DNA of 64,000 nucleotides from Streptomyces ferrugineus. Lineage in GTDB: Bacteria; Actinomycetota; Actinomycetes; Streptomycetales; Streptomycetaceae. Below are positions 1-64,000 of this stretch, one piece after another. A program made the position numbers and the translations under genes. The notes under the pieces were generated by a model. It did not search any database and had not been told where the DNA came from. It saw only the letters and a list, made by a program, of their open reading frames with translations. Within the stretch, counting starts at the first letter, position 1. Each line of letters opens with the position of its first letter. The stretch covers positions 3,658,001 through 3,722,000 of the forward strand of contig NZ_CP063373.1 of assembly GCF_015160855.1 (NCBI RefSeq), in the 5' to 3' direction.

Positions 1-173
1 AGATGCAGCACCGGCCAGAACCGGTTGCCCGGCCGGGCGAAGTGATGGCCGGTCGCGGCGGTCATCAGACCGGGGTTGATGCCGCAGAACAGGACGTGGA
101 GGCCGTCCGCGACGACGTCCGGGACGAGTCGGTCGTGGGCGGCCTCCAGCTCCGCCCGAGTCAAGCGCGCCAT
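1..173 (-). CDS. mug: G/U mismatch-specific uracil-DNA glycosylase, N-terminal part
   Basis: Only the first 57 codons are present; the gene runs off the left edge. The reading from the ATG at 173 gives MARLTRAELEAAHDRL and then the family signature GINPGL (about residue 31) followed by FARPGNRFWP, which together form the uracil/active-site region of the Mug/TDG branch of uracil-DNA glycosylases. These enzymes excise uracil or thymine mispaired with guanine, starting base-excision repair. It lies just 13 nt downstream of purB on the same strand, so it may be read through from it. Family assignment is firm; completeness cannot be judged. Confidence 0.85.
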   Translation of the reverse strand, partial: MARLTRAELEAAHDRLVPDVVADGLHVLFCGINPGLMTAATGHHFARPGNRFWPVLH

Positions 174-186
174 GCCGTGAGCGGCG

Positions 187-1629
187 TCAGAGGATGGCCC
201 CGGGCGTGTAACCGGCGGCCTCGGGACGCTGCTTCACGATCTCCTCGACCCGGCCCACGACGACGCCGACCTGGTCGGCCGCGGCGCCCGTGAAGGACAG
301 CTTGTCGGCCATCAGGGCGTCCAGCGCTCCGCGGTCCAGCGGGATGCGCTCGTCGGCGGCCAGCTTGTCGAGCAGCTCGTTGCGCTCGGCGCCCTGCTCG
401 CGCATCGCGAGGGCCGAAGCCACGGCGTTCTCCTTGATGGCCTCGTGCGCGAGTTCGCGGCCCACACCCGCGCGCACCGCGCCCATGAGCACCTTGGTGG
501 TGGCGAGGAACGGCAGGTAGCGGTCCAGCTCACGCGCCACGACCGCCGGGAAGGCGCCGAACTCGTCGAGCACCGTCAGGAACGTCTCCAGCAGACCGTC
601 CAGCGCGAAGAACGCGTCCGGCAGCGCGACCCGGCGCACCACCGAGCAGGACACGTCGCCCTCGTTCCACTGGTCGCCCGCCAGCTCGCCCGTCATCGAG
701 GCGTAGCCGCGCAGGATCACCATCAGGCCGTTGACCCGCTCGCAGGACCGCGTGTTCATCTTGTGCGGCATCGCGGAGGAGCCGACCTGGCCCGGCTTGA
801 AGCCCTCGGTCACCAGCTCGTGCCCGGCCATCAGCCGGATCGTCTTCGCGAGCGACGACGGCGCCGCCGCAAGCTGCACCAGCGCGGTCACCACCTCGTA
901 GTCCAGCGACCGCGGGTAGACCTGGCCGACCGAGGTGAAGGCCTGCGAGAAGCCCAGGTGCCGGGCGATCCGGTGCTCCAACTCGGCGAGCTTCGAGGCG
1001 TCCCCGCCGAGCAGGTCCAGCATGTCCTGCGCCGTGCCCACCGGGCCCTTGATGCCGCGCAGCGGGTAGCGGCCCAGCAGCTCCTCGACGCGGCCGTACG
1101 CGACGAGCAGTTCGTCGGTGGCCGTCGCGAAGCGCTTGCCCAGCGTCGTGGCCTGCGCGGCGACGTTGTGCGAGCGGCCGGCCATGACCAGCTCGCCGTA
1201 CTCCCCGGCCAGCTTGCCCAGGCGCGCCAGCACCGCCACCGTACGGTCGCGCATCAGCTCCAGGGAGAGCCGGATCTGGAGCTGTTCGACGTTCTCCGTG
1301 AGGTCGCGGGACGTCATGCCCTTGTGCACGTGCTCGTGCCCGGCGAGGTCGTTGAACTCCTCGATCCGCGCCTTCACGTCGTGCCGCGTGACCTTCTCGC
1401 GCTCGGCGATGGAGGCCAGGTCGACGGTGTCCAGGACGCGCTCGTAGTCGGCGATCGCCGCGTCCGGCACCTCGATGCCGAGGTCCTTCTGGGCCCGCAG
1501 CACGGCGAGCCAGAGCTGCCGCTCCAGCTTCACCTTCTGCTCGGGGGACCAGAGCGTGGCGAGCTCGGTGGAGGCGTAGCGTCCGGCGAGGACGTTCGGG
1601 ATGCGGGGCTTGGCGGGCGCAGAAGTCAC
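187..1629 (-). CDS. purB: adenylosuccinate lyase
   Basis: 480-residue PurB, the usual length in Streptomyces. It catalyses two fumarate-releasing steps of purine synthesis (SAICAR to AICAR and adenylosuccinate to AMP). The fumarase/aspartase superfamily signature GSSAMPHKMN lies about residue 270, and HNVAAQATTLGKRFA about residue 150 carries the catalytic-His region. The open frame continues upstream to 1893, but the added residues are Arg/Pro-rich and unlike PurB; homology begins at TSAPAKPRIPNVL, so the GTG at 1629 is preferred (another GTG lies at 1635). A TAAACT hexamer on the minus strand (1638-1643) is 8 nt before this GTG and no Shine-Dalgarno is visible, so the message may be leaderless. 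Confidence 0.95.
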   Translation of the reverse strand: MTSAPAKPRIPNVLAGRYASTELATLWSPEQKVKLERQLWLAVLRAQKDLGIEVPDAAIADYERVLDTVDLASIAEREKVTRHDVKARIEEFNDLAGHEHVHKGMTSRDLTENVEQLQIRLSLELMRDRTVAVLARLGKLAGEYGELVMAGRSHNVAAQATTLGKRFATATDELLVAYGRVEELLGRYPLRGIKGPVGTAQDMLDLLGGDASKLAELEHRIARHLGFSQAFTSVGQVYPRSLDYEVVTALVQLAAAPSSLAKTIRLMAGHELVTEGFKPGQVGSSAMPHKMNTRSCERVNGLMVILRGYASMTGELAGDQWNEGDVSCSVVRRVALPDAFFALDGLLETFLTVLDEFGAFPAVVARELDRYLPFLATTKVLMGAVRAGVGRELAHEAIKENAVASALAMREQGAERNELLDKLAADERIPLDRGALDALMADKLSFTGAAADQVGVVVGRVEEIVKQRPEAAGYTPGAIL

Positions 1630-1918
1630 GTGCACGGAGTTTACCCGGGGCGCTCCGCGCGCCGTTCCTTCGCCCGGTCCGCGAGACGGATACGAGACGG
1701 ACACCGATGCCCTCGGGCGTTCGGGTGAATTCCCCGGCCGTCGTCGCGTCCCGGTTTCCGGGGGCCTCCACATCTCGTTCATAGTCTGCACGTCGTGGCG
1801 AGTGCGGTCGTGCGGCATCACGGCACCTGCGACGACGTCCCGAATCCCGGCAATCGACACCATCGCGTCAATGACCGACGTCGGCTTCCCCATTCCGCCT
1901 GAGAGAAAGACAACGAGA
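1630..1918. other. divergent intergenic region purB / sortase substrate
   Basis: 289 bases between two divergent genes. It must hold both promoters. On the minus strand TAAACT (1638-1643) is a possible -10 for a leaderless purB message. I found no convincing -35/-10 pair for the plus-strand gene and no long inverted repeat. The purine-rich run GAGAGAAAG at 1901-1909 is a fair ribosome-binding site for the ATG at 1919. Confidence 0.4.
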
Positions 1919-2722
1919 ATGCGACAGGCTCTGACCAGGGGATTGATCGTGGCCGCCGCCGCGACAAGTGCCCTGTCCCTCTACGGCGCGTCGGCGTCCG
2001 CGGTCCCACGCACGCAGGGGGCCGTGGTGAACTCCGCCGCCGCACTGTCGGGCCACGCGGATCCCTGGGACCCGGCCCGGCTGGACGACAAATTCGGCAG
2101 TATGCAAGAGAAATTCGACGAGATGCGGGACGAATTCCAGGAGGTGAATGACAGGATCAGCGACCTGGATCTGCCGCAGCCCGCTTCCGGAAACACCACC
2201 TCGGGATTCGGCGACTCCGGCTACGGCACCGGGGAGCCGACCGGCCAGGGCTATGGCTCCGAGGAGCCGAGCAGCCAGGGCCACGGTTCCGAGAAGCCGA
2301 GCGGCTACGGTTACGGCTACGGCGACGACCGGCCGAGCGAGCAGGGCTACGGTTCCGACAAGCCGAGCGAGCAGGGCTACGGCCGCGAGACGCCCAGCGG
2401 CTACGGCTACGGTTCCGAAGAGCCGAGCGGCTATGGCTACGGCTACGGCGACGAGAAGCCGGACGACCACGGGTACGGGTACGGCTACGGCCACGACTCG
2501 CAGACCCCGACCCCGACGCCCACACCCACCAAGACCGCCACACCACCGCCCAGCCACAAGCCCACGCCGACTCCGACCCAGGCACCGCCGAAGAAGCCGA
2601 CTCACCCGCACATGCCCGAGACCGGCGCCGAGAGCGTCATCGGAGGCATCGCCGCCAGCGGGGCGCTGCTGATCGCCGGAACCGTCCTGTACCGGCGGAG
2701 CCGGGCCGCGTCGCGTCGGTAG
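1919..2722 (+). CDS. secreted Tyr/Gly-repeat protein with LPXTG-like sortase signal
   Basis: 267 residues. A signal peptide (1-28, ending ASASA) is followed by a short charged heptad segment (about 54-85, containing DKFGSMQEKFDEM) that looks like a coiled coil. Then come about nine degenerate repeats of the form GYGS-[ED]-[EK]-PS-x-Q and runs of GYGYGYG, then a Thr/Pro stalk with TPTPTPTP. It ends in a sorting signal: MPETG, a hydrophobic stretch, and RRSRAASRR. It is therefore expected to be covalently anchored to the cell wall by a sortase. ATG 1919 is chosen because the signal peptide starts there, although the frame is open further upstream. Function unknown; the repeat region resembles low-complexity adhesive or self-assembling domains. 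Confidence 0.85.
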   Translation: MRQALTRGLIVAAAATSALSLYGASASAVPRTQGAVVNSAAALSGHADPWDPARLDDKFGSMQEKFDEMRDEFQEVNDRISDLDLPQPASGNTTSGFGDSGYGTGEPTGQGYGSEEPSSQGHGSEKPSGYGYGYGDDRPSEQGYGSDKPSEQGYGRETPSGYGYGSEEPSGYGYGYGDEKPDDHGYGYGYGHDSQTPTPTPTPTKTATPPPSHKPTPTPTQAPPKKPTHPHMPETGAESVIGGIAASGALLIAGTVLYRRSRAASRR

Positions 2723-2745
2723 CGCGCAGGGGGTCCGGGGGCGGC

Positions 2746-3528
2746 CTACGCCGCCGGGCCCTCGTACGGCAGCAGCTCCGGGCGCTTCGCCGGCAGCCCG
2801 TCCCCGGAGGAGCGCCCCGTCAGGCGCCGGCCGATCCAGGGCAGCAGATGCCGGCGCGCGAACCGCACGTCGGCGACCCGCCGGGTGACCCATCCCGGCG
2901 GCGCCGCGGCCGGCATCGGCGTGCGCCACTCGGTGTCCTCGGGGTCGTAGCCGAGCGTCTGCCACACGGCCTCGGCGACCCGGCGATGCCCCTCGGCGGT
3001 CAGATGCAGCCGGTCCACGTCCCACATGCGGGGGTCGGAGAGCGACGGGGCCCCGTACAGATCGACGACGACCGCGCCGTGCCGGTCGGCCAGCTCGTCG
3101 ACGCAGGCGAACAGCTCCTCCATACGCGGCCGGAACCGCTCCAGGACCGGCCCCTGCCGTCCCGGACTGCGCATCAGCACCAGCTGTCCGCAGGCCGGGG
3201 CGAGCTTCTCCACCGCCTCCTGAAGCAGTGCGCGCACCCGCCCCATGTCGCACTTGGGCCGCAGCGTGTCGTTGAGCCCGCCGACGAGCGTGATCACATC
3301 GGCGCCCATCGAGGCCGCCACGTCCACCTGCTCCTCGACGATCTGCCCGATCAGCTTCCCGCGCACCGCGAGGTTGGCGTACCGGAAACCGGGCGTACGG
3401 GCGGCCATCCGCTCGGCGAGGAGGTCGGCCCAGCCCCGGTAGGAGCCGTCCGGGAGGAGGTCCGACATGCCCTCGGTGAAGGAGTCGCCGACCGCGACCA
3501 GGCTGCTGTGTGTGGGATTCGTCTGCAT
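2746..3528 (-). CDS. SGNH/GDSL-family hydrolase
   Basis: 260 residues with the four SGNH blocks: GDSFTEG (block I, catalytic Ser about residue 15), the Gly of block II in YANLAVRGKL, GGLNDTL (block III, Asn) and DRLHLTAEGH (block V, Asp and His). It has no signal peptide or membrane segment, so it probably acts in the cytoplasm as an esterase or lipase; the substrate is unknown. The C-terminal ~60 residues (after WRTPMP) are basic and proline-rich, beyond the core fold. It converges on the sortase-substrate gene with a 23-nt gap. Confidence 0.88.
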   Translation of the reverse strand: MQTNPTHSSLVAVGDSFTEGMSDLLPDGSYRGWADLLAERMAARTPGFRYANLAVRGKLIGQIVEEQVDVAASMGADVITLVGGLNDTLRPKCDMGRVRALLQEAVEKLAPACGQLVLMRSPGRQGPVLERFRPRMEELFACVDELADRHGAVVVDLYGAPSLSDPRMWDVDRLHLTAEGHRRVAEAVWQTLGYDPEDTEWRTPMPAAAPPGWVTRRVADVRFARRHLLPWIGRRLTGRSSGDGLPAKRPELLPYEGPAA

Positions 3529-3601
3529 GGCGACGGAAATGGTATCCCGGGCTCCATACCCGTCGGTCGGTCGGCCCGGGAACCACTGCTGAGTGCGGCC
3601 G

Positions 3602-4615
3602 TCAGGCCCGCTGTCCGAACAGCTCCCGCAGCACGTCCTCCATCGTCACCAGCCCGGCCAGCCGTCCGTCATTGCCCAGCGCGGCCGCCAGATGCGTACG
3701 GCTGCCCCGCATCGCGGTGAGCACGTCGTCCAGCGGCGTGCTCTCCCGCACACGCGCGATGGGCCGCATGTCCCCGACCTCGAACGGCACCTCCCGCGGG
3801 GAGGCGTCCAGCGCGTCCTTCACATGGAGGTAGCCCACGATGTGGCGCTCCTCGTCGACGACCGGGAAGCGGGAGAAGCCCGACTCGGCCGACAGCCGCT
3901 CCAGCTCCTCCGGTGTGACGCCCACGCGCGCGTAGACGACGCGTTCCAGCGGAAGCACCACGTCGCGCACGGGCCGGCGGCCCAGCTCCAGGGCGTCGTG
4001 CAGCCGGTCCCGCGCGCGGTCGTCGATCAGGCCGGCCTCGCCGGAGTCCCGCACCAGCCGGGCCAGTTCGGCGTCCGAGAAGGTCGCGGTGACCTCGTCC
4101 TTGGTCTCGACGCGCAGCAGCTTCAGCAGGGCGTTGGCGAACGCGTTGATCGTGAAGATCACCGGCCGCAGCGCCCGGGACAGCGCGACCAGCGGCGGAC
4201 CGAGCAGCAGAGCGCTGCGCACCGGCTCGGCCAGCGCGATGTTCTTCGGCACCATCTCGCCGAGCAGCATGTGCAGATAGGTGGCCAGTGCCAGCGCGAT
4301 CACGAACGACACCGCGTGCCCAGCGCTCTCCGGCACGCCCACCGCGTGGAACACCGGCTCCAGGAGGTGCTCGATGGCCGGTTCCGCGACCACGCCGAGC
4401 ACCAGGGTGCACAGCGTGATGCCGAGCTGCGCCGCCGCCATCAGCGCGGACACATGCCGCAGGCCCCACAGCACGCTCTTGGCGCGCCGGTCGCCCTCCT
4501 CGGCGTACGGCTCGATCTGGGAGCGCCGCACGGAGATCAGCGCGAACTCGGCGCCCACGAAGAAGGCGTTGACGACCAGCGTCAGAAAGCCGATGAACAG
4601 CTGTACGGCGGTCAT
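3602..4615 (-). CDS. CNNM/CorC-type hemolysin-family membrane protein (second of pair)
   Basis: 337 residues: an N-terminal CNNM (DUF21) transmembrane domain with hydrophobic segments at about 1-25, 60-80, 95-120 and 130-150, then a pair of CBS domains (about 205-330). It lacks the C-terminal CorC/HlyC domain carried by its upstream neighbour. CNNM/CorC proteins are linked to magnesium (or cobalt) efflux. Its ATG overlaps the stop of the upstream gene (ATGA), so the two are translationally coupled and probably form a heteromeric complex. Confidence 0.9.
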   Translation of the reverse strand: MTAVQLFIGFLTLVVNAFFVGAEFALISVRRSQIEPYAEEGDRRAKSVLWGLRHVSALMAAAQLGITLCTLVLGVVAEPAIEHLLEPVFHAVGVPESAGHAVSFVIALALATYLHMLLGEMVPKNIALAEPVRSALLLGPPLVALSRALRPVIFTINAFANALLKLLRVETKDEVTATFSDAELARLVRDSGEAGLIDDRARDRLHDALELGRRPVRDVVLPLERVVYARVGVTPEELERLSAESGFSRFPVVDEERHIVGYLHVKDALDASPREVPFEVGDMRPIARVRESTPLDDVLTAMRGSRTHLAAALGNDGRLAGLVTMEDVLRELFGQRA

Positions 4616-5952
4616 CGCCCGTCCTCCTTCTCGGTCTCGGCCGCGTCGTCGAACGGCGCGTGCAACAGCACTCGCGCGGCTCTGCGTCCCGCGGCGTCCA
4701 CCACGTCGAGCCGCCAGCCGGCGACCTCGACGCGGTCACCGACGGCGGGTATGCGGCCGAGTTCGGCCGCGACGAGACCGGCCAGCGTCTCGTACGGCCC
4801 TTCGGGCGCCCTGAGGCCGACGCGCGCGAGCTGGTCCACCCGCGCGGAACCGTCGGCCGAGAACAGGGCCCGGCCCTCGTCGTCGCTGCCCGCGGGGGCG
4901 AGGTCGGGCGTCTCGTGCGGGTCGTGCTCGTCGCGCACCTCGCCGACGACCTCCTCGACGATGTCCTCCAGCGTGGCCACGCCGGCCGTGCCGCCGTACT
5001 CGTCGATGACCACGGCCATGGTGCGCTTGCCGGACAGCCGGTCCAGGAGCCGGTCGACGGTGAGCGTCTCGGGGACCAGGAGCGGCTCGCGCATCAGCTC
5101 GGCGACCGAGACCCGGGGGCGGCGGTCGGCGGGCACCGCCAGGATGTCCTTGATGTGCGCGGTGCCCACGACCGAGTCGAGGCTGCCGCGGTAGACGGGG
5201 AACCGGGACAGCCCGGTGGCCCGGGTCGCGTTCGCCACGTCCTCGCAGGTCGCCTGGGCGTCCAGGGCGACGACCTGGACACGCGGGGTCATGACGTTCT
5301 CCGCCGTGAGATCGGCCAGGTTCAGGGTCCGTACGAAGAGCTCGGCGGTGTCCGGCTCCAAGGCGCCCTCCCGGGCGGAGTGCCGGGCGAGGGCGGCCAG
5401 CTCCTGGGGGCCGCGCGCGGCGGCCAGCTCCTCGGTGGGCTCCACGCCGAAGCGGCGCACGACGCGGTTCGCCGTGTTGTTCAGGTGCGTGATGAAGGGG
5501 CGGAAGACCGCGCTGAACCAGCGCTGGGCGTTCCCGACCCGCTTGGCCACGGCCAGCGGCGAGGAGATCGCCCAGTTCTTGGGCACCAGCTCGCCGACGA
5601 CCATCAGCACGACGGTCGACAGCGCCGTACCGATCACCAGCGCGATCGAGCTCGCCGTCGATCGGGAGACCCCGACCGACTCCAGCGGGCCGGCGAGCAG
5701 TGTGGCGATCGACGGCTCGGCGAGCATGCCGACGACCAGGTTGGTGACCGTGATGCCGAGCTGCGCGCCGGAGAGCTGGAACGTCAGGTTCCGTACCGCC
5801 TTGAGGGCGCCCGCGGCGCCCCGCTCGCCGCGCTCCGCGGCCCGTTCGAGCTCGCTGCGCTCGACCGTGGTCAGCGAGAACTCGGCCGCGACGAAGGCAC
5901 CGCAGGCCAGTGACAGCAGGATCGCCACCAGAAGGAGGAGCACTTCGGTCAT
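4612..5952 (-). CDS. CNNM/CorC-type hemolysin-family membrane protein (first of pair)
   Basis: 446 residues. Order: CNNM (DUF21) membrane domain with four hydrophobic segments (about 1-200), two CBS domains (about 215-340) including VIDEYGGTAGVATLEDIVEE, which is typical of the CorC group, and a CorC_HlyC domain (about 355-435). Known relatives export Mg2+ and bind adenine nucleotides at the CBS pair. A roughly 150-nt untranslated leader precedes it, with a possible folded RNA (see 6008-6078), so control by metal or nucleotide through the leader is possible. GGAGG stands 7-11 nt before the ATG. Confidence 0.92.
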   Translation of the reverse strand: MTEVLLLLVAILLSLACGAFVAAEFSLTTVERSELERAAERGERGAAGALKAVRNLTFQLSGAQLGITVTNLVVGMLAEPSIATLLAGPLESVGVSRSTASSIALVIGTALSTVVLMVVGELVPKNWAISSPLAVAKRVGNAQRWFSAVFRPFITHLNNTANRVVRRFGVEPTEELAAARGPQELAALARHSAREGALEPDTAELFVRTLNLADLTAENVMTPRVQVVALDAQATCEDVANATRATGLSRFPVYRGSLDSVVGTAHIKDILAVPADRRPRVSVAELMREPLLVPETLTVDRLLDRLSGKRTMAVVIDEYGGTAGVATLEDIVEEVVGEVRDEHDPHETPDLAPAGSDDEGRALFSADGSARVDQLARVGLRAPEGPYETLAGLVAAELGRIPAVGDRVEVAGWRLDVVDAAGRRAARVLLHAPFDDAAETEKEDGR

Positions 5953-6007
5953 CGGGTCACCTCCGTCCCATGGTCGGACAGGGTGGGGAGGATCGCGCGA
6001 TGTCTGC

Positions 6008-6078
6008 TACTGGGAGGCTCGCCCATGGGCGGACGCTCACACCTTTCACTGGAGGGCCGAAGTGGTCCCCCAATAGTA
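6008..6078 (-). ncRNA. candidate structured leader RNA before CNNM pair
   Basis: Read on the minus strand, this 71-nt piece of the leader can fold as a three-way junction. A closing stem pairs TACT (rc of 6075-6078) and GGGGG with CCTCC and AGTA (rc of 6008-6011). Inside it are a hairpin ACCACT...AGTG...GGT and a short hairpin around GCCCATGGGC. It sits about 55-125 nt upstream of a putative Mg2+ transporter gene, where a metal-responsive riboswitch would be expected. It does not match the M-box or yybP-ykoY consensus as I know them. TACTAT in the outer stem could instead be a -10 hexamer, which would rule out the fold. Confidence 0.3.
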
Positions 6079-6105
6079 AAGGATCGGCAAAGCGGATCGG
6101 TCGGG

Positions 6106-6531
6106 TCAGTCGGTGAGGGGCCTCACCCATCGCCGCCAGTGTTCCTCGGGCGTGTACCCCGCCGCGCGCCAGGCATGGTGTGCGGTCTCGTTGTCCACCA
6201 GCACCATGGCGTCGCCCCGTCGCCCGCCGAGCCGTACGAACCGTTCCTCCGCGGCGGCCAGCAGCGCCGCGCCGATGCCCCGGCGTCGGCGCTCCGGGTG
6301 CACCGCGAGCCGGTACAGATGGCAGCGCCAGCCGTCGAAGCCCGCGATCACCGTGCCGACCAGCTCGCCGTCGAACTCGGCGAGGATCAGCGCCTCGGGG
6401 TCGCGGGCGACCAGCCGCTCCACACCGTCCCGGTCGTCGCTGATGCTGGTGCCCTCGGCGGCCGTCTTCCAGAAGGCCAGCACGCTGTCGAGGTCGTCGG
6501 CCGTCGCGGACCGTATCTGCGGATCAGTCAT
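6106..6531 (-). CDS. GNAT-family N-acetyltransferase
   Basis: 141 residues, one GNAT domain. The acetyl-CoA pyrophosphate-binding motif is RRRGIGAALLAAAEE (Q/RxxGxG/A pattern, about residues 85-99), preceded by the strand LYRLAVHPE. The C-terminal HAWRAAGYTPEE is the usual GNAT end. Substrate not predictable; small single-domain GNATs acetylate amines, amino acids or protein N-termini. Its start overlaps the stop of the luciferase-like gene by 4 nt, so the two are co-translated. Confidence 0.88.
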   Translation of the reverse strand: MTDPQIRSATADDLDSVLAFWKTAAEGTSISDDRDGVERLVARDPEALILAEFDGELVGTVIAGFDGWRCHLYRLAVHPERRRRGIGAALLAAAEERFVRLGGRRGDAMVLVDNETAHHAWRAAGYTPEEHWRRWVRPLTD

Positions 6532-7493
6532 GCCGCGATCCCATCACGGGCGACGGAACGGGGCGTGGAATTCCGGGATGCGGACGGCTCCATGCCGCGC
6601 AGCCGTTCCATCACCGGCGCGAACGCCTCCATGCTCGGTTCCAGGACGGTGAGATAGCTGAACCCGTACCGCTCGCGCTGGGCCAGCACCTGGGCGCTCA
6701 TCTCCGCCACGCTGCCGATCAGACCGATGGGCAGCTCCAGGACCTGTTCCGTGGTGAGGTAGGGGACCCGTTCCAGCAGGGGCTGCGCGGCGGCCTCGCG
6801 GTCGTCGGTGTCGATCACGAACTGAATGAGCAGGTTCAGCTCCGCCGGCTCCGCGCGGCCCGCCGCCAGTGCGCGGTACCGCGCGACACGCTCCTCGAGC
6901 TCGTCGGCGAGCATCGCCCGCAACTCTCCCGCCGAGCTTCCCGGCACCGAGCGCGCGCCGGTGAAGGCGGCGATCTCGGCGTGCTCGGCGGTGAGGCGCA
7001 GCACACGGTCGCCGTTGCCGCCGACGAGCAGGGGGACGCGCGGCTTCTGCACCGGCCGGGGCTGGTGTTCCTCGGCGGCGAGAAGCCGGTGGAGCTCCTC
7101 GATGGTGTGCAGCAGATGGTCCACCCGTCCGCCGGGCGAGAGCCACGGCAGACCCGCCGTGTCGTGCTCCGCCTTGACGTAGCCGGTGCCGAGCCCGAGC
7201 TCCAGCCGTCCCCCGGTCAGCGCGTCGGTCGTCGCCACCTCCCGGGCGAGCAGGGCCGGGTTCCAGAACCCCGCGTTCAGCACGAACGTGCCCAGCCGGG
7301 GCCGCTCGGTCGCCTCGGCCGCCGCGACCAGGGCCGGGAACGGCGCGGGCATGCCCAGATGGTCGGGGACCAGGATCACGTCGTAGCCGAGCTCCTCGGC
7401 CCGGCGGCACTTGGCCCGCCACTCGTCGGCCGGGGCGGGGGTCATCAGGTTGACGCCGAAGCGGAACGGACGCGGGCTCACCGGTTGCGACAT
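6528..7493 (-). CDS. LLM-class (F420-type) oxidoreductase
   Basis: 321 residues with the bacterial luciferase-like TIM-barrel fold: RFGVNLMTPAP at the N-terminus, VPDHLG (about 43), GTFVLN and RLELGLGTGYVKAEHD (about 96-112), the segment that binds cofactor in F420-dependent members. It resembles the actinobacterial F420-dependent subfamily known as TIGR03621. The electron-transfer substrate cannot be named. Translationally coupled to the downstream GNAT gene. F420 rather than FMN as cofactor is inferred from subfamily and organism. Confidence 0.85.
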   Translation of the reverse strand: MSQPVSPRPFRFGVNLMTPAPADEWRAKCRRAEELGYDVILVPDHLGMPAPFPALVAAAEATERPRLGTFVLNAGFWNPALLAREVATTDALTGGRLELGLGTGYVKAEHDTAGLPWLSPGGRVDHLLHTIEELHRLLAAEEHQPRPVQKPRVPLLVGGNGDRVLRLTAEHAEIAAFTGARSVPGSSAGELRAMLADELEERVARYRALAAGRAEPAELNLLIQFVIDTDDREAAAQPLLERVPYLTTEQVLELPIGLIGSVAEMSAQVLAQRERYGFSYLTVLEPSMEAFAPVMERLRGMEPSASRNSTPRSVARDGIAA

Positions 7494-7539
7494 GAACTCT
7501 CCTCACCCTCAAGGGACTTGAGCATCTGCCGCGATTCCA

Positions 7540-10113
7540 TCACTCGTGCGCGATGGCCGCCAGCACATTCATGCGCGATGCACGCAACGCCGGCAGCAGC
7601 GCCGCCACGACACCCACGACCGCCGAGCCGATCACCACCGCCGCGATGGTGCCCCAGGGGATCGCCAGCGCCGTCATGCCCTGCAGCGCCAGCACCTGCT
7701 GGGTGCACACGCCCCACACCAGCCCCAGGGCGAGGCCCAGCACCGCGCCGAACACGGCGATCACCACCGACTCCAGCCGGATCATCCGGCGCAGCTGCCG
7801 CCGGGCGAGCCCGATGGCCCGCAGCAGCCCGATCTCCCGGGTGCGCTCCACGACCGACAGGGCGAGGGTGTTGACCACGCCGAGCACCGCGATGATGATC
7901 GCGAGGCCCAGCAGGGCGTACACGAGATAGAGCAGTACGGCGATCTGGTCGTGCACCAGGTCCTTGTAGTCGGCGATGTCGCGGACCTGCACCTGCGGAT
8001 AGGGGTCGAGCGTCCTCTCCAGGCCGGCCCGCAGATCGTCCGGGCCGGTGCCGGAGGCGGCGTTGACGTACACGGCCGCGTCCTGCCCGCCCGGCGCGTA
8101 CTCCTCCAGCGTGGCCAGGCTGAAGAAGATCCCGCCCTGGCCGCCGAACCCGTCCGCGGACTCCTGGTCGGTGAGGGCGCCCACCGTCAGCTCGGCCCGC
8201 CGGTCGCCCTGGAACTCGACGGGGACGGTGCTGCCGAGCCGTACGCCGTGGTCCTCGGCGAAGTCCTTGTCCATGGCGAGGTGGCCCGCCGCGAGCGCGT
8301 CCGCGGTGTCGCCCTGGGCGTAGGTGATGTTGGCGACCTCGTCGAGCTCGGGTTCGTAACCCGCGGCGGTCGTCTTCACGCGGTCGCCGTCCGGGAGCCG
8401 CAGCGCGATCGTCGTGAACTGCGAGCGTACGACGAGCCCCACGCCTTCGGTGTCCTGGATCCGCTCGGTGATCTCCCGTGGGAAGGGCACGAAGTTGCCG
8501 TTCTGCACCACGAAGTCGGCGCCCAGCGTCTTGTCGATCTGCTGGTCGAACGACTTGGTCATCGAGGCGCTGGCCACCGACATCCCGCCCACCAGCGCGA
8601 GGCCGACCATCAGGGCGGCCGCGGTGGCGCCGGTGCGGCGCGGGTTGCGCAGGGCGTTGCGCTGGCTCATCCGGCCGATCGAGCCGAACAGCGCGGGGAA
8701 GGCCCCGCCGAGGACCCGGATGACGGGCCGCACGAGCAGCGGTCCCGCGATCACCGTCGCGATCAGGGTCAGGAGCACACCGAGGCCCAGCAGGGACGCG
8801 GCCGACGACGTCTTCGAAGCCACCGCGCAGCCCACCAGCGCCGCCGCGCCGGCCGCCCCGACCACCGAGCCCAGCACCGCGCGCAGCCGCAGCGGCCGCC
8901 CGATCTCGGCGATCTCCGCGTCCGCCAGGGCCGCCATCGGCGAGACGCCCGCCGCCCGCCGGGCCGGGAGGTACGCCGCGACGAAGGTGACGCCCAGGCC
9001 GACCACGTACGCGGTCACCGGCGTCCCCCAGCCGATGACCATCTCGGTCGTCCTGATGTTCATCCCCATCAGGCCCATCAGCTCGATGAGCCCCACAGCC
9101 AGCCCGATACCGGCCGCGAGGCCCGCCGTCGAGCCGACCAGGCCGAGCAGCAGCGCCTCGGTGAGCACCGAGCGCCGCACCTGGCGCCGGTCCGCGCCGA
9201 GCGCCCGCAGCAGGCCCAGCTCACGGGTGCGCTGGGCGATCAGCATGGAGAAGGTGTTGACGATCAGGAACACGCCGACGAGGACCGCCACCCCGGCGAA
9301 GCCGAGCATGACGTACTTGATGATGTCGAGGAATCCGCCGAGCTGCTCGACGTCCGACTCGGCCTGCTCGCCGGCGGTGCGCAGCTCGTAGGCACCGCCG
9401 TCGGCGCCGAGCGCGTCGGCCACCCGCCGCTTCAGCTCGGGATCGCTGACGCCGTCGGCCGCGTCGAGGGAGATGCTGGTGGCGCCCTCGGGGTCGCCCA
9501 GCAGCTTGGTCTGCGCGGTCGGGGTGTCGAAGAAGACCAGCGCGGCGCCCGGGTTGGTGGTGGTGAAGGTGACGATGCCGACGACCTCGACCGGGAAGGA
9601 GCCCTCCTGCCCGATGACCGTGAGGCGGTCGCCGATCCGCACGTCCTTGCTGTCGGCGGTGTCCGCGTCGATCATGACCTGCCCGTCGCCCTTCGGGGCG
9701 TGACCCGAGGTGAGCTCCACGGGGCTGCGCTCGGTCGGGTTCCAGGCGGTGCCGATGGTGGGGGCGCCGGTGGTCGGGCCCACCGACTCGCGGTTCTCGT
9801 CGGCGACGGTGAGGCCCTCCACGTCCACGTCCGCGCGGGCCGCCGTGACGCCGTCGACCCGGGCGAGACGATCGGCGAGCGAGGCCGGCAGGGTCAGGGT
9901 CTGCCCCGAGGGGATCGTCTCGTCGAGGGTCTCCCTCGGGGTGACGGTGACATCGGCGGCGGTCGACGCGAAGAGCCGGTCGAAGGTGCGGCTGACGGTG
10001 TCCGAGAAGATCAGGCTGCCCGCGACGAACGCCACGGAGAGGATCACCGCCAGGGCGGAGAGCAGCAGCCGCCCCTTGTGGGCGAGGAAGCTCCGGAGCG
10101 TCGCTTTCAGCAC
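7540..10113 (-). CDS. ABC transporter permease, FtsX/MacB type
   Basis: 857 residues with two FtsX permease modules. The first has a membrane segment at 15-37, a large extracytoplasmic domain (about 40-245) and three membrane segments (about 262-400). The second repeats this after about 480, with a second extracytoplasmic domain and a final three-helix block ending near 850. ERTREIGLLRAIG and QRTRELGLLRALG are the coupling helices that touch the ATPase. Such permeases export lipids, lipoproteins or peptides, or act by mechanotransmission, rather than importing. It follows the ATPase gene with a 4-nt gap and works with it. Confidence 0.93.
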   Translation of the reverse strand: MLKATLRSFLAHKGRLLLSALAVILSVAFVAGSLIFSDTVSRTFDRLFASTAADVTVTPRETLDETIPSGQTLTLPASLADRLARVDGVTAARADVDVEGLTVADENRESVGPTTGAPTIGTAWNPTERSPVELTSGHAPKGDGQVMIDADTADSKDVRIGDRLTVIGQEGSFPVEVVGIVTFTTTNPGAALVFFDTPTAQTKLLGDPEGATSISLDAADGVSDPELKRRVADALGADGGAYELRTAGEQAESDVEQLGGFLDIIKYVMLGFAGVAVLVGVFLIVNTFSMLIAQRTRELGLLRALGADRRQVRRSVLTEALLLGLVGSTAGLAAGIGLAVGLIELMGLMGMNIRTTEMVIGWGTPVTAYVVGLGVTFVAAYLPARRAAGVSPMAALADAEIAEIGRPLRLRAVLGSVVGAAGAAALVGCAVASKTSSAASLLGLGVLLTLIATVIAGPLLVRPVIRVLGGAFPALFGSIGRMSQRNALRNPRRTGATAAALMVGLALVGGMSVASASMTKSFDQQIDKTLGADFVVQNGNFVPFPREITERIQDTEGVGLVVRSQFTTIALRLPDGDRVKTTAAGYEPELDEVANITYAQGDTADALAAGHLAMDKDFAEDHGVRLGSTVPVEFQGDRRAELTVGALTDQESADGFGGQGGIFFSLATLEEYAPGGQDAAVYVNAASGTGPDDLRAGLERTLDPYPQVQVRDIADYKDLVHDQIAVLLYLVYALLGLAIIIAVLGVVNTLALSVVERTREIGLLRAIGLARRQLRRMIRLESVVIAVFGAVLGLALGLVWGVCTQQVLALQGMTALAIPWGTIAAVVIGSAVVGVVAALLPALRASRMNVLAAIAHE

Positions 10114-10117
10114 GGGG

Positions 10118-11041
10118 TCAGGTCTCCTCGGGCGACGCGGGCGACGCGGGCGGCTCGGGCGACGTCGGCGACGTCGGCGAGGGTTCGTCGGCCGCCGGTA
10201 TCGCCCCCGGCGCGGGCCCGCCGTCGTCGAACTGGCTCCGGATCACGTCGAACCCGGGGGTCTGGGGGTTTCCCCCGGTGAAAAGGCGCATGCGTTCCAG
10301 CACGGCCTCTGCAGTCGGCCGCTCCATCTCGTCGACGATCCGTCCGTCGCCCAGGAAGAGCACCAGGTCGGAGTGGGCGGCGGCGCCCGGGTCGTGGGTG
10401 ACCATCACGACGGTCTGCCCGAGCTGGTCGACGGCCTCGCGCAGGAAGCCGAGCACCTCCAGGCCGGCCCGTGAGTCGAGGTTGCCGGTCGGCTCGTCCG
10501 CGAAGATCAGCTCCGGCCGGGAGGCGAGCGCGCGGGCGCAGGCGACGCGCTGCTGCTGGCCGCCGGAGAGCTGGGCGGGGCGGTGCCCCAGGCGGTCCCG
10601 CAGCCCGAGGGTGTCGATGACCTGGTCCAGCCACTTCTCGTCGGGCTTCTTGCCCGCGATGTCCATGGGCAGGGTGATGTTCTCGGCCGCGTTCAGAGTC
10701 GGGATGAGGTTGAACGACTGGAACATGAACCCGATCCGGTCCCGCCGCAGCCGCGTCAGCTCGCGGTCCTTCAGCCCGGTGATCTCGGTGTCGCCGAGCC
10801 ACACCTGCCCCGCCGAGACGTTGTCGAGGCCCGCCAGGCAGTGCATCAGCGTGGACTTTCCCGAGCCCGACGGCCCCATGACCGCGGTGAAGCGGCCGCG
10901 CGCGATGTCCACGTCCACCGCGTCGAGGGCGAGCACCGTCGTCTCGCCCGAGCCGTACGCCTTGGTCAGGCCACGGGCGCGGGCAGCGATCCCGTCCGCC
11001 GACGCGGAGCCCGGGACGTGCTGGGCAGCTGCAGTGGACAA
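10118..11041 (-). CDS. ABC transporter ATP-binding protein, MacB/LolD type
   Basis: 307 residues from a TTG start. Walker A GPSGSGKS (about residue 55), Q-loop MFQSFN, signature LSGGQQQRVACARAL, Walker B ELIFADEPTGNLDS and H-loop VTHD are all present. The NLDSRAG and TGNLD features are those of the MacB/LolD group that pairs with FtsX-like permeases. The frame is open to 11212, but the TTG at 11041 follows GAGGAGG with a 6-nt gap and removes a poorly conserved N-terminus. The C-terminal ~65 residues are Pro/Ser/Glu-rich (PTSPTSPEPPASPASPEE), a likely flexible tail. It forms an operon with the next permease gene. Confidence 0.93.
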   Translation of the reverse strand: MSTAAAQHVPGSASADGIAARARGLTKAYGSGETTVLALDAVDVDIARGRFTAVMGPSGSGKSTLMHCLAGLDNVSAGQVWLGDTEITGLKDRELTRLRRDRIGFMFQSFNLIPTLNAAENITLPMDIAGKKPDEKWLDQVIDTLGLRDRLGHRPAQLSGGQQQRVACARALASRPELIFADEPTGNLDSRAGLEVLGFLREAVDQLGQTVVMVTHDPGAAAHSDLVLFLGDGRIVDEMERPTAEAVLERMRLFTGGNPQTPGFDVIRSQFDDGGPAPGAIPAADEPSPTSPTSPEPPASPASPEET

Positions 11042-11196
11042 AACCGCCTCCTCGCGGACGTAACGACCCTCATCTTCGCCGAGCGTAATGTGATCCAGCG
11101 CACGTCGGGTATCCGCCGAAGGTCCCGGTCGTTCTCCGTCCCAGGTCGGGCCCCTGATATCGATGTAAGGGGCATGCTCCACCCCTGGACGCACTC

Positions 11197-11226
11197 TTGC
11201 CGTTGCTAGCACTCCCGCGCTAGCTT
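11197..11226 (+). promoter_or_regulatory. sigma-70-type promoter and operator of the RHH/Fic module
   Basis: TTGCCG (11197-11202), an 18-nt spacer and TAGCTT (11221-11226) make a good housekeeping promoter. The -10 ends 6 nt before the ATG at 11233, so the transcript is probably leaderless. Within the promoter the hexamer GCTAGC occurs twice (11205-11210 and 11219-11224) with an 8-nt spacer, forming a symmetric site that would place a ribbon-helix-helix dimer pair on the promoter. Autoregulation by the encoded antitoxin is inferred. Confidence 0.65.
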
Positions 11227-11232
11227 CGAAGC

Positions 11233-11472
11233 ATGGCGAAGACCCAGCTGAACGTGAGAGTGGACGAGGGTACGGCCCGCGCCGCCCGCGAGCGCGCCCT
11301 GGCCCGCGGCATGAGCGTCAACCGCTACATCGAGGAACTGGTCAAGCAGGACACCGGCGAGGTCGGTCATACGTTCGTCGAGGCCGCGGCCGATTTCATG
11401 AAGCAGTACGAGTCGGTGTTCGCCGAGGAGTTCGGCGCCGACCGCGAGGGCTCGCGCGAAGGTCGCCACTGA
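11233..11472 (+). CDS. ribbon-helix-helix antitoxin-like protein
   Basis: 79 residues. The N-terminal KTQLNVRVDEGTARAARERALARGMSVNRYIEELV (broken here as KTQLNVRVDE / TARAARERALA / SVNRYIEELV) is a CopG/Arc-type ribbon-helix-helix: the strand binds DNA and the two helices dimerise. The acidic C-terminal half (ADFMKQYESVFAEEFGAD) would contact the toxin. It is followed after 4 nt by a Fic/Doc-like gene, and its promoter holds a symmetric GCTAGC site. The pair looks like a type II toxin-antitoxin operon. Confidence 0.8.
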   Translation: MAKTQLNVRVDEGTARAARERALARGMSVNRYIEELVKQDTGEVGHTFVEAAADFMKQYESVFAEEFGADREGSREGRH

Positions 11473-11476
11473 ACCG

Positions 11477-11851
11477 TTGAGCGAACTGCATATCGACCTC
11501 GCCTGGCTGCTCATGCTCGCCGAGAAGCGGACGCCGGGGGACCCCCAGGTCTCCGACTGGGGAGCCCTCGTCGCCGCCGTGGCACGCCATCAGGCCGAGA
11601 TATTCGACGTCCCCGTCTACGACAGCCCGCACGCCCGGGCCGCCGCCCTCCTCCAACTGCTCATCCACGTCCCCGCGCTGGAGCGCTCCAACGCCCTGTT
11701 CGCCTCCGCGGTCGCCTACGCCTACCTGGTCGCCAGCGGCCTCAAGGTCGTCACCTCACCCGAGCAGGTACGCGACCTGGCCCGGCTGGTGAAGAGCGGC
11801 GAGGCCTCGGTGCAGGACATCGCGCGGGAACTGCGGCAGTGGAGCCTGTGA
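11477..11851 (+). CDS. Fic/Doc-like toxin with degenerate active-site motif
   Basis: 124 residues from a TTG start. Length, helical content and the segment LLQLLIHVPALERSNALFASAVAYAYL (split: LLIHVPALERSN and ALFASAVAYAYL) resemble the Doc branch of Fic proteins, whose catalytic loop is HxFx(D/E)xNKR. Here the His (about residue 64) and an Asn (about 72) remain, but the Phe is missing, the spacing is longer and the Lys-Arg that handle the nucleotide phosphates are replaced. It could be an inactive or divergent Fic domain. It is paired with the upstream RHH gene, and similar Streptomyces genes are annotated as Fic-family toxin components. Confidence 0.6.
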   Translation: MSELHIDLAWLLMLAEKRTPGDPQVSDWGALVAAVARHQAEIFDVPVYDSPHARAAALLQLLIHVPALERSNALFASAVAYAYLVASGLKVVTSPEQVRDLARLVKSGEASVQDIARELRQWSL

Positions 11852-11874
11852 CGTGTGGCAGTGGAGCCTGTGAC
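11835..11874. repeat. 18-bp direct repeat across the toxin stop codon
   Basis: GGCAGTGGAGCCTGTGAC is found at 11835-11852 and again at 11857-11874, separated by 4 nt. The first copy contains the last codons and stop of the Fic-like gene; the second abuts the stop of the convergent methyltransferase. It looks like a recent tandem duplication of the gene end. Confidence 0.85.
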
Positions 11875-12563
11875 TACCGACTGACCGGCGGCCGCCATGC
11901 CGTGCCCAGCGTGCAGTACGACGAGGGCAGCGCCGGCCCCTGCTCCGGCACCATCACCCGCCGGCAGGGGCCGAGTTCGAAGCCCGCCTCGCGCAGTGCA
12001 GCGACCGGGTCCCGGGAGACATGGCAGCCGCCGCTCAGCAGCGGCCACACCGTCCGGTCCAGCGCCCGCTGCGTGAGGAGCATCGCGCGGCCGCCGCCCC
12101 GGCCGTGCTCGAAGAACCGCACCATGCCGCCCGGCCGCAGCACCCGCCGCACCTCGGCCAGCGCCCGCGGCACGTCCCGCACGCTGCACATCACCAGCGA
12201 CAGCACCACCGCGTCGAAGGCCTCGCTCTTGACCGGCAGCGCCTCCGCCACGCCCGGCGCCACATCCACCGGCACCCCGGCGCGCAGCGCGGACTCCACC
12301 GCCAACTTCCGCAGCATGCGCTCCGGTTCGATGGCGACGACCTCCGACACCGCCCGCGGATAGTGGGCGAAGTTCAGACCGTTGCCGGCGCCGATCTCGA
12401 TCACCCGGCCGGACAGCCCGGCCAGCAGCCGGTCGCGGATGTCGGCCATGCCCATCCGTGTCTCGGCGTTGACGCTGACCCGGGCGTAGAAACGGGCGAA
12501 CAGCGGGTGGTGCACGGCATCCCGTGGCACCTTGCCGGAACCGGTGGCGGACCTCGGGGCCAT
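11874..12563 (-). CDS. class I SAM-dependent methyltransferase
   Basis: 229 residues. Motif I VIEIGAGNGLNF (about 54-65) binds S-adenosylmethionine; the acidic residue after strand 2 is in VVAIEPERML; motif IV region FDAVVLSLVMCSV and the post-motif GGMVRFFEHGRGGG follow. This is the Methyltransf_11/25 type, near the group of phospholipid- or quinone-methylating enzymes, but the substrate is not clear. GGGAGG in the palindrome CCTCCCGGGAGG (12569-12580) serves as its ribosome-binding site. Convergent with the toxin gene. Confidence 0.88.
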   Translation of the reverse strand: MAPRSATGSGKVPRDAVHHPLFARFYARVSVNAETRMGMADIRDRLLAGLSGRVIEIGAGNGLNFAHYPRAVSEVVAIEPERMLRKLAVESALRAGVPVDVAPGVAEALPVKSEAFDAVVLSLVMCSVRDVPRALAEVRRVLRPGGMVRFFEHGRGGGRAMLLTQRALDRTVWPLLSGGCHVSRDPVAALREAGFELGPCRRVMVPEQGPALPSSYCTLGTAWRPPVSR

Positions 12564-12664
12564 GGGGACCTCCCGGGAGGACGGGACTCATTCTCGATTG
12601 TCCCCCGTTCGGGACCGGCGCACCCCCGCTGTCGCCGCGGCTGTCGTCCGAGCGGGGCCCCGCC

Positions 12665-13351
12665 TCAGCCGATGAAGTCCCGGACCTGCTCGTACACGCC
12701 GTGATCGTTGTTCATGTCAGTGTGCGAGACACAGCCCACTTCGACGTTCGTCGCGCCGCTCAGGATCGCGGTGGTGTCGGGAGTCAGCGCGTCGTCACAG
12801 TTCGACCAGTAGCTGGCGTACGACACACCGCCCGGGGTCTCGTCACCGGAGTTCAGCGCGGTCAGGAACGAGCTGCCGGTGTTCATCTCCGCGCAGGAGG
12901 TGTACAGCCACGCGCACCACGAGGCGGTGGACGTGCCGTGGTTCACGCCGGCCGTCGAGACGAAGTCGTCCACGTACGACGTCCCGCTGAGGTTCTTGAG
13001 GTAGTAGCGGGCGCTCAGCGCGCCCATGGAGTGCACGACCAGGTCGACCTTCGAGGCACCGGTCCGGGCGAGCACGTCCTTGATCTCGGTCGCGAGCCGC
13101 TGGGCGGTGGTGGCGTTCGACTGGGCCCAGTCGTACGACCAGGCGTCCAGCTCGGCGGAGGAGTAGCCGTCGGCCTCGAAGTAGCCGGCCCAGTCGTCCC
13201 AGCTGCTCGCCGAGCTGCTCAGGCCGTGCACGAAGACGACGGGATCGTGGGCGGCCGCCTGCGCGGGTGTGGGGGAGAGGGACAGTGACAGAAGGAGCGA
13301 TGAGGCCGCGGCCGTCAGAACCGTGGCGATGCGACGCTTGTGGCGCTGCAT
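12665..13351 (-). CDS. secreted class 2-like lipase/esterase
   Basis: 228 residues. Signal peptide 1-32 (twin basic start RHKRR, hydrophobic core, ending AQAAA). Alpha/beta hydrolase: [13 protein letters not shown] oxyanion region (about 35-47), nucleophile elbow VVHSMG (Ser about 107) and the late acidic and His residues near HTDMNNDHG. Several Cys ([23 protein letters not shown]) suggest disulfides in the exported enzyme. It resembles the extracellular triacylglycerol lipases/esterases of Streptomyces. A CCCCGCT...AGCGGGG hairpin (12624-12657) just downstream may terminate it. Confidence 0.9.
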
Positions 13352-13465
13352 GATGCCTCCTGAAACGTGTGGGGTTGTCAGGAGTGTCGAGCCGGTCTAC
13401 GCGCGCCGCATCGGCGAAATCGCCGGTCTTTACGCTTCAACTGACCCGCCAGTAACGTCATCTGT

Positions 13466-15961
13466 GTGGTGACCCCGGTGAACCCCCCACCTCTCGACCG
13501 CACTTCGCCACCGCAGCCGACGGACGCGTGGCGAGCGTCGGCCGCCGCCCTTCCCGAAGGGGTCCGTGTCCGGGTGCTGCGCGCGGTGTACGGCGATCCG
13601 CGCGCCGCCGCCGAACTGGCCCCGCGCCTCACCGACCGCCAGGCGACGGGCCTCGACCCGCTCCCCACGGAACCGGCCGACCAGGCGCCGGCGCTGCTGC
13701 GCGAACGCCGGGCGGAGATACGGGCGTTGCCCGACGACACACGCCTGCTGCTCCTGCTCGCCGCCGCCGACCAGTACCCGGTCCCCACCGACGCCTTCCT
13801 GCGCGCCGTCATGGCCGCCCGCCTCGACACCCGGTCCCTGGACACCGCTGAGGCGGCCGGGACCGCGCACGCCGGGGCGGGCGGCGTGGTGTTCCGCGAC
13901 GCGTGGACGCGGATCGCGGCCTACGAGACGGGCTCCCCGGCCGACCGGCGCGACGTCCACCGGCTGCTGGCCCGCGTACTGCGCGGCGAGGGCGAGACAC
14001 CGTGGCGTTCCTGGCACCGGGGCGCGGGGGCGGTCGGCCCCAGTGGGCGGCTGGCCGCGGAACTCGGCGTGGCCGCGGGCAAGGCGGCCGGCGCGGGGCG
14101 GCTGCCGTTGGCGCGGGCCCTGGCGGAGCGGGCCGCCGCGCTGTGCCCGGACCCGTCCCGGCGGTCCCGCCTGATGGCCCGGGCCGCCGGATACGCCTGG
14201 CGGTCGGGCGACGGCGACCGGGCGCGCAGGCTGGCGGCGGCCGTGGCCGACGACGCGCTGAGCGGGGTGTTGGCGCTGCGGTCGGGGAACGCGACGGAGG
14301 CGTTCGACGCGCTGCTGACGGCGGTGGTTCGGGCAGCGAACGCACCGACGCCGGCCACCGCCTCCGACGCCACGTCAGGTCGCGCCGTCACTGCCGCCTC
14401 CGACGCTGCCTCGGGTTGTGGTGTCGCTGCTGTCTCTGATGCCGGGTCGGGTTGTGGTGTCGCTGCTGTCTCTGATGCCGGGTCGGGTTGTGGTGTCGCT
14501 GCCGTCTCCGATGCTGCCTCGGGTCGCCGTGCCACCGTCGCCTCCGACGCCACTCCAGGTCGCGGCGTGACCCCCGCCTCCGACGCCACTCCGGGTCGCC
14601 GCGTCACCCCCGGCTCCGTCACCCACCTCCTCGCCCGGGCCACCGAGGCCGCCATCTACACGGGAGACCTGCGCCGCCTGCGTGAGGCGTCCCGGGTCGC
14701 CGACCGGCTCGGGGTTGTGCAGCCCGGCACCCTGGGCGGGCTCGTCGCCGCGTTCGACGGGCGGTACGAGGACGCGCGCGACCTGCTGAAGGCGGCGGCC
14801 GGGCGGTGCGGGCCGGGTGGCGACCCCACTGTCCTCATCCACGCCGGGATCGCCGCCCTGCTTCTCGGCGACCACACCCGCGCGGCCACCGCGACCCTGC
14901 GGGCCACCGCCTCCGCCCGGACGCGGGGCGCTCCGGTGACCGTGCCGCAGGCGATGGAGTTCCGGGCGTACGCCGACTTCTGGACCGGGCGCCCCCGGGC
15001 CGGTGAGGCCGCCGCGGCCGATGCGCTGTGGCAGGCCCACGCCACCGGTCAGGACAACGGTGCCTGCCATCTGCAGGCCGCCCTCGCCATGTTCGCGGCG
15101 CTCACCGCCGACGCCGACGTCTGCCGCGAACGCGCCGCGACCGCACGGTCGTACGCCCTCGCCCGCGGCCTGGGCCTGCCCGCGGCCCTCGCCCAGTGGG
15201 CGCTCGCCTTCCTCGACCTGAGCAGCGGCCGCTACGCCGCCGCGGCCGCCCGGCTGCGCGCCCTCGCCGGATTCGGCCCCGGCCACGGCCACCGGGCCAT
15301 CCGCCATCTGGCCACCCCGCACTATGTGGAGGCCGCCGTCCGCACCGGCGACACCCGGGTCGCCCGTGTGGCACACGCCGACTACGAGCGCTGGGCCGAC
15401 ACCGTCCGCAGCCCCGACGACCTGGCCCTCAGCGCCCGCTGCCGAGCCCTGCTCGCCCCCGGCGCGGAAGCCGTCGACCACTACCGCGCGGCACTCGACC
15501 TGCACTCCCACGGCACCCGGGACTTCGAACGGGCCCGCACGGAGCTGCTGTTCGGCAGTGCCCTGCGCCGGCTGCGGCGCCGTACGGAGGCACGCGACCG
15601 TCTGCACAGCGCTCTGGAGGCCTTCGACTCCTTCGGCGCCCCGCACTGCGCGACCCAGGCCCGCACCGAACTGCGCGCCCTGGGCACCCCGGCCGTCCCG
15701 GGACAGAGCAGCCCCGACACCCCCGTCTCCCGCCTCACGGCCCAGCAGTTCCTGATCGCCCGCATGGCGGCCGAGGGTGCCACCAACCGCGAGATCGCCG
15801 CCCGCCTGGCCCTCAGCCCGCGCACGATCGACCACCATCTGCGCGGTGTCTTCACCCGCCTGGGCATCCGCTCCCGCATCGAACTGGTACGGATCGTCGC
15901 CGAGGGCGAAGCCGACCAGCGGACGAACCCAGCGAGACAAGAAGACGGCACGAGGGACTGA
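13466..15961 (+). CDS. LuxR-family regulator with internal tandem repeat
   Basis: 831 residues. A C-terminal LuxR helix-turn-helix (about 755-815: LTAQQFLIARMAAEGATNRE then IAARLALSPRTIDHHL) is preceded by a long all-helical TPR-like region. It looks like the large ATP-binding LuxR (LAL) group, but no Walker A or B motif is visible: the protein starts inside what would be the region after the ATPase. Residues about 296-385 are an expanded Ser/Asp/Ala/Gly-rich repeat encoded by imperfect 36-nt units, with T-ending codons rare elsewhere in this window. Two adjacent GTG codons (13466, 13469) can start it. Target genes unknown; it lies 10 nt before the convergent bioD. Confidence 0.82.
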   Translation: MVTPVNPPPLDRTSPPQPTDAWRASAAALPEGVRVRVLRAVYGDPRAAAELAPRLTDRQATGLDPLPTEPADQAPALLRERRAEIRALPDDTRLLLLLAAADQYPVPTDAFLRAVMAARLDTRSLDTAEAAGTAHAGAGGVVFRDAWTRIAAYETGSPADRRDVHRLLARVLRGEGETPWRSWHRGAGAVGPSGRLAAELGVAAGKAAGAGRLPLARALAERAAALCPDPSRRSRLMARAAGYAWRSGDGDRARRLAAAVADDALSGVLALRSGNATEAFDALLTAVVRAANAPTPATASDATSGRAVTAASDAASGCGVAAVSDAGSGCGVAAVSDAGSGCGVAAVSDAASGRRATVASDATPGRGVTPASDATPGRRVTPGSVTHLLARATEAAIYTGDLRRLREASRVADRLGVVQPGTLGGLVAAFDGRYEDARDLLKAAAGRCGPGGDPTVLIHAGIAALLLGDHTRAATATLRATASARTRGAPVTVPQAMEFRAYADFWTGRPRAGEAAAADALWQAHATGQDNGACHLQAALAMFAALTADADVCRERAATARSYALARGLGLPAALAQWALAFLDLSSGRYAAAAARLRALAGFGPGHGHRAIRHLATPHYVEAAVRTGDTRVARVAHADYERWADTVRSPDDLALSARCRALLAPGAEAVDHYRAALDLHSHGTRDFERARTELLFGSALRRLRRRTEARDRLHSALEAFDSFGAPHCATQARTELRALGTPAVPGQSSPDTPVSRLTAQQFLIARMAAEGATNREIAARLALSPRTIDHHLRGVFTRLGIRSRIELVRIVAEGEADQRTNPARQEDGTRD
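14353..14620 (+). repeat. 36-nt tandem repeat inside the LuxR gene
   Basis: About seven in-frame degenerate units. The core copies beginning at 14411, 14447 and 14483 are nearly identical over 36 nt, each encoding SGCGVAAVSDAG-type dodecapeptides. Flanking copies are more diverged. The period is a multiple of three, so copy-number change keeps the frame. There are no spacers, so it is not a CRISPR array. Confidence 0.9.
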
Positions 15962-15971
15962 GACACCCGGC

Positions 15972-16688
15972 TCAGGGCGCCACCCGCCCCCGAAACCCCT
16001 CCGCGTCCCACGTCCCGAACAGCCTCGGCGCCAGCCAACCCGCCGCCGCGCCACGGAAGTCGGCGGGCGGCAGCGCTCCCGCTCCCGCCGGCACCGCGCC
16101 CAGCAGCGGCGCCCCCGCGACCTCCGGCAGATCCGCCACATTGCAACGCGACGCCAGATCCGGCGCCTGGGGCCAGCTCCCGATCACCACGCCCAGCAAG
16201 TCCAGCCGCCGGCCGCGCAGCTCACGCGCCGTGAGCTCCGTCGTGTTCAGGGTGCCCAGGCCGGCCGACGCCACCACCAGGACCGGCGCCGCCATCAGCT
16301 CGGCCGCGTCCGCCAGGGTGCCGCCCGCCTCGTCGAAGCGGACCAGCAGGCCACCCGCCCCTTCCACCAGCACCAGGTCGTACTCGGCGGACAGCTTGGC
16401 GGCGGCCTCGGCGATCTCGTGCGGCCGGACCGGTGCCCGGCCGGCCCGGCGTGCCGCCGTCGCGGGGGCCAACGGGTCGGGATAGCGGGCGAGTTCCGCC
16501 GTCGTCACCGCGCCCGCGAGCCGCGCCACCTCCTGCGCGTCCCCCGGCTCGTGTGGCCGTACCCCCGTCTGCGCCGCCTTCAGCACCGCCACCGACCGGC
16601 CCGCCGCCACCGCCGACGCCGCGATCGCGGCCGTCGTGACCGTCTTGCCGACCTCGGTGCCGGTGCCCGTGATCACCAGTACCGGCAT
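15972..16688 (-). CDS. bioD: dethiobiotin synthetase
   Basis: 238 residues. It makes dethiobiotin from 7,8-diaminopelargonate, CO2 and ATP, the third step of biotin ring synthesis. P-loop GTGTEVGKT (about residues 7-15), the substrate Lys in LKAAQTG, and VEGAGGLLVRF (about 112) are diagnostic. The upstream-extended frame to 16721 is discarded because MPVLVITGTGTEVG is the conserved start. One nucleotide separates it from bioA, with which it forms the bioB-bioA-bioD operon. Confidence 0.96.
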   Translation of the reverse strand: MPVLVITGTGTEVGKTVTTAAIAASAVAAGRSVAVLKAAQTGVRPHEPGDAQEVARLAGAVTTAELARYPDPLAPATAARRAGRAPVRPHEIAEAAAKLSAEYDLVLVEGAGGLLVRFDEAGGTLADAAELMAAPVLVVASAGLGTLNTTELTARELRGRRLDLLGVVIGSWPQAPDLASRCNVADLPEVAGAPLLGAVPAGAGALPPADFRGAAAGWLAPRLFGTWDAEGFRGRVAP

Positions 16689-16689
16689 C

Positions 16690-17970
16690 TCAGCCCTCCC
16701 GCGCCGCCGCGCACACCGCACGGGCGATCCTCGCCACGTCGACGTCGCCCGTGACGTACGGCGGCATCGTGTAGACGAGGTCGCGGAACGGCCGCAGCCA
16801 CACGCCCTCGCGCACGGCCGCCGCGCTCGCCGCCTTCATGTCCACGGCGTGGTCCAGCTGGACGACCCCGATGGCTCCCAGGACCCGTACGTCCGTCACG
16901 CCCGCAAGGTCCGCCGCGGGCGCCAGTCCCTCCCGCAGTCCCGCCTCGATCCGCTTGACCTCGGCCTGCCAGTCCTGGCCGAGCAGCAGCTCGATCGAGG
17001 CGCCGGCGACCGCGGCCGCCAGCGGATTGCCCATGAACGTCGGGCCGTGCGCCAGCACCGGCACCTCGCCGCGCGAGATGCCGTCGGCCACGCGGGACGT
17101 GCACAGCGTCGCCGCCATCGTCATATAGCCGCCGGTCAGCGCCTTGCCCAGGCACATCACGTCCGGCGTCACCGCCGCGTGCTCCGCCGCGAACAGCGCG
17201 CCCGTGCGGCCGAAACCGGTCGCGATCTCGTCGAACACCAGCAGCACGTCGTGCGCGTCGCACGCCTCGCGCAGCACCCGCAGATACGCGGGGGAGTGGA
17301 ACCGCATCCCGCCCGCGCCCTGCACGACCGGCTCGACGATCACCGCGGCCAGTTCGTGCGCGTGCCGTTCGATCAGTGACCGCAGATGGTCGGCGTACGA
17401 CTCCTCGTACTCGGCCGGCGGCGGGTCCGCGAACACCTGGCGCTGGAGCACCCCGGTCCACAGCTCGTGCATCCCGCCCTCGGGGTCGCACACCGACATC
17501 GGCTGCCAGGTGTCGCCGTGATAGCCGCCGCGCCAGGTCAGCAGCCGCTGCTTGCCGGGGCGGCCCAGCGAGCGCCAGTACTGCAGGCACATCTTGGCCG
17601 CGACCTCGACCGACACCGACCCGGAGTCGGCGAGGAAGACATGCTCCAGGCCGTCCGGCGACATGTCGACAAGGAGCTTCGCCAGCCGTACGGCGGGCTC
17701 GTGGGTGAGCCCGCCGAACATCACATGGCTCATCCGCCCGAGCTGCTCGCGCGCGGCGTCGTTGAGCACCGGGTGGTTGTAGCCGTGGATCGCCGACCAC
17801 CAGGACGACATGCCGTCGACCAGTTCACCCGAACGGTCCGCGAGCTTCAGCCGTACGCCGCTCGCCGACTCCACCACGAGGGGCTCCGCCAGGCCCGGCA
17901 TGGGCCCGTACGGATGCCACACGTGCCGACGGTCGAGCTCCAGCAGCTCGGGCACGCTCAGCTCAGGCAT
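16690..17970 (-). CDS. bioA: adenosylmethionine-8-amino-7-oxononanoate aminotransferase
   Basis: 426 residues, class III PLP aminotransferase. It transfers the amino group of S-adenosylmethionine to KAPA, giving [13 protein letters not shown] (substrate region), [16 protein letters not shown] [11 protein letters not shown], the [11 protein letters not shown] cofactor segment, the PLP lysine in [10 protein letters not shown] and [11 protein letters not shown] are BioA hallmarks that separate it from ornithine or GABA aminotransferases. It starts at ATG 17970, overlapping the end of bioB by 8 nt. Confidence 0.97.
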
Positions 17971-19114
17971 TGGGCGCGAGGTCCGTACCGGCGCCCCGGC
18001 GGCGTACGGCGACCAGGTCGGTGCGCGGCTCGCCGGCCGGGGCGGCGGCAGCGGCCGTACCGCAGACACCGCCACCCTCGTGCGACCCGCAACCGCCCCC
18101 GGCCGTCGTCGCCCGGTGCTCCGGCAGCGTCACCTGGTCGGTGCCCTCCACCTCGAAGCCGGCGTCGGCGATCATCTCCAGGTCGGCCTTGCCCGCCTGG
18201 CCCTCGGTCGTGAGGTAGTCGCCGAGGAAGATCGAGTTGGCCAGGTTCAGGGCGAGCGGTTGCATGGTGCGCAGATGGACCTCCCGGCCCCCGGCGATCC
18301 GCACTTCCACGTCCGGACAGACGAACCGCACCATCGCCAGGATCCTCAGGCACCGCTGCGGAGTGAGGTTCCACTCCTTGGCCAGAGGTGTTCCCTCGAC
18401 CGGGATCAGGAAGTTCACCGGCACCGAGTCCGGGTCCAGCTCACGCAGCGCGTACACGACGTCGACGAGGTCCTCGTCGCTCTCGCCCATGCCCGCGATG
18501 AGCCCGGAGCAGGCGGAAAGACCGGCCGCGTGCGCCTTGTGCACGGTGTCCACGCGATCGGCGTAGGTATGCGTGGTCGTGATGTCCCCGTACGTCCCCT
18601 CGGACGTGTTGAGGTTGTGGTTGTACGCGTCCGCGCCGGCCTCGCGCAGCCGCTCCGCCTGGCCGTCGGACAGCAGACCGAGACAGGCGCACACCTCGAC
18701 GCCCTCGTTCTGCTCCTTGATCGCCTTGATGGTGCCCGCGACCCGGTCCACGTCACGGTCGGTCGGGCCGCGCCCGGACGCCACCAGACAGACCCGCTTG
18801 GCGCCTCCCGCCAAACCGGCGGCCGCGGCCTGGGAGGCCTCGTCGGGCTTGAGCCAGGTGTATTTGAGGATGCCGGTGGTGGAGCCGAGGCGCTGGGAAC
18901 AGTAGGAGCAGTCCTCGGGGCACAGCCCGGACTTCAGGTTGACGAGGTAGTTGAGTTTCACCCGTCGGCCGAACCAGTGCCGGCGCACCTTGCCGGCCGC
19001 GGCCACCACATCGAGCAGGTCGTCGTCGGAAGTGGCGAGGACGGCCAAGGCTTCCTCGCGGGTCGGCAGCTCGCGCCGAAGCCCCTTGTCCACCAGCGTG
19101 TTCAGCAGGTCCAT
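17963..19114 (-). CDS. bioB: biotin synthase
   Basis: 383 residues. Radical-SAM enzyme that inserts sulfur into dethiobiotin. The CxxxCxxC cluster motif is in [11 protein letters not shown] (about residue 63); the second-cluster residues follow in the barrel ([18 protein letters not shown]). The catalytic core ends near residue 330. The last ~50 residues form an extra tail with [14 protein letters not shown] and an Ala/Pro stretch that is absent from the textbook ~345-residue enzyme. First gene of bioB-A-D, divergent from bioF. Confidence 0.96.
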
Positions 19115-19182
19115 GGGAGCTGATCCTTACGTACGGAGGGTGCCGGAGCCAAGGAGAGTTCGCACAACCCTGTCGATTCGAT

Positions 19183-19200
19183 GTGTGGGTATTGCCACAC
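19183..19200. promoter_or_regulatory. inverted repeat between bioB and bioF
   Basis: GTGTGG-N6-CCACAC, a perfect 6-bp inverted repeat in the 146-bp region between the divergent bioBAD operon and bioF. It is 61 nt before the bioF ATG and 69 nt before the bioB ATG, so one bound regulator could control both. The sequence does not look like the E. coli BirA or corynebacterial BioQ operators as I know them; a biotin-responsive role is inferred only from position. Confidence 0.45.
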
Positions 19201-19260
19201 CGTGCGCCGTCGGTCGTGCGACTAGTGTCTGTGCACTGCCTACAAAAGCCCGGAGGAACC

Positions 19261-20388
19261 ATGGCGTTCGGCTGGATCGACGAGCAGGCGGAGCTGCGCC
19301 GCCGGGCCGGACTCGTGCGGACCCTGCGCCCCCGCCCCGCCGACTCGCCGCTCCTCGACCTCGCGAGCAACGACTACCTGGGCCTGGCCCGCCACGAGGA
19401 GGTCGTCGCGGGGGCGGTGCGATCGGCGCGGCGCTGGGGCGGCGGCGCGACCGGCTCCCGGCTCGTCACGGGCACGACCGAGCTGCACACCGCGCTGGAG
19501 CGCGAGCTGGCCGGCTTCTGCGGTTTCGAGGCGGCCCTGGTCTTCTCGTCCGGCTACGCGGCCAACCTCGCCGCGGTCACCGCGCTGGCCCCGCACGGTT
19601 CGCTGATCGTCTCGGACGCGGGCAACCACGCCTCGCTGATCGACGGCTGCCGACTGGCGCGCGGCACGACACAGGTCGTCGCGCACTCCGACCCCGACGC
19701 CGTGCGCAAGGCGCTCCGGACGCACGACGGTCCCGCCGTGGCCGTGTCCGACACCGTCTTCTCGGTCGACGGCGACGCCGCCCCGCTGGCCGAGTACGCC
19801 GAGGCGTGCCGGGGGCGCGGCGCGGGGCTGGTCGTCGACGACGCCCACGGCCTCGGTGTGCTCGGGGACGGCGGTCGAGGGGCCCCGTACGCGGCCGGGA
19901 TCGCCGGTGCCGACGACGTCGTCGCGACGGTCACGCTGTCCAAGTCGCTCGGCAGCCAGGGCGGCGCCGTCCTGGGCCCCGCCCGGGTGATCGAGCACCT
20001 GGTCAACACGGCCCGGACGTTCATCTTCGACACGGGCCTCGCCCCCGCCTCCGCGGGCGCGGCCCTGGCGGCGCTGGGCCTGCTGCGCCGCGAGCCGGAG
20101 CGGGCGGCGCGGGCGGGTGCGGTGGCACGCGAACTCCACGCACGTCTGACCGCCGCCGGTCTGGAAGCGGTACGTCCGGACGCCGCGGTCGTCTCCGTGC
20201 GCGCGCCGTCCCCGGAGGGGGCCGTCCAATGGGCGGCCGAGTGCCGGGCGGCCGGCCTCGCCGTGGGCTGCTTCCGTCCTCCCTCCGTGCCCGACGGCAT
20301 CTCACGGCTCAGGCTGACCGCCCGCGCGGACCTCACCGAGGCCGAGATCGAACGCGCTGTACGGGTGATCGGCGAGACACGACCATGA
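19261..20388 (+). CDS. bioF: 8-amino-7-oxononanoate synthase
   Basis: 375 residues. PLP enzyme of the alpha-oxoamine synthase family joining pimeloyl-CoA/ACP and alanine to KAPA, the first step of the biotin rings. LDLASNDYLGLARH (about 36), GSRLVTGTTELH, DDAHGLGVLG and the PLP lysine in TVTLSKSLGSQGG (about 225) are diagnostic. GGAGG lies 8 nt before ATG 19261; the longer upstream frame is not conserved. Divergent from bioBAD; together they cover pimelate-to-biotin, while bioC/bioH-type genes are not in the window. Confidence 0.96.
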   Translation: MAFGWIDEQAELRRRAGLVRTLRPRPADSPLLDLASNDYLGLARHEEVVAGAVRSARRWGGGATGSRLVTGTTELHTALERELAGFCGFEAALVFSSGYAANLAAVTALAPHGSLIVSDAGNHASLIDGCRLARGTTQVVAHSDPDAVRKALRTHDGPAVAVSDTVFSVDGDAAPLAEYAEACRGRGAGLVVDDAHGLGVLGDGGRGAPYAAGIAGADDVVATVTLSKSLGSQGGAVLGPARVIEHLVNTARTFIFDTGLAPASAGAALAALGLLRREPERAARAGAVARELHARLTAAGLEAVRPDAAVVSVRAPSPEGAVQWAAECRAAGLAVGCFRPPSVPDGISRLRLTARADLTEAEIERAVRVIGETRP

Positions 20389-20468
20389 GTCGGCGTGACA
20401 CGGCCTGTCTTCGCCTGTCATCGAATTGATTGGAACCAGTCAGGGTTGATCGAAACCGATCGAAGTGG

Positions 20469-20696
20469 TCAGGGCTGGAACGCGGCCGTGAAGCCCGCCC
20501 AGCTCTCGGGGGAGAAGAGCAGCGCGGGTCCGGCCGGGTCCTTGGAGTCGCGCACGGCGAGCAGCCCGGTCCAGGGACCGGAGTGCGGTCGTGCCGTCTC
20601 CACGCAGTTGTTGGCTCCCGTGCTGTAGCTGCTGCGCAGCCAGCACGCGCCGAACAGTTCGGTGCTCGACGTGATGTTCCGAGGCAGTGCGGTCAT
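20469..20696 (-). CDS. DUF397 domain protein
   Basis: 75 residues, a single DUF397 domain: CWLRSSYSTGANNCVETA at the start, then LLAVRDSKDPAGPALLFSPESW (split: AVRDSKDPAGPALLF and SPESW). These small actinomycete proteins are encoded beside XRE/DUF5753 regulators and behave as partners or effectors in WhiJ/BldB-like developmental switches. It lies 9 nt downstream of such a regulator on the same strand, so the two form an operon. Confidence 0.92.
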   Translation of the reverse strand: MTALPRNITSSTELFGACWLRSSYSTGANNCVETARPHSGPWTGLLAVRDSKDPAGPALLFSPESWAGFTAAFQP

Positions 20697-20705
20697 GGTG
20701 CCTCC

Positions 20706-21584
20706 TTACGCGCCGCCAGCCAGCGCGGCGATGTAATCCAGCGATTCCTCGGGCGAAAGGGCGTGGATCCGAAGGGCGTTGAAGGCCTCCGTGTAGGCCT
20801 GGAGGTCTTCTTTCCGTTCGAGATAGAGGCTACTCGTCAAGTGGTCGAGAACAACCACATCCAGATCAGAAGTGCTCGAAAATGAGAAGATAACGAAAGG
20901 CCCGGTGATGCCGATATGCTCCCCGGCCTTGAACGGCAGCACCTGGAGCCTGACTTGGGGCAGCCGCGCCGCCTCCATCAGCCGGCTCAGCTGCCGCGTC
21001 ATCACCTCGGGCCCGCCGATCTCCCGGTGCAGCACCGCCTCGTCCAGCACCGCGCTCAGCCTCATCGGCGGATCGGCGCGCAGCACGTCCTGCCTGGCCA
21101 GACGCACCGCGACCAGCGCGTCCAGGCGTTCGTCGGCCTCATCGGCCTCGTCGGCAAGGCCGCCCACCGCGGCCCGGGTCACCGCCCGGGCGTACTCGGG
21201 CGTCTGGAGCAGCCCTGGCACCACGGACGTCTCCAGGGTGCGCATCGCGCTCGCCTGCGACTCCAGGCTGATGAAGTCCCGGTACGTGGGTGGCAGCACT
21301 CCGCGGTACGCGTGCCACCAGTTGTGCCGGCCGCCACCCTCGTCGGACCCCGCCAACACCAACAGTAACTCCCGCAGTTGGGCGTCCCGTACGGCGTAGA
21401 CGTCGAGAAGTAACCGCACATCGGCCGGTTTCACCCCACTGGCGCCGGTCTCGATCCGGCTCACCTTGGACTGGTGCCAGCCCGCCAGCCGGGCCGCCTC
21501 ACCGCTGGTGAGCCCCGCCCCGGTGCGCAATGCGCGCAGTTCCGCGCCCAGTTTTCGGCGGCGCACCGCGGGACCGTGCTGCAT
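20706..21584 (-). CDS. XRE-family regulator with DUF5753 (WhiJ-like)
   Basis: 292 residues. N-terminal helix-turn-helix (about 13-68: LGAELRALRTGAGLTSGE, AARLAGWHQSKVSRIETG) followed by the DUF5753 ligand-binding-like domain (about 100-285: LLQTPEYARAVTRA, VRLARQDVL, LQVLPFKAGEH). Such proteins regulate development and antibiotic production in Streptomyces, acting with the DUF397 partner. It is divergent from an RsbW-like ATPase, the classic three-gene set. AGGAG precedes the ATG. Confidence 0.92.
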   Translation of the reverse strand: MQHGPAVRRRKLGAELRALRTGAGLTSGEAARLAGWHQSKVSRIETGASGVKPADVRLLLDVYAVRDAQLRELLLVLAGSDEGGGRHNWWHAYRGVLPPTYRDFISLESQASAMRTLETSVVPGLLQTPEYARAVTRAAVGGLADEADEADERLDALVAVRLARQDVLRADPPMRLSAVLDEAVLHREIGGPEVMTRQLSRLMEAARLPQVRLQVLPFKAGEHIGITGPFVIFSFSSTSDLDVVVLDHLTSSLYLERKEDLQAYTEAFNALRIHALSPEESLDYIAALAGGA

Positions 21585-21655
21585 GGGCTACTCCTTACTC
21601 CAACCGAGCCGCCCAAATACGGTCTGCCGTCGCAGAGTTCACCGCTTCGAGCGAC

Positions 21656-21671
21656 AGATATATGCATATCT
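21656..21671. promoter_or_regulatory. AT-rich inverted repeat between XRE and ATPase genes
   Basis: AGATAT-ATGC-ATATCT, 6-bp arms, in the region between the divergent XRE and anti-sigma-like genes. It is conspicuously AT-rich for this genome and is a candidate operator for the XRE protein and/or a promoter core. Position-based inference. Confidence 0.4.
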
Positions 21672-21797
21672 TGGTGGATCGCCACCCGTGACAGGCGCGG
21701 TAATGGCAGTCTGGCGACGAAGCACCAGTCCGGGACCGTACTCGAACCATCCGCTCCGTGTCGGACTCCGGTCCCGTGGGAAAGGGACGACGTCGCC

Positions 21798-22256
21798 ATG
21801 GCAGATCATCTGGAAGCATCCGTCACTCTGCCGAGCGATCCCGCCTCGGTCTCCGCTGCCCGGGCCTATGTGCTCACCACCCTCGCGGAGTGGGGATTGC
21901 CACCGGAAGCGGAAGTGGCCGACACCATCCGCCTGATCGTCTCCGAACTCACCACCAACGCCGTACAGCACACCCTCGGCCAGTCACCCACCTTCACGGT
22001 GGACCTCGCGCTCGACCGTGACGAACAACTGCGCATCGGCGTCACCGACAGCCACCCGCGCTTCCCCAAGCGGCTGCCGGCCGCCGTCCAGCAGGACAAC
22101 GGGCGCGGCATGGTCATCATCCGCTGGCTGACCGCCGAATGCGGCGGCAAGCTGAGAGTGCGCCCCACCCGCGAGGGCGGCAAGACCGTCTCCATCGAAC
22201 TTCCGTGGACCGTGCCCGCCGCACCGGTGGCGGCGGCCGGACCGCAGGAGTCATAG
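21798..22256 (+). CDS. ATP-binding protein, RsbW/anti-sigma-like (HATPase_c)
   Basis: 152 residues with one GHKL ATPase domain: N-box IVSELTTNAVQHTLG (about 50-64), G1 VTDSHPRFP region in which the usual DxGxG is altered, and G2 NGRGMVIIRWL. Members are Ser kinases that bind and phosphorylate anti-anti-sigma factors. In Streptomyces such stand-alone ATPases sit opposite XRE/DUF397 pairs and are thought to belong to the same switch. ATG 21798 is chosen because the family begins at MADHLEASVTLP; the upstream open frame is not conserved. Confidence 0.88.
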   Translation: MADHLEASVTLPSDPASVSAARAYVLTTLAEWGLPPEAEVADTIRLIVSELTTNAVQHTLGQSPTFTVDLALDRDEQLRIGVTDSHPRFPKRLPAAVQQDNGRGMVIIRWLTAECGGKLRVRPTREGGKTVSIELPWTVPAAPVAAAGPQES

Positions 22257-22266
22257 CCCCTCGGTG

Positions 22267-23184
22267 CTACTGCGGCTGCCCCGACCGGCCGAACGTGCCG
22301 CGCAACAGGGCCCGGAAGGCGTCCGCCGCGGGAGCCGCCTCGTCGCCGCGATAGGCGACCGAGATCGTACGGCGCAGCTCTCCGCCTTCCAGCGCGCGCA
22401 CCCCGACCGGAGTGACCGACGTGCGCGCCACCATCTCCGGTACGACCGCGACCCCGAGCCCCGCACTGGCCAGCGCGCACACCAGCAGATACCCCGGCGT
22501 CGGCACCAGCACCGACGGCGTCGCCCCGGCCCGGGTGAGCACCGCCTCCACACCCCGCCGGGCCGGAGCGTCCGGCGCCATGCTGATCAGGGGCTGCCCG
22601 GCGAGCTCGGCCAGCGGCAGCCGGGCGGTGCCGGTGGTGAGGGTGTGGCCGGGGGCGGACACCAGGACCAGTTCCTCCACGAGGATCGGCTCGACGCCGA
22701 CGGTGGCGGGCAGCGGAGTCGGTTCCCCCGGTGCGTAGGTGTGCGTCAGCGCCAGATCGACCTCGCCCGCCGCCACCGCCGCGACACCGGCCGACGGCTC
22801 GTAGTCCGCGACCGTCAGCTCCACGTCCGGATGCGCCCGGCGAAAGGCGCTCAGGGCCGGTGGCAGCAGATGGATGCCCGCCGTCTGGAAGGTGCCGAGC
22901 CGCAGGGTGCCGCCCGAGAGACCGGTCAGCCGGGCCAGTTCGTGCCGCGCCCGGTCGAGTTCGTCGAGCACGCGCCGCGCCCGGGCCACCAGCAGCTCGC
23001 CCGCACCCGTCAGCCGCGCCCCGCGGTGGTGCCGTACCAGCAGGGCGGTACCCGCCTCGCGCTCCAGCTTGGCGAGCTGCTGGGAGAGCGCGGGCGTGGT
23101 GTAGCCGAGCCGCTCTGCGGCCCGGGTGATCGAACCCGCCTCCGCGACCGCCACCAGGGCGGCGAGCCGGACCGGGTCGTACAT
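22267..23184 (-). CDS. LysR-family transcriptional regulator
   Basis: 305 residues. N-terminal winged HTH (VRLAALVAVAEAGSITRAAE then RLGYTTPALSQQLAKLERE, about 5-60) and a LysR substrate-binding domain (about 90-295). Divergent from a LysE-family exporter, the common arrangement in which the LysR protein senses an amino acid and activates its exporter (compare LysG/LysE, ArgP/ArgO). ATG 23184 gives the conserved short N-terminus; the frame upstream is open but runs through the promoter region. Confidence 0.93.
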   Translation of the reverse strand: MYDPVRLAALVAVAEAGSITRAAERLGYTTPALSQQLAKLEREAGTALLVRHHRGARLTGAGELLVARARRVLDELDRARHELARLTGLSGGTLRLGTFQTAGIHLLPPALSAFRRAHPDVELTVADYEPSAGVAAVAAGEVDLALTHTYAPGEPTPLPATVGVEPILVEELVLVSAPGHTLTTGTARLPLAELAGQPLISMAPDAPARRGVEAVLTRAGATPSVLVPTPGYLLVCALASAGLGVAVVPEMVARTSVTPVGVRALEGGELRRTISVAYRGDEAAPAADAFRALLRGTFGRSGQPQ

Positions 23185-23200
23185 GGGAGCCCCGATCTGT

Positions 23201-23217
23201 CTTAACCAATGCTTAAG
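23201..23217. promoter_or_regulatory. LysR-type operator candidate
   Basis: CTTAA-N7-TTAAG, a 17-bp interrupted palindrome in the 91-bp region between the divergent lysR and lysE genes. It fits the LysR T-Nx-A dyad pattern and is 17 nt from the regulator's ATG. Likely site for autoregulation and activation of the exporter. Confidence 0.55.
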
Positions 23218-23275
23218 GACTTCCCAGAATATTCGTAATACCTGCTGAAGGCATCCTCGCGGCAGTCTGGACCGC

Positions 23276-23890
23276 ATGGACGCTCAGCTCATGGTCTTCA
23301 CCGGTGTCGCGGCCGGCCTGGTCGCCATGCCCGGCGCCGACTTCACCGTCGTCGTACGCAACGCGCTCGTCTCCCGCCGGGCCGGCATCGCCTGCGCGCT
23401 CGGGATCGGGGCCGGGCTGCTGGTCCACGTGACGCTGGCGGTGGTGGGGGTCGCCGCGGTCCTGGCCGCCGTACCGGCCCTGTTCCGCGCGATCCAAGTG
23501 GTGGGCGGCGGCTATGTGTTGTACCTCGGCGTCCAGACGCTGCGGCGGCGGCACTCCGAAGCGGGGGAGACGCACGAGCAGTCCACCGCGCGACCGCTGC
23601 GGCAGGGCTTCGTCACCAACGCCCTCAACCCGAAGGCGTCCCTCACGTTCCTCAGCGTGCTGCCCCAGTTCGTGCCCGCGGGCGCTCCGGCGCTGCCCCG
23701 GACGCTGCTGCTGGCCCTGATCGTGCTGGCGATCGCCCTGGTGTGGTTCCAGGTGGTCGCCCTGCTGGTGGACCGGCTCGGCAGGTGGCTGCGCCGGCCG
23801 CGCGCCGCCCGGGCGGTCACCGTCGGCACCGGCGCCGCCCTGACGGCCTTCGGCGCGGCACTCCTCGCCGGGTCCGTGCCGGCCCTCTGA
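23276..23890 (+). CDS. LysE-family amino-acid exporter
   Basis: 204 residues, six hydrophobic segments (about 5-25, 40-65, 70-90, 115-135, 145-170, 185-204). The LysE/RhtB signature is seen in MPGADFTVVVRNALVSRR near the start (GPxxxxVxxxxxxxG pattern) and in FVTNALNPKASLTF. It probably exports an amino acid across the cytoplasmic membrane, induced by the adjacent LysR protein. Confidence 0.92.
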   Translation: MDAQLMVFTGVAAGLVAMPGADFTVVVRNALVSRRAGIACALGIGAGLLVHVTLAVVGVAAVLAAVPALFRAIQVVGGGYVLYLGVQTLRRRHSEAGETHEQSTARPLRQGFVTNALNPKASLTFLSVLPQFVPAGAPALPRTLLLALIVLAIALVWFQVVALLVDRLGRWLRRPRAARAVTVGTGAALTAFGAALLAGSVPAL

Positions 23891-23893
23891 TGC

Positions 23894-23939
23894 CCCGGGG
23901 GCGGTGACGGCGCGTCAGGCCGCCCGCACCACCCCCGGG
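23894..23939. terminator. bidirectional hairpin between lysE-type and NlpC/P60 genes
   Basis: CCCGGGGG (23894-23901) pairs with CCCCCGGG (23932-23939), with an inner GGCGG/CCGCC stem. It starts 3 nt after the exporter's stop and ends 4 nt before the end of the convergent gene, so it can stop transcription from both sides. No U-tract, as is usual in Streptomyces. Confidence 0.65.
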
Positions 23940-23943
23940 AAGG

Positions 23944-24417
23944 TCACTTGACCCGGCCGTACCAGACGCTCCTGGTCCAGATCTTCTGCAGCTTCACGAC
24001 GTCCCCGGACTTCGGGGAGTGCCAGATCTTTCCCTTCCCGGCGTAGATGCCGACGTGGTAGACGTTCGACCCCGAGTGGAAGAACACCAGGTCTCCGGCC
24101 TTGCGGCTCTTCGCGGAGATGTGGCGGGTCTTGTTGTACTGCTGGGCCGCCGTGCGCGGCAGCTTCTTGCCCGCCTTCTTGAACGAGTACAGCGTGAGCC
24201 CCGAGCAGTCGAACCGGTGCGGCCCGGCGGCGCCCCACTTGTACGGGGAGCCCTTCTTGGAGGCCGCGATCCGAAGTGCCTTCGATGCCGGCGTGGCGGC
24301 CTCCGCCTCGGAGGCGAAGCCGGGAGCCACGATCGAGCCGCCCACTGCGGCGATGGTGAGGGCCGAGGCCGTACCGGCCCGGACCATGAGCGACGGGACA
24401 CGATTGAGCGCAGTCAT
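23944..24417 (-). CDS. secreted NlpC/P60 cell-wall hydrolase
   Basis: 157 residues. A signal peptide (1-40, ending ASEAEAA) and one NlpC/P60 cysteine-peptidase domain: KWGAAGPHRFDCSGLTLYSF carries the catalytic Cys (in FDCSGL), followed by AGDLVFFHSG and the catalytic His in VYHVGIYAGKG. Such enzymes cut the peptide stems of peptidoglycan (D,L-endopeptidase). It is controlled by a c-di-AMP riboswitch, matching the known Streptomyces pattern in which c-di-AMP represses cell-wall lytic genes. Start ATG 24417; the longer frame reads through the riboswitch. Confidence 0.93.
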   Translation of the reverse strand: MTALNRVPSLMVRAGTASALTIAAVGGSIVAPGFASEAEAATPASKALRIAASKKGSPYKWGAAGPHRFDCSGLTLYSFKKAGKKLPRTAAQQYNKTRHISAKSRKAGDLVFFHSGSNVYHVGIYAGKGKIWHSPKSGDVVKLQKIWTRSVWYGRVK

Positions 24418-24430
24418 GCGCAACCCTTCG

Positions 24431-24625
24431 TCAGCCGCCTGTGAAGGATGACCTGTCGGATTCGGGCTGGCGAAGTTGCCCGGCCGCGTTGCCACGGCTT
24501 CACCCCAAGGGCTGCTCGGCTCGAACGAACGTCCGCTCCGGCGGCCCGTCTTGCTCGGGTCCTCCACTCCTGCCGATCCACTCCGTCGACCGGTCATCCG
24601 GGCGGCGGCAGGACTCGGCGTCCGC
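24431..24625 (-). promoter_or_regulatory. c-di-AMP riboswitch (ydaO-yuaA class)
   Basis: The leader read on the minus strand contains the class hallmarks in order: GCCGAGTCCTGCCG (near 24620), GGCAGGAGTGGAGGACCCG, CTTGGGGTGAAGCCGTGG-type TTGGGGTGAA, GCCCGAATCCGACAGGTC and a closing ACAGGCGGC that pairs with the 5' GACGCC. It ends about 14 nt before the NlpC/P60 ATG. In Streptomyces this class switches off resuscitation/cell-wall hydrolase genes when c-di-AMP is high. Confidence 0.88.
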
Positions 24626-24972
24626 CCGGACCGCCCCGCCGCTGCGGCGGGGGCTTGTCGTCAGACAGGGATCTTGACGCACGGATGAACGAAATACCCA
24701 ACGGAATCGGGGATTTGTGGCGTTACTCACCACTCACCCGTTCGGGTGGGTGGCCGGGTGTTCGAGGGGGTGTCCAGATGCCCGAGGAGTCCCGGACCAG
24801 CGACGGAACACCTCATTCCGTCCGGGGGTCATGCCTCTTGCGCAACCCTGGCGGGCGCGCAAAAAGTAGGCTCGGCTACGCCGAAAGGGGGTACCTCGAC
24901 TGGTCCGTTTCAGCCCGGTTCCGGACGCCTCGTCAGCGGGTCGGGACGTCCGGAATCCGGCTGTACACGTCG
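24626..24972. other. gene-free stretch with several hairpins
   Basis: About 350 bases with no gene I can support. It holds a strong CCCCGCCG/CGGCGGGG hairpin (about 24633-24652) just 5' of the riboswitch, a hairpin CCACTCACCCG/CGGGTGGGTGG (24730-24753), and a 9-bp inverted repeat TTCCGGACG/CGTCCGGAA (24919-24927 and 24947-24955). The last two lie downstream of the ClpP operon and are candidate terminators for it. The riboswitch promoter should be near 24660-24710 on the minus strand, but I cannot pick a clear one. Confidence 0.5.
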
Positions 24973-25281
24973 TCAACTGTCGGAGCGCGGTGGCACCGTG
25001 ACGCGAGCCGTGCGGCGCTCTCCGTCCAGCACGCGCAACGCACGCGCCAGCGTGGGCGCGTGCAGCTCCGTCTCACCGCGCTGGTGCATCAGCGCCAGCG
25101 CGTCCCGCAGCTCGGCCGCCTTGCTCACCAGCGCCTGGGCGGCGCGCAGTCCGCGGTAGGTGTCGCCGTACTGCGCCGGATTGATCCGGCCGAGCAGGTC
25201 CACCGCATCCAGGTAACGGTCGATCAACTCCCCCTCCGCGCGCGTCAGCGCGGGCAGGGGCGGCAGCTCGGGTGGCAGCAC
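24973..25281 (-). CDS. hypothetical 102-residue protein behind clpP
   Basis: 102 residues, soluble, mainly helical (ALTRAEGELIDRYLDAVDLL, ALVSKAAELRDALALMHQRG), with a basic end. I do not recognise a named domain. It starts 7 nt after the stop of the ClpP-like gene, so the two are surely one operon and may act together. Charged helices and small size would suit an adaptor or assembly partner, but that is only a guess. Confidence 0.6.
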   Translation of the reverse strand: MLPPELPPLPALTRAEGELIDRYLDAVDLLGRINPAQYGDTYRGLRAAQALVSKAAELRDALALMHQRGETELHAPTLARALRVLDGERRTARVTVPPRSDS

Positions 25282-25288
25282 CGGCCGA

Positions 25289-25924
25289 TCACCGCCCCGT
25301 CGGCGGGGCCATCGTGGACCTGCGGTCGGGGACGATCCGGTCCGCCAGCCCGTACTCCACCGCCTCCTGTGCGGTGAGGACCTTGTCCCGCTCGATGTCC
25401 TCGGTCACCTGTTCGCGGCTGCGCCCGGTGTGCTCGGCGAGCATCTCCTCCAGACGGGCCCGAATCCGCGTCAGTTCGTCGGCCTGGATGGCCAGATCGC
25501 TCGCCTGTCCCTCGACCGGCTCGGGCAGGGCGGGCTGATGGAGCACCATCCGGGCCCCCGGCAGCGCGAACCGCTTGCCCGGTGTGCCCGCGGCCAGCAG
25601 TACGGCGCCGGCCGCGCCGGCCTGGCCCAGGCAGATCGTCTCCACGTCGCAGGCGACGTACCGCATGGTGTCGTAGATCGCCGACATGGCGCTGAACGAG
25701 CCGCCGGGGGAATTGATGTACAGCGAGATGTCCTGGTCGGGGTCCTTGTGCTCCAGGTACATGAACTGGGCCATCACGTCGTTCGCCGAGGTGTCGTCGA
25801 TCTGGGTGCCGAGAAAGACGATCCGTTCCTCCAGCAGCTTCGAGTAGGGGTCCTGCGTCCTGAGGCCGGAACTCGTGCGCTCGGTGAACTCGGGCAGTAC
25901 ATAGCGCGCGGACGGTCGGGTCAT
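25289..25924 (-). CDS. clpP: ClpP-family protein lacking the catalytic serine
   Basis: 211 residues with the ClpP fold throughout: [20 protein letters not shown] (substrate strand), MVLHQP (catalytic His, residue 129) and [16 protein letters not shown] (catalytic Asp about 180). The nucleophile segment, normally GQAASMGA, reads GQAGAAGA here, so Ala104 replaces the Ser. Alone it should be proteolytically inactive; it may instead co-assemble with another ClpP ring. Streptomyces have several ClpP paralogues and this is one of the non-canonical ones. Good Shine-Dalgarno GAGGG before ATG 25924. Divergent from an orphan antitoxin. Confidence 0.88.
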
Positions 25925-25959
25925 GGCTCACGCCTCCCTCTCCGGGGTGCCTGTAAAAA

Positions 25960-25976
25960 ATGTACAGGACGTACAT
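25960..25976. promoter_or_regulatory. perfect palindrome between clpP-like and antitoxin genes
   Basis: ATGTAC-N5-GTACAT, perfect 6-bp arms, centred in the 69-bp region between the two divergent starts. Phd/YefM proteins bind palindromes of the GTAC core type in their own promoters, so the downstream antitoxin is the obvious ligand; it would then also control the ClpP-like operon. TAATGT at 25983-25988 is a possible -10 for the antitoxin. Confidence 0.6.
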
Positions 25977-25993
25977 GACGTAATGTGGGGAGC

Positions 25994-26281
25994 ATGGCCT
26001 ACGAGATTCCGGTGACGCAAGCCAGGGCTGAGCTCGCCGATCTGATCAATCGCGTGGTGTACGGCGGTGAGCGCGTCGTCGTGACCCGTCATGGCAAGCC
26101 CCTTGTCGCCCTTGTCTCCGCCTCTGACCTCGAACGACTGGAGGAGCTCGGGGCGCCGGCGGAGCTCGCCGAGGAGCAGGTGATCAGCGCGGTCTCCAGC
26201 GTCCGCGAGGTCGCGTCCGCTCCCCGCGAACGGCAGCGCTTCGGCATCGCCGCCGAGCACCGCGGTGCGAGCCCCTCCTAG
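25994..26281 (+). CDS. Phd/YefM-type antitoxin without adjacent toxin
   Basis: 95 residues. The N-terminal Phd/YefM fold is clear: EIPVTQARAELADLINRVVY, ERVVVTRHGKPLVALVSASD (about 3-48), then a helical C-terminus. These proteins bind DNA as dimers and neutralise RelE, Doc or similar toxins. No toxin gene follows: a strong terminator and a convergent gene come next. It may be an orphan used as a transcription regulator. ATG 25994 is preferred over the GTG at 25985 because the family starts at MAYEIPVTQAR. Confidence 0.88.
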   Translation: MAYEIPVTQARAELADLINRVVYGGERVVVTRHGKPLVALVSASDLERLEELGAPAELAEEQVISAVSSVREVASAPRERQRFGIAAEHRGASPS

Positions 26282-26317
26282 TACCCGCATCCCAGTACCC
26301 GTCTCCGGCACGACGAA

Positions 26318-26357
26318 GACCGTGCACCCCCGTCCGCTACAGCGGGGGTGCACGGTC
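26318..26357. terminator. 15-bp perfect hairpin terminator
   Basis: GACCGTGCACCCCCG (26318-26332) pairs exactly with CGGGGGTGCACGGTC (26343-26357) around a 10-nt loop. It lies between the convergent antitoxin and membrane-protein genes and can serve both strands. One of the strongest hairpins in the window; no U-tract. Confidence 0.85.
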
Positions 26358-26376
26358 GCTTCGGGGTGGCCGGCGG

Positions 26377-27393
26377 TCAGCCGACGGTGGCCAGTTCCCG
26401 CTCGGGTGCCCGCTCGGCGCTCGCCTTCCTCGCCTTGAGCGCGCTCCCCAGCAGTACGGCGCCCAGGCCCAGCGCGGCCCACCAGGTCAGGGTCAGCGCC
26501 GGGCCGGTCGCCGCCGCGCCGTCGAAGAAGGACACCGAGCGCAGCAGGGTCGTGCCCGCGCCGGGCGGCAGCCACTGGCCGATCACGCCGACCGGCTCCG
26601 GCAGCATCTGCGGTGCCGAGGGCGCGCCGGAGAAGGGGTTGCCGAACAGCATCACGGCGCCGGCCACGATCCCGACACCGGCGGTGCCGATGAGCGCGGC
26701 GAGCCCCGCGACGGCGGCACTCACCGCCAGCGTCGCCAGGGCGAGCACCCCGGCCTCCGCCCACCAGTCGCCGGTGAGCACCCCCAGCCAGCTGTGCGCG
26801 AGGGCGGCCGCGATCACGCCGATCAGTGCGGCGACGCCGACCAGCGCGCTCACGGCGCGCATGCCGCGCAGTCCGAGCAGGGTCACCGCGGCGCCCGCCG
26901 CAATGCCGGCCAGGGCCAGTGGCAGCACACTGGCGTTCAGGGCCGCGCCGCGCGGGTCGTTCTCGGGTGCGGGGACGACGTCGACGGTCCTGACCTGGGT
27001 GCCCTCGGCGGCGGCCTGCTCGGCCACCGCCTGCTGGAGGAGCTGGGCGACCGTCGGGCTCGCGGCCGATGCGGTCAGCAGTTCGGGCCCTTGGGGTGTG
27101 ACGACGACCGCGCCGTATACGGTCCGGTCCTCGACGGCCTCCCGGGCCGCGGCCTCGTCGGCGTAGCGGTGGATCTCGAACGCGCCGTCCTTCTGGGCGA
27201 GCTGCCGCTCCACCTGGGCCGTGGCCGCGGCGGGCCCGGCCACGCCGAGCGGCAGGTCGCGGGGCGCGGTGCGGGCGGCGGGCCAGGCGAAGGCCCACAG
27301 GGCGAGGGCGGCGATGACGGGCACGAGGACGACGACCGCGATCAGGCGGCGACGCGCCGGGGCCCTGGTCGGCGTAGCGGAAGGGCTGGACAT
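26377..27393 (-). CDS. ABC-2/YhgE-Pip-like membrane protein
   Basis: 338 residues. One N-terminal membrane segment (about 18-40), an extracytoplasmic domain (about 45-150, containing PRDLPLGVAGP and a QVERQLAQKDGAFEI stretch), then five or six hydrophobic segments (about 155-325). This is the architecture of the ABC-2 permease/YhgE-Pip family, often drug or phage-related exporters, without a linked ATPase. It is divergent from a TetR regulator, suggesting an inducible efflux function. ATG 27393 is preceded by GGGAGA; the upstream frame reads through operators. Confidence 0.8.
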   Translation of the reverse strand: MSSPSATPTRAPARRRLIAVVVLVPVIAALALWAFAWPAARTAPRDLPLGVAGPAAATAQVERQLAQKDGAFEIHRYADEAAAREAVEDRTVYGAVVVTPQGPELLTASAASPTVAQLLQQAVAEQAAAEGTQVRTVDVVPAPENDPRGAALNASVLPLALAGIAAGAAVTLLGLRGMRAVSALVGVAALIGVIAAALAHSWLGVLTGDWWAEAGVLALATLAVSAAVAGLAALIGTAGVGIVAGAVMLFGNPFSGAPSAPQMLPEPVGVIGQWLPPGAGTTLLRSVSFFDGAAATGPALTLTWWAALGLGAVLLGSALKARKASAERAPERELATVG

Positions 27394-27426
27394 GGTCTCT
27401 CCCTGAGGGTCGGAGGTGCCGGACCT

Positions 27427-27449
27427 AAAAAGAAGGAGCGTTCGTTTTT
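27427..27449. promoter_or_regulatory. TetR operator copy 1
   Basis: The element AAGAAGGAGCGTTCGTTTT lies here and is repeated as AAGAAGGAATGTTCGTTTT at 27489-27507. Both copies carry a GAA-N6-TTC dyad. They flank the divergent start region of the membrane-protein and TetR genes, so the TetR protein probably represses both. Copy 1 is 34 nt from the membrane-protein ATG. Confidence 0.6.
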
Positions 27450-27483
27450 GCTGTGCCACCACCGTCCTGCGCAATGTCGGCCC

Positions 27484-27512
27484 TTGTCAAGAAGGAATGT
27501 TCGTTTTACTTT
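27484..27512 (+). promoter_or_regulatory. leaderless promoter with TetR operator copy 2
   Basis: TTGTCA (27484-27489), a 17-nt spacer and TACTTT (27507-27512) make a near-consensus promoter; the -10 ends 6 nt before ATG 27519, so the tetR transcript should be leaderless. The spacer is filled by operator copy 2 (27489-27507), so the TetR protein bound there would block RNA polymerase. Confidence 0.7.
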
Positions 27513-27518
27513 TTGACC

Positions 27519-28148
27519 ATGGCCCGTGTATCCCAGGAACACCTCGACGCCCGCCGCCGGCAGATCCTCGACGGCGCCGCGCGCCTCTTCGCGCGCAACG
27601 GCTTCCATGCCACGTCGATGCAGGACGTGCTGAAGGAGGTCGACCTCTCGGCCGGAGCGGTGTACCGCTACTTCAGCGGCAAGGACGAGCTGATCGCCGC
27701 CATCGCCCGGGAGGTGCTCGGCGAGGTGCGCACGGCGTTCGAGGACGTCGCCCGGCAGAGCCCGCCCCCGCCGCCGGACGTCCTGGTCGGCGAGGTCCTG
27801 AGCAGGGTGCTCGGCATCTGGGAGTCCCTGAGCGTCGACGCCGAGCCGGTGCTCCCGCGGCTGATCATGCAGGTGTGGGCGGAGACCGTGCGCCACGAGG
27901 AGCTCGCGGTCGTCCTGGCGCAGGGCTACGAGGCGGTGGAGCAGGGCTGGGTGCGGGTCGTCGAGGCGTACCAGGACGCCGGCCTGATGCGGTCGGACAT
28001 CCCTGCCGAGGACGCCGCCCGCACCATGATCGGTGCCGTGCAGGGCTTCATCGCACAGCAGGCCCTGTTCGGAACGACCCCGGTCGAGATGCTGCAGAAC
28101 GGGCTACGGGGTCTGATGAGCATGGGCGGCGCGGAGCCGGCGGCCTGA
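27519..28148 (+). CDS. TetR-family regulator
   Basis: 209 residues. TetR_N helix-turn-helix at about 10-58 ([51 protein letters not shown]). The C-terminal domain is the AcrR-like type (about 85-195). It is divergent from a putative exporter with a duplicated operator between them, so local autoregulation and efflux control are likely; the inducer is unknown. ATG 27519 matches the -10 spacing. Confidence 0.92.
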
Positions 28149-28164
28149 TCGGATCACAGCTCGG

Positions 28165-28180
28165 TTAACTTGCTTGAAAC
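28165..28180 (+). promoter_or_regulatory. GlnR box upstream of urease genes
   Basis: TTAAC-N6-GAAAC fits the actinomycete GlnR half-site pair gTnAC-n6-GaAAC with a single mismatch. TAGCCT at 28191-28196 can be the -10 and would put the box near -25 to -40. GlnR is the nitrogen regulator of Streptomyces, and urease genes are known members of its regulon, so the site is plausible; binding is not shown here. Confidence 0.6.
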
Positions 28181-28281
28181 TCGGTCCAACTAGCCTGCCG
28201 GTCCATGCCACCAGGGACTTTGCCCCGTGGCCGCGGCAACCGGACCCCGCACGGTCCGGAGCGAGGACTGTGAGGTGGGAC

Positions 28282-28584
28282 GTGCAACTGACCCCGCACG
28301 AGCAAGAGAGGCTGCTCATCCACGTGGCGGCGGACGTCGCCGAGAAGCGCCGGGCCCGCGGGCTGAAGCTGAACCACCCCGAGGCGGTCGCCCTCATCAC
28401 GTCGCACATCCTCGAGGGCGCCCGCGACGGCCGTACGGTCGCCGAGCTCATGTCCTCCGGGCGCAAGCTGCTCACCCGTGACGACGTCATGGAAGGCATC
28501 CCCGAGATGATCCACGACGTCCAGGTCGAGGCGACCTTCCCGGACGGCACCAAGCTCGTCACCGTCCACGACCCGATCGTCTGA
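28282..28584 (+). CDS. ureA: urease gamma subunit
   Basis: 100 residues, the standard length of Ure[21 protein letters not shown] at the start, then [24 protein letters not shown] (split: [12 protein letters not shown] and [11 protein letters not shown]) and [16 protein letters not shown] at the end. It is the small structural subunit of the nickel enzyme that hydrolyses urea to ammonia and CO2. GTG 28282, preceded by GAGGTGG, is preferred to the longer upstream frame. First of ureABC-F-G-D. Confidence 0.97.
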
Positions 28585-28594
28585 GGAGGCCTCG

Positions 28595-28906
28595 TTGATC
28601 CCCGGAGAGATCCTCTTCGCCGACGGCCCGATCGCCTACAACGAGGGTCGTGAGGTCACCCGGCTGACCGTCCTCAACGCCGCCGACCGGCCCGTGCAGG
28701 TCGGCTCCCACTACCACTTCGCCGAGGCCAACCCCGGTCTGGACTTCGACCGCGCCGCAGCGCGCGGCAAGCGGCTCAACATCGCCGCCGGCACCGCCGT
28801 GCGCTTCGAGCCCGGGATCCCCGTCGACGTCGAACTCGTCCCGCTCACCGGCGCCCGCGTGGTGCCCGGACTGCGCGGCGAGACCGGAGGTGCCCTCGAT
28901 GCCTGA
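28595..28906 (+). CDS. ureB: urease beta subunit
   Basis: 103 residues from a TTG start with GAGGAGG 5 nt upstream. [37 protein letters not shown] and [17 protein letters not shown] are canonical UreB sequences. It packs between UreA and UreC in the (abc)3 urease. It overlaps ureC by 8 nt. Confidence 0.97.
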
Positions 28907-30620
28907 GATCTCCCGCGCCGCGTACGCCGACCTGTTCGGCCCGACCACCGGTGACCGCATCCGGCTGGCCGACACCGATCTGCTGGTCGAGATCGAGGAG
29001 GACCGCTCCGGCGGACCCGGACTCGCCGGTGACGAGGCCGTGTTCGGCGGCGGCAAGGTCATCCGCGAGTCCATGGGCCAGTCGCGGGCCACGCGCGCCG
29101 ACGGCACCCCCGACACGGTGATCACCGGCGTCGTGATCATCGACCACTGGGGCATCGTCAAGGCCGACGTCGGCATCCGCGACGGCCGGATCACCGGCAT
29201 CGGCAAGGCGGGCAACCCCGACACCATGGACGGCGTGCACCCGGACCTCGTCATCGGCCCCGAGACCGAGATCATCGCCGGCAACGGACGGATCCTGACG
29301 GCCGGCGCCATCGACGCGCACGTCCACTTCATCTGCCCCCAGATCGCCGACGAGGCGCTGTCGGCGGGCATCACGACACTGATCGGCGGCGGCACCGGAC
29401 CCGCCGAGGGGTCGAAGGCGACCACGGTCACGCCCGGCCCGTGGCACCTGGCCCGGATGCTGGAGGCGATGGAGCACCACCCCGTCAACTTCGGCCTGCT
29501 CGGCAAGGGCAACACCGTCTCCCACGAGGCGATGCTGTCCCAGATCCGCGGCGGCGCCCTCGGCCTCAAACTGCACGAGGACTGGGGCTCCACCCCGGCC
29601 GTCATCGACGCCTCGCTCACCGTCGCCGACCGGACCGGCATCCAGATCGCCATCCACACGGACACCCTCAACGAGGCCGGCTTCGTCGGCGACACGCTCG
29701 CCGCGATCGCCGGACGCGGCATCCACGCGTACCACACCGAGGGCGCGGGCGGCGGACACGCGCCGGACATCATGACCGTCGTCTCCGAGCCGCACGTGCT
29801 GCCCAGCTCGACCAACCCGACGCGGCCGTTCACCGTCAACACCGCCGAGGAACACCTCGACATGCTGATGGTGTGCCACCACCTCAACGCGGCCGTGCCC
29901 GAGGACCTCGCCTTCGCCGAGTCGCGGATCCGGCCGTCGACCATCGGGGCGGAGGACATCCTGCACGACCTGGGCGCGATCTCGATCATCTCGTCCGACT
30001 CGCAGGCCATGGGCCGGGTGGGCGAGGTCGTCATGCGGACCTGGCAGACCGCCCATGTGATGAAGGGGCGGCGCGGTGCGCTGCCGGGGGACGGGCGGGC
30101 CGACAACCTGCGGGTGCGGCGCTACGTGGCCAAATACACGATCAACCCGGCGCTCGCGCAGGGCCTCGGCGGCGAGATCGGCTCCGTGGAGAGCGGCAAG
30201 CTCGCCGACCTGGTGCTGTGGGAGCCGGCGTTCTTCGGCGTCAAGCCACACCTCGTCATCAAGGGCGGGCAGATCGCGTACGCGCAGATGGGCGACGCCA
30301 ACGCGTCCATCCCGACGCCGCAGCCGATCCTGCCCCGGCCGATGTTCGGCGCGATCGGGCGTGCGCCCGCCTCGAACTCGGTCAACTTCGTGGCGCCGCT
30401 CGCGATCGAGGACGGCCTTCCGGAGCGGCTCCAGCTCGGGAAGCGGTTCGTGGCCATCGACTCGACGCGTGCGGTCACCAAGGCCGACATGCGGGAGAAC
30501 GACGCCCGGCCCGACGTACGGATCGACCCCGACAGCTTCGCCGTGCACATCGACGGGGAACTGGTGGAGGCGACTCCTGCCGCCGAACTGCCCATGGCCC
30601 AGCGCTACTTCCTGTTCTGA
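28899..30620 (+). CDS. ureC: urease alpha (catalytic) subunit
   Basis: 573 residues. Nickel ligands: HVHF (about 136-138), the carbamylated Lys in GLKLHEDW (about 220), HTDTLNE, and [10 protein letters not shown]; the mobile-flap Cys-His is in MLMVCHHLN (about 322), and the late Asp in SDSQAMGR. All catalytic residues are intact. ATG 28899 follows GGAGG with an 8-nt gap; the GTG at 28890 in the same frame is less likely. Confidence 0.98.
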
Positions 30621-30634
30621 CGGCCGGGTTTCCG

Positions 30635-31309
30635 ATGTCACGCGCAGCACTGCTCGTCCTCGCCGACGGCCGCTTTCCCGCCGGGGGCCACGCGCACTCC
30701 GGCGGGGCGGAGGCGGCCGTCAAGGCGGGGCGGATCACCGGGGCCGCGAGCCTGGAGGACTTCTGCCGGGGACGGTTGCACACGGCGGGCCTGGTCGCGG
30801 CCTCACTCGCCGCGGCGGCCGCCCTCGGCGTCGACGCGGAGGCCCTCGACGAGGCGGCCGACGCCCGTACGCCGTCGCCCGCGCTGCGGCTCGCCGCCCG
30901 CAAACTGGGGCGGCAGCTCATGCGGGCCGCTCGGGCGACATGGCCCGCGGCGGAACTCGACGCCCTGGCGCGCCGGTTCCCCAAGGGCGCCCATCAGCCG
31001 GTCGTGCTGGGGACCGTGGCGCGGGCCGCGGGCCTGGGAGCCGTCGAGGCGGCCTACTGCGCCGCGTACGAGAGCGTCAGCGGCCCGGCGACCGCGACGG
31101 TGCGGCTGCTGAGCCTCGATCCCTTCGACGCCACGGCCGTGCTGGCCCGGCTGGCGCCGGAGCTGGACCGGGTCGTGGACCGGGCGGTGGAGGCGGGGCG
31201 GCGAGTCGTCGACAGCGGCGTCGACGAGTTGCCCGCGGCGTCGGGGCCGCTGCTGGAGATCGGGGCGCAGGCGCACGCGGCGTGGGCCGTACGGCTGTTC
31301 GCGTCGTAG
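30635..31309 (+). CDS. ureF: urease accessory protein UreF
   Basis: 224 residues, all-alpha UreF. DGRFPAGGHAHSGGAEAAV near the N-terminus is the conserved start (LxDxxFPxGxxxHSxGxE), and FPKGAHQPVVLG and EAAYCAAYESVSG follow the family pattern. UreF works with UreD and UreG to carbamylate and load nickel into UreC. It starts 14 nt after ureC. Confidence 0.95.
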   Translation: MSRAALLVLADGRFPAGGHAHSGGAEAAVKAGRITGAASLEDFCRGRLHTAGLVAASLAAAAALGVDAEALDEAADARTPSPALRLAARKLGRQLMRAARATWPAAELDALARRFPKGAHQPVVLGTVARAAGLGAVEAAYCAAYESVSGPATATVRLLSLDPFDATAVLARLAPELDRVVDRAVEAGRRVVDSGVDELPAASGPLLEIGAQAHAAWAVRLFAS

Positions 31310-31378
31310 CACCCCACCCCCACCCCCACCACCGAACCAGGCCAGCCCTCAGCACCACCCGAACCGAAGGAGCCGCCC

Positions 31379-32056
31379 ATGCACCTCGACCACTCCCACG
31401 ACGGCCCCGGTGCCGTCAGCGCCGACGCCCAGCGCCCCGACGGATCCCGCCGGGCCCTGCGCATCGGCCTCGGCGGACCCGTCGGATCCGGCAAGACCGC
31501 GACCGTCGCCGCGCTGTGCCGCGCGCTGCGCGACGAACTGTCCCTGGCCGTCGTCACGAACGACATCTACACGCGCGAGGACGCCGAGTTCCTGCTGCGG
31601 GAGGCCGTGCTGCCGCCCGAGCGGATCACCGCCGTGGAGACGGGGGCGTGCCCGCACACCGCCATCCGCGACGACATCTCCGCGAACCTCGAAGCCGTCG
31701 AGGACCTGGAGGACGAGGTCGGTCCCCTCGATCTCGTCCTCGTCGAGTCCGGCGGGGACAACCTCACCGCCACCTTCTCCAAGGGGCTCGTCGACGCGCA
31801 GATCTTCGTGATCGACGTGGCCGGCGGGGACGACATCCCCCGCAAGGGAGGGCCCGGCGTCACCACCGCCGACCTGCTCGTCGTCAACAAGACCGACCTC
31901 GCCCCGTACGTCGGCTCCGACCTGGCGCGGATGGCGGCCGACGCCAAGGCGCAGCGCGCCGAACTGCCGGTCGTGTTCCAGTCGCTGCGCGGCGAGCCCG
32001 GAGTGCGGGACGTCGCCGCATGGGTGCGGGCGCGGCTCGAGGCGTGGACGGCATGA
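31379..32056 (+). CDS. ureG: urease accessory GTPase UreG
   Basis: 225 residues. P-loop GGPVGSGKT (about 32-40), [15 protein letters not shown], the nickel-binding metal site CPH in [11 protein letters not shown] (about 85-95), [12 protein letters not shown] and NKTDL (G4). The N-terminus [11 protein letters not shown] adds three His residues near the start, a feature that may store nickel. The GTPase powers nickel delivery to apo-urease. Coupled to ureD by a 4-nt overlap; 69 nt follow ureF. Confidence 0.97.
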
Positions 32057-32817
32057 CGACCGTCGCCGGCGGGGTGCGGGCCCACGCGCGGATCGTCGCC
32101 CGGGCCGACGGGCGGGGCGGTACGGCGCTGCCGGTGCTCGACGGCGAGGGGCCGCTCGCCCTGAGGCGGACCCGGGGGAGCGGTGCCGAGGCGCGGGTCG
32201 TGCTCGTCGGCGCGATGAGCGGGCCGCTCGGCGGCGACCACTTCACCGTCGAGGCCGAGGCGGCGGACGGCGCACTGCTGCGCGTCGGGTCGGCCGCGGC
32301 CACCATCGCGCTGCCGGGGCAGCACAAGGGCGAGGCCCGCTACGACGTACGGCTGTCCGTGGCCGACGGCGGCGAACTGCACTGGCTTCCCGAGCAGTTG
32401 ATCTCCGCCCGCGGCAGTGACCTGCACGTCACGACCCGGGTCGAGGTCGGTGCGACGGGTCGGCTCGTGCTGCGTGAGGAACAGGTGCTCGGGCGGGCCG
32501 GGGAGGAGCCCGGGCGGCTCGGCAGCCGGATCCGGGTGCGCGTCGCCGGGCGGGTCGTCCTCGACCAGGAACTCTCCTGCGGGCCCGGGGCGCCGGGCGG
32601 CTGGGACGGGCCCGCAGGGCTCGGCGGCCTGCGTGCCGTCGGTCAACTCGTCGTCGTACGGCCGGAGTTCGCCGATGCTCCGGTGGCGGCCCGGATGCTG
32701 GGCGAGACCGCCGCCGTGATGCCGCTCGCCGGCCCCGCCGTGCTGGTGAGCGCGGCGGCGCGGGACGCGCTGCGGCTGCGCCGGGTGCTCGACGAGGCGC
32801 TGGAGTGCGTCGGCTGA
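32053..32817 (+). CDS. ureD: urease accessory protein UreD
   Basis: 254 residues. The UreD/UreH beta-rich scaffold is visible in [46 protein letters not shown] (split: [17 protein letters not shown] and LPEQLI) and the GRxxxRE-like [11 protein letters not shown]. It binds apo-urease directly and recruits UreF and UreG. This is a shorter UreD, as found in actinomycetes. Last gene of the operon, ending 10 nt before the convergent acyltransferase. Confidence 0.93.
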
Positions 32818-32827
32818 GCGAGCCCGG

Positions 32828-33556
32828 TCAACTGATGGGCAGGCGCGGGAACTTGCGCTCCTTGTCCGCCTTGGTCGCGGCCTCCTGCTCCGCCTTGGCG
32901 ACGGCCGCGTACTGGTCGACGTACTCCTGCTCCGAGAGCGACAGGATCGCGTACATGATCTCGTCGGTCACGGCGCGCAGGATCGCCTTCTCGTTCTCCA
33001 TACCGGCGTAGCGGGAGAAGTCCAGGGGCTTTCCGAAGCGGATCGTCACCGGGTGGATGTTGGGGATGACCTTGCCCGGCGGCTGCGCCTCGAAGGTGCC
33101 GATCATCGCGCAGGGGATGACCGGGACCCCGGCCTTGAGCGCCATCACGGCCACGCCGACCTTGCCCTTGTAGAGGCGGCCGTCGTGGGAGCGGGTGCCC
33201 TCCGGGTAGATGCCGAGGAGTTCGTCCTTGCTCAGGACGCCGAGGCCCTCGCGGATCGCGGCCTGACCCGCCTCCTTGCCGGTGCGGTCGACCGGGATCT
33301 GGCCGGCGCTGCGGAAGAACGCCGCGGTCAGGCGGCCCCTGACGCCGGGGCCGGTGAAGTACTCCTTCTTGGCCAGGAAGGTGATGCGCCGCTTGAGGAT
33401 CGCCGGCATCAGGAAGTGGTCCGAGAACGACAGGTGGTTGCCGGCGACGATGGCCGCTCCCGTGTCCGGTACGTGCTCAAGGCCCTCTATTCGGGGCCGG
33501 AAGACCAGTCTCAGCAGCGGTCCCAACAACACGTATTTCAGTACGTAGTAGAACAA
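32828..33556 (-). CDS. plsC: 1-acyl-glycerol-3-phosphate acyltransferase
   Basis: 242 residues. PlsC motifs: NHLSFSDHF (HX4D-type, block I, about 40-48), GQIPVDRTG (block II), YPEGTRSHDGRLYKGK (block III) and VPVIPCAMIG (block IV). It acylates lysophosphatidate at the cytoplasmic face of the membrane in phospholipid synthesis. TACACT (rc of 33634-33639) with TTCCGG 17 nt upstream is a possible promoter on the minus strand. Convergent with the urease operon; unrelated in function. Confidence 0.93.
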   Translation of the reverse strand: MFYYVLKYVLLGPLLRLVFRPRIEGLEHVPDTGAAIVAGNHLSFSDHFLMPAILKRRITFLAKKEYFTGPGVRGRLTAAFFRSAGQIPVDRTGKEAGQAAIREGLGVLSKDELLGIYPEGTRSHDGRLYKGKVGVAVMALKAGVPVIPCAMIGTFEAQPPGKVIPNIHPVTIRFGKPLDFSRYAGMENEKAILRAVTDEIMYAILSLSEQEYVDQYAAVAKAEQEAATKADKERKFPRLPIS

Positions 33557-33881
33557 TGGGGGCGCTCCTCACTCGGAGTATCAGCTCGGGCCGCCGCGTT
33601 CTGGCAGGTCAACCAGCGTGCCATGGGGGTGCCAGTGTAGGCGCAGGGGTGGGCGGCCGGAACCGGGTCGGGGTCGGACGGATGCCGAACCATGCCGATT
33701 TTCCTGACTGGATGTCAGGAGGGCCGTGTGCGTCGGCGTTTCGCGGGTGGGGAGGGGCCGCCCGACCAGCCTGGTCCGCGGCGGATGGGCGCGGCAACCC
33801 GATGGTCCGGTTTGGCGTGATCACGATCGCCGGGTGGCAGGTGGCCCGCCCTTGCGGCGAGGCGGTGCGTCTGCTCGTCCA
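33557..33881. other. gene-free stretch between plsC and phosphatase genes
   Basis: 325 bases. The left part should contain the plsC promoter (candidate TTCCGG-N17-TACACT on the minus strand, 33634-33662). A perfect 7-bp inverted repeat TCCTGAC-N5-GTCAGGA lies at 33702-33720 and may end the minus-strand transcript of the phosphatase gene at 33882. I see no coding sequence. Confidence 0.5.
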
Positions 33882-35114
33882 TCACAGCCGCACGATCACC
33901 AGTGCCGTGTCGTCCGTCGCGCCGCCGGGGGGCAGCAGCTCCAGCAGCACGGCGTCGGCGAGGGGCTCGGGGTCGTCCGTGCGATGGCGGACGAGGGAGT
34001 CGGCGAGGCGGGCCAGCCCGGTGTCGATGTCCTCGTGGCGGCGCTCGACCAGTCCGTCGGTGTACAGCACGAGCGTGGCGCCGCTGGTGTAGGCGGTGAC
34101 GGCCTCGGGGCGCGGCATCGGGTCGGGACGGGCGTCCAGCGGCGGGTCGGTGGCCCGGTCGAGGAACTCCACCCGCCCGTCGGGGTGGACCAGGGCGGGC
34201 GGCGGATGGCCCGCGCTGCTGTAGGCGATGGTGCGGGCGTCGAGGTCGATGAACGTCGTGACCGCGGTGGCCGATTCGGCGCCGTCGACGACATGGGCGT
34301 ACCGCCCCAGCACGTCCAGCGCCTGGGCCGGGCCGTCGGCGACCCGGGAGGTCGCGGTCAGCGCGCTGCGCAACTGGCCCATGACACCGGCCGCCGCCAG
34401 TCCGTGCCCGACCACGTCGCCGACGGAGACGCCGATGCGGTTGCCGCCGACCAGCTCGACCAGGTCGTACCAGTCTCCGCACACATTGAGCGCGCCGACC
34501 GCGGGCCGGTAGCGCACGGCGGCCCGGCGGGTGCGCACCTGCCGGTGGGCGGGCAGCATCGCCTCCTGGAGGGCCAGGGCCACCTCGCGCTCGCGGGCGT
34601 GGGCCTGCCGCAGCCGTTCGTTGACCTGCTGCAGCTCCCGGGCCCGCGTGTACAGCTCGGCCTCCAGCACCCGCGCCCGGCTGCCGCCGCCCGTGCCACC
34701 GCGCAGCCGGATGAGTTCGGTGACCTCCTCCACCCGGTGGACCACCAGCACCACCTTCCCGTCGGGGCCGAAGACCGGCGCGTTGATCGGGCTCCAGTAA
34801 CGCTCCTCCCACTCGCCGGGGCGCAGCGGGTCCTCGACGTCATAGCGCTGCAGCGCCATGGTGTCCCGCTCGCCGGTGGCCACCACGCGCAGCATCGAGG
34901 CCCGGACGTCGCGCATGCCGGTGGCGGTGGAGTCGTTGGGGTTCTCGGGGAAGACGTCGAAGATGTAGCGGCCCACCAGCTGGTCGCGGGTGCGTCCGGA
35001 CAGGCGCTGGAAGTCCTCGTTGGCGTCCACGTAGACCAGTTCCGGGGTGAGCAGCGCCACCATCCCGGGCAGACCCTGGAAGACCGCCTCGTAGTCGATC
35101 GCCTTCTCGTCCAT
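33882..35114 (-). CDS. PAS-domain SpoIIE-family protein phosphatase
   Basis: 410 residues. One PAS domain (about 8-130; ELVYVDANEDFQRLSGRTRD), a coiled-coil linker (about 145-185; LEAELYTRARELQQVNER) and a PP2C-type SpoIIE phosphatase (about 205-408) with GDWYDLVELVGGNRIGVSVGDVVGHG (metal Asp residues in GDWYD and VGDVVGHG, given here as two pieces) and VLYTDGLVE. Relatives dephosphorylate anti-anti-sigma factors in partner switches. Ligand and target are unknown. It is next to a larger phosphatase of the same kind. Confidence 0.92.
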   Translation of the reverse strand: MDEKAIDYEAVFQGLPGMVALLTPELVYVDANEDFQRLSGRTRDQLVGRYIFDVFPENPNDSTATGMRDVRASMLRVVATGERDTMALQRYDVEDPLRPGEWEERYWSPINAPVFGPDGKVVLVVHRVEEVTELIRLRGGTGGGSRARVLEAELYTRARELQQVNERLRQAHAREREVALALQEAMLPAHRQVRTRRAAVRYRPAVGALNVCGDWYDLVELVGGNRIGVSVGDVVGHGLAAAGVMGQLRSALTATSRVADGPAQALDVLGRYAHVVDGAESATAVTTFIDLDARTIAYSSAGHPPPALVHPDGRVEFLDRATDPPLDARPDPMPRPEAVTAYTSGATLVLYTDGLVERRHEDIDTGLARLADSLVRHRTDDPEPLADAVLLELLPPGGATDDTALVIVRL

Positions 35115-35152
35115 GGCTCTCGCCTCACCGCCGGGATCCGACCAGTCTTCCG

Positions 35153-35187
35153 CGCCATATGTGGCGTATGTATCGATGTACTACATC
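35153..35187. promoter_or_regulatory. two adjacent inverted repeats upstream of the phosphatase gene
   Basis: CGCCA-TATG-TGGCG (35153-35166) and GATGTA-C-TACATC (35175-35187) lie side by side 39-73 nt before the 33882-35114 start, in a short AT-rich patch. They probably contain the promoter and an operator of that gene. No regulator can be named. Confidence 0.45.
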
Positions 35188-35224
35188 TGTTCAGATTCGT
35201 CAGGTCGAAGGGCGGAATCCGATC

Positions 35225-37687
35225 TCATGGCGAGGGATCCGTCAGGGGCTGCTCGGCCCAGATGATCTTCCCCTCGGGGACGAAGCGCGTGCCCCACCGC
35301 TGGGTGACCTGGGACACCAGCAGCAGCCCGCGGCCGCCCTCGTCGGTGGTGCGCGGATGACGCAGATGCGGGGCGGTGGCGCCGCCGTCGAAGACCTCGC
35401 AGACCAGCGCGCGCTCCTTGATCAGGCGCAGCCGGATGGGCCCCGCGGCGTACCGGATCGCATTGGTGACCAGCTCGCTGACCACCAGTTCTGTGGTGAA
35501 CGCCAGCTCCTCCAGGCCCCATTCGGCCAGCAGCCGGGTGGCCGTCTTGCGGGCGGTGGCGACGGCGGCCGGGTCGGCGGGCAGATCCCAGTCGGCGACC
35601 TGCTCGGCGCCGAGCAGCCGGGTGCGGGCCATCAGCAGCGCCACGTCGTCGTGCGGACGGGCCGGCACCAGCGCGTCGACCACCGCCCGGCAGCGCAGGT
35701 CGAGGGTGTCCGCGCGCCGCTCCAGAGCCCGCCGCAACCGGTCCCGGTCGGCGTCCACCACCCCGTCGCCCTCCTCGCGTGCCAGCAGCCCGTCGGTGTG
35801 CAGGGCGAGCGTGCTGCCCGCCGCCAGGGCCAGCTCGACCGACTCGAACGGGGGGCCGCCCACCCCCAGCGGCGCCCCCTGCGGAAGGTCGACGAAGGTG
35901 ACGTCGCCGTCGGGCAGCACGACGGCCGGCGCCGGATGGCCCGCGGCCGCCATGGTGCACTGCCCGTCGACCGGGTCGTAGACGACGTACACGCATCCGG
36001 AGCCCACGGACTGGGCGATGGCGGCCTCCTCCGCGCCCGCCTCGACACCCTCCTCGCGGGCCGACCGCGCCACCAGGTCGTCCAGGTGGGCGAGCACCTC
36101 CTCGGGCGGCAGGTCCAGCGCGGCGAGAGTCCGTACGGCGGTGCGCAGCCGGCCCATCGCCGCGGCGGCGTCGATGCCGTGCCCCGGCACCTCGCCCACC
36201 ACCAGGGCGACCCGGCCGCCGGACAGGGTGATCAGGTCGTACCAGTCGCCGCCGAGGCCGGTCAGCTCGTCCGCCGGGCGGTAGCAGGCGGCGACCTCCA
36301 CCGCGTCCTGCTCGGGCAGCCGGTGCGGGAGCAGACTGCGCTGCAGGACCAGCGCGGCGTCGCGCTCGCGGGTGTAGCGGCGGGCGTTGTCCACGCAGAC
36401 GGCCGCGCGCGAGACCAGGTCCTCGGCGAGGGTCAGGTCGTCCTCGTCGAAGGGGTCCTGGCGGCGGCGCCGGAAGAACGTCGTCACGCCGAGGGTGACG
36501 CCCCGGGCTCGGATCGGAACGATCAACACGCTGTGCAGCCCCAGCTCCAGGAAGGTCGCCTCCCGGCCGCCGGGTATGCCGGTGGCCCACTCCCTGGCGA
36601 GCGGATCGAGACGCTCCTGACGCCAGGACATGCCCGTCGTCAGGGCGTGGATCGGCGGGGAACCGGCGTGGTAGGCGGCCACCTCGCCGATCGCGACGAC
36701 GGCCTCCGGGACGTTCTCGTTCACCGACTGGTGCCCCGCGCGGCGCAGCGGCACATCGGCCGCGTCGCCCGGCGTCCCCGGGGCGAGCTCGGCGCCCGCC
36801 AGCACCGACTCCAGCAGGTCGACGGCGACGAAGTCGGCGAACGTCGGCACCGCCACATCGGACAGCTCCTGCGCGGTCTGCATGATGTCCAGGCTGCGGC
36901 CGATGCACTCCCCGGCCCGGTCGAGCAGGGCGAGGCGCTGCCGGGCGCGGTGCCGCTCGCTGATGTCGACGACCGTGTAGTACACGCCCATCGGACTGCC
37001 GTGCTCGTCGTCGAGCCGGGTGAACGACATCATGTGCGCCGTCTCGCGGTGCGGTGCCGACTGCACGAGGCCCACATGCTCGTACCCCACCACCGGATCC
37101 CCGGTCTCCAGCACGCGCTTCATCTGCGCCTCGATCGACTCGGCGTCCAGGCCCGGCTGGACGTCGGCCAGCCGCATCCCCAGCCGGTTCCTCGCCGGGC
37201 CGCCGCCGAACTGCTCCAGGGCCGCGTTCGACCACACGTACCGCAGATCGGTGTCCACGATCGCTATCCCGACGGGCGATCCGGCGACCATCTGCTCCAG
37301 CACCGGCCGGCTCATGGCCCACCCCGGGGCGTCGCCCATCTCGGACAGCAGCACCAGCCAGCGCGACGGCCCGGGCGGCCCCTGCGCCGAGGTGACCCGC
37401 ACCATCACCCTGACCGGCTCCCCGCCCCGGCGTACCGCGGTCAGCAGCCCCGCCCAGCCGCCGTCCCTGCGACACTGCCGCTCGACGTCGGCCAGCCGCA
37501 GCGCGTCCTCGGCGGTCAGCAGACGACCGGCCTTCGCGCCCACCGCCTCGGCCGCGGGGTAGTCCAGCAGCCGCTCCGCGTCCCTGGTCCAGCCCGTCAC
37601 CCGCCCCCGGGCGTCGAGCAGCAGGGCCGCAGCGTCCGCCACGTCGAACCACTGCCGGTCAACGCCCTGCTCCTCGAAAGTGCCCAC
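35225..37687 (-). CDS. multidomain PAS-PAS-GAF-SpoIIE-HATPase regulator
   Basis: 820 residues. Two PAS domains (about 10-100 and 125-240; SPVGIAIVDTDLRYVWSNAA), a GAF domain (about 280-420), a SpoIIE phosphatase (about 435-660) and a C-terminal HATPase_c kinase-like domain (about 700-810; N-box ELVTNAIRYAAG, GGRGLLLVSQV). It thus carries both phosphatase and kinase modules of a sigma-factor partner switch in one chain, a typical actinomycete arrangement. In the phosphatase the usual GD-x-xGHG reads VVGEVPGHG, with Glu for a metal-binding Asp; TDGLLAREEG is intact. GTG 37687 has AGAGAGG upstream and is preferred to the ATG at 37753. Confidence 0.9.
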   Translation of the reverse strand: MGTFEEQGVDRQWFDVADAAALLLDARGRVTGWTRDAERLLDYPAAEAVGAKAGRLLTAEDALRLADVERQCRRDGGWAGLLTAVRRGGEPVRVMVRVTSAQGPPGPSRWLVLLSEMGDAPGWAMSRPVLEQMVAGSPVGIAIVDTDLRYVWSNAALEQFGGGPARNRLGMRLADVQPGLDAESIEAQMKRVLETGDPVVGYEHVGLVQSAPHRETAHMMSFTRLDDEHGSPMGVYYTVVDISERHRARQRLALLDRAGECIGRSLDIMQTAQELSDVAVPTFADFVAVDLLESVLAGAELAPGTPGDAADVPLRRAGHQSVNENVPEAVVAIGEVAAYHAGSPPIHALTTGMSWRQERLDPLAREWATGIPGGREATFLELGLHSVLIVPIRARGVTLGVTTFFRRRRQDPFDEDDLTLAEDLVSRAAVCVDNARRYTRERDAALVLQRSLLPHRLPEQDAVEVAACYRPADELTGLGGDWYDLITLSGGRVALVVGEVPGHGIDAAAAMGRLRTAVRTLAALDLPPEEVLAHLDDLVARSAREEGVEAGAEEAAIAQSVGSGCVYVVYDPVDGQCTMAAAGHPAPAVVLPDGDVTFVDLPQGAPLGVGGPPFESVELALAAGSTLALHTDGLLAREEGDGVVDADRDRLRRALERRADTLDLRCRAVVDALVPARPHDDVALLMARTRLLGAEQVADWDLPADPAAVATARKTATRLLAEWGLEELAFTTELVVSELVTNAIRYAAGPIRLRLIKERALVCEVFDGGATAPHLRHPRTTDEGGRGLLLVSQVTQRWGTRFVPEGKIIWAEQPLTDPSP

Positions 37688-37752
37688 GGCCGACCTCTCT
37701 GTCGCTGAGAGCGGTCTACCACCTCTTGTCCCCATCTTCACCCTTCCACTCA

Positions 37753-37772
37753 CCCCCGCCTCTTTGCGGGGG
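37753..37772. terminator. short GC hairpin
   Basis: CCCCCGC-N6-GCGGGGG, 7-bp perfect stem, between rocD and the large phosphatase gene. It is a second possible stop for the rocD transcript after the stronger hairpin at 37818-37854. Confidence 0.5.
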
Positions 37773-37817
37773 CCGGGAGGGTGCGGAGCAGGGGCGGCAA
37801 ATCAGAGGGCGGGTGTC

Positions 37818-37854
37818 CGGCGGCCCGGCTCCCGCGCCGGGAACCGGGCCGCCG
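37818..37854. terminator. terminator hairpin after rocD
   Basis: CGGCGGCCCGG (37818-37828) pairs with CCGGGCCGCCG (37844-37854): an 11-bp perfect stem 12 nt beyond the rocD stop, read on the minus strand. No U-tract. Confidence 0.75.
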
Positions 37855-37866
37855 AGCCACGCCGAT

Positions 37867-39084
37867 CTACGCCAGTACCTTCTCCAGCGCCCCCAGCGCC
37901 TCCGTCAGCTCCTCCGCGGTGATCGTCAGCGGGGGAGCCAGCCGGATCGTGGAGCCGTGGGTGTCCTTGACCAGGACCCCCTCCCGGAGCAGGCGCTCGC
38001 CGATCTCGCGGCCCGTGCCGGCCTCCGGGTCGATGTCGACGCCCGCCCACAGGCCCCGCGCCCGGAAGCCGACGACGCCCTTGCCCAGCAGCGCCGACAG
38101 GCCGCCCCGCAGGACCACGCCCAGCTCCGCGGCCCGGCGCTGGAACTCGCCCGTCTCCAGCAGTCCGACCACGGCCGTGCCGACCGCCGCGGCCAGCGGG
38201 TTGCCGCCGAACGTCGAGCCGTGCTCGCCCGGCCGCAGGACGCCGAGCACCTCCCGGCGGGCCACCACCGCCGACACCGGCACGATCCCGCCGCCCAGCG
38301 CCTTGCCCAGCAGCAGCACGTCCGGCACGACCGACTCGTGCTCGACGGCGAGCGTACGGCCCGTGCGGCCGAGCCCCGACTGGATCTCGTCCGCCATGAA
38401 CAGGCAGCCCTTGCGGCTGGTCAGCTCCCGCACCCCGGCCAGATAGCCGTGGTCGGGGATGAGGACACCCGCCTCGCCCTGGATCGGCTCCAGCAGCACC
38501 GCCGCCGTCGTCTCGTCGATCGCCGCCTCCAGCGCCGGCAGATCGTTGTACGGCACGATCCGGAAGCCCGGCGTGAAGGGGCCGAAGCCCTGCCGCGCGG
38601 TCTCGTCCGTGGAGAACGACACGATCGTCGTCGTACGGCCGTGGAAGTTCTCGGCCGCCACCACGATCGTCGCCCGGTCCGCCGGGACGCCCTTCACCTC
38701 GTACGCCCACTTGCGGGCCACCTTGATGCCGCTCTCCACGGCCTCGGCGCCCGTGTTCATCGGCAGCACCATGTCCAGGCCGGTCAGCGCCGCGAGCCGC
38801 TCGGCGAACTCCGCGAGCCTGTCGTTGTGGAACGCCCGGGACGTCAGGGTCAGCCGGTCGAGCTGGCTGTGCGCCGCCTCGGTCAGCGCCGGATGGCGGT
38901 GCCCGAAGTTCAGCGCCGAGTAGCCCGCCAGCATGTCGAGGTAGCGGCGGCCCTCCACGTCCTCCACCCAGGTGCCCTCGGCACGTGCGACGACCACGGG
39001 CAGCGGGTGGTAGTTGTGCGCCAGGACCGGTTCCTCGGCGCGGATCAGATCGGTGGACGAACGGGTCTGCGCGGGCGCGGTCAT
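37867..39084 (-). CDS. rocD: ornithine aminotransferase
   Basis: 405 residues, class III PLP enzyme. It converts L-ornithine and 2-oxoglutarate into glutamate semialdehyde and glutamate. VLAHNYHPLPVV (substrate entry), NTGAEAVESGIKVARKW, EPIQGEAGV, DEIQSGLGRTG and the PLP lysine in LLLGKALGGGIVPVSA are ornithine aminotransferase marks. Its ATG overlaps the stop of ddaH (ATGA). With ddaH it forms a short arginine-derivative-to-glutamate route. Confidence 0.95.
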   Translation of the reverse strand: MTAPAQTRSSTDLIRAEEPVLAHNYHPLPVVVARAEGTWVEDVEGRRYLDMLAGYSALNFGHRHPALTEAAHSQLDRLTLTSRAFHNDRLAEFAERLAALTGLDMVLPMNTGAEAVESGIKVARKWAYEVKGVPADRATIVVAAENFHGRTTTIVSFSTDETARQGFGPFTPGFRIVPYNDLPALEAAIDETTAAVLLEPIQGEAGVLIPDHGYLAGVRELTSRKGCLFMADEIQSGLGRTGRTLAVEHESVVPDVLLLGKALGGGIVPVSAVVARREVLGVLRPGEHGSTFGGNPLAAAVGTAVVGLLETGEFQRRAAELGVVLRGGLSALLGKGVVGFRARGLWAGVDIDPEAGTGREIGERLLREGVLVKDTHGSTIRLAPPLTITAEELTEALGALEKVLA

Positions 39085-39893
39085 GAGCGGATCTCCTGGG
39101 TGCAGCACTTGATGCCACCGCCGGCCTTGCGGAACTCCGACAGGTCGACGGGGACGGGGACATAGCCGCGCTCGTCAAGCCGGGCGGCGAGCGCCTCGGC
39201 CTGCGGCGCGATGAAGACATGGCGGCCGTCGGACACGGAGTTCAGGCCGAACGCCGCCGCGTCGTCGCGGGTGGCGAGCACCGCCTCCGGGTACAGCCGC
39301 GCGAGCACCTCACGGCTGCCCGGCGAGAACGCCTCCGGGTAGTAGGCGATGTTGTCGTTATCGAGCACGAACAACGCCGTGTCCAGGTGGTAGAAGTACG
39401 GGTCCACCAGCGTCAGGCTGATCACCGGGTGGCCGAAGAACTCCTGCACCTCGCGGTGCGCGTCCCGGGTGGTGCGGAAACCGGTGCCGGCGAGCACATA
39501 GCGGCCCGTCCAGACCAGGTCGCCCTCGCCCTCGCACACCGACTCGGGCCGGTACACGTCGAAGCCCGCCGTCTTGAACCACGTCTCGTAGTGCGTGGAC
39601 TCCGGGCGGCGCTCGGGCGCGTGGAACAGGGATCCGAAGACGCGGCCGCCGACGACGACCGCCGAGTTCGCGGCGAACACCATGTCGGGGAGACCGGCGA
39701 CCGGCTCCAGGGTGTCGACCGCGTGGTCGTGGGAACGGTAGGCGTGGATCAGCGCCTGCCACTGCTCCTGGGCCAGATCGACGTCCACCCGGACGTCGGG
39801 CTGCATCCAGGGGTTGATCGCGTACTGCACGGCGAAGTGTCTGGGTTCGCAGACGAGGAAGCGCCGCCGGCGCGGCACACGGGTTTCGGGCAC
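39081..39893 (-). CDS. ddaH: dimethylarginine dimethylaminohydrolase-like amidinohydrolase
   Basis: 270 residues of the guanidino-group-modifying (amidinotransferase) superfamily. FVCEPRHF-type LVCEPRHFAVQYAINPWM, DMVFAANSAV, EGEGDLVWTG, the catalytic His in YFYHLDTALFVLD, and the C-terminal nucleophilic Cys in GGGIKCCTQE (two adjacent Cys) are present. It would release citrulline from methylarginine or act on arginine. GTG 39893, preceded by GGAGGAA, is preferred. Coupled to rocD. Confidence 0.87.
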   Translation of the reverse strand: MPETRVPRRRRFLVCEPRHFAVQYAINPWMQPDVRVDVDLAQEQWQALIHAYRSHDHAVDTLEPVAGLPDMVFAANSAVVVGGRVFGSLFHAPERRPESTHYETWFKTAGFDVYRPESVCEGEGDLVWTGRYVLAGTGFRTTRDAHREVQEFFGHPVISLTLVDPYFYHLDTALFVLDNDNIAYYPEAFSPGSREVLARLYPEAVLATRDDAAAFGLNSVSDGRHVFIAPQAEALAARLDERGYVPVPVDLSEFRKAGGGIKCCTQEIRS

Positions 39894-39979
39894 AGAGGGG
39901 TTCCTCCGCTTCCTACGGTGTCGATGAGGATTGAGACCAAGGTAGGAAGCGACGTCGACGAGCGACAAGAAACCAGTAT

Positions 39980-39993
39980 TGCGTGTCCACGCA
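39980..39993. promoter_or_regulatory. Lrp-type operator candidate upstream of ddaH
   Basis: TGCGT-GTCC-ACGCA, perfect 5-bp arms, extended outwards by the imperfect match CAGTATT / GGAATGCTG. It lies 87 nt before the ddaH start and 15 nt beyond the end of the adjacent Lrp-family regulator gene, so regulation of ddaH-rocD by that protein is plausible. Confidence 0.5.
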
Positions 39994-40007
39994 GGAATGC
40001 TGCGTCT

Positions 40008-40520
40008 TCAGGCCGGTCGGCGCACGTGTGCTGCGTCGTTCGGCACGGGCTGGCTGGCGCCCGCCTCGGGGCTCTCCGGGATGAGATGGGACAGCACCAT
40101 CACGCTGATCGTCTTGCGGATGAACGGCTCGACCCGGATGCGCTCCAGCACCTCCTCGAAGTGCTCCACATCCCGCGCCCGCACATGCAGCAGCGCGTCC
40201 GCGCCCCCCGTCACGGTCATCGCCGCCGTGATCTCCGGATGGTTGCGGACCACCTCCGCCAGCCGCCGCGGCGGGGCCGCCCCCTCGCAGTAGACCTCGA
40301 CATACGCCTCCGTACGCCAGCCCAGCGCCGACGGCTTGACCGTGGCCGTGAACCCGGTGATCACCCCGGTGTCGCGCAGCCGGTCCACGCGCCGCTTGAC
40401 CGCCGTCGCCGACAGCCCGACGCTCGTGCCGATCTCGGCGAAACTCGTCCGGGCGTTCGCCATCAGGGCCGTGATGATCTTCCGGTCGAGTTCGTCGAAA
40501 GAGGCCGCGCCGCTGTTCAT
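40008..40520 (-). CDS. Lrp/AsnC-family regulator
   Basis: 170 residues. N-terminal AsnC HTH (FDELDRKIITALMANARTSF, AEIGTSVGLSATAVKRRVDR; about 8-60) and C-terminal RAM effector domain (about 75-150; EAYVEVYCEG, VTGGADALLHVRARD). It is encoded just upstream of ddaH-rocD on the same strand; amino-acid-responsive control of those genes (arginine or ornithine) is likely, with an inverted repeat in between. ATG 40520 gives the conserved start; the frame remains open far upstream. Confidence 0.92.
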   Translation of the reverse strand: MNSGAASFDELDRKIITALMANARTSFAEIGTSVGLSATAVKRRVDRLRDTGVITGFTATVKPSALGWRTEAYVEVYCEGAAPPRRLAEVVRNHPEITAAMTVTGGADALLHVRARDVEHFEEVLERIRVEPFIRKTISVMVLSHLIPESPEAGASQPVPNDAAHVRRPA

Positions 40521-40595
40521 GAGGGCACTGTAAGCGGCACGACACCCAGCGCGAACGTGTACGCAGCCCACATGTCCAGGCGCGCCCATTGCTCT

Positions 40596-40601
40596 TACAC
40601 T
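40596..40601 (+). promoter_or_regulatory. -10 hexamer of the LytTR operon
   Basis: TACACT ends 7 nt before the ATG at 40609, so the first gene of the four-gene operon is probably translated from a leaderless message. No clear -35 is seen, which suits an activator-dependent promoter. Confidence 0.45.
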
Positions 40602-40608
40602 CCCGTTC

Positions 40609-41373
40609 ATGCTGCGCGCCCTGGCTGTCGACGACGAACGCCCCTCGCTGGAGGAGCTGCTGTACCTGCTGAACGCGGACCCGCGCATCGGCAGCGCGGA
40701 GGGCGCCGGCGACGCGACCGAGGCGCTGCGCCGGATCAACCGCGCCCTGGAGTCGGGACCCGACGGCCCGGAGTCGATCGACGTCGTCTTCCTCGACATC
40801 AACATGCCCGGCCTCGACGGCCTGGACCTGGCCCGGCTGCTCACCGGCCTCGCCAAGCCGCCGCTCGTGGTGTTCGTCACCGCCCACGAGGACTTCGCCG
40901 TCCACGCCTTCGACCTCAAGGCCGTCGACTACGTGCTCAAGCCGGTGCGCAAGGAGCGCCTCGCGGAGGCCGTCCGCCGCGTCGTCGAACTGCGTGGCGC
41001 CGAGCCCCGTGACACCGCGCCCCGAATACCCGTGAGCGAACCCGACCCCGACCACATCCCGGTCGAGCTCGGCGGCGTGACCCGCTTCGTCGCCGTCGAC
41101 GACATCACCCACGTCGAGGCCCAGGGCGACTACGCCCGTCTGCACACCGACAGGGGCAGCCACCTCGTCCGCATCCCCCTGTCGACCCTGGAGGAGCGCT
41201 GGCGCTCCCGCGGCTTCGTCCGCATCCACCGCCGCCACCTCGTCGCCCTGCGCCACATCGGCGAGCTCCGCCTGGACGCGGGCACCGTCAGCGTCATGGT
41301 CGGCTCCGAGGAACTCCAGGTCAGCCGCCGACACGCGCGCGAGCTGCGGGACCTGCTCATGAGGAGGCCGTGA
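40609..41373 (+). CDS. LytTR-type response regulator
   Basis: 254 residues. Receiver domain 1-125: acidic pair AVDDERPSL, phosphoacceptor Asp in VVFLDINMPGLDG (about residue 63), the Thr/Lys in FVTAHED and VLKPVRKERL. A LytTR DNA-binding domain follows (about 150-250; VDDITHVEAQGDYARLHT, FVRIHRRHLVAL). First gene of RR - DUF485-like - SSS symporter - histidine kinase, each coupled by a 4-nt overlap. Confidence 0.95.
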   Translation: MLRALAVDDERPSLEELLYLLNADPRIGSAEGAGDATEALRRINRALESGPDGPESIDVVFLDINMPGLDGLDLARLLTGLAKPPLVVFVTAHEDFAVHAFDLKAVDYVLKPVRKERLAEAVRRVVELRGAEPRDTAPRIPVSEPDPDHIPVELGGVTRFVAVDDITHVEAQGDYARLHTDRGSHLVRIPLSTLEERWRSRGFVRIHRRHLVALRHIGELRLDAGTVSVMVGSEELQVSRRHARELRDLLMRRP

Positions 41374-41735
41374 CGATGCCCCAGAGCCCCGCCGAACGCC
41401 GCGTCGTCGTCACCGGCCCGCCCCGGCGCACCCGCCCCGTCTCCGGCTACTACCGCCCCCGCACCGAGATCGACGAGCAGACCACCCTCGGCCACACCTA
41501 CGTCCGCTCCCTGATGCGCACCCAGCTGCGCGCCGGCCTCACCGTGTTCGCGGTCCTCGGCCTGCTCATCGGCCCCCTGCCCCTGCTGTTCGCCGCCATG
41601 CCGGACGCCCGCGGCCTGGTATGGCTGGTCCTCGGCTTCGGCCTCTACGCCCCGCTGGTCCTGCTCGCCCGCTGGTACGTCCGGCGCGCCGAACGCAACG
41701 AGCGGGACTTCGTACGCCTCGTAGAGGACCGATGA
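41370..41735 (+). CDS. DUF485-like small membrane protein
   Basis: 121 residues. A charged N-terminal half (about 1-50) and two membrane helices (about 54-76, 84-103) followed by RRAERNERDFVRLVEDR. Small DUF485 proteins (YjcH, MctB) are co-encoded with acetate/monocarboxylate SSS symporters and may be subunits. It begins at GTG 41370 overlapping the regulator gene; ATG 41376 is an alternative. Ends with an ATGA overlap with the symporter gene. Confidence 0.82.
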   Translation: MTMPQSPAERRVVVTGPPRRTRPVSGYYRPRTEIDEQTTLGHTYVRSLMRTQLRAGLTVFAVLGLLIGPLPLLFAAMPDARGLVWLVLGFGLYAPLVLLARWYVRRAERNERDFVRLVEDR

Positions 41736-43444
41736 ACTCCGGCTACGCCGTCCCCGCCGTCGCCCTGGTCGTCCTCGCGACCGTCCTCGTCGGCGCCTTC
41801 GGCCTGCGCATCTCCCGCACCACCTCCGACTTCTACGTCGCCTCCCGCACCGTCGGCCCCCGCCTCAACGCGGCCGCGATCAGCGGCGAGTACCTCTCCG
41901 CCGCCTCCTTCCTCGGCATCGCGGGCCTGGTCCTCGTCCAGGGCCCCGACATGCTCTGGTACCCGGTCGGCTACACCGCCGGCTACCTGGTCCTGCTGCT
42001 GTTCGTCGCGGCCCCGCTGCGCCGCTCCGGCGCCTACACGCTCCCCGACTTCGCCGAGGCCCGCCTGTCCTCCCAGGCGGTGCGGCGCCTCGCGGGCGCC
42101 TTCGTCGTCGGCACCGGCTGGCTGTATCTGCTGCCCCAGCTCCAGGGCGCCGGACTGACGCTGACCGTGCTGGCCGGCGCGCCCGACTCGCTCGGCGGAG
42201 TGATCGTCGCGGTCGTCGTGGTCGCCATCGTCGCCGCGGGCGGCATGCGCAGCATCACCTTCGTACAGGCCTTCCAGTACTGGCTCAAACTCACCGCCCT
42301 GCTCGTCCCGGCCCTCTTCCTGATCCTCGCCTGGCAGGGCGACGGCGCCCCCCGCCATGCCTTCGACGAACCGGCGACCTTCCGCGAGCAGCGAGTCGTC
42401 CGCGTCGACGACTCCCTCAAGCTCAAGCTCGACCGCCCGCTGTCCGTCACCGTCAGCGGCACGATCGACGGCCGCGACCACGAGGACGACCGGCTCGAAC
42501 TCCCCGCCGGCACCCACCGCATCGAGGCCGGCACCCGCCTGACCTTCGCCGAGGGCGCCGAGGTCCCCGAACGCGACCGCAGCGCCGGCGGCGGACTGTC
42601 CCCGTCGCTGGCCGAGAGCCGCGGCGAACGCCCGCTGTACGCCACGTACGGACTGATCCTCGCCACCTTCCTCGGCACCATGGGTCTGCCGCACGTCGTC
42701 GTGCGCTTCTACACCAGCCCGCACGGCGTCGCCGCCCGCCGCACCACCGTCGCCGTGCTCGGCCTGATCGGCGCCTTCTACCTCCTGCCGCCCGTCTATG
42801 GCGCCCTCGGCCGCCTCTACGCCCCCGAACTCACCCTCACCGGCGACGCGGACGCCGCCGCCCTGCTGCTGCCCGACCGCGTGATCGGCGGCCTGGGCGG
42901 GGACCTGCTCGGCGCGCTGGTCGCGGGCGGCGCCTTCGCCGCGTTCCTGTCCACGGCGTCCGGCCTGACCATGGCCGTCGCGGGCGTGCTCACCCAGGAC
43001 GTGCTCCCCTCGCGCGGCGTACGGCACTTCCGGCTCGGCACCGTCATCGCCATGGCCGTACCGCTCGCAGCGAGCGTCCTGGTCGGCGGGCTGCCCGTCG
43101 CCGACGCGGTGGGCCTCGCCTTCGCGGTGTCGGCGTCCTCCTTCTGCCCGCTGCTCGTCCTCGGCATCTGGTGGCGCCGGCTCACCCCACCGGGCGCCGC
43201 CGCCGGGATGCTGGTGGGCGGCGGCTCCGCACTGCTCGCCGTGGCGGCGACGATGGCCGGCTTCCCGGGGTCCGGCGCGCTGCACGCGCTGCTCGCCTGG
43301 CCCGCGCTCTGGTCGGTGCCGCTGGGCTTCCTCACGATGGTCCTGGTGTCCCTGGCCACCCCGGGCCGGGTGCCGCCCGGCACTGCGGCGATCCTGGCGC
43401 GGTTCCATCTGCCGGAGGAGCTGCGGGCGGAGGTGAAGGCGTGA
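41732..43444 (+). CDS. SSS-family sodium/solute symporter (ActP/MctC-like)
   Basis: 570 residues with about 13 membrane helices. ISGEYLSAASFLGIAGLVLV (about 50) is the acetate/monocarboxylate symporter region, and YWLKLTALLVPALFL and FLSTASGLTMAVAGVLTQDVL (split: LSTASGLTMAVAGVL) match SLC5 sodium-site helices. Between helices, residues about 205-300 form a soluble, charged insert (RVDDSLKLKLDRPLSVTVSG, LELPAGTHRIEAGTRLTFAE) larger than a normal loop. It likely imports a carboxylate such as acetate or pyruvate. Encoded between a response regulator and its kinase. Confidence 0.9.
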   Translation: MNSGYAVPAVALVVLATVLVGAFGLRISRTTSDFYVASRTVGPRLNAAAISGEYLSAASFLGIAGLVLVQGPDMLWYPVGYTAGYLVLLLFVAAPLRRSGAYTLPDFAEARLSSQAVRRLAGAFVVGTGWLYLLPQLQGAGLTLTVLAGAPDSLGGVIVAVVVVAIVAAGGMRSITFVQAFQYWLKLTALLVPALFLILAWQGDGAPRHAFDEPATFREQRVVRVDDSLKLKLDRPLSVTVSGTIDGRDHEDDRLELPAGTHRIEAGTRLTFAEGAEVPERDRSAGGGLSPSLAESRGERPLYATYGLILATFLGTMGLPHVVVRFYTSPHGVAARRTTVAVLGLIGAFYLLPPVYGALGRLYAPELTLTGDADAAALLLPDRVIGGLGGDLLGALVAGGAFAAFLSTASGLTMAVAGVLTQDVLPSRGVRHFRLGTVIAMAVPLAASVLVGGLPVADAVGLAFAVSASSFCPLLVLGIWWRRLTPPGAAAGMLVGGGSALLAVAATMAGFPGSGALHALLAWPALWSVPLGFLTMVLVSLATPGRVPPGTAAILARFHLPEELRAEVKA

Positions 43445-44646
43445 GCGGATTCATCGCGGGCCTGTGCGTGGCGATCCTCCCGCTGCTCGCCGCCGGCTTC
43501 TGGCTCGGCCGGCGCACCGCCCGCCCCGAGACCCTCGGCGACCTCGGCACCCCCGTCGAGCACGCCACCTTCGAGACCCTGCACACCGCCTCGCTCGCCG
43601 CACCCCCGCTGCGGGCCGGCCTCACGGAGGAGACCGCCCGCAGATCGGCCCGTCGGCTGCGCTCACTCCTCGGCACCGACGCGCTGTGCCTGACGGACGA
43701 GAAGGACGTCCTGGTCTGGGACGGGATCGGCGGCCATCACCGCACGGAGATCATGGAACTCCTCGCCGGCCCCCTCGACTCGGGCCGCGGCGAGGCCTTT
43801 CCGCTCACCTGCGACACCCCCGACTGCCCGGTGCGCTGGGCGGTCGTCGCCCCGCTCACCGTCGACGACCGTGTGCACGGCGCCCTCGTCGCCTGCGCGC
43901 CCCGCGAGTCGGCGGTGCTCGTCCGCGCGGCGGGCGAGGTGGCCCGCTGGGTGTCCGTGCAGCTGGAGCTGGCCGACCTGGACCAGTCCCGCACCCGGCT
44001 GATCGAGGCCGAGATCAAGGCGCTGCGGGCCCAGATCTCCCCGCACTTCATCTTCAACTCGCTCGCCGTGATCGCCAGCTTCGTGCGCACCGACCCCGAA
44101 CGCGCCCGTGAACTGCTCCTGGAATTCGCCGACTTCACCCGCTACTCGTTCCGCAAGCACGGCGACTTCACCACCCTGGCCGACGAGCTGCACGCCATCG
44201 ACCACTATCTGGCGCTGGTGCGGGCACGCTTCGGCGACCGCCTCTCCGTCACCCTCCAGATCGCCCCGGAGGTACTGCCGGTCGCCCTGCCCTTCCTGTG
44301 CCTGCAGCCGCTCGTCGAGAACGCCGTCAAGCACGGCCTGGAGGGCAAGGCCGACAAGTGCCACATCCAGATCACCGCACAGGACGCCGGCGCCGAGGCC
44401 CTCGTCGTCATCGAGGACGACGGCGCCGGAATGGATCCCGTCCTGCTGCACCGCATCCTCGCGGGCGAGGTCAGCCCGTCGGGCGGCATCGGCCTGTCGA
44501 ACGTCGACGACCGGCTCCGGCAGGTCTACGGCGACGACTACGGCCTCGTCATCGAGACCGCCCTGGGCGCGGGCATGAAGGTCACCGCCCGGCTGCCGAA
44601 GTACCAGCCGGGCGTGCACTCCGCCGGGCGGCTCACCCGGGAGTGA
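43441..44646 (+). CDS. LytS-type sensor histidine kinase without periplasmic sensor
   Basis: 401 residues. One N-terminal membrane helix (about 3-23), a GAF-like cytoplasmic domain (about 60-180), the His_kinase H-box with the phospho-His in LRAQISPHFIFNSL (about 205) and an HATPase domain (about 280-390; PLVENAVKHGLEG, DDGAGMDP, GIGLSNVDDRL). Unlike LytS/BtsS it lacks the multi-helix 5TMR sensor domain. GTG 43441 overlaps the symporter stop. It should phosphorylate the operon's LytTR regulator. Confidence 0.92.
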   Translation: MSGFIAGLCVAILPLLAAGFWLGRRTARPETLGDLGTPVEHATFETLHTASLAAPPLRAGLTEETARRSARRLRSLLGTDALCLTDEKDVLVWDGIGGHHRTEIMELLAGPLDSGRGEAFPLTCDTPDCPVRWAVVAPLTVDDRVHGALVACAPRESAVLVRAAGEVARWVSVQLELADLDQSRTRLIEAEIKALRAQISPHFIFNSLAVIASFVRTDPERARELLLEFADFTRYSFRKHGDFTTLADELHAIDHYLALVRARFGDRLSVTLQIAPEVLPVALPFLCLQPLVENAVKHGLEGKADKCHIQITAQDAGAEALVVIEDDGAGMDPVLLHRILAGEVSPSGGIGLSNVDDRLRQVYGDDYGLVIETALGAGMKVTARLPKYQPGVHSAGRLTRE

Positions 44647-44649
44647 GGC

Positions 44650-44820
44650 TCAGGTGCTGCGGCTGACCACCATCCCCAGCGTGATCAGACCCAGCACCAC
44701 CCACCCGAACCACAACCAGCCGTTGCTCCCCAGCGCCACCGTGTAGGCCGTCACCATGACGAGGCCGCCGACGGTGAGCACCCCCATCGTTTTCGTAGAA
44801 CTGTCCGTAGAACCGGGCAT
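44650..44820 (-). CDS. 56-residue membrane protein behind the kinase gene
   Basis: 56 residues, read from ATG 44820 to TGA 44650: MPGSTDSSTKTMGVLTVGGL, then a hydrophobic stretch through GLITLGMVV ending SRST. It has two likely membrane segments (about 12-30 and 34-52). It lies 12 nt downstream of the Ser/Thr kinase gene on the same strand, so it is part of that operon. No named family recognised. It converges on the histidine kinase gene with a 3-nt gap. Confidence 0.72.
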   Translation of the reverse strand: MPGSTDSSTKTMGVLTVGGLVMVTAYTVALGSNGWLWFGWVVLGLITLGMVVSRST

Positions 44821-44832
44821 CGCAACACCCTC

Positions 44833-46662
44833 CTAAGGTTCGTCCCCCTCCATGGTGCCCCCGTTCTGCTTCCGGACGGTGCAGACGACGAAATGAGACC
44901 CCGACTTCCAGGACCCCGCGCTCGTCCAGGAGCCCGCCGTGTACACGGAAGGATCGAATCCGAAGTCGCGCGGCGGCACCTGACGGGCACACACCGTGTC
45001 CGACTCCGTACGTGCCTCACTCAGCGTGACATCGGCGCCCATCCGGGCGAACCCGAGCACCTGCTCGTCGTACGCCCCGGCACAGGACACCAGCCGAGCG
45101 TCCCGGGGGGAGCGCACGTCCAGGCAGTCCCGCCGCTGCATGGTCGCCGTGTCCGCGAACGCCGACCCGACCTCGCGGTGCTCGCCCAGCGGCCCGTACA
45201 CCGGCCCGTGCGCGCCCAGCACCAGACAGGCGGTGCGCCGTCCGGCGGCCTCGAACCCCGCCTCGGTCGGTACGACGGCGAAGCCGCGCACATCCGCCAG
45301 CTTCTCCCGGACCTCCGCCGTCCGCGCCTCGCACTGCGCCGGCCCCTCCCGCCGTGCCTCGGCGGCGGACGCCGCGGCGACGAACGCCATCACCTGCCCG
45401 TCGGGCGCCCGCTCCCGGCAGCTCGGGTCCAGACTCAGCCGGGGCGTGCCCCGGAAGGCGGCCGCGCCGGGCCAGTCCGCGAGCACACAGTCACCGTCCT
45501 GCAGCGGCGCACCGAGTCCGACGGCGTCACCGTACGGCCGCTCCGTCCCGGCGGTTGCGGACCGCTGGGACAGGGCGTACCAGACGCCGGCCCCCGCGAG
45601 CGCCAGACCGAGCAGGCCGGCGAGGACCGCGTGGCGCACGCGCGGGCCGGTCCGAGGCCCGCTGCCCGGCCGCTCGGGCACGGGCGGCGGGCCGAACCCC
45701 ACCGCGTCCGGCACCGGCACCGGCTCCGGAGGCGGCGCGCCACCCCAGTGCGGCTGCGAACCGAGATCGGTCCGGGTCCGCGCGTAGGCGTCGGCCTCCG
45801 GGACGACGATCCGCGACAGCGCCGCCTCCGCCTGCGCGGCCGACATCCGCCGCGCCGGATCCTTCTCCAGCAGGCCTCGCAGCACGGGCGCCAGGGCCCC
45901 GGCCCGCGAGGCCGCCCGGGGCTCCTCCATGACCACGGCGGTGAGCTCCGCCAGATGCGACTCGCGCTCGAAGGGGCCCCGGCCCTCGACGCCGTAGTAC
46001 AGCGTGCAGCCCAGCGAGAACAGATCGGTGGACGGCGTGGGCGCCCCGCCCGTGATCCGCTCCGGCGCCAGATAGCCCGCCGTGCCCACGAGCACCGACC
46101 CCAGCGTGTACCGCGTCTCACCGGCGTCCGGCTGCACCGAGATGCCGTAGTCGGTGAGCAGCACCCGGCCGTACGGCGCCCCGCTGCGGTCCGGCGCCAG
46201 CAGGATGTTCGCCGGCTTCACGTCCCGGTGCAGGACGCCCCGCTCGTGCCCGGCGGTCAGCGCGTCCAGCACGGCGAGCCCGATGCGGGCGCACTCCGCG
46301 GGCGCCAGCGGGCCGCGCTGTTCGATCAGGTCGCGCAGGTTGACGGCGCCCTCGACGTACTCCATGACGATCCACGGCAGCCCCTCGTGCTCCAGTACGT
46401 CGTGCACGGTCACCACATGCGGATGCCCGCGCAGCCCCGCCGCGTGCCGTGCCTCCGCGCGGGCGCGGGCCACCCGGGCCTCGCGCTGGTCGGCCGCGAC
46501 CGGGTCCCGGAACACGATCTCCTTGAGCGCGACCTCGCAGGCCAGTCTCTGGTCGTACGCGAGCCAGACATGGCCCATACCGCCGCTGCCGAGCGGGTTC
46601 AGCAGCAGATAGCGGCCGGCGATGACCCGGCCCACTCCCGACGTCGGTGATCCTGAAGGCAT
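44833..46662 (-). CDS. membrane Ser/Thr protein kinase
   Basis: 609 residues. Kinase domain (about 15-275): LGSGGMGHVW glycine loop, catalytic Lys in VALKE, HRDVKPANILL, then DYG in place of DFG and the activation segment with SVLVGTAGYLAPERI. A proline-rich juxtamembrane stretch, one membrane helix (about 342-362) and an extracytoplasmic domain of ~245 residues with eight Cys (e.g. DGDCV, PSCRE, TACLV, RDCLD). No PASTA repeats. ATG 46662 begins just before the domain; the upstream Pro-rich extension is unlikely. It follows a lipoprotein gene by 43 nt. Confidence 0.92.
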   Translation of the reverse strand: MPSGSPTSGVGRVIAGRYLLLNPLGSGGMGHVWLAYDQRLACEVALKEIVFRDPVAADQREARVARARAEARHAAGLRGHPHVVTVHDVLEHEGLPWIVMEYVEGAVNLRDLIEQRGPLAPAECARIGLAVLDALTAGHERGVLHRDVKPANILLAPDRSGAPYGRVLLTDYGISVQPDAGETRYTLGSVLVGTAGYLAPERITGGAPTPSTDLFSLGCTLYYGVEGRGPFERESHLAELTAVVMEEPRAASRAGALAPVLRGLLEKDPARRMSAAQAEAALSRIVVPEADAYARTRTDLGSQPHWGGAPPPEPVPVPDAVGFGPPPVPERPGSGPRTGPRVRHAVLAGLLGLALAGAGVWYALSQRSATAGTERPYGDAVGLGAPLQDGDCVLADWPGAAAFRGTPRLSLDPSCRERAPDGQVMAFVAAASAAEARREGPAQCEARTAEVREKLADVRGFAVVPTEAGFEAAGRRTACLVLGAHGPVYGPLGEHREVGSAFADTATMQRRDCLDVRSPRDARLVSCAGAYDEQVLGFARMGADVTLSEARTESDTVCARQVPPRDFGFDPSVYTAGSWTSAGSWKSGSHFVVCTVRKQNGGTMEGDEP

Positions 46663-46705
46663 CCGGTGACTCCCGGGGTCTGCGGGTGCGCTGCGCGCGG
46701 GGTCG

Positions 46706-48073
46706 CTAGGCGGTCGTGCTCGCGCCGGGCCCGGCGGTGGAGGGAGCGCCGGTCGCCGGTTCGGTGGTGGCGGGCCCACTGGTCGCGGGCGGCGGCGCGC
46801 TGCTGGTGACCGGGGTGCTGGTCGGGGGCGCGCTCGTGGTCCTCGGGGGCGAGCCGGTCGGGGGTGGCGGTGGGTCGGAGGTGGGCGGCGCGGACGACGC
46901 TCCCGTGGACGCAGGCCTGCTCGTGGGGCCGGACGGCTCGGAGCCGGCGGACTCGGAGCTTCCTGGAGACGAGGGCGGCGCAGTCGACGCGGGCGGCGAT
47001 GACGGCGTGGCGGTGGACGACGTCGTCGGCTTTGCCGACTCGGCCGGCTTCGACGGCGTCGAGTCCGACGGATCCCGCGTCGGCCGGGGCGTGCCCGAGC
47101 CCGGGGGAGTGGTCGCCGTCCCGCCGGAGCCGTCGCCGGCCACGCTCAACGTCACGTACTCCCCGAACCGCAGCTCGGTCCCGGCCCGCGGATCGGACGC
47201 CGTCACCCGCGCGTCGTCCGGCGGCAGCCCTCCGCCCTCGGCGGCGACCGCCAGCCCCTGGCCGGCCAGCCGCCGGCTCGCCTGCCCGAACGTCGCCCCG
47301 GCGAGGTCGGGCACCGCACGCCGCTCGCGCGTGTCGAACGAGGTGTCGTCGCCGCCGGTCGTCCCGACGGGACGGTCGATGCCCCGGTCCGGTTCGTGGA
47401 CGTCGACGAGAGCGAGCCGCTCCACTTTCCGCGGCGCGGGTCGCACGGCCACCACGGACGACTTCTGGTATCCCTTCCATTCCGCATTACGGTCGTCGAA
47501 CTCGACCTTTATCCCGGTCGTGTCCCCTTCGAAGGGCCGCAGCGGATTTCCGCACGAACACTTCACAGCCGGAAGGCCCTGCTCATCGACGAGAATCGCG
47601 ATTCCCGACTGAAGCAACGCGTTGAAGGGGACGGCCTTCCCCTTCTTGTAGTCGTGATTCTTCACGAGAGTGTCGTGACGCAGGAGAACAGGTGTGAGGC
47701 GGTCCAGATATCCGGGAATCCCGTCCGTGGCCAGGGAGAGCGCGGCTGCCCACGCCTGCGCCTTGCGCTCATGGGCGGGATCGGTGAGGAACTCCTTCAG
47801 CCGTACGACATCGCAGGTCGCCGGCTGCTTCGACCCCCCGTACAGCCCCGGCGTGTCCCCCTGCTGAAGACCACCGTGCGCGGCCTGGGCCGTGGTGAGC
47901 CGCGCATCGTCCCGCCCGAGCCCCTGGTTCTCGTCGAAGAAGGGCGCCAGCGAAGGAACTCCCGCGGCGACCGCCTTCACCACGACCAAAGACGTGTCCC
48001 GGTCGCACCCGCTCAGCGCGAGTACGAAGACCAACAGAACAGCGAACCTGCGTACGAAAACACGAAGCGCCAT
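46706..48073 (-). CDS. PASTA-containing lipoprotein (DUF6777-like)
   Basis: 455 residues. Lipoprotein signal with lipobox LALSGC (Cys about 23). A globular domain (about 30-225) with QPATCDVVRLKEFL and the paired Cys in KCSCGNPLRPFEG resembles the Streptomyces DUF6777 family. A PASTA-like module (about 253-312; VPDLAGATFGQASRRLAGQG, FGEYVTLSVA) follows, then a ~140-residue Ser/Thr/Pro tail. It sits at the outer face of the membrane and may bind wall fragments for the kinase encoded 43 nt downstream. Confidence 0.78.
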   Translation of the reverse strand: MALRVFVRRFAVLLVFVLALSGCDRDTSLVVVKAVAAGVPSLAPFFDENQGLGRDDARLTTAQAAHGGLQQGDTPGLYGGSKQPATCDVVRLKEFLTDPAHERKAQAWAAALSLATDGIPGYLDRLTPVLLRHDTLVKNHDYKKGKAVPFNALLQSGIAILVDEQGLPAVKCSCGNPLRPFEGDTTGIKVEFDDRNAEWKGYQKSSVVAVRPAPRKVERLALVDVHEPDRGIDRPVGTTGGDDTSFDTRERRAVPDLAGATFGQASRRLAGQGLAVAAEGGGLPPDDARVTASDPRAGTELRFGEYVTLSVAGDGSGGTATTPPGSGTPRPTRDPSDSTPSKPAESAKPTTSSTATPSSPPASTAPPSSPGSSESAGSEPSGPTSRPASTGASSAPPTSDPPPPPTGSPPRTTSAPPTSTPVTSSAPPPATSGPATTEPATGAPSTAGPGASTTA

Positions 48074-48140
48074 TACCGCTCCCCCCGGCGGTTCCCCCGA
48101 CGCGCTTCATGCTACTGAAAGGCGAAGCCTTTCGGTTTCC

Positions 48141-49091
48141 TCAGTTTCCGCGTGCGTTCAATGAGGCCAAATAGGCGTTGTACGCCTCGAGTTCCTTGTC
48201 GCCGTCGCGGTCGGCGGCCCGGTCCGTGCGCCGCGCCTGCCGCTGCTCCGAGCGATACCACTGGAACAGCAGCGCGATCAGCACCAGAACGGACGGAACC
48301 TCACTGAACGCCCAGGCGATACCGCCGGCCGCGTTCTGGTCGGAGAGCGCGTCGATGCCGAGCGAGGCGGGCGGGTTCTCGAACGTCTCGACCATCGGCG
48401 ACGACGCCATCATCAACGCGATACCGAAGAACGCGTGGAACGGCATACCGGCGAACAGCTCCAGCATCCGCATCAGATACCCCGGCCGCTGCGGTCCCGG
48501 ATCGACACCGATGATCGGCCAGAAGAACACCACGCCCACGGCGAGGAAGTGCACCATCATCGCGATGTGCCCCGTCTTGGACCCCATCAGGAAGTCGAAG
48601 AGCGAAGTGAAGTACAGCGCGTAGAGGCTCGCGATGAACATCGGAATGGTGAACGCCGGATGCGTGATGATCCGCATGTAGCGGCTGTGCAGCAGGGCCA
48701 GCAGCAGTTCCCGCGGCCCCTTGCGCCCCCGCCCGGCGGGCGGCAGCGCGCGCAGCGCCAATGTGATGGGCGCCCCCAGCAGGATCAGAATGGGCGACAG
48801 CATGCTGATGACCATGTGCTGCACCATGTGCACGCTGAACATGACCATTCCGTAGTCGTTCAGCCCGGTACACATGACGAGCAGCACGGTCAGCACACCG
48901 ATGACATAGGAGACCGTCCGCCCCACGGGCCACTTGTCCCCGCGCCGACGCAGCCGTACGACTCCCCACGCGTACAGCGCGAGCCCCGCGACACAGGCCA
49001 CCAGAAAGAACGGGTCCGCGGACCACGCAAGCCCCCGCCCCAGCGTGAACGGCGGCAGATCCATCATCATGCCGTGCCCGCTGTGATCCAT
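48141..49091 (-). CDS. CtaG-type cytochrome c oxidase assembly protein
   Basis: 316 residues, seven membrane helices (about 25-45, 60-80, 90-110, 140-160, 175-200, 210-235, 255-280). It matches the Caa3_CtaG family: FSVHMVQHMVISMLSPILI, LLGAPITLALRALP and HFLAVGVVFFWPIIGVDP. The N-terminus MDHSGHGMMM has His and Met residues that can bind copper, fitting delivery of copper to the oxidase. ATG 49091 is preferred since this His/Met start is conserved. Confidence 0.9.
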   Translation of the reverse strand: MDHSGHGMMMDLPPFTLGRGLAWSADPFFLVACVAGLALYAWGVVRLRRRGDKWPVGRTVSYVIGVLTVLLVMCTGLNDYGMVMFSVHMVQHMVISMLSPILILLGAPITLALRALPPAGRGRKGPRELLLALLHSRYMRIITHPAFTIPMFIASLYALYFTSLFDFLMGSKTGHIAMMVHFLAVGVVFFWPIIGVDPGPQRPGYLMRMLELFAGMPFHAFFGIALMMASSPMVETFENPPASLGIDALSDQNAAGGIAWAFSEVPSVLVLIALLFQWYRSEQRQARRTDRAADRDGDKELEAYNAYLASLNARGN

Positions 49092-49147
49092 CCGGCGGCT
49101 CCTGATTCGTGGGGGTTGTGCGCTGTCTGTCCCCCACAGACTAGAAC

Positions 49148-49177
49148 CGCCCCCGGCGACAGCAGTCACCGGGGGCG
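49148..49177. terminator. terminator hairpin after pfkA
   Basis: CGCCCCCGG (49148-49156) pairs with CCGGGGGCG (49169-49177) around a 12-nt loop, 16 nt beyond the pfkA stop on the minus strand. Strong 9-bp stem. Confidence 0.75.
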
Positions 49178-49192
49178 ATTACAGTGCGCTCC

Positions 49193-50218
49193 TCAGAGCA
49201 CGCACTCAGCCTCTTCGTACCGGTCCTGAGGAACGGTCTTCAGCGTCTGAACGGCCTCGGCCAACGACACCATCTCGATGTCGGTCCCCCGCAGCGCCGT
49301 CATCTTCCCGAACTCACCCCGGTGCACGGCCTCCACCGCGTGCCACCCGAACCGGGTCGCGAGCACCCGGTCGTACGCGGTGGGCGTGCCGCCTCGCTGG
49401 ACATGCCCCAGAATCACCGGCCGCGCCTCCTTGCCGAGGCGCTCCTCCAGCTCGATCGAAAGCTGGCGGGCGATCCCGGCGAACCGCTCGTGCCCGTAGA
49501 TGTCCTTGCCGCCCTCGTCGAACTCCATGGTCCCGGCCCTGGGCTTGGCCCCCTCGGCCGCGACGACGATCGCGAAGCGCTTGCCGGCCTGGAACCGGTT
49601 CCCGACGACCCGGGTCAACTCGTCGATGTCGAAGGGCCGTTCCGGTACGACGACGGCGTGCGCACCGGCCGCCATGCCGGAGTGCAGGGCGATCCAGCCG
49701 GTGTGCCGGCCCATGACCTCGACGACCAGTACCCGCTGGTGGGACTCGGCGGTGGTCTTGAGCCGGTCCAGCGCCTCGGTCGCCACGGTGACCGCGGTGT
49801 CGAAGCCGAAGGTGACGTCCGTGACGGCGATGTCGTTGTCGATGGTCTTCGGCACCCCCACCACGGGCAGGCCGCTGTCCGACATCAGCCGGGCGGCCTT
49901 GAGCGTGCCCTCGCCGCCGATCGGGATGATCGCGTCGAGGCCGAGCTCGGCGACATGGCCCTTGGCCCGCTCCACGCCGTCCCGCAGATGGGAGGGCTGG
50001 ACCCGGGAGGAGCCGAGGATGGTGCCGCCGCGGGCGAGGATGCCGCCCACCGCGTCGAGGTCGAGCTTGAGGTAGTCGCACTCCAGGAGGCCCTTCCAGC
50101 CGTCCCGGAAGCCGATGACCTCGTCGCCGTGGTCGACGACGGCGCGGTGCACGACGGACCGGATGACGGCGTTCAGGCCGGGGCAGTCGCCGCCGGACGT
50201 GAGGACACCAATGCGCAT
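49193..50218 (-). CDS. pfkA: 6-phosphofructokinase
   Basis: 341 residues. TSGGDCPGLNAVIR (about 8-21), GGEGTLKAARL (about 101), PKTIDNDIAVTD (about 120), VMGRHTGWIALH and HVQRGGTPTAYDR are the PFK motifs. GGEGT and the Lys in PKTIDND place it in the actinomycete group III, whose Streptomyces member is ATP-dependent. It phosphorylates fructose 6-phosphate in glycolysis. Possible promoter on the minus strand: TTCGGC-N18-TAGGGT with -10 at 50283-50288. Confidence 0.95.
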   Translation of the reverse strand: MRIGVLTSGGDCPGLNAVIRSVVHRAVVDHGDEVIGFRDGWKGLLECDYLKLDLDAVGGILARGGTILGSSRVQPSHLRDGVERAKGHVAELGLDAIIPIGGEGTLKAARLMSDSGLPVVGVPKTIDNDIAVTDVTFGFDTAVTVATEALDRLKTTAESHQRVLVVEVMGRHTGWIALHSGMAAGAHAVVVPERPFDIDELTRVVGNRFQAGKRFAIVVAAEGAKPRAGTMEFDEGGKDIYGHERFAGIARQLSIELEERLGKEARPVILGHVQRGGTPTAYDRVLATRFGWHAVEAVHRGEFGKMTALRGTDIEMVSLAEAVQTLKTVPQDRYEEAECVL

Positions 50219-50250
50219 AGCCCGAAAAACCTTCTTCACGTGGGCCGGGA

Positions 50251-50268
50251 CCGGACCACGCTGTCCGG
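50251..50268. promoter_or_regulatory. inverted repeat in the pfkA 5' region
   Basis: CCGGAC-N6-GTCCGG, perfect 6-bp arms, about 33-50 nt upstream of the pfkA start and just downstream of the candidate -10 (TAGGGT, rc of 50283-50288). It could be an operator or a 5'-UTR hairpin. Confidence 0.4.
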
Positions 50269-50409
50269 CTCGAATCCCCGCCACCCTAGCGGCATCGGGG
50301 GGCGGGGCCGAACCGTGCGTCCGCCTGCTGGACGACCCCGCTCACCTGTGCGGACGCCCCGACAGACGGGCTGGTGACGACAGGCTGGAGCCGGGGTGTG
50401 CGAGCGCCG

Positions 50410-51138
50410 TCAGGCAGGCTGCTGGGCGGCTGCGATGCGCTCGTTGCGCAGCGCCTCGTACCAGCGGTCGTCCGTCGGGGGCAGCGCGTTCACGTCGAGC
50501 GCCAGCTTCAGCAGCAGGTCGGCGATCAGCGGATTGCGGGCGAGCACCGGACCGTGCATGTACGTGCCGAAGACGGTGTCGTTGTACGCGCCCTCCGTGC
50601 CGTCCCCCGTGCCGTTGCCCTTGCCCAGGCGGACCTGGGCCAAGGGGCGGGCGGTCGGGCCGAGGTGGGTGACGCCCTGGTGGTTCTCGAAGCCGGTCAG
50701 CGGAGGCAGGCCCAGGCGCGGGTCGATGTCGGCGAGCACGTCACCGACGCACCGCTCGCCCTCGCCGCGCACGGACACCACGTCGATCAGCCCGAGGCCG
50801 GGCTCGCGCTGCCCGAGGTCGTTGATGAACTCGTGCCCGAGGATCTGGTAGCCGGCGCACACCGAGAACACGATGGCGCCGTTCTCGACGGCGCGGCTCA
50901 GACCGCCGTCGCGCCGCAGCCGCTCGGCCGCGAGCCGCTGCGGGCGGTCCTCGCCGCCGCCGATGAGGTAGATGTCGCCGGAGGTCGGGATCGGCTGGTC
51001 GCTGCGCACGTCGAGCCGGGCCACGTCGAGGCCGCGCTGGCGGGCGCGGCGCTCCACGACGAGGACGTTGCCCTGGTCGCCGTAGGTGCTGAGCAGGTCG
51101 GGGTAGACCCAGACGACCCGCAGTTGGTTGTCGCTCAC
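50410..51138 (-). CDS. gatD: lipid II isoglutaminyl synthase, amidotransferase subunit
   Basis: 242 residues, class I-like glutamine amidotransferase (GATase3/CobB-CobQ type). VWVYPDLLSTYGDQGN at the start, IYLIGGGEDRPQ, the nucleophilic Cys in FSVCAGYQILG (about 94) and the His in YMHGPVLARNP (about 194). With MurT, encoded 23 nt upstream, it amidates the D-glutamate of lipid II at the cytoplasmic membrane. Confidence 0.94.
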   Translation of the reverse strand: MSDNQLRVVWVYPDLLSTYGDQGNVLVVERRARQRGLDVARLDVRSDQPIPTSGDIYLIGGGEDRPQRLAAERLRRDGGLSRAVENGAIVFSVCAGYQILGHEFINDLGQREPGLGLIDVVSVRGEGERCVGDVLADIDPRLGLPPLTGFENHQGVTHLGPTARPLAQVRLGKGNGTGDGTEGAYNDTVFGTYMHGPVLARNPLIADLLLKLALDVNALPPTDDRWYEALRNERIAAAQQPA

Positions 51139-51161
51139 TTAAGTCCCCTGAAGTCCGGTGG

Positions 51162-52400
51162 TCAGTTGCCGACGCGGCGGCGCAGGTCCTGGAACGCGGT
51201 GTAGTTGGCGATGACCTCGATCCGGCCCGGCGGGCACTTCTGCACGGCCTGGTCGAGGTTCTCGCAGACCTGGAACTGCTGGTCCGCGACCTCCAGGCGC
51301 ACCGCGAGGTCGAGCCTGCGGTCGCCGATGACACAGATCGGGTGCCCGCTGAGCCGGGTGTAGTCGACGTCCCACAGCCAGGAGGTGTCGGTGCCGTCCG
51401 CGCCGCGCGCGTTCACGGAGAGGATCACCGGGGTCGGCGGCGGGTCGATCAGGGAGAACGTCTCCAGCCAGCCGGCCGGGTTCTTGGCGAGCAGCAGCCG
51501 CAGATCGCGTCCCTGGAACTGCACGACGTCGTAGCGCCCGGCGACGGCCTGCACCTGGTACATGCGCTCCAGGGCGACCTGCGGCGGCACCCCGAAGACG
51601 GCGGCCACCGCGGCCGAGGAGGCGGCGTTGGCCTTGTTGGCCCGGCCGGGCAGCTGAAGGTGGATGGGCCACGCGGAACCGTGCGGGTCCAGGACGTGGT
51701 CCCCGGACAGCGCCCAGCTCGGCGTGGGGCGGCGGAAGCCGCACTCACCGCAGAACCAGTCGTCCCCCGGCCGCTGCATCACACCGCCGCAGGACGGGCA
51801 GGACCAGGCGTCGTCCTTCCACATCTGCCCGGCGGCGACCCAGATCACGTTGGGCGAGGAGGAAGCGGCCCACACCACCAGCGGGTCGTCGCAGTTGGCG
51901 ACGACCACGGCCTTCGAACCGGCGAGCCCCTCACGCCAGTTCTCGGCGAGCATCCGGGTCTCGGCGGCCCGGTCCAGCTGGTCGCGGGAGAGGTTGAGCA
52001 GGGCGATGCACTTCGGGTCGGTGTCCCGGGCGACTCCGGCGAGGTACTTCTCGTCGACCTCGATGACGCCGTAGCGCGCCTCCGAGCTGCCCGCGAGCGC
52101 CGAGGTGATGCCGGCGGGCATGTTGGCGCCGAGCGCGTTGGAGACGACCGGCCCCGCGGCCCGCAGCGCCTCCGCGATGAGCCGCGTCGTCGTGGTCTTG
52201 CCGTTGGTCGCCGACACCAGGATCACGTCCAGGTTCTGGGCGAGCCTGGCGAGGAGGTCGGGGTCGAGTTTGAGTGCCACCCGGCCACCGATCACCGAAC
52301 CGCTGCCGCGCCCCGCGGCGCGCGATGCCGCCGCGACCGCCTTGCCCGCGGTCACGGCGATCTTGGCCCGCGGCGTGAGCGGGTCCGAGTTGCCTGCCAT
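51162..52400 (-). CDS. murT: lipid II isoglutaminyl synthase, Mur-ligase-like subunit
   Basis: 412 residues. Mur ligase fold: ATP P-loop SATNGKTTTTRLI (about 62-74), NLSRDQLDRAAE, an inserted Cys4 zinc ribbon (CPSCGG...CGECG, about 205-225) diagnostic of MurT, and the DUF1727 C-terminal domain (about 310-405). It activates the D-Glu carboxylate of lipid II with ATP and accepts ammonia from GatD. Operon murT-gatD. Confidence 0.95.
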   Translation of the reverse strand: MAGNSDPLTPRAKIAVTAGKAVAAASRAAGRGSGSVIGGRVALKLDPDLLARLAQNLDVILVSATNGKTTTTRLIAEALRAAGPVVSNALGANMPAGITSALAGSSEARYGVIEVDEKYLAGVARDTDPKCIALLNLSRDQLDRAAETRMLAENWREGLAGSKAVVVANCDDPLVVWAASSSPNVIWVAAGQMWKDDAWSCPSCGGVMQRPGDDWFCGECGFRRPTPSWALSGDHVLDPHGSAWPIHLQLPGRANKANAASSAAVAAVFGVPPQVALERMYQVQAVAGRYDVVQFQGRDLRLLLAKNPAGWLETFSLIDPPPTPVILSVNARGADGTDTSWLWDVDYTRLSGHPICVIGDRRLDLAVRLEVADQQFQVCENLDQAVQKCPPGRIEVIANYTAFQDLRRRVGN

Positions 52401-52512
52401 CAGTTCTCGATCCTCCTTGCGTACCAGCCGCGCCTGAAGCCCTACGGCAACGTGGTGGTGGTCAGCCTATCGAGATCCATTCGCACTCCCGAATCGCCGT
52501 ACCCTTGCGGCC

Positions 52513-53052
52513 ATGCGCAATGTCTCCATTCCGGGCACACACGGGCGTGTTCGGCCCCTCACCCTGCTCGGTGGCCCCGTGCTGCACGCACCGTGCGAGG
52601 AGGTCACCGACTTCGGCCCGGAACTGGCGGCGCTGGTGGACGACTTGTTCGCGACGATGTACGCCGCGCAGGGCGTGGGACTGGCGGCGAACCAGGTGGG
52701 GGAGCCGCTGCGGGTCTTCGTGTACGACTGCCCCGACGACGAGGACGTACGGCATCTCGGCCATGTGGTGAACCCACGGCTCGTGGCGGCGGACGGCGTC
52801 GTGATCCGCGGGCCGGAGGGCTGTCTGTCCCTGCCGGGCCTTGAGGCGGGGACGGAGCGGTACGACCACGCCGTGGTCGAGGGGTTCACGGTGGCGGGGG
52901 AGCCGGTGACCGTTCACGGGACGGGGTTCTTCGCGCGGTGCCTGCAGCACGAGTGCGATCACCTGGAGGGCCGGGTGTACATCGATCACCTCACGGGGTG
53001 GCGAAAGCGACGGGTGCTGCGGCAGGCCGCGCGAGCGCCGTGGGGAAGATGA
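52513..53052 (+). CDS. def: peptide deformylase
   Basis: 179 residues. The three PDF motifs are present: GVGLAANQ (about 55), EGCLSLPG (metal Cys about 105) and QHECDHLEG (metal His residues, catalytic Glu; about 143). It removes the formyl group from nascent proteins. Streptomyces carry several PDF genes, and this is one of them. TACCCT at 52500-52505 lies 7 nt before the ATG, so the message may be leaderless. Divergent from murT. Confidence 0.94.
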   Translation: MRNVSIPGTHGRVRPLTLLGGPVLHAPCEEVTDFGPELAALVDDLFATMYAAQGVGLAANQVGEPLRVFVYDCPDDEDVRHLGHVVNPRLVAADGVVIRGPEGCLSLPGLEAGTERYDHAVVEGFTVAGEPVTVHGTGFFARCLQHECDHLEGRVYIDHLTGWRKRRVLRQAARAPWGR

Positions 53053-53076
53053 CGCGATCCCGCCCCTGAGGGCGCC

Positions 53077-53721
53077 TCAGAAACCAGGGCCGCCCATCTT
53101 GTCCCCCGCCGCCGCCAGCCTGCCCCACAACAGGTCGGCCAGACTGCGCACCAACTCCGTGCGCGTGCACGGCCGTTCCCCCAGCCACCAGTCTCCCGCG
53201 GCATGCATCATCCCGACGATCCCGTGCCCCCACACCCGGGCCAGCTGCTGACTGCCGGGACCGAGATCCAGCCGCTCCTCGATGACGGTGGCCAGTTCCT
53301 CACCCATCCTGCGGAGCAACGGCGCCGAGTGCTTGCCGACGTCGAACCCCTGGTCCCCGGTCTGGCCCGCGTCCGCCGGATGCATCAGGAACCGGTACAC
53401 CTGAGGCCGTGCCTCGATCGCCGCGAGGTAGGTGTCCAGCGTGGCCTCGACCCGCTCGCGCCGGTCCGCGGGAGCGTCCAGCGCCGCCCGCAACGAGTCC
53501 AGGAGCGCATCCGTGTGTCTTTTGGCCAACGCCGCGTAAAGTCCGCCTTTGTCGCCGAAGTGCCGATACAGAATGGGCTTTGTGATGCCCGCTTCCGCCG
53601 CGATCGCGTTCATCGAGGCTTGTGGGCCGTCGCGCAGCACCACCCGGTCGGCGGCCTCCAGCAGCTCGCGCCGACGGCGATCGGCGGACCGCTGCTGATC
53701 GGTCCGCTGCGTGGTGTCCAT
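53077..53721 (-). CDS. TetR-family regulator of the adjacent acyl-CoA dehydrogenase
   Basis: 214 residues. TetR_N HTH (about 14-62; RRRELLEAADRVVLRDGPQA, MNAIAAEAGITKPILYRHF) and a C-terminal domain with PADAGQTGDQGFDVGKHSAP. It is divergent from an acyl-CoA dehydrogenase gene with a palindrome in between; such TetR proteins usually sense acyl-CoA and control fatty-acid or branched-chain degradation. Confidence 0.92.
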   Translation of the reverse strand: MDTTQRTDQQRSADRRRRELLEAADRVVLRDGPQASMNAIAAEAGITKPILYRHFGDKGGLYAALAKRHTDALLDSLRAALDAPADRRERVEATLDTYLAAIEARPQVYRFLMHPADAGQTGDQGFDVGKHSAPLLRRMGEELATVIEERLDLGPGSQQLARVWGHGIVGMMHAAGDWWLGERPCTRTELVRSLADLLWGRLAAAGDKMGGPGF

Positions 53722-53835
53722 GAGCTCTCCCCACCCGTACTGATTCGGTGACGCCTGCGCAAACTAACACCCAACCTGCCACAACCATCGAACGGGCTGC
53801 CGATCGGGCATCGTGGGTTGACTTTACCTACTCGC

Positions 53836-53857
53836 CGGTAACAAACTAGGGTTACCG
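53836..53857. promoter_or_regulatory. TetR operator upstream of acyl-CoA dehydrogenase
   Basis: CGGTAAC-N8-GTTACCG, a perfect 7-bp inverted repeat covering TAGGGT (53847-53852), a good Streptomyces -10 hexamer. TTTACC (53823-53828) is 18 nt upstream and could be the -35. Binding of the divergent TetR protein would shut this promoter. A further half site GTAAC follows at 53861-53865. Confidence 0.68.
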
Positions 53858-53905
53858 CAAGTAACAACATGCATGCTGCCATGCACGTACGCCGCTGGAG
53901 GGGAC

Positions 53906-55132
53906 ATGGCCGAGTTCACCATGGAGCTCAACGACGAACAGAAGGAGGTCCGGGACTGGCTGCACGGTTTCGCCGCCGATGTGATCCGCCCCGCGGCCGC
54001 CGAATGGGACGAGCGTGAGGAGACTCCCTGGCCGGTCATCCAGGAGGCCGCGAAGGTCGGCATCTACTCGCTCGACTTCTACGCCCAGCAGTACTTCGAC
54101 CCGACCGGCCTCGGCATCCCCATGGCGATGGAGGAGCTGTTCTGGGGTGACGCGGGCATCGCCCTGTCGATCGTCGGCACCGGTCTCGCCGCCGTCGGCG
54201 TCCTCGCCAACGGCACCGAGGAGCAGATCGGCACCTGGGTGCCCCAGATGTACGGCGACGCCAACGATGTCAAGCTCGCCGCGTTCTGCTCGTCCGAGCC
54301 CGACGCCGGCTCCGACGTCGCCTCGATGCGCACCCGTGCCGTGTACGACGAGGCCAAGGACGAGTGGGTGATCAACGGCACGAAGACCTGGGCGACCAAC
54401 GGCGGCATCGCCAACGTCCACGTGGTCGTCGCGGTCGTCGACGCGGACCTCGGCTCCAAGGGCCACGCGTCCTTCATCATCCCGCCGAACACGCCGGGCC
54501 TGTCCCAGGGCCAGAAGTTCAAGAAGCACGGCATCCGTGCCTCGCACACCGCCGAGGTCATCCTCGACAACGTGCGCGTCCCGGGCTCCTGCCTGCTGGG
54601 CGGCAAGGCGAAGCTGGACGAGCGGCTGGCGCGGGCGCGCGAGCGGGCCAAGGCGGGCGGCGAGCGCGTGAAGAACGCGGCGATGGCCACGTTCGAGGCG
54701 AGCCGCCCCGCGGTCGGAGCCATGGCGGTGGGCACGGCTCGGGCGGCGTACGAGGTCGCCCTCGACTACGCGATGACGCGTGAGCAGTTCGGGCGCCCGA
54801 TCATCGACAACCAGGGCGTGGCCTTCCAGCTCGCCGAGATGCGGACGCAGATCGACGCCGCGCGGCTTCTGGTGTGGCGTGCGTCCTGGATGGCGATCAA
54901 CGGGAAGCCGTTCACCGCGGCCGAGGGGTCGATGTCGAAGCTGTTCGCGAGCGAGACGGCGAAGAAGGTCACGGCTCAGGCCATACAGATCCTGGGCGGC
55001 AACGGCTACACGCGCGAGTACCCCGTGGAGCGGATGCACCGCGACAGCGCGATCTACACGATCTTCGAGGGCACGAGCGAGATCCAGCGGCTGGTGATCG
55101 CCCGTACGTTGTCGGGTATGCCGATTCGGTAA
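53906..55132 (+). CDS. acyl-CoA dehydrogenase
   Basis: 408 residues with all three ACAD domains. FAD/substrate motifs: FCSSEPDAGSDVASMRTRA (about 138), TNGGIANVHVV, REQFGRPIIDNQGVAFQLA, QILGGNGYTREYPVERM and the catalytic Glu in IFEGTSEIQRL (about 390). A charged insert KLDERLARARERAKAGGERV (about 235-255) extends the middle domain. It oxidises acyl-CoA in the cytoplasm. ATG 53906 after GGAGGGGAC is preferred. Regulated by the divergent TetR gene. Confidence 0.94.
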   Translation: MAEFTMELNDEQKEVRDWLHGFAADVIRPAAAEWDEREETPWPVIQEAAKVGIYSLDFYAQQYFDPTGLGIPMAMEELFWGDAGIALSIVGTGLAAVGVLANGTEEQIGTWVPQMYGDANDVKLAAFCSSEPDAGSDVASMRTRAVYDEAKDEWVINGTKTWATNGGIANVHVVVAVVDADLGSKGHASFIIPPNTPGLSQGQKFKKHGIRASHTAEVILDNVRVPGSCLLGGKAKLDERLARARERAKAGGERVKNAAMATFEASRPAVGAMAVGTARAAYEVALDYAMTREQFGRPIIDNQGVAFQLAEMRTQIDAARLLVWRASWMAINGKPFTAAEGSMSKLFASETAKKVTAQAIQILGGNGYTREYPVERMHRDSAIYTIFEGTSEIQRLVIARTLSGMPIR

Positions 55133-55173
55133 GCGCCGTGGAGGTGCTGCGCGATGCGGTCCGCGGCTTCGGC

Positions 55174-55203
55174 GTGGCTGGTCGCGCAGTTCCCCGCGCC
55201 TCA
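55174..55203. repeat. extragenic repeat, copy 1
   Basis: GTGGCTGGTCGCGCAG followed by TTCCCCGCGCCTCA. It is almost the same as 59022-59053. From memory this element occurs many times in Streptomyces genomes. Both copies here touch the 3' end of a minus-strand gene; read on that strand, GCGC-N8-GCGC can form a hairpin. Confidence 0.75.
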
Positions 55204-55206
55204 CCC

Positions 55207-55443
55207 CTACGGAGCAGTCCCGCTGCTGTGCGCGATGCACGCCACGTCGATCCGGTCGGCGAGCTTCGCCAGCTCGATCGTCAGCGCGGCCACCGTGTCC
55301 TCGTCGAGCCCTTCCTCCCCGTTCTCGACAAGGTGCACCCACCGACCACCCACCGTACGCAGCAGCTTGCTCACATCGGCGGCAGCCACCTGCAAGGTCC
55401 CGCGGTCATCGACGATCAGCGGCAGAGTAACTTCGCGGTTCAC
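55207..55443 (-). CDS. small conserved hypothetical protein
   Basis: 78 residues from GTG 55443: NREVTLPLIVDDRGTLQVAA then a helical segment DEDTVAALTIELAKLADRID. No catalytic motif or membrane segment, and I do not recognise a named domain, though similar short proteins are familiar from Streptomyces. It starts 25 nt after the aldehyde dehydrogenase stop and may be co-transcribed. Confidence 0.68.
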   Translation of the reverse strand: MNREVTLPLIVDDRGTLQVAAADVSKLLRTVGGRWVHLVENGEEGLDEDTVAALTIELAKLADRIDVACIAHSSGTAP

Positions 55444-55468
55444 ACCCGGGATCGTAACCGCGCAGGGC

Positions 55469-56863
55469 TCACGCACCCTGCCAAACCGTAGTGATGTTGC
55501 AGAACTCGCGGATTCCGTGCCCCGACAGCTCACGCCCGAATCCGGACCGCTTCACTCCGCCGAACGGGAACGCCGGATGGGACGCGGTCATCCCGTTGAC
55601 GTACACGCTTCCGGCCTCCAGATCCCGTACGAACCGGTCGACGTCGGCCTCGTCGCGGGTCCATACGTTCGAACTCAGTCCGAAGGGTGAGTCGTTGGCG
55701 ATCAGCACCGCCTCGTCCAGATCGGCGGCCCGGTACAGCGTGGCGACCGGACCGAAGGCCTCCTCGCGGTGGATCCGCATCTCACGGGTGATGTCGGCGA
55801 GCACCGTGGGCGGGTAGTACCAGCCGGGCAGTTCGGGCCGGCGGATCCGGTGGCCGCCGCACAGCACGGTCGCGCCGCTGCGCTTGGCGTCGTCGACCAG
55901 CTCCTCCAGGTCGGTGCGGCCCTGCTCGCTCGACAGCGGGCCGACCTCCGTCTCCTCCCGCATCGGGTCGCCGACCACCAGCGCCTTCATGCCCTCGACG
56001 AACCGGTCGGCGAAGGCGTCGTAGACGTCCGTGTGCACGATGAACCGCTTGGCCGCGATGCAGGACTGCCCGGTGTTCTGCACCCGCGCGGTCACGGCGA
56101 TCCGCGCCGCGCGATCGAGGTCGGCCGACGGCATGACGACGTAGGGATCGCTGCCGCCCAGCTCCAGCACCGTCTTCTTGACCATCTCCCCGGAGGTGGA
56201 GGCGACCGCTCGGCCCGCGGGCTCGCTGCCGGTCAGCGTCGCCGCCTTGACGCGGTCGTCGCGCAGGATGTCGTCCACCTGCCCGGCGCCGATCAGCAGG
56301 GTCTGGAAACAGCCCTCCGGATAGCCCGCGCGGTGGAACAGGTCCTCGATGTACAGGGCGGTCTGGGGGACGTTCGAGGCGTGCTTGAGCAGGCCGACGT
56401 TGCCCGCCATCAGCGCCGGGGCCGCGAAGCGGATCACCTGCCAGAGCGGGAAGTTCCACGGCATCACCGCGAGGATCGGCCCGAGCGGGCGGTAGCGCAC
56501 CCGTACGCGCGAGGCGCCCGAGTCCTTCACGTCGGAGTCGGCCGGCTCCTCGTCGGCGAGCAGTTCCTCGGCGCGTTCGGCGTACCAGCGCATCGCCTTG
56601 GCGCACTTGGCGGTCTCCGCGCGGGCCTGGGTGATGGGCTTGCCCATCTCGGTGGTCATCACCCGGGCCACGTCCTCGGCATCCGCGTCCAGGTGGTTCG
56701 CGGCCTGGAGCAGGAGGCGTGAGCGGTCGACGAAGCTCGTCGTGCGGTAGGTGCGGAAGGTGGCCTCGGCGAGCTGGAGCCTGCGCTCGATCTCCTCCTC
56801 GCCCATGGCCTCGTACGTCTTGAGCGTCTCGCCGTTCGCCGGGTTCACCGTCGCGATGGGCAT
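55469..56863 (-). CDS. NAD(P)-dependent aldehyde dehydrogenase (succinate-semialdehyde type)
   Basis: 464 residues. MPWNFPLWQVIRFAAPALMA (cofactor-binding region, about 135-154), the general-base Glu in LELGGSDPYVV, the catalytic Cys in GQSCIAAKRF (about 267), and EEAFGPVATLYRA. The sequence is closest to the NADP-type succinate-semialdehyde dehydrogenases (GABA degradation), short subgroup. Substrate assignment is probable, not certain. Located between a small hypothetical gene and a Nudix gene on the same strand. Confidence 0.9.
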   Translation of the reverse strand: MPIATVNPANGETLKTYEAMGEEEIERRLQLAEATFRTYRTTSFVDRSRLLLQAANHLDADAEDVARVMTTEMGKPITQARAETAKCAKAMRWYAERAEELLADEEPADSDVKDSGASRVRVRYRPLGPILAVMPWNFPLWQVIRFAAPALMAGNVGLLKHASNVPQTALYIEDLFHRAGYPEGCFQTLLIGAGQVDDILRDDRVKAATLTGSEPAGRAVASTSGEMVKKTVLELGGSDPYVVMPSADLDRAARIAVTARVQNTGQSCIAAKRFIVHTDVYDAFADRFVEGMKALVVGDPMREETEVGPLSSEQGRTDLEELVDDAKRSGATVLCGGHRIRRPELPGWYYPPTVLADITREMRIHREEAFGPVATLYRAADLDEAVLIANDSPFGLSSNVWTRDEADVDRFVRDLEAGSVYVNGMTASHPAFPFGGVKRSGFGRELSGHGIREFCNITTVWQGA

Positions 56864-56939
56864 GACCGACCTCCTGGAAACGGACTGATGCTTCGACCTT
56901 CCCGCGCCGCGGTGGGGACCGCAACGCGTGTACGGCCGC

Positions 56940-57413
56940 TCAGGCCGAGTGCTCCGCCAGCCGGTCGAGAAACGCGGCCTGGGCCTTGACGACGACCTCG
57001 CGCGCCCGGTCCAGGCCGAGCCATTCGACCCGGTCCAGCTCCGGGAACCGCTGGGTCCGGCCGGAGCGGGGCGGCCACTCCATGGCGAACGTGCCGGGCA
57101 CGACCGTCGCCGGGTCGAGATCGGCCTCGACCGCCCACACCGTGACGATCTTGCCGCCCGACTGCCTGACCTCGCCGAGCGGCACGACCTCCCCGTCGGG
57201 CGGCGCCAGCCCCAGCTCCTCCCGGAACTCGCGGCGGGCCGCGTCCCAGGCGGGCTCGTCGGGGTCGTACTCGCCCTTGGGGACCGTCCATGCCCCGACG
57301 TCCCGCTTGGCGAAGAACGGGCCGCCCATGTGCCCGAGCAGCACTTCCAGGCCGTCGGCGGTGCGGCGGAAGAGCAGCAGGCCCGCGCTGTGCCGCGCCC
57401 GGGACGCGGTCAC
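56940..57413 (-). CDS. Nudix hydrolase coupled to DNA ligase
   Basis: 157 residues. Nudix box GEYDPDEPAWDAARREFREE then LGLAPP (GX5EX7REUXEEXGU pattern: G about 47, Glu residues at the REFREE core) with YDPDEP as the start. GAWTVPKGEY precedes it. Targets could be a damaged nucleotide or capped nucleic acid. It begins at GTG 57413, overlapping the ligase stop by 4 nt (GTGA), so it is made with the ligase and may clean up its substrates or adenylated products. Confidence 0.88.
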   Translation of the reverse strand: MTASRARHSAGLLLFRRTADGLEVLLGHMGGPFFAKRDVGAWTVPKGEYDPDEPAWDAARREFREELGLAPPDGEVVPLGEVRQSGGKIVTVWAVEADLDPATVVPGTFAMEWPPRSGRTQRFPELDRVEWLGLDRAREVVVKAQAAFLDRLAEHSA

Positions 57414-58948
57414 GGCTTCACCTCCGGATGGGCCGCGAGCAGGGTCTCGACCGTGTCGGCCTCCTCCGGCCGCTTGTCCTCGCGATAGCGGACCACGCGG
57501 GCGAAGCGCAGGGTCACGCCGGCCGGGTAGCGGGTGGAGCGCTGCAGGCCGTCGTAGGCGATCTCGACGACCAGCTCGGGGCGTACGGTCACCACCCACC
57601 CGTCGCTGTCCACGGCGAGCTCCTGGAGCCGCTCGGTCTGCCAGGTCAGCAGCGCGTCGGTCATGCCCTTGAAGGTCTTGCCGAGCATGGCGAAACCGCC
57701 GTCCGCCGTGCGGGCGCCCAGGTGGAGGTTGGAGAGCTTGCCGGTCCTGCGGCCATGGCCCCACTCGGCGGCCAGCACCACCAGGTCGAGGGTGTGGACG
57801 GGCTTCACCTTCAGCCAGGAGGCGCCGCGCCGGCCCGCGCTGTAGGGGGCGTCGAGGGCCTTGACGACCACGCCCTCGTGGCCGCGCCCGAGCGTCTCGG
57901 CGAGGAAGTCCTCGGCCCGCGCGAGGTCGTCCGGGCCGGACACCAGCGTGCGGCGCACCCGCATCGGCTCGGGGACCAGCCGGGCCAGCTCCGCGTGCCG
58001 CTCGGTGAACGGCAGGTCGAGCAGGTCGTGGTCGTCGACGGACAGGGCGTCGAAGAACACGGGGGAGACGGGGACGTCCTCGGCCGCCGTCGCCACGTCC
58101 ACGCGGGAGCCGACGCGGCCGGCGGTCTCCTGGAAGGAGCGGGGGCGGCCCGCGTCGTCGAAGGCGATCACCTCGCCGTCCAGGATGAAGCGCTCCCCTC
58201 TCAACTCCATGGCCGCCGCGGTCAGTTCGGGCAGTCGGTCGGTGATGTCGTCGAGAGTGCGGGTGTAGATCCGTACCGTGTCGCCCTCGCGGTGGAGCTG
58301 GACCCGGACGCCGTCCAGCTTCTCCTCGACCGCGCACGCGCCGAGCTTGCCGACCGCCTCGGGCACCGAGGGCGCGGTGTGGGCCAGCATCGGCAGGACC
58401 GGGCGGCCGACGGTGAGCCGGAAGCGGTCCAGGGCCTGCGGTCCGTCCGCGAGCAGCGTCCGGGCGACGTTCTGGAGGGAGCCGGCGAGCATCACCGCCC
58501 GCCGTACGTCCGCGGGCGGCGCCCCGGTCGCCACCGCCAGCCCCTCCACCGCCACCGCGTCCAGCGCGCCCTGCCGGACCTCGCCGGTGATCAGCCCGAA
58601 CAGGAAGCGCTGCTCGTCCTCCGTGGCCGCGCCCATCAACTCGCCCACCAGACGTGCTCGTTCGGTCTGCGAGCCGGCCCCGGACACCTTGCCCAGCTCG
58701 GTGAGCCGGGCGTCCACCTCGCGCACGGTCAGGGCCGGCTCGGCGGCGGGCGGTACCGGGCGGCTCAGCACCTTCCAGCCGACGCCGAGCCGCCCCTGCG
58801 GCAGTCGGCCCGCGAGATACGGGATGACGATCGGCACGTCGTCCGCCTCGGCGTCCCGGAACAGCTCCGCCAGCAGAGCGATCTTCCGGGACCGCGCCGA
58901 GGTCGCGGCGACCTCTCGGGACACTTGGGCCAGCCGGGTCAGCAGCAT
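57410..58948 (-). CDS. ligB: ATP-dependent DNA ligase
   Basis: 512 residues. N-terminal DNA-binding domain (about 1-190), adenylation domain with AMP-accepting Lys in VEEKLDGVRVQLH (KxDG, about 208), DGEVIAFD, EGVVVKAL and WLKVKPVHTLDLVVLAAEWG (split: WLKVKP, LDLVVLAAEWG), and the C-terminal OB fold. This is the archaeal/eukaryote-like LigB type, a second ligase besides NAD-dependent LigA, used in repair. ATG 58948 is the conserved start (MLLTRLAQVSREVA). Confidence 0.95.
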   Translation of the reverse strand: MLLTRLAQVSREVAATSARSRKIALLAELFRDAEADDVPIVIPYLAGRLPQGRLGVGWKVLSRPVPPAAEPALTVREVDARLTELGKVSGAGSQTERARLVGELMGAATEDEQRFLFGLITGEVRQGALDAVAVEGLAVATGAPPADVRRAVMLAGSLQNVARTLLADGPQALDRFRLTVGRPVLPMLAHTAPSVPEAVGKLGACAVEEKLDGVRVQLHREGDTVRIYTRTLDDITDRLPELTAAAMELRGERFILDGEVIAFDDAGRPRSFQETAGRVGSRVDVATAAEDVPVSPVFFDALSVDDHDLLDLPFTERHAELARLVPEPMRVRRTLVSGPDDLARAEDFLAETLGRGHEGVVVKALDAPYSAGRRGASWLKVKPVHTLDLVVLAAEWGHGRRTGKLSNLHLGARTADGGFAMLGKTFKGMTDALLTWQTERLQELAVDSDGWVVTVRPELVVEIAYDGLQRSTRYPAGVTLRFARVVRYREDKRPEEADTVETLLAAHPEVKP

Positions 58949-59021
58949 GCAGCCCATGGTGCAACGGGCTCCGCCGGTATTCACCCGGACAAACGGGCCG
59001 TCGATCGTCTGAGGGTCCGTC

Positions 59022-59053
59022 GTGGCCGGTCGCGCAGTTCCCCGTGCCCCTCA
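59022..59053. repeat. extragenic repeat, copy 2
   Basis: GTGGCCGGTCGCGCAG followed by TTCCCCGTGCCCCTCA; 27 of the first 29 positions match copy 1 at 55174. The last three bases are the stop codon (TGA on the minus strand) of the flavoprotein gene. No open reading frame is involved. Confidence 0.75.
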
Positions 59054-59974
59054 GAGCGTTGCGTCAAGGTCGGCGAAGAGCAGCTCCCCGTTGATGAAGG
59101 CCCCTGCCCGGTAACCGCCGGCCGCCGCGTTCACGACCTGCTCCGAGAAGCCCATCACGTTGCCGACCGCCCAGACGCCCGGCACCGAGGTGAGCCCGGT
59201 CGGGTCGACCACCGGGTACGCGCCGAAGGGGGTCTCCTGGAACTCGGCGCCCAGCTTCTGCAGCAGCCCGTTCTGCGGCACCGCGCGGGGCGCGACGAAC
59301 ACCACCTCGCGCGCGTGCGCCGTGCCGTCGGCCAGGCGCACCGCGGTGAGCCGGTCGCCCTCGGTCACCAGCTCGGCCACCGGACCGGGCACCACCTTCA
59401 CCCCGGCCGCCGCCAGCCTGCGCAGGTCGTCGTCCGAGAGATCCGCCTCGGCGACCTCGTGCAGGAAGAAGGTCACGTCCTTCGACCACTGCGACACCAT
59501 CAGCGCCTGGTGCACGCTCATCGGGGTGGTCGCCAGCACGCCGAACGCCTGGTCACGGACCTCCCAGCCGTGGCAGTACGGGCAGTGCAGCACATCCTTG
59601 CCGAAGCGCTCGGCGACGCCGGGCACCTCCGGCAGCTCGTCCTTGAGACCGGTGGCGATGACCAGGCGCCGGGCGTGCACATGCCGGCCGCCGGCCAGCG
59701 CGACCGCGAAGTCCTCGCCGCGCTCGACGTCCACCACCCGGTCCCGGACCAGCTCGACGCCGTACCGCGCGATCTCCTCCCGCCCGACGGCCAGGAACCG
59801 CGCCGGCGGCATGCCGTCCCGGGACAGATAGCCCTGCATGTGCGCGGCGGGCGCGTTGCGCGGCTCGCCCGCGTCGACCACCAGGGTGCGGCGCCGGGCG
59901 CGGCCCAGGACGAGGGCGGCGGACAGGCCGGCCGCCCCTCCGCCGATGACGATCACTTCGTACGTTTCGGTCAT
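59051..59974 (-). CDS. thioredoxin-reductase-like FAD/NAD(P) oxidoreductase
   Basis: 307 residues. FAD-binding VIVIGGGAAGLSAALVLGRA (about 7-26), a redox pair in LHCPYCHGWEV (about 137-141), the second nucleotide fold around FGVLATTPMS, where the usual GxGxxA is lost, and the C-terminal FAD motif GVWAVGNVMG. It belongs to the pyridine-nucleotide-disulfide group II (TrxR-like) flavoproteins; the weak NAD(P) site suggests another electron donor. GGAGGTGGTCACC precedes ATG 59974. Divergent from an XRE-cupin regulator. Confidence 0.9.
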   Translation of the reverse strand: MTETYEVIVIGGGAAGLSAALVLGRARRRTLVVDAGEPRNAPAAHMQGYLSRDGMPPARFLAVGREEIARYGVELVRDRVVDVERGEDFAVALAGGRHVHARRLVIATGLKDELPEVPGVAERFGKDVLHCPYCHGWEVRDQAFGVLATTPMSVHQALMVSQWSKDVTFFLHEVAEADLSDDDLRRLAAAGVKVVPGPVAELVTEGDRLTAVRLADGTAHAREVVFVAPRAVPQNGLLQKLGAEFQETPFGAYPVVDPTGLTSVPGVWAVGNVMGFSEQVVNAAAGGYRAGAFINGELLFADLDATL

Positions 59975-60016
59975 GGTGACCACCTCCATGTAGACCGTCG
60001 CCCGAGCGGTGCGGCA

Positions 60017-60045
60017 TTGACAAATGTGTTTGCCGAAACTGCAAT
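60017..60045 (+). promoter_or_regulatory. promoter of the XRE-cupin regulator
   Basis: TTGACA (60017-60022), 17-nt spacer, TGCAAT (60040-60045). The spacer includes CAAA-N4-TTTG (60021-60032), a possible operator. The -10 ends 7 nt before ATG 60053, so the transcript is probably leaderless. The divergent flavoprotein promoter must share this 78-bp region. Confidence 0.7.
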
Positions 60046-60052
60046 GGCATCC

Positions 60053-60631
60053 ATGAGTGACGACATGGACGACGTTCTGGCGGAGGTCGGCCCACGGCTG
60101 CGCCGCATCCGCAAGGAGCGGGGCGCCACGCTCGCCGGCCTCTCCGAGGCGACCGGCATCTCGGTGAGCACGCTCTCGCGGCTGGAGTCGGGGCTGCGCA
60201 GGCCCAGCCTCGAACTGCTGCTGCCGATCGCGCGGGCGCACGAGGTGGCGCTGGACGAACTGGTGGCCGCGCCCGCGGTGCGCGATCCCCGGGTGCGGTC
60301 CGAGCCGATCAGGCGGCATGGCCGCACGTACTGGCCGCTCACCCGGCAGCCCGGGGGGCTTCAGGCCTTCAAGGTGCTGGTGCCGCAGGAGACGGCCGAG
60401 CCGGAGCCGCGGACCCATGAGGGCTACGAGTGGCTGTATGTGATGTCGGGGCGGCTGCGGATGGTCCTGGGCGATCACGACATCGTGCTGGCCGCGGGGG
60501 AGGCCGCCGAGTTCGACACACGCGTGCCGCACTGGTTCGGGTCGACGGGGGAGGGGCCGGTGGAGTTCCTCAGTCTGTTCGGGCCGCAGGGGGAGCGGAT
60601 GCATGTACGGGCGCGGCCGAAGCGGTCGTGA
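60053..60631 (+). CDS. XRE-family regulator with cupin domain
   Basis: 192 residues. HTH_31/XRE domain (about 12-68; PRLRRIRKERGATLAGLSEA, TGISVSTLSRLESGLRRPS) and a C-terminal cupin_2 barrel (about 115-185; THEGYEWLYVMSGRLRMVLG, TRVPHWFGSTGEGPVEFLSL). These regulators bind a small molecule in the cupin. It probably controls the divergent flavoprotein gene and itself. ATG 60053 matches the promoter spacing; ATG 60044 in frame overlaps the -10 and is less likely. Confidence 0.9.
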   Translation: MSDDMDDVLAEVGPRLRRIRKERGATLAGLSEATGISVSTLSRLESGLRRPSLELLLPIARAHEVALDELVAAPAVRDPRVRSEPIRRHGRTYWPLTRQPGGLQAFKVLVPQETAEPEPRTHEGYEWLYVMSGRLRMVLGDHDIVLAAGEAAEFDTRVPHWFGSTGEGPVEFLSLFGPQGERMHVRARPKRS

Positions 60632-60656
60632 CGCATCTGACTGTTCCCTGAATGGC

Positions 60657-60673
60657 AAGCGACCGCTTAGTAT
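60657..60673 (+). promoter_or_regulatory. promoter with AAGCG palindrome for the oxidoreductase/ACAD operon
   Basis: AAGCG-AC-CGCTT (60657-60668), a perfect palindrome, sits immediately before and touches the -10 hexamer TAGTAT (60668-60673). TTCCCT (60644-60649) is 18 nt upstream. This palindrome type is typical of TetR-family regulators of acyl-CoA genes in Streptomyces. No TetR gene is adjacent in the window, so the regulator is elsewhere. Confidence 0.62.
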
Positions 60674-60720
60674 GCGAACCGACCCCGGTCAGACGAAGCA
60701 GTCCCCCGTGGAGGCACCGC

Positions 60721-61698
60721 ATGCAGGCATGGCAAGTGCACGAGAACGGCGAGCCGAGCGAGGTGATGCGCCTCGAGGACGTCGGGACGCCCACGCCCGG
60801 TGACGGCCAGGTCCTGCTGAAGGTGCGCGCCGCGAACATCAACTTCCCGGACGCGCTGCTGTGCCGGGGCCAGTACCAGGTCCGGCCGCCGCTGCCGTTC
60901 ACGCCGGGCGTGGAGATCTGCGGCGAGACCGAGGACGGGCGCCGCGTGATCGCCAACCCCGCCCTGCCGTACGGCGGCTTCGCCGAGTACGCCGTCGCGG
61001 ACGCCGCCGCCGTCCTGCCCGCGCCCGAGGCGCTGGACGACGCCGAGGCCGCCGCCCTGCACATCGGCTACCAGACCGGCTGGTTCGGTCTGCACCGCCG
61101 GGCCGGCCTGGAAGCCGGCGAGACGCTGCTCGTCCACGCTGCCGCAGGAGGGGTCGGCAGCGCGGCCGTGCAGCTCGGGAAGGCCGCCGGCGCCACCGTC
61201 ATCGGTGTCGTCGGCGGCACCGAGAAGGCGGCCGTCGCCCGCGAGCTGGGCTGCGACGTCGTCATCGACCGGCGCGCCGAGGACGTCATCGGTGCCGTCA
61301 AGGAAGCCACCGGCGGCCGCGGCGCCGACGTCGTCTACGACCCCGTAGGCGGCCAGGCCTACGCCCAGTCCACCAAGGTCGTCGCCTTCGAGGGGCGGAT
61401 CGTGGTCGTCGGCTTCGCGAGCGGAGTGATCCCCAGCCCGGGGCTCAACCACGCCCTGGTGAAGAACTACTCGATCCTCGGCCTGCACTGGGGCCTGTAC
61501 AACACCAAGAACCCGAAGCTGATCCAGCACTGCCACGAGCAGCTCACCGACCTGGCCGCCCGGGGCGCCATCAAGCCGCTGGTCAGCGAGCGCGTTCCAC
61601 TGGGCGGGGCCGCGGCCGCCGTGCAGCGGGTCGCCGACGGCGTCACCACCGGGCGCGTCGCCGTGATCCCGGGACTCACCGAAGGAGGAGCGGCATGA
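60721..61698 (+). CDS. NADPH:quinone oxidoreductase-family protein
   Basis: 325 residues of the zinc-less medium-chain dehydrogenase/reductase family. N-terminal GroES-like part (about 25-115), Rossmann motif AAGGVGSAAVQLGKAAGATV (about 141-160), DVVYDPVGGQAY and LGLHWGLYNTKNP. Zinc-binding Cys residues are absent. It reduces quinones or enoyl compounds with NADPH. First gene of a three-gene operon; its stop overlaps the next ATG (ATGA). GTG/ATG: ATG 60721 gives the conserved MQAWQVHENGEP start. Confidence 0.92.
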   Translation: MQAWQVHENGEPSEVMRLEDVGTPTPGDGQVLLKVRAANINFPDALLCRGQYQVRPPLPFTPGVEICGETEDGRRVIANPALPYGGFAEYAVADAAAVLPAPEALDDAEAAALHIGYQTGWFGLHRRAGLEAGETLLVHAAAGGVGSAAVQLGKAAGATVIGVVGGTEKAAVARELGCDVVIDRRAEDVIGAVKEATGGRGADVVYDPVGGQAYAQSTKVVAFEGRIVVVGFASGVIPSPGLNHALVKNYSILGLHWGLYNTKNPKLIQHCHEQLTDLAARGAIKPLVSERVPLGGAAAAVQRVADGVTTGRVAVIPGLTEGGAA

Positions 61699-62876
61699 TC
61701 GACGCCGCCGAACTGCGCCGCCGTACGGCTCAGTTGCTGGCCGCCCATCCGTCGGCCACCACCGACCGCCTGGACTTCCTGCGCGCCCGCTTCGACGCCG
61801 GTCTGGCCTGGGTGCACTACCCCGAGGGCCTCGGCGGTCTCGGTGCGCCCCGCTCCCTCCAGGCCGTCGTGGACGCCGAACTGGAGGCCGCCGGCGCCCC
61901 CGACAACGAGCCGCGCCGCATCGGCATCGGCCTCGGCATGGCCGCGCCGACGATCCTCAAGTACGGCACCGAGGAGCAGAAGCGGCGCTATCTGCGCCCC
62001 CTGTGGACCGGCGAGGAGGTCTGGTGCCAGCTCTTCAGCGAGCCCGGCGCCGGATCCGACCTCGCGGCCCTCGGCACCCGGGCCGTCCGCGAGGGCGACG
62101 ACTGGGTCGTCAACGGGCAGAAGGTGTGGACGTCCAGCGCCCACCTCGCCCGCTGGGCCATCCTCATCGCACGCACCGACCCGGACGTGCCCAAGCACGC
62201 GGGCATCACCTACTTCCTGTGCGACATGACCGACCCCGGTGTCGAGGTCCGGCCGCTGCGCCAGATCACCGGCGAGGCCGAGTTCAACGAGGTCTTCCTG
62301 ACCGACGTGCGCATCCCGGACGCGCGGCGGCTCGGCGACATCGGCGCCGGCTGGAAGGTCGCGCAGACCACGCTGAACAACGAGCGCGTCGCCATCGGCG
62401 GCATGCGGCTGCCCCGCGAGGGCGGCATGATCGGCCCCGTCGCCAGGACCTGGCGCGAACGGCCCGAGCTGCGCACCCACGATCTGCACCAGCGGCTGCT
62501 GAAGCTGTGGGTCGACTCCGAGGTCTCCCGCCTCACCGCGGAACGGCTGCGCCAGCAGCTCGTCGCGGGCCAGCCCGGCCCCGAAGGTGCCGGCATGAAG
62601 CTCGCCTTCGCCCGCCTCAACCAGGAGATCAGCGGCCTTGAGGTGGAACTCCGCGGCGAGGAGGGCCTGTTGTACGACGACTGGACCATGCGCCGCCCCG
62701 AGCTGGTGGACTTCACCGGCCGCGACGCCGGCTACCGCTACCTGCGCTCCAAGGGCAACAGCATCGAGGGCGGGACCAGCGAGGTCCTGCTGAACATCGT
62801 CGCCGAGCGCGTCCTGGGACTGCCGTCCGAGCCGCGCACCGACAAGGACGTCGCCTGGAAGGACCTGGCCCGATGA
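61695..62876 (+). CDS. acyl-CoA dehydrogenase, catalytic subunit
   Basis: 393 residues. FSEPGAGSDLAALGTRAVRE (about 114), VWTSSAHLARWAILIARTD, NNERVAIGG and the C-terminal GNSIEGGTSEVLLNIVAERV with a Glu at the catalytic position (about 364). It resembles the FadE-type subunits that form heteromers in steroid or side-chain degradation. Overlaps its partner gene by 4 nt. Likely oxidises a bulky or branched acyl-CoA. Confidence 0.93.
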   Translation: MIDAAELRRRTAQLLAAHPSATTDRLDFLRARFDAGLAWVHYPEGLGGLGAPRSLQAVVDAELEAAGAPDNEPRRIGIGLGMAAPTILKYGTEEQKRRYLRPLWTGEEVWCQLFSEPGAGSDLAALGTRAVREGDDWVVNGQKVWTSSAHLARWAILIARTDPDVPKHAGITYFLCDMTDPGVEVRPLRQITGEAEFNEVFLTDVRIPDARRLGDIGAGWKVAQTTLNNERVAIGGMRLPREGGMIGPVARTWRERPELRTHDLHQRLLKLWVDSEVSRLTAERLRQQLVAGQPGPEGAGMKLAFARLNQEISGLEVELRGEEGLLYDDWTMRRPELVDFTGRDAGYRYLRSKGNSIEGGTSEVLLNIVAERVLGLPSEPRTDKDVAWKDLAR

Positions 62877-63958
62877 GCACACAGCCCGACCTGCTGTACT
62901 CGGAGGAGGAAGAGGCGCTGCGGGCCGCCGTACGGGACCTGCTCACCGACCACTGCGACGCGCCCGGCGTCATCGCCCGCACCGAGTCGGACGCCCCGCA
63001 CGACCTGGAGGCGTGGAAGGCGCTCGCCGACGGCATGGGCCTGGCCGGACTCCTGGTCCCGGAGGACAGGGGCGGCCAGGGCGCCACGCACCGCGAGGTC
63101 GCCGTAGTGCTGGAGGAGCTGGGGCGTGCGGTCGCCCCGGTGCCGTATCTGACGAGCGCCGTGGTCGCCACCGAGGCGCTGCTCGCCTGCGAGGCCGAAG
63201 ATGGCCTGCTCGCCGAGCTGGCGTCCGGGCGGCGGATCGGCGCCCTCGCCGTCGCGCTGAACGTCGCTCCCGGCGCCGCCTACAAGGTCGTACGGCATGA
63301 GGACGGCGCCCTGAACGGGGAGCTGACCGCCATCGCGGACGCGTCCGCCGCCGATGTGCTGCTCGTGCCCGCGGACGACGGTGGGCTGTACGCGGTGGAC
63401 GCCGACGCGGTGACCGTCACCCCGCAGGTGTCCCTGGACCTGACCCGGCCCGTCGCGACGGTCAGCCTGGACGGCGCGCCCGGCCGGCTGCTCGGGGACG
63501 CCGAGCCCGCCGTACGACGCGCCCTGAGCGCCGGAGCCGGGCTGCTCGCCTCCGAGCAACTCGGGCTCGCCGAATGGACGTTGACCGAGACAGTCCGCCA
63601 CCTGAAGGACCGCAAGCAGTTCAACCGCCCCGTCGGCGGCTTCCAGGCCCTCAAGCACCGGCTCGCCCAGCTGTGGCTGGAGGTCGTCAACCTGCGCGCC
63701 GCCGCCCGCAACGCCGCCGACGCGCTGGCGACCGGCGAGGACGTCGAGGTGGCGGTCGCCGTCGCCCAGGCGTATGCGGCGCCCGTCGCCGTGCACGCCG
63801 CCGAGGAGGCGCTGCAACTGCACGGCGGAATCGGGATGACGTGGGAGCACCCGGTGCATCTGTATCTGAAGCGGGCCAAGGCCGACTCGATCGCCTACGG
63901 CACCGCGGGCGCCCACCGCGAGGCACTGGCCGGATTCATCGACCTGCAGGCTCCCTGA
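62873..63958 (+). CDS. acyl-CoA dehydrogenase-like subunit without catalytic Glu
   Basis: 361 residues. The ACAD fold is kept (LVPEDRGGQGATHREVAVVL, FNRPVGGFQALKHRLAQLWL, LQLHGGIGMTWEHPVHLYLK) but the C-terminal segment that normally carries the catalytic Glu reads ADSIAYGTAGAHREAL, and the middle-domain SEPxAGSD motif is absent. It is translated together with the catalytic subunit and should form a heteromer with it, as in FadE28-FadE29-type complexes. Confidence 0.9.
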   Translation: MSTQPDLLYSEEEEALRAAVRDLLTDHCDAPGVIARTESDAPHDLEAWKALADGMGLAGLLVPEDRGGQGATHREVAVVLEELGRAVAPVPYLTSAVVATEALLACEAEDGLLAELASGRRIGALAVALNVAPGAAYKVVRHEDGALNGELTAIADASAADVLLVPADDGGLYAVDADAVTVTPQVSLDLTRPVATVSLDGAPGRLLGDAEPAVRRALSAGAGLLASEQLGLAEWTLTETVRHLKDRKQFNRPVGGFQALKHRLAQLWLEVVNLRAAARNAADALATGEDVEVAVAVAQAYAAPVAVHAAEEALQLHGGIGMTWEHPVHLYLKRAKADSIAYGTAGAHREALAGFIDLQAP

Positions 63959-63966
63959 CACACACC

Positions 63967-63979
63967 CGGGCGAAGCCCG
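63967..63979. terminator. small hairpin after the ACAD operon
   Basis: CGGGC-GAA-GCCCG, 5-bp stem with a 3-nt loop, 8 nt after the last stop codon. Weak by itself; the window ends shortly after, so a larger terminator cannot be excluded. Confidence 0.4.
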
Positions 63980-64000
63980 CGAAAAGCCCGTCCCACCTGG

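Follow-up and report, generated by a model that had tools for sequence, protein, structure and literature searches.

In CrbS/CrbR (MxtR/ErdR) and CbrA/CbrB, an SLC5 module is tied to a histidine kinase, as is also the case in the unit of Streptomyces ferrugineus that we describe here. According to the available part of one account, acs, actP and a DUF485 gene belong to the CrbS/R regulon, the SLC5 and kinase parts of CbrA have to be physically coupled, and a P. fluorescens chimera indicated that signalling is independent of substrate transport (PMC5715377). Because the parts of CbrA must be joined, as that text has it, a split form would need another way of coupling (PMC5715377). Sensing and signalling are hard to separate in CbrA and CrbS because both are fusions. 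Actinobacteria possess SSS proteins with HATPase_c, GAF and PP2C domains, and a first analysis of SSS-HisKA proteins found none in Gram-positive bacteria (PMC7918813). The LytS-type kinase BtsS is described, in the accessible portion of a further source, as having a 5TMR_LYT membrane receptor and a GAF domain and as binding pyruvate (PMC10653868). Within the parts of the open-licence literature that were accessible, we found no description of the four-gene unit that is the subject of this work. The reading that we favour, with a probability of about 0.5, is that it is a four-protein actinobacterial unit in which the symporter most likely acts as a co-sensor for the kinase.

The window, by which we mean the whole 64,000-nucleotide stretch of S. 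ferrugineus DNA that was analysed, carries the unit at positions 40609-44646 of its plus strand, on which all features given below are located. The gene order is LytTR regulator, small membrane protein, SLC5 symporter and LytS-type kinase. A first-pass annotation of this DNA had described the four genes as locked by three successive 4-nt overlaps, and this is confirmed in the window sequence: the junctions are GTGA, ATGA and GTGA in 5′ to 3′ order, the last being the overlap of the symporter stop with the kinase start at 43441-43444, where the two genes use separate reading frames. The regulator (254 aa, 40609..41373) has PF00072 and PF04397 above the Pfam cut-off, and its best-scoring model is BtsR with 145 bits, which is under the cut-off of 246. 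Because the genome, a single contig of 9.96 Mb, contains one LytTR match and one PF06580 match, both of which are in the operon, the assignment of kinase and regulator as a cognate pair is well supported by exclusion; the relative P0004, which reads as a kinase-regulator fusion, also supports the pairing. The SSF matches number 12 genome-wide, two of them being fragments of the window symporter, and include several SLC5 paralogues.

Alignment of 34 upstream regions of close relatives suggests a conserved promoter ahead of the regulator, consisting of a probable -10 element, TACACT (40596..40601), and a more variable CACATGTCCAG-like block near -35 (40569-40579). Because only 7 nt separate TACACT from the regulator ATG, a leaderless regulator transcript is implied. 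Repeats around -35 to -52 of this promoter were noticed by eye. A second promoter-like element ahead of the small protein gene was likewise seen by eye in a number of the Streptomyces species listed and, to judge from these elements, the small protein, symporter and kinase genes can form a transcription unit separate from the regulator, an arrangement that speaks for co-sensing.

The kinase (401 aa, 43441..44646) has PF06580 and PF02518 above the Pfam cut-off, and its architecture comprises one N-terminal helix (residues 2-26), a GAF-like domain, His_kinase and HATPase_c. Its AlphaFold2 model has one N-terminal helix, a GAF-type alpha/beta domain and a GanS-like kinase core, and the comparison of this model with the PDB mostly spanned residues 190-390, not the GAF-like domain. 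The GAF-like input domain was placed at residues 58-153 (43612..43899) by hhalign with BtsS and by the kinase alignment; in hhalign, residues 58-392 aligned with residues 219-557 of E. coli BtsS (100%, 33% identity, 323 columns). A Pfam scan of the window kinase matched neither 5TMR nor GAF, and the GAF of a second sequence, P0024, scored 20.6 bits, below the Pfam cut-off. The predicted phosphorylation site, His202 of the ISPHF motif (44044..44046), is invariant in 38 aligned kinases and is presumed to have this role from knowledge of the family. Model, hhalign and Pfam thus agree with the original description of a single helix and a GAF-like domain and of the lack of a periplasmic or 5TMR sensor, and by sequence the kinase is related to BtsS but lacks its 5TMR receptor.

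The N-terminal helix is usual in relatives and absent, depending on the start codon chosen, from the kinases of Nocardioides, Kribbella, Blastococcus and three Streptomyces loci. Because it is missing in some kinase lineages, we infer that the helix serves to anchor the kinase and not to sense. Co-sensing through the symporter is favoured by a kinase in which neither an extracytoplasmic domain nor a 5TMR match was found, but the same kinase also gives rise to the main rival explanation, in which the symporter would be a regulated transporter only, and the kinase, tethered or soluble, would read an internal metabolite or redox signal through its GAF-like domain. We consider this less likely than co-sensing but a serious alternative. 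It draws on the alignment of the GAF-like domain with BtsS, on GHH and C-x4-C motifs that resemble their BtsS counterparts, and on the apparently helix-less kinases, subject to the same dependence on start codons; against it, no such cysteine pair turned up in kinases of the Arthrobacter group or in certain others.

The symporter (570 aa, 41732..43444) has PF00474 (SSF) above the Pfam cut-off, and the Foldseek matches of its model (CHT1, SGLT/SGLT2, NIS, SiaT and vSGLT) identify an SLC5 fold. It scores under every NCBIfam cut-off, the best match being the VC_2705-family symporter model TIGR03648 with 241 bits against 320.75, and it falls outside MctC, whose model NF058657 gave 195.6 bits against a cut-off of 670. 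Ser407-Thr408 (42950..42955) aligns with the Ser-Thr pair of PutP, which we take to be part of the Na2 site, and the aligned position is occupied by Ala-Val in ActP and MctC. Because this PutP-type pair is kept, sodium coupling is plausible. For the same reason the symporter may simply transport, as it would if the kinase read an internal signal. A transport-dead sensor with a lost ion site was considered separately and found to be unsupported, the Ser407-Thr408 pair being intact.

The symporter contains, as had been noticed at the outset, a soluble insert of about 95 residues, which alignment and model place at residues about 204-301 (42341..42634). Its core near residues 221-272 is beta-rich and predicted with fair-to-good confidence, within a whole symporter model of moderate confidence (mean pLDDT 66.8). 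A part of the insert in the signalling link of the symporter was considered and did not hold. By length, it is missing in 20 of the 61 Streptomyces symporter orthologues whose partner kinase is of the same kind (63 minus the frameshifted L084 and the mis-measured L101), and the 12 of these 20 that sit in the alignment all have a gap. The charge of the flanking loops, together with the SLC5 family topology that we assume for this protein, predicts the loop to be extracytoplasmic, so that the insert probably faces outwards. Because it is missing from a third of the orthologues and probably faces outwards, the insert is not the signalling link, and its candidacy as a signalling domain or as a contact to the cytosolic kinase was ruled out.

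The small membrane protein (121 aa, 41370..41735) is a putative small subunit of the symporter. It had been labelled DUF485-like, of which a distant likeness, weakly supported, is left; with 16.8 bits for PF04341 against a cut-off of 28, the protein falls outside DUF485. A relative of this protein was detected by tblastn in 51 of 63 Streptomyces loci.

Within the genus, the kinase was found in 63 of 81 Streptomyces genomes including that of the window (E ≤ 1e-20), the regulator in the same 63 (E ≤ 1e-25) and the symporter in 60 (E ≤ 1e-100); in the other three, the symporter adjoins the kinase and is frameshifted (G009) or divergent (G036 and G042). Kinase, regulator and symporter were all missing, at the cut-offs used, from the same 18 of the 81 genomes, three of which are less than 90% complete, and these negatives have to be read in the light of the symporter cut-off of 1e-100, at which the divergent symporters of G036 and G042 likewise escaped detection. 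We compared 63 loci taken from a further 62 Streptomyces genomes. Going upstream from the kinase, the first of the other three genes to be met is the symporter in 59 loci, 49 of which also have a 4-nt overlap between the symporter stop and a start codon in the kinase frame; this is a raw count, GTGA being not rare in high-GC genes. The overlap between regulator and small protein is kept in 8 of 49 loci, and that between small protein and symporter in 19 of 50. The junction of symporter and kinase is therefore mostly kept in other Streptomyces, but the three overlaps are not conserved together.

Across the phylum, in a survey that scored only the best 3-4 candidates per genome, 33 of 396 genomes had the symporter (E ≤ 1e-50), and all 33 had a kinase match (E ≤ 1e-40) on the same contig, within 5.3 kb in 32 genomes and at 18 kb in one. 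Kinase matches at this threshold occurred in 120 genomes, 87 of which were without a symporter match at 1e-50. Where the kinase scored at least 395 bits, the symporter was present in 28 of 28 genomes, compared to 5 of 92 for weaker kinases. These counts support the view that the kinase and the symporter are nearly inseparable in evolution and that the link is real and old. If the symporter were a mere target, as in the explanation based on an internal signal, it would be expected to come and go more freely than it does across the 81 genomes.

The loci that we named are the best 80 of 569 and comprise 24 from Streptomyces and 56 from other genera. Where complete, the 24 have the order of the window, and the 56 have the order kinase, regulator, small protein, symporter wherever all four genes were found in the flank. 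The flank contained no symporter in 10 of the 56; a check of the genomes of these 10 and of L172 located the symporter in nine of the 11, the two genomes without it being those of L145 and L149, which are represented by MAG contigs. No regulator was found in the flank of three of the 56 loci (L136, L152 and L167), to which this count is confined. Because the symporter is kilobases away from the kinase in the loci of Micromonosporaceae and Pseudonocardiaceae, co-translation is not general.

A tree of 90 kinases, for which all named non-Streptomyces rows were used, Streptomyces was thinned to about a third and loci lacking a flanking symporter were counted as kinase-first, contains one change of gene order, the symporter-kinase order forming a single Streptomyces clade with 100/100 support. 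The kinase-first order also occurs in four Streptomyces loci (L100-L103), one genome (G003) carries one copy of each order, and in two distant genomes outside the tree (G111 and G125) the symporter directly precedes the kinase. Because the kinase-first order is the more widespread, from which the direction is deduced, it was probably the kinase that took up a new position, behind the symporter, in Streptomyces, with no insertion into a LytSR pair. The initial picture of a symporter placed between two halves of a two-component system is accordingly limited to one Streptomyces clade; elsewhere, kinase and regulator adjoin and the symporter follows.

This history would suit an accident of operon shuffling in Streptomyces that left symporter and kinase functionally unlinked, since a single change on the tree accounts for the window order and two overlaps out of three lack conservation. 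We regard such an accident as most improbable, however, because these genes are also found together, in another order, throughout Actinomycetota and exceptions to their co-occurrence are few. That the link between kinase and symporter survives the change of gene order favours co-sensing. The order of kinase, regulator, small protein and symporter is, on the other hand, the layout of a regulator plus its target and in this respect agrees with a symporter that is only regulated; a two-component system beside its target transporter is ordinary, which weakens the case for co-sensing, as does the distance of the symporter in some families.

The gene neighbourhoods of the relatives bear on the substrate. 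Genes for true MctC and DUF485 proteins adjoin related clusters in many genera: an MctC-like second symporter is present in 26 of the 56 non-Streptomyces loci, and a second small protein also in 26. All three MctC proteins scanned pass NF058657, and the two scanned among the second small proteins are genuine members of DUF485. An Acs label was obtained by tblastn in 8 of the 56 loci, and an acetate--CoA ligase was confirmed in two of the three scanned, those of L147 and L150 passing TIGR02188 and that of L140 fitting another acyl-CoA ligase better. None of the 24 named Streptomyces loci carries MctC, and the acs and mctC-like genes of the window genome are located elsewhere, outside the cluster. 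The neighbourhoods with MctC, DUF485 and acetate--CoA ligase resemble the acs-yjcH-actP cluster of E. coli. Because MctC and sometimes acetate--CoA ligase are encoded beside related clusters, we infer that the substrate is acetate or a related monocarboxylate.

For the co-evolution of the components, the distance correlation over 129 loci was 0.911 for kinase and symporter and 0.910 for kinase and regulator. Within Streptomyces (84 loci) the values were 0.871 and 0.938, and outside Streptomyces (45 loci) 0.877 and 0.699, respectively; some regulator and symporter rows of the 129-locus set are matched stretches, which may lower the values outside Streptomyces. For the 25 loci with MctC as control, the correlations were 0.956 for kinase and symporter, 0.884 for kinase and regulator and 0.684 for kinase and MctC, and the bootstrap difference between the first and the last was 0.255 (0.090-0.422), with a control that is imperfect owing to possible exchange or mis-assignment in some genomes and with species relatedness only partly removed. 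Co-sensing is favoured by the kinase following the symporter more closely than MctC in these 25 loci and weakened by the kinase following the regulator equally over 129 loci and more closely within Streptomyces. An internal signal read by the kinase alone fits less well with a kinase that is tied to the clade of the window symporter and not to MctC, which is missing at the 24 Streptomyces loci and correlates more loosely.

No clean fusion of symporter and kinase was present among the matches listed, 120 of 187, for which 7992 top word-sharing candidates had been scored, and this also weakens co-sensing, as do the signalling of the P. fluorescens chimera and the coupling reported for CbrA (PMC5715377). 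Two candidate fusions were rejected: L084 (G009), with an open frame of 1368 codons, has its symporter pieces in two frames owing to a one-base frameshift, and P0024 (1161 aa, kinase, regulator and symporter) is an artefact with long stretches out of frame.

Taken as a whole, the genomic data provide good support for the SLC5 symporter and the small protein as a dedicated membrane partner of the kinase and regulator. Contact between kinase and symporter would account most economically for their strict co-inheritance and for the overlap that they show in Streptomyces. In the co-sensing mechanism, the symporter would bind or turn over acetate or a related monocarboxylate, its state would reach the LytS-type kinase, which has no 5TMR, by a relay inside the membrane or at the inner membrane face, and the kinase would phosphorylate the regulator, upon which uptake and activation genes would be switched on; overall, this would amount to a split version of a CrbS-type SLC5-kinase. 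The stricter form, an obligate two-protein receptor in which the SLC5 symporter is the transmembrane sensor for the 5TMR-less kinase and which would be the split equivalent of CrbS in Gram-positives for acetate or related acids, we put forward tentatively. A negative co-sensor, with an idle symporter that holds the kinase off and flux that releases it, or the reverse, shares the genetic evidence of the co-sensing mechanism and would leave the kinase constitutive without the symporter. Wiring of transporter and kinase of this kind is known, for example for DctA with DctB, but the sign of regulation is purely hypothetical here and we consider this variant unlikely.

The unit probably has a counterpart in S. 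coelicolor. The accessible text of a 2022 review of its two-component systems gives SCO1217 as an orphan kinase and SCO1220 as an orphan LytTR regulator (PMC9739842). SCO1218 appears as a transmembrane transport protein (PMC5537264) and SCO1222 as an arginine-stimulated amidinotransferase (PMC3293853), and an ArgR shift for the SCO1220-SCO1221 region is given as unclear or absent in the available portions of these sources (PMC3293853, PMC5537264). Because the numbering leaves two genes between SCO1217 and SCO1220, it matches the order of the window, with which the descriptions of SCO1218 and SCO1222 also agree, and from names and numbering SCO1217 and SCO1220 would correspond to the window kinase and regulator. 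On the descriptions available, the unit thus points to a partner for both orphans and to a likely class of nutrient. With symporter and kinase encoded by separate genes in the tractable Streptomyces, it becomes directly testable whether transport or binding drives the kinase. If the symporter co-senses, a transporter of small organic acids probably helps to report outside food to the cell.

Compared with the described systems, kinase and regulator have their closest named sequence relatives in the BtsS/BtsR type, while the unit as a whole is by membership neither BtsS nor CrbS. It shares with BtsS/BtsR (PyrS/PyrR)-BtsT a LytS-type kinase with GAF, a LytTR regulator and a controlled carboxylate transporter; it differs in that one helix, or none in some relatives, takes the place of the 5TMR_LYT receptor, leaving the kinase outside 5TMR, and in that its transporter belongs to SLC5, whereas BtsT is of the CstA family in the available part of its description (PMC7730263). 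MctC and ActP with DUF485 are of the same superfamily and, like the window symporter, have a small membrane protein gene just upstream, but it is the window symporter that keeps the Ser-Thr pair and follows the kinase. The actinobacterial SSS-HATPase_c-GAF-PP2C proteins, likened here by description only, are single polypeptides with PP2C (PMC7918813). CrbS and CbrA are SLC5-STAC-kinase fusions, whereas the window has a separate symporter and kinase, the latter of PF06580 type, and a LytTR regulator; no STAC domain was matched by Pfam in the window proteins, although Pfam may hold no STAC model. The related clusters carry MctC, DUF485 and a few acetate--CoA ligase genes, which is comparable to the CrbS/R regulon as given in the accessible text (PMC5715377). 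The likeness to a split CbrA that the first-pass annotation had drawn is apt in comparing the unit with an SLC5-kinase, and the acetate-type neighbours agree with this, but by analogy the acetate-responsive CrbS is a nearer parallel than CbrA and, in our assessment, the closest functional analogue.

Because the genomes of two distant actinobacteria (G111 and G125) have a LytS-type kinase gene immediately preceded by one for a symporter that is 38-39% identical, the symporter-kinase order may have more than one origin. The system is present twice in the Streptomyces genome G003 (loci L099 and L100), where each gene order, regulator-small protein-symporter-kinase and kinase-regulator-small protein-symporter, occurs once. 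At the related locus L084 (genome G009), the symporter gene carries a frameshift near residue 460, reflecting either a sequencing error or decay, and the kinase and regulator matches are continuous. Among the 120 matches listed of 187 in the search for multi-domain relatives, the proteins P0004, P0005 and P0017 are candidate kinase-regulator fusions of approximately 618 residues. By its sequence P0004 reads as a clean kinase-regulator fusion, and P0017 contains a stretch that is out of frame.

The regulator gene is preceded by a conserved putative leaderless-type promoter (40569-40601), in which a CACATGTCCAG-like block near −35 and TACACT at −10 are followed by 7 nt and the ATG. In other Streptomyces, a TACACTCC pattern is also located upstream of the small protein gene.

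On the minus strand (37867-40523), the operon is flanked by a divergent gene for an Lrp/AsnC-type regulator, with matches to the Pfam families PF13404/PF01037, and by putative amidinohydrolase-like and aminotransferase-like genes, named from their sequences. At the loci L041-L058, from close relatives, the operon is bordered by the same three gene types, and the SCO1221-SCO1222 neighbourhood of S. coelicolor is similar to this flank.

The GAF-like domain of the kinase (residues 58-153; 43612-43899) contains GHH and C-x4-C motifs, which may play a metal or redox role; neither motif was found in this domain when Arthrobacter-type kinases were compared. The E. coli LytS-type kinase BtsS has motifs similar to the GHH and cysteine pair, but with C-x5-C instead of C-x4-C.
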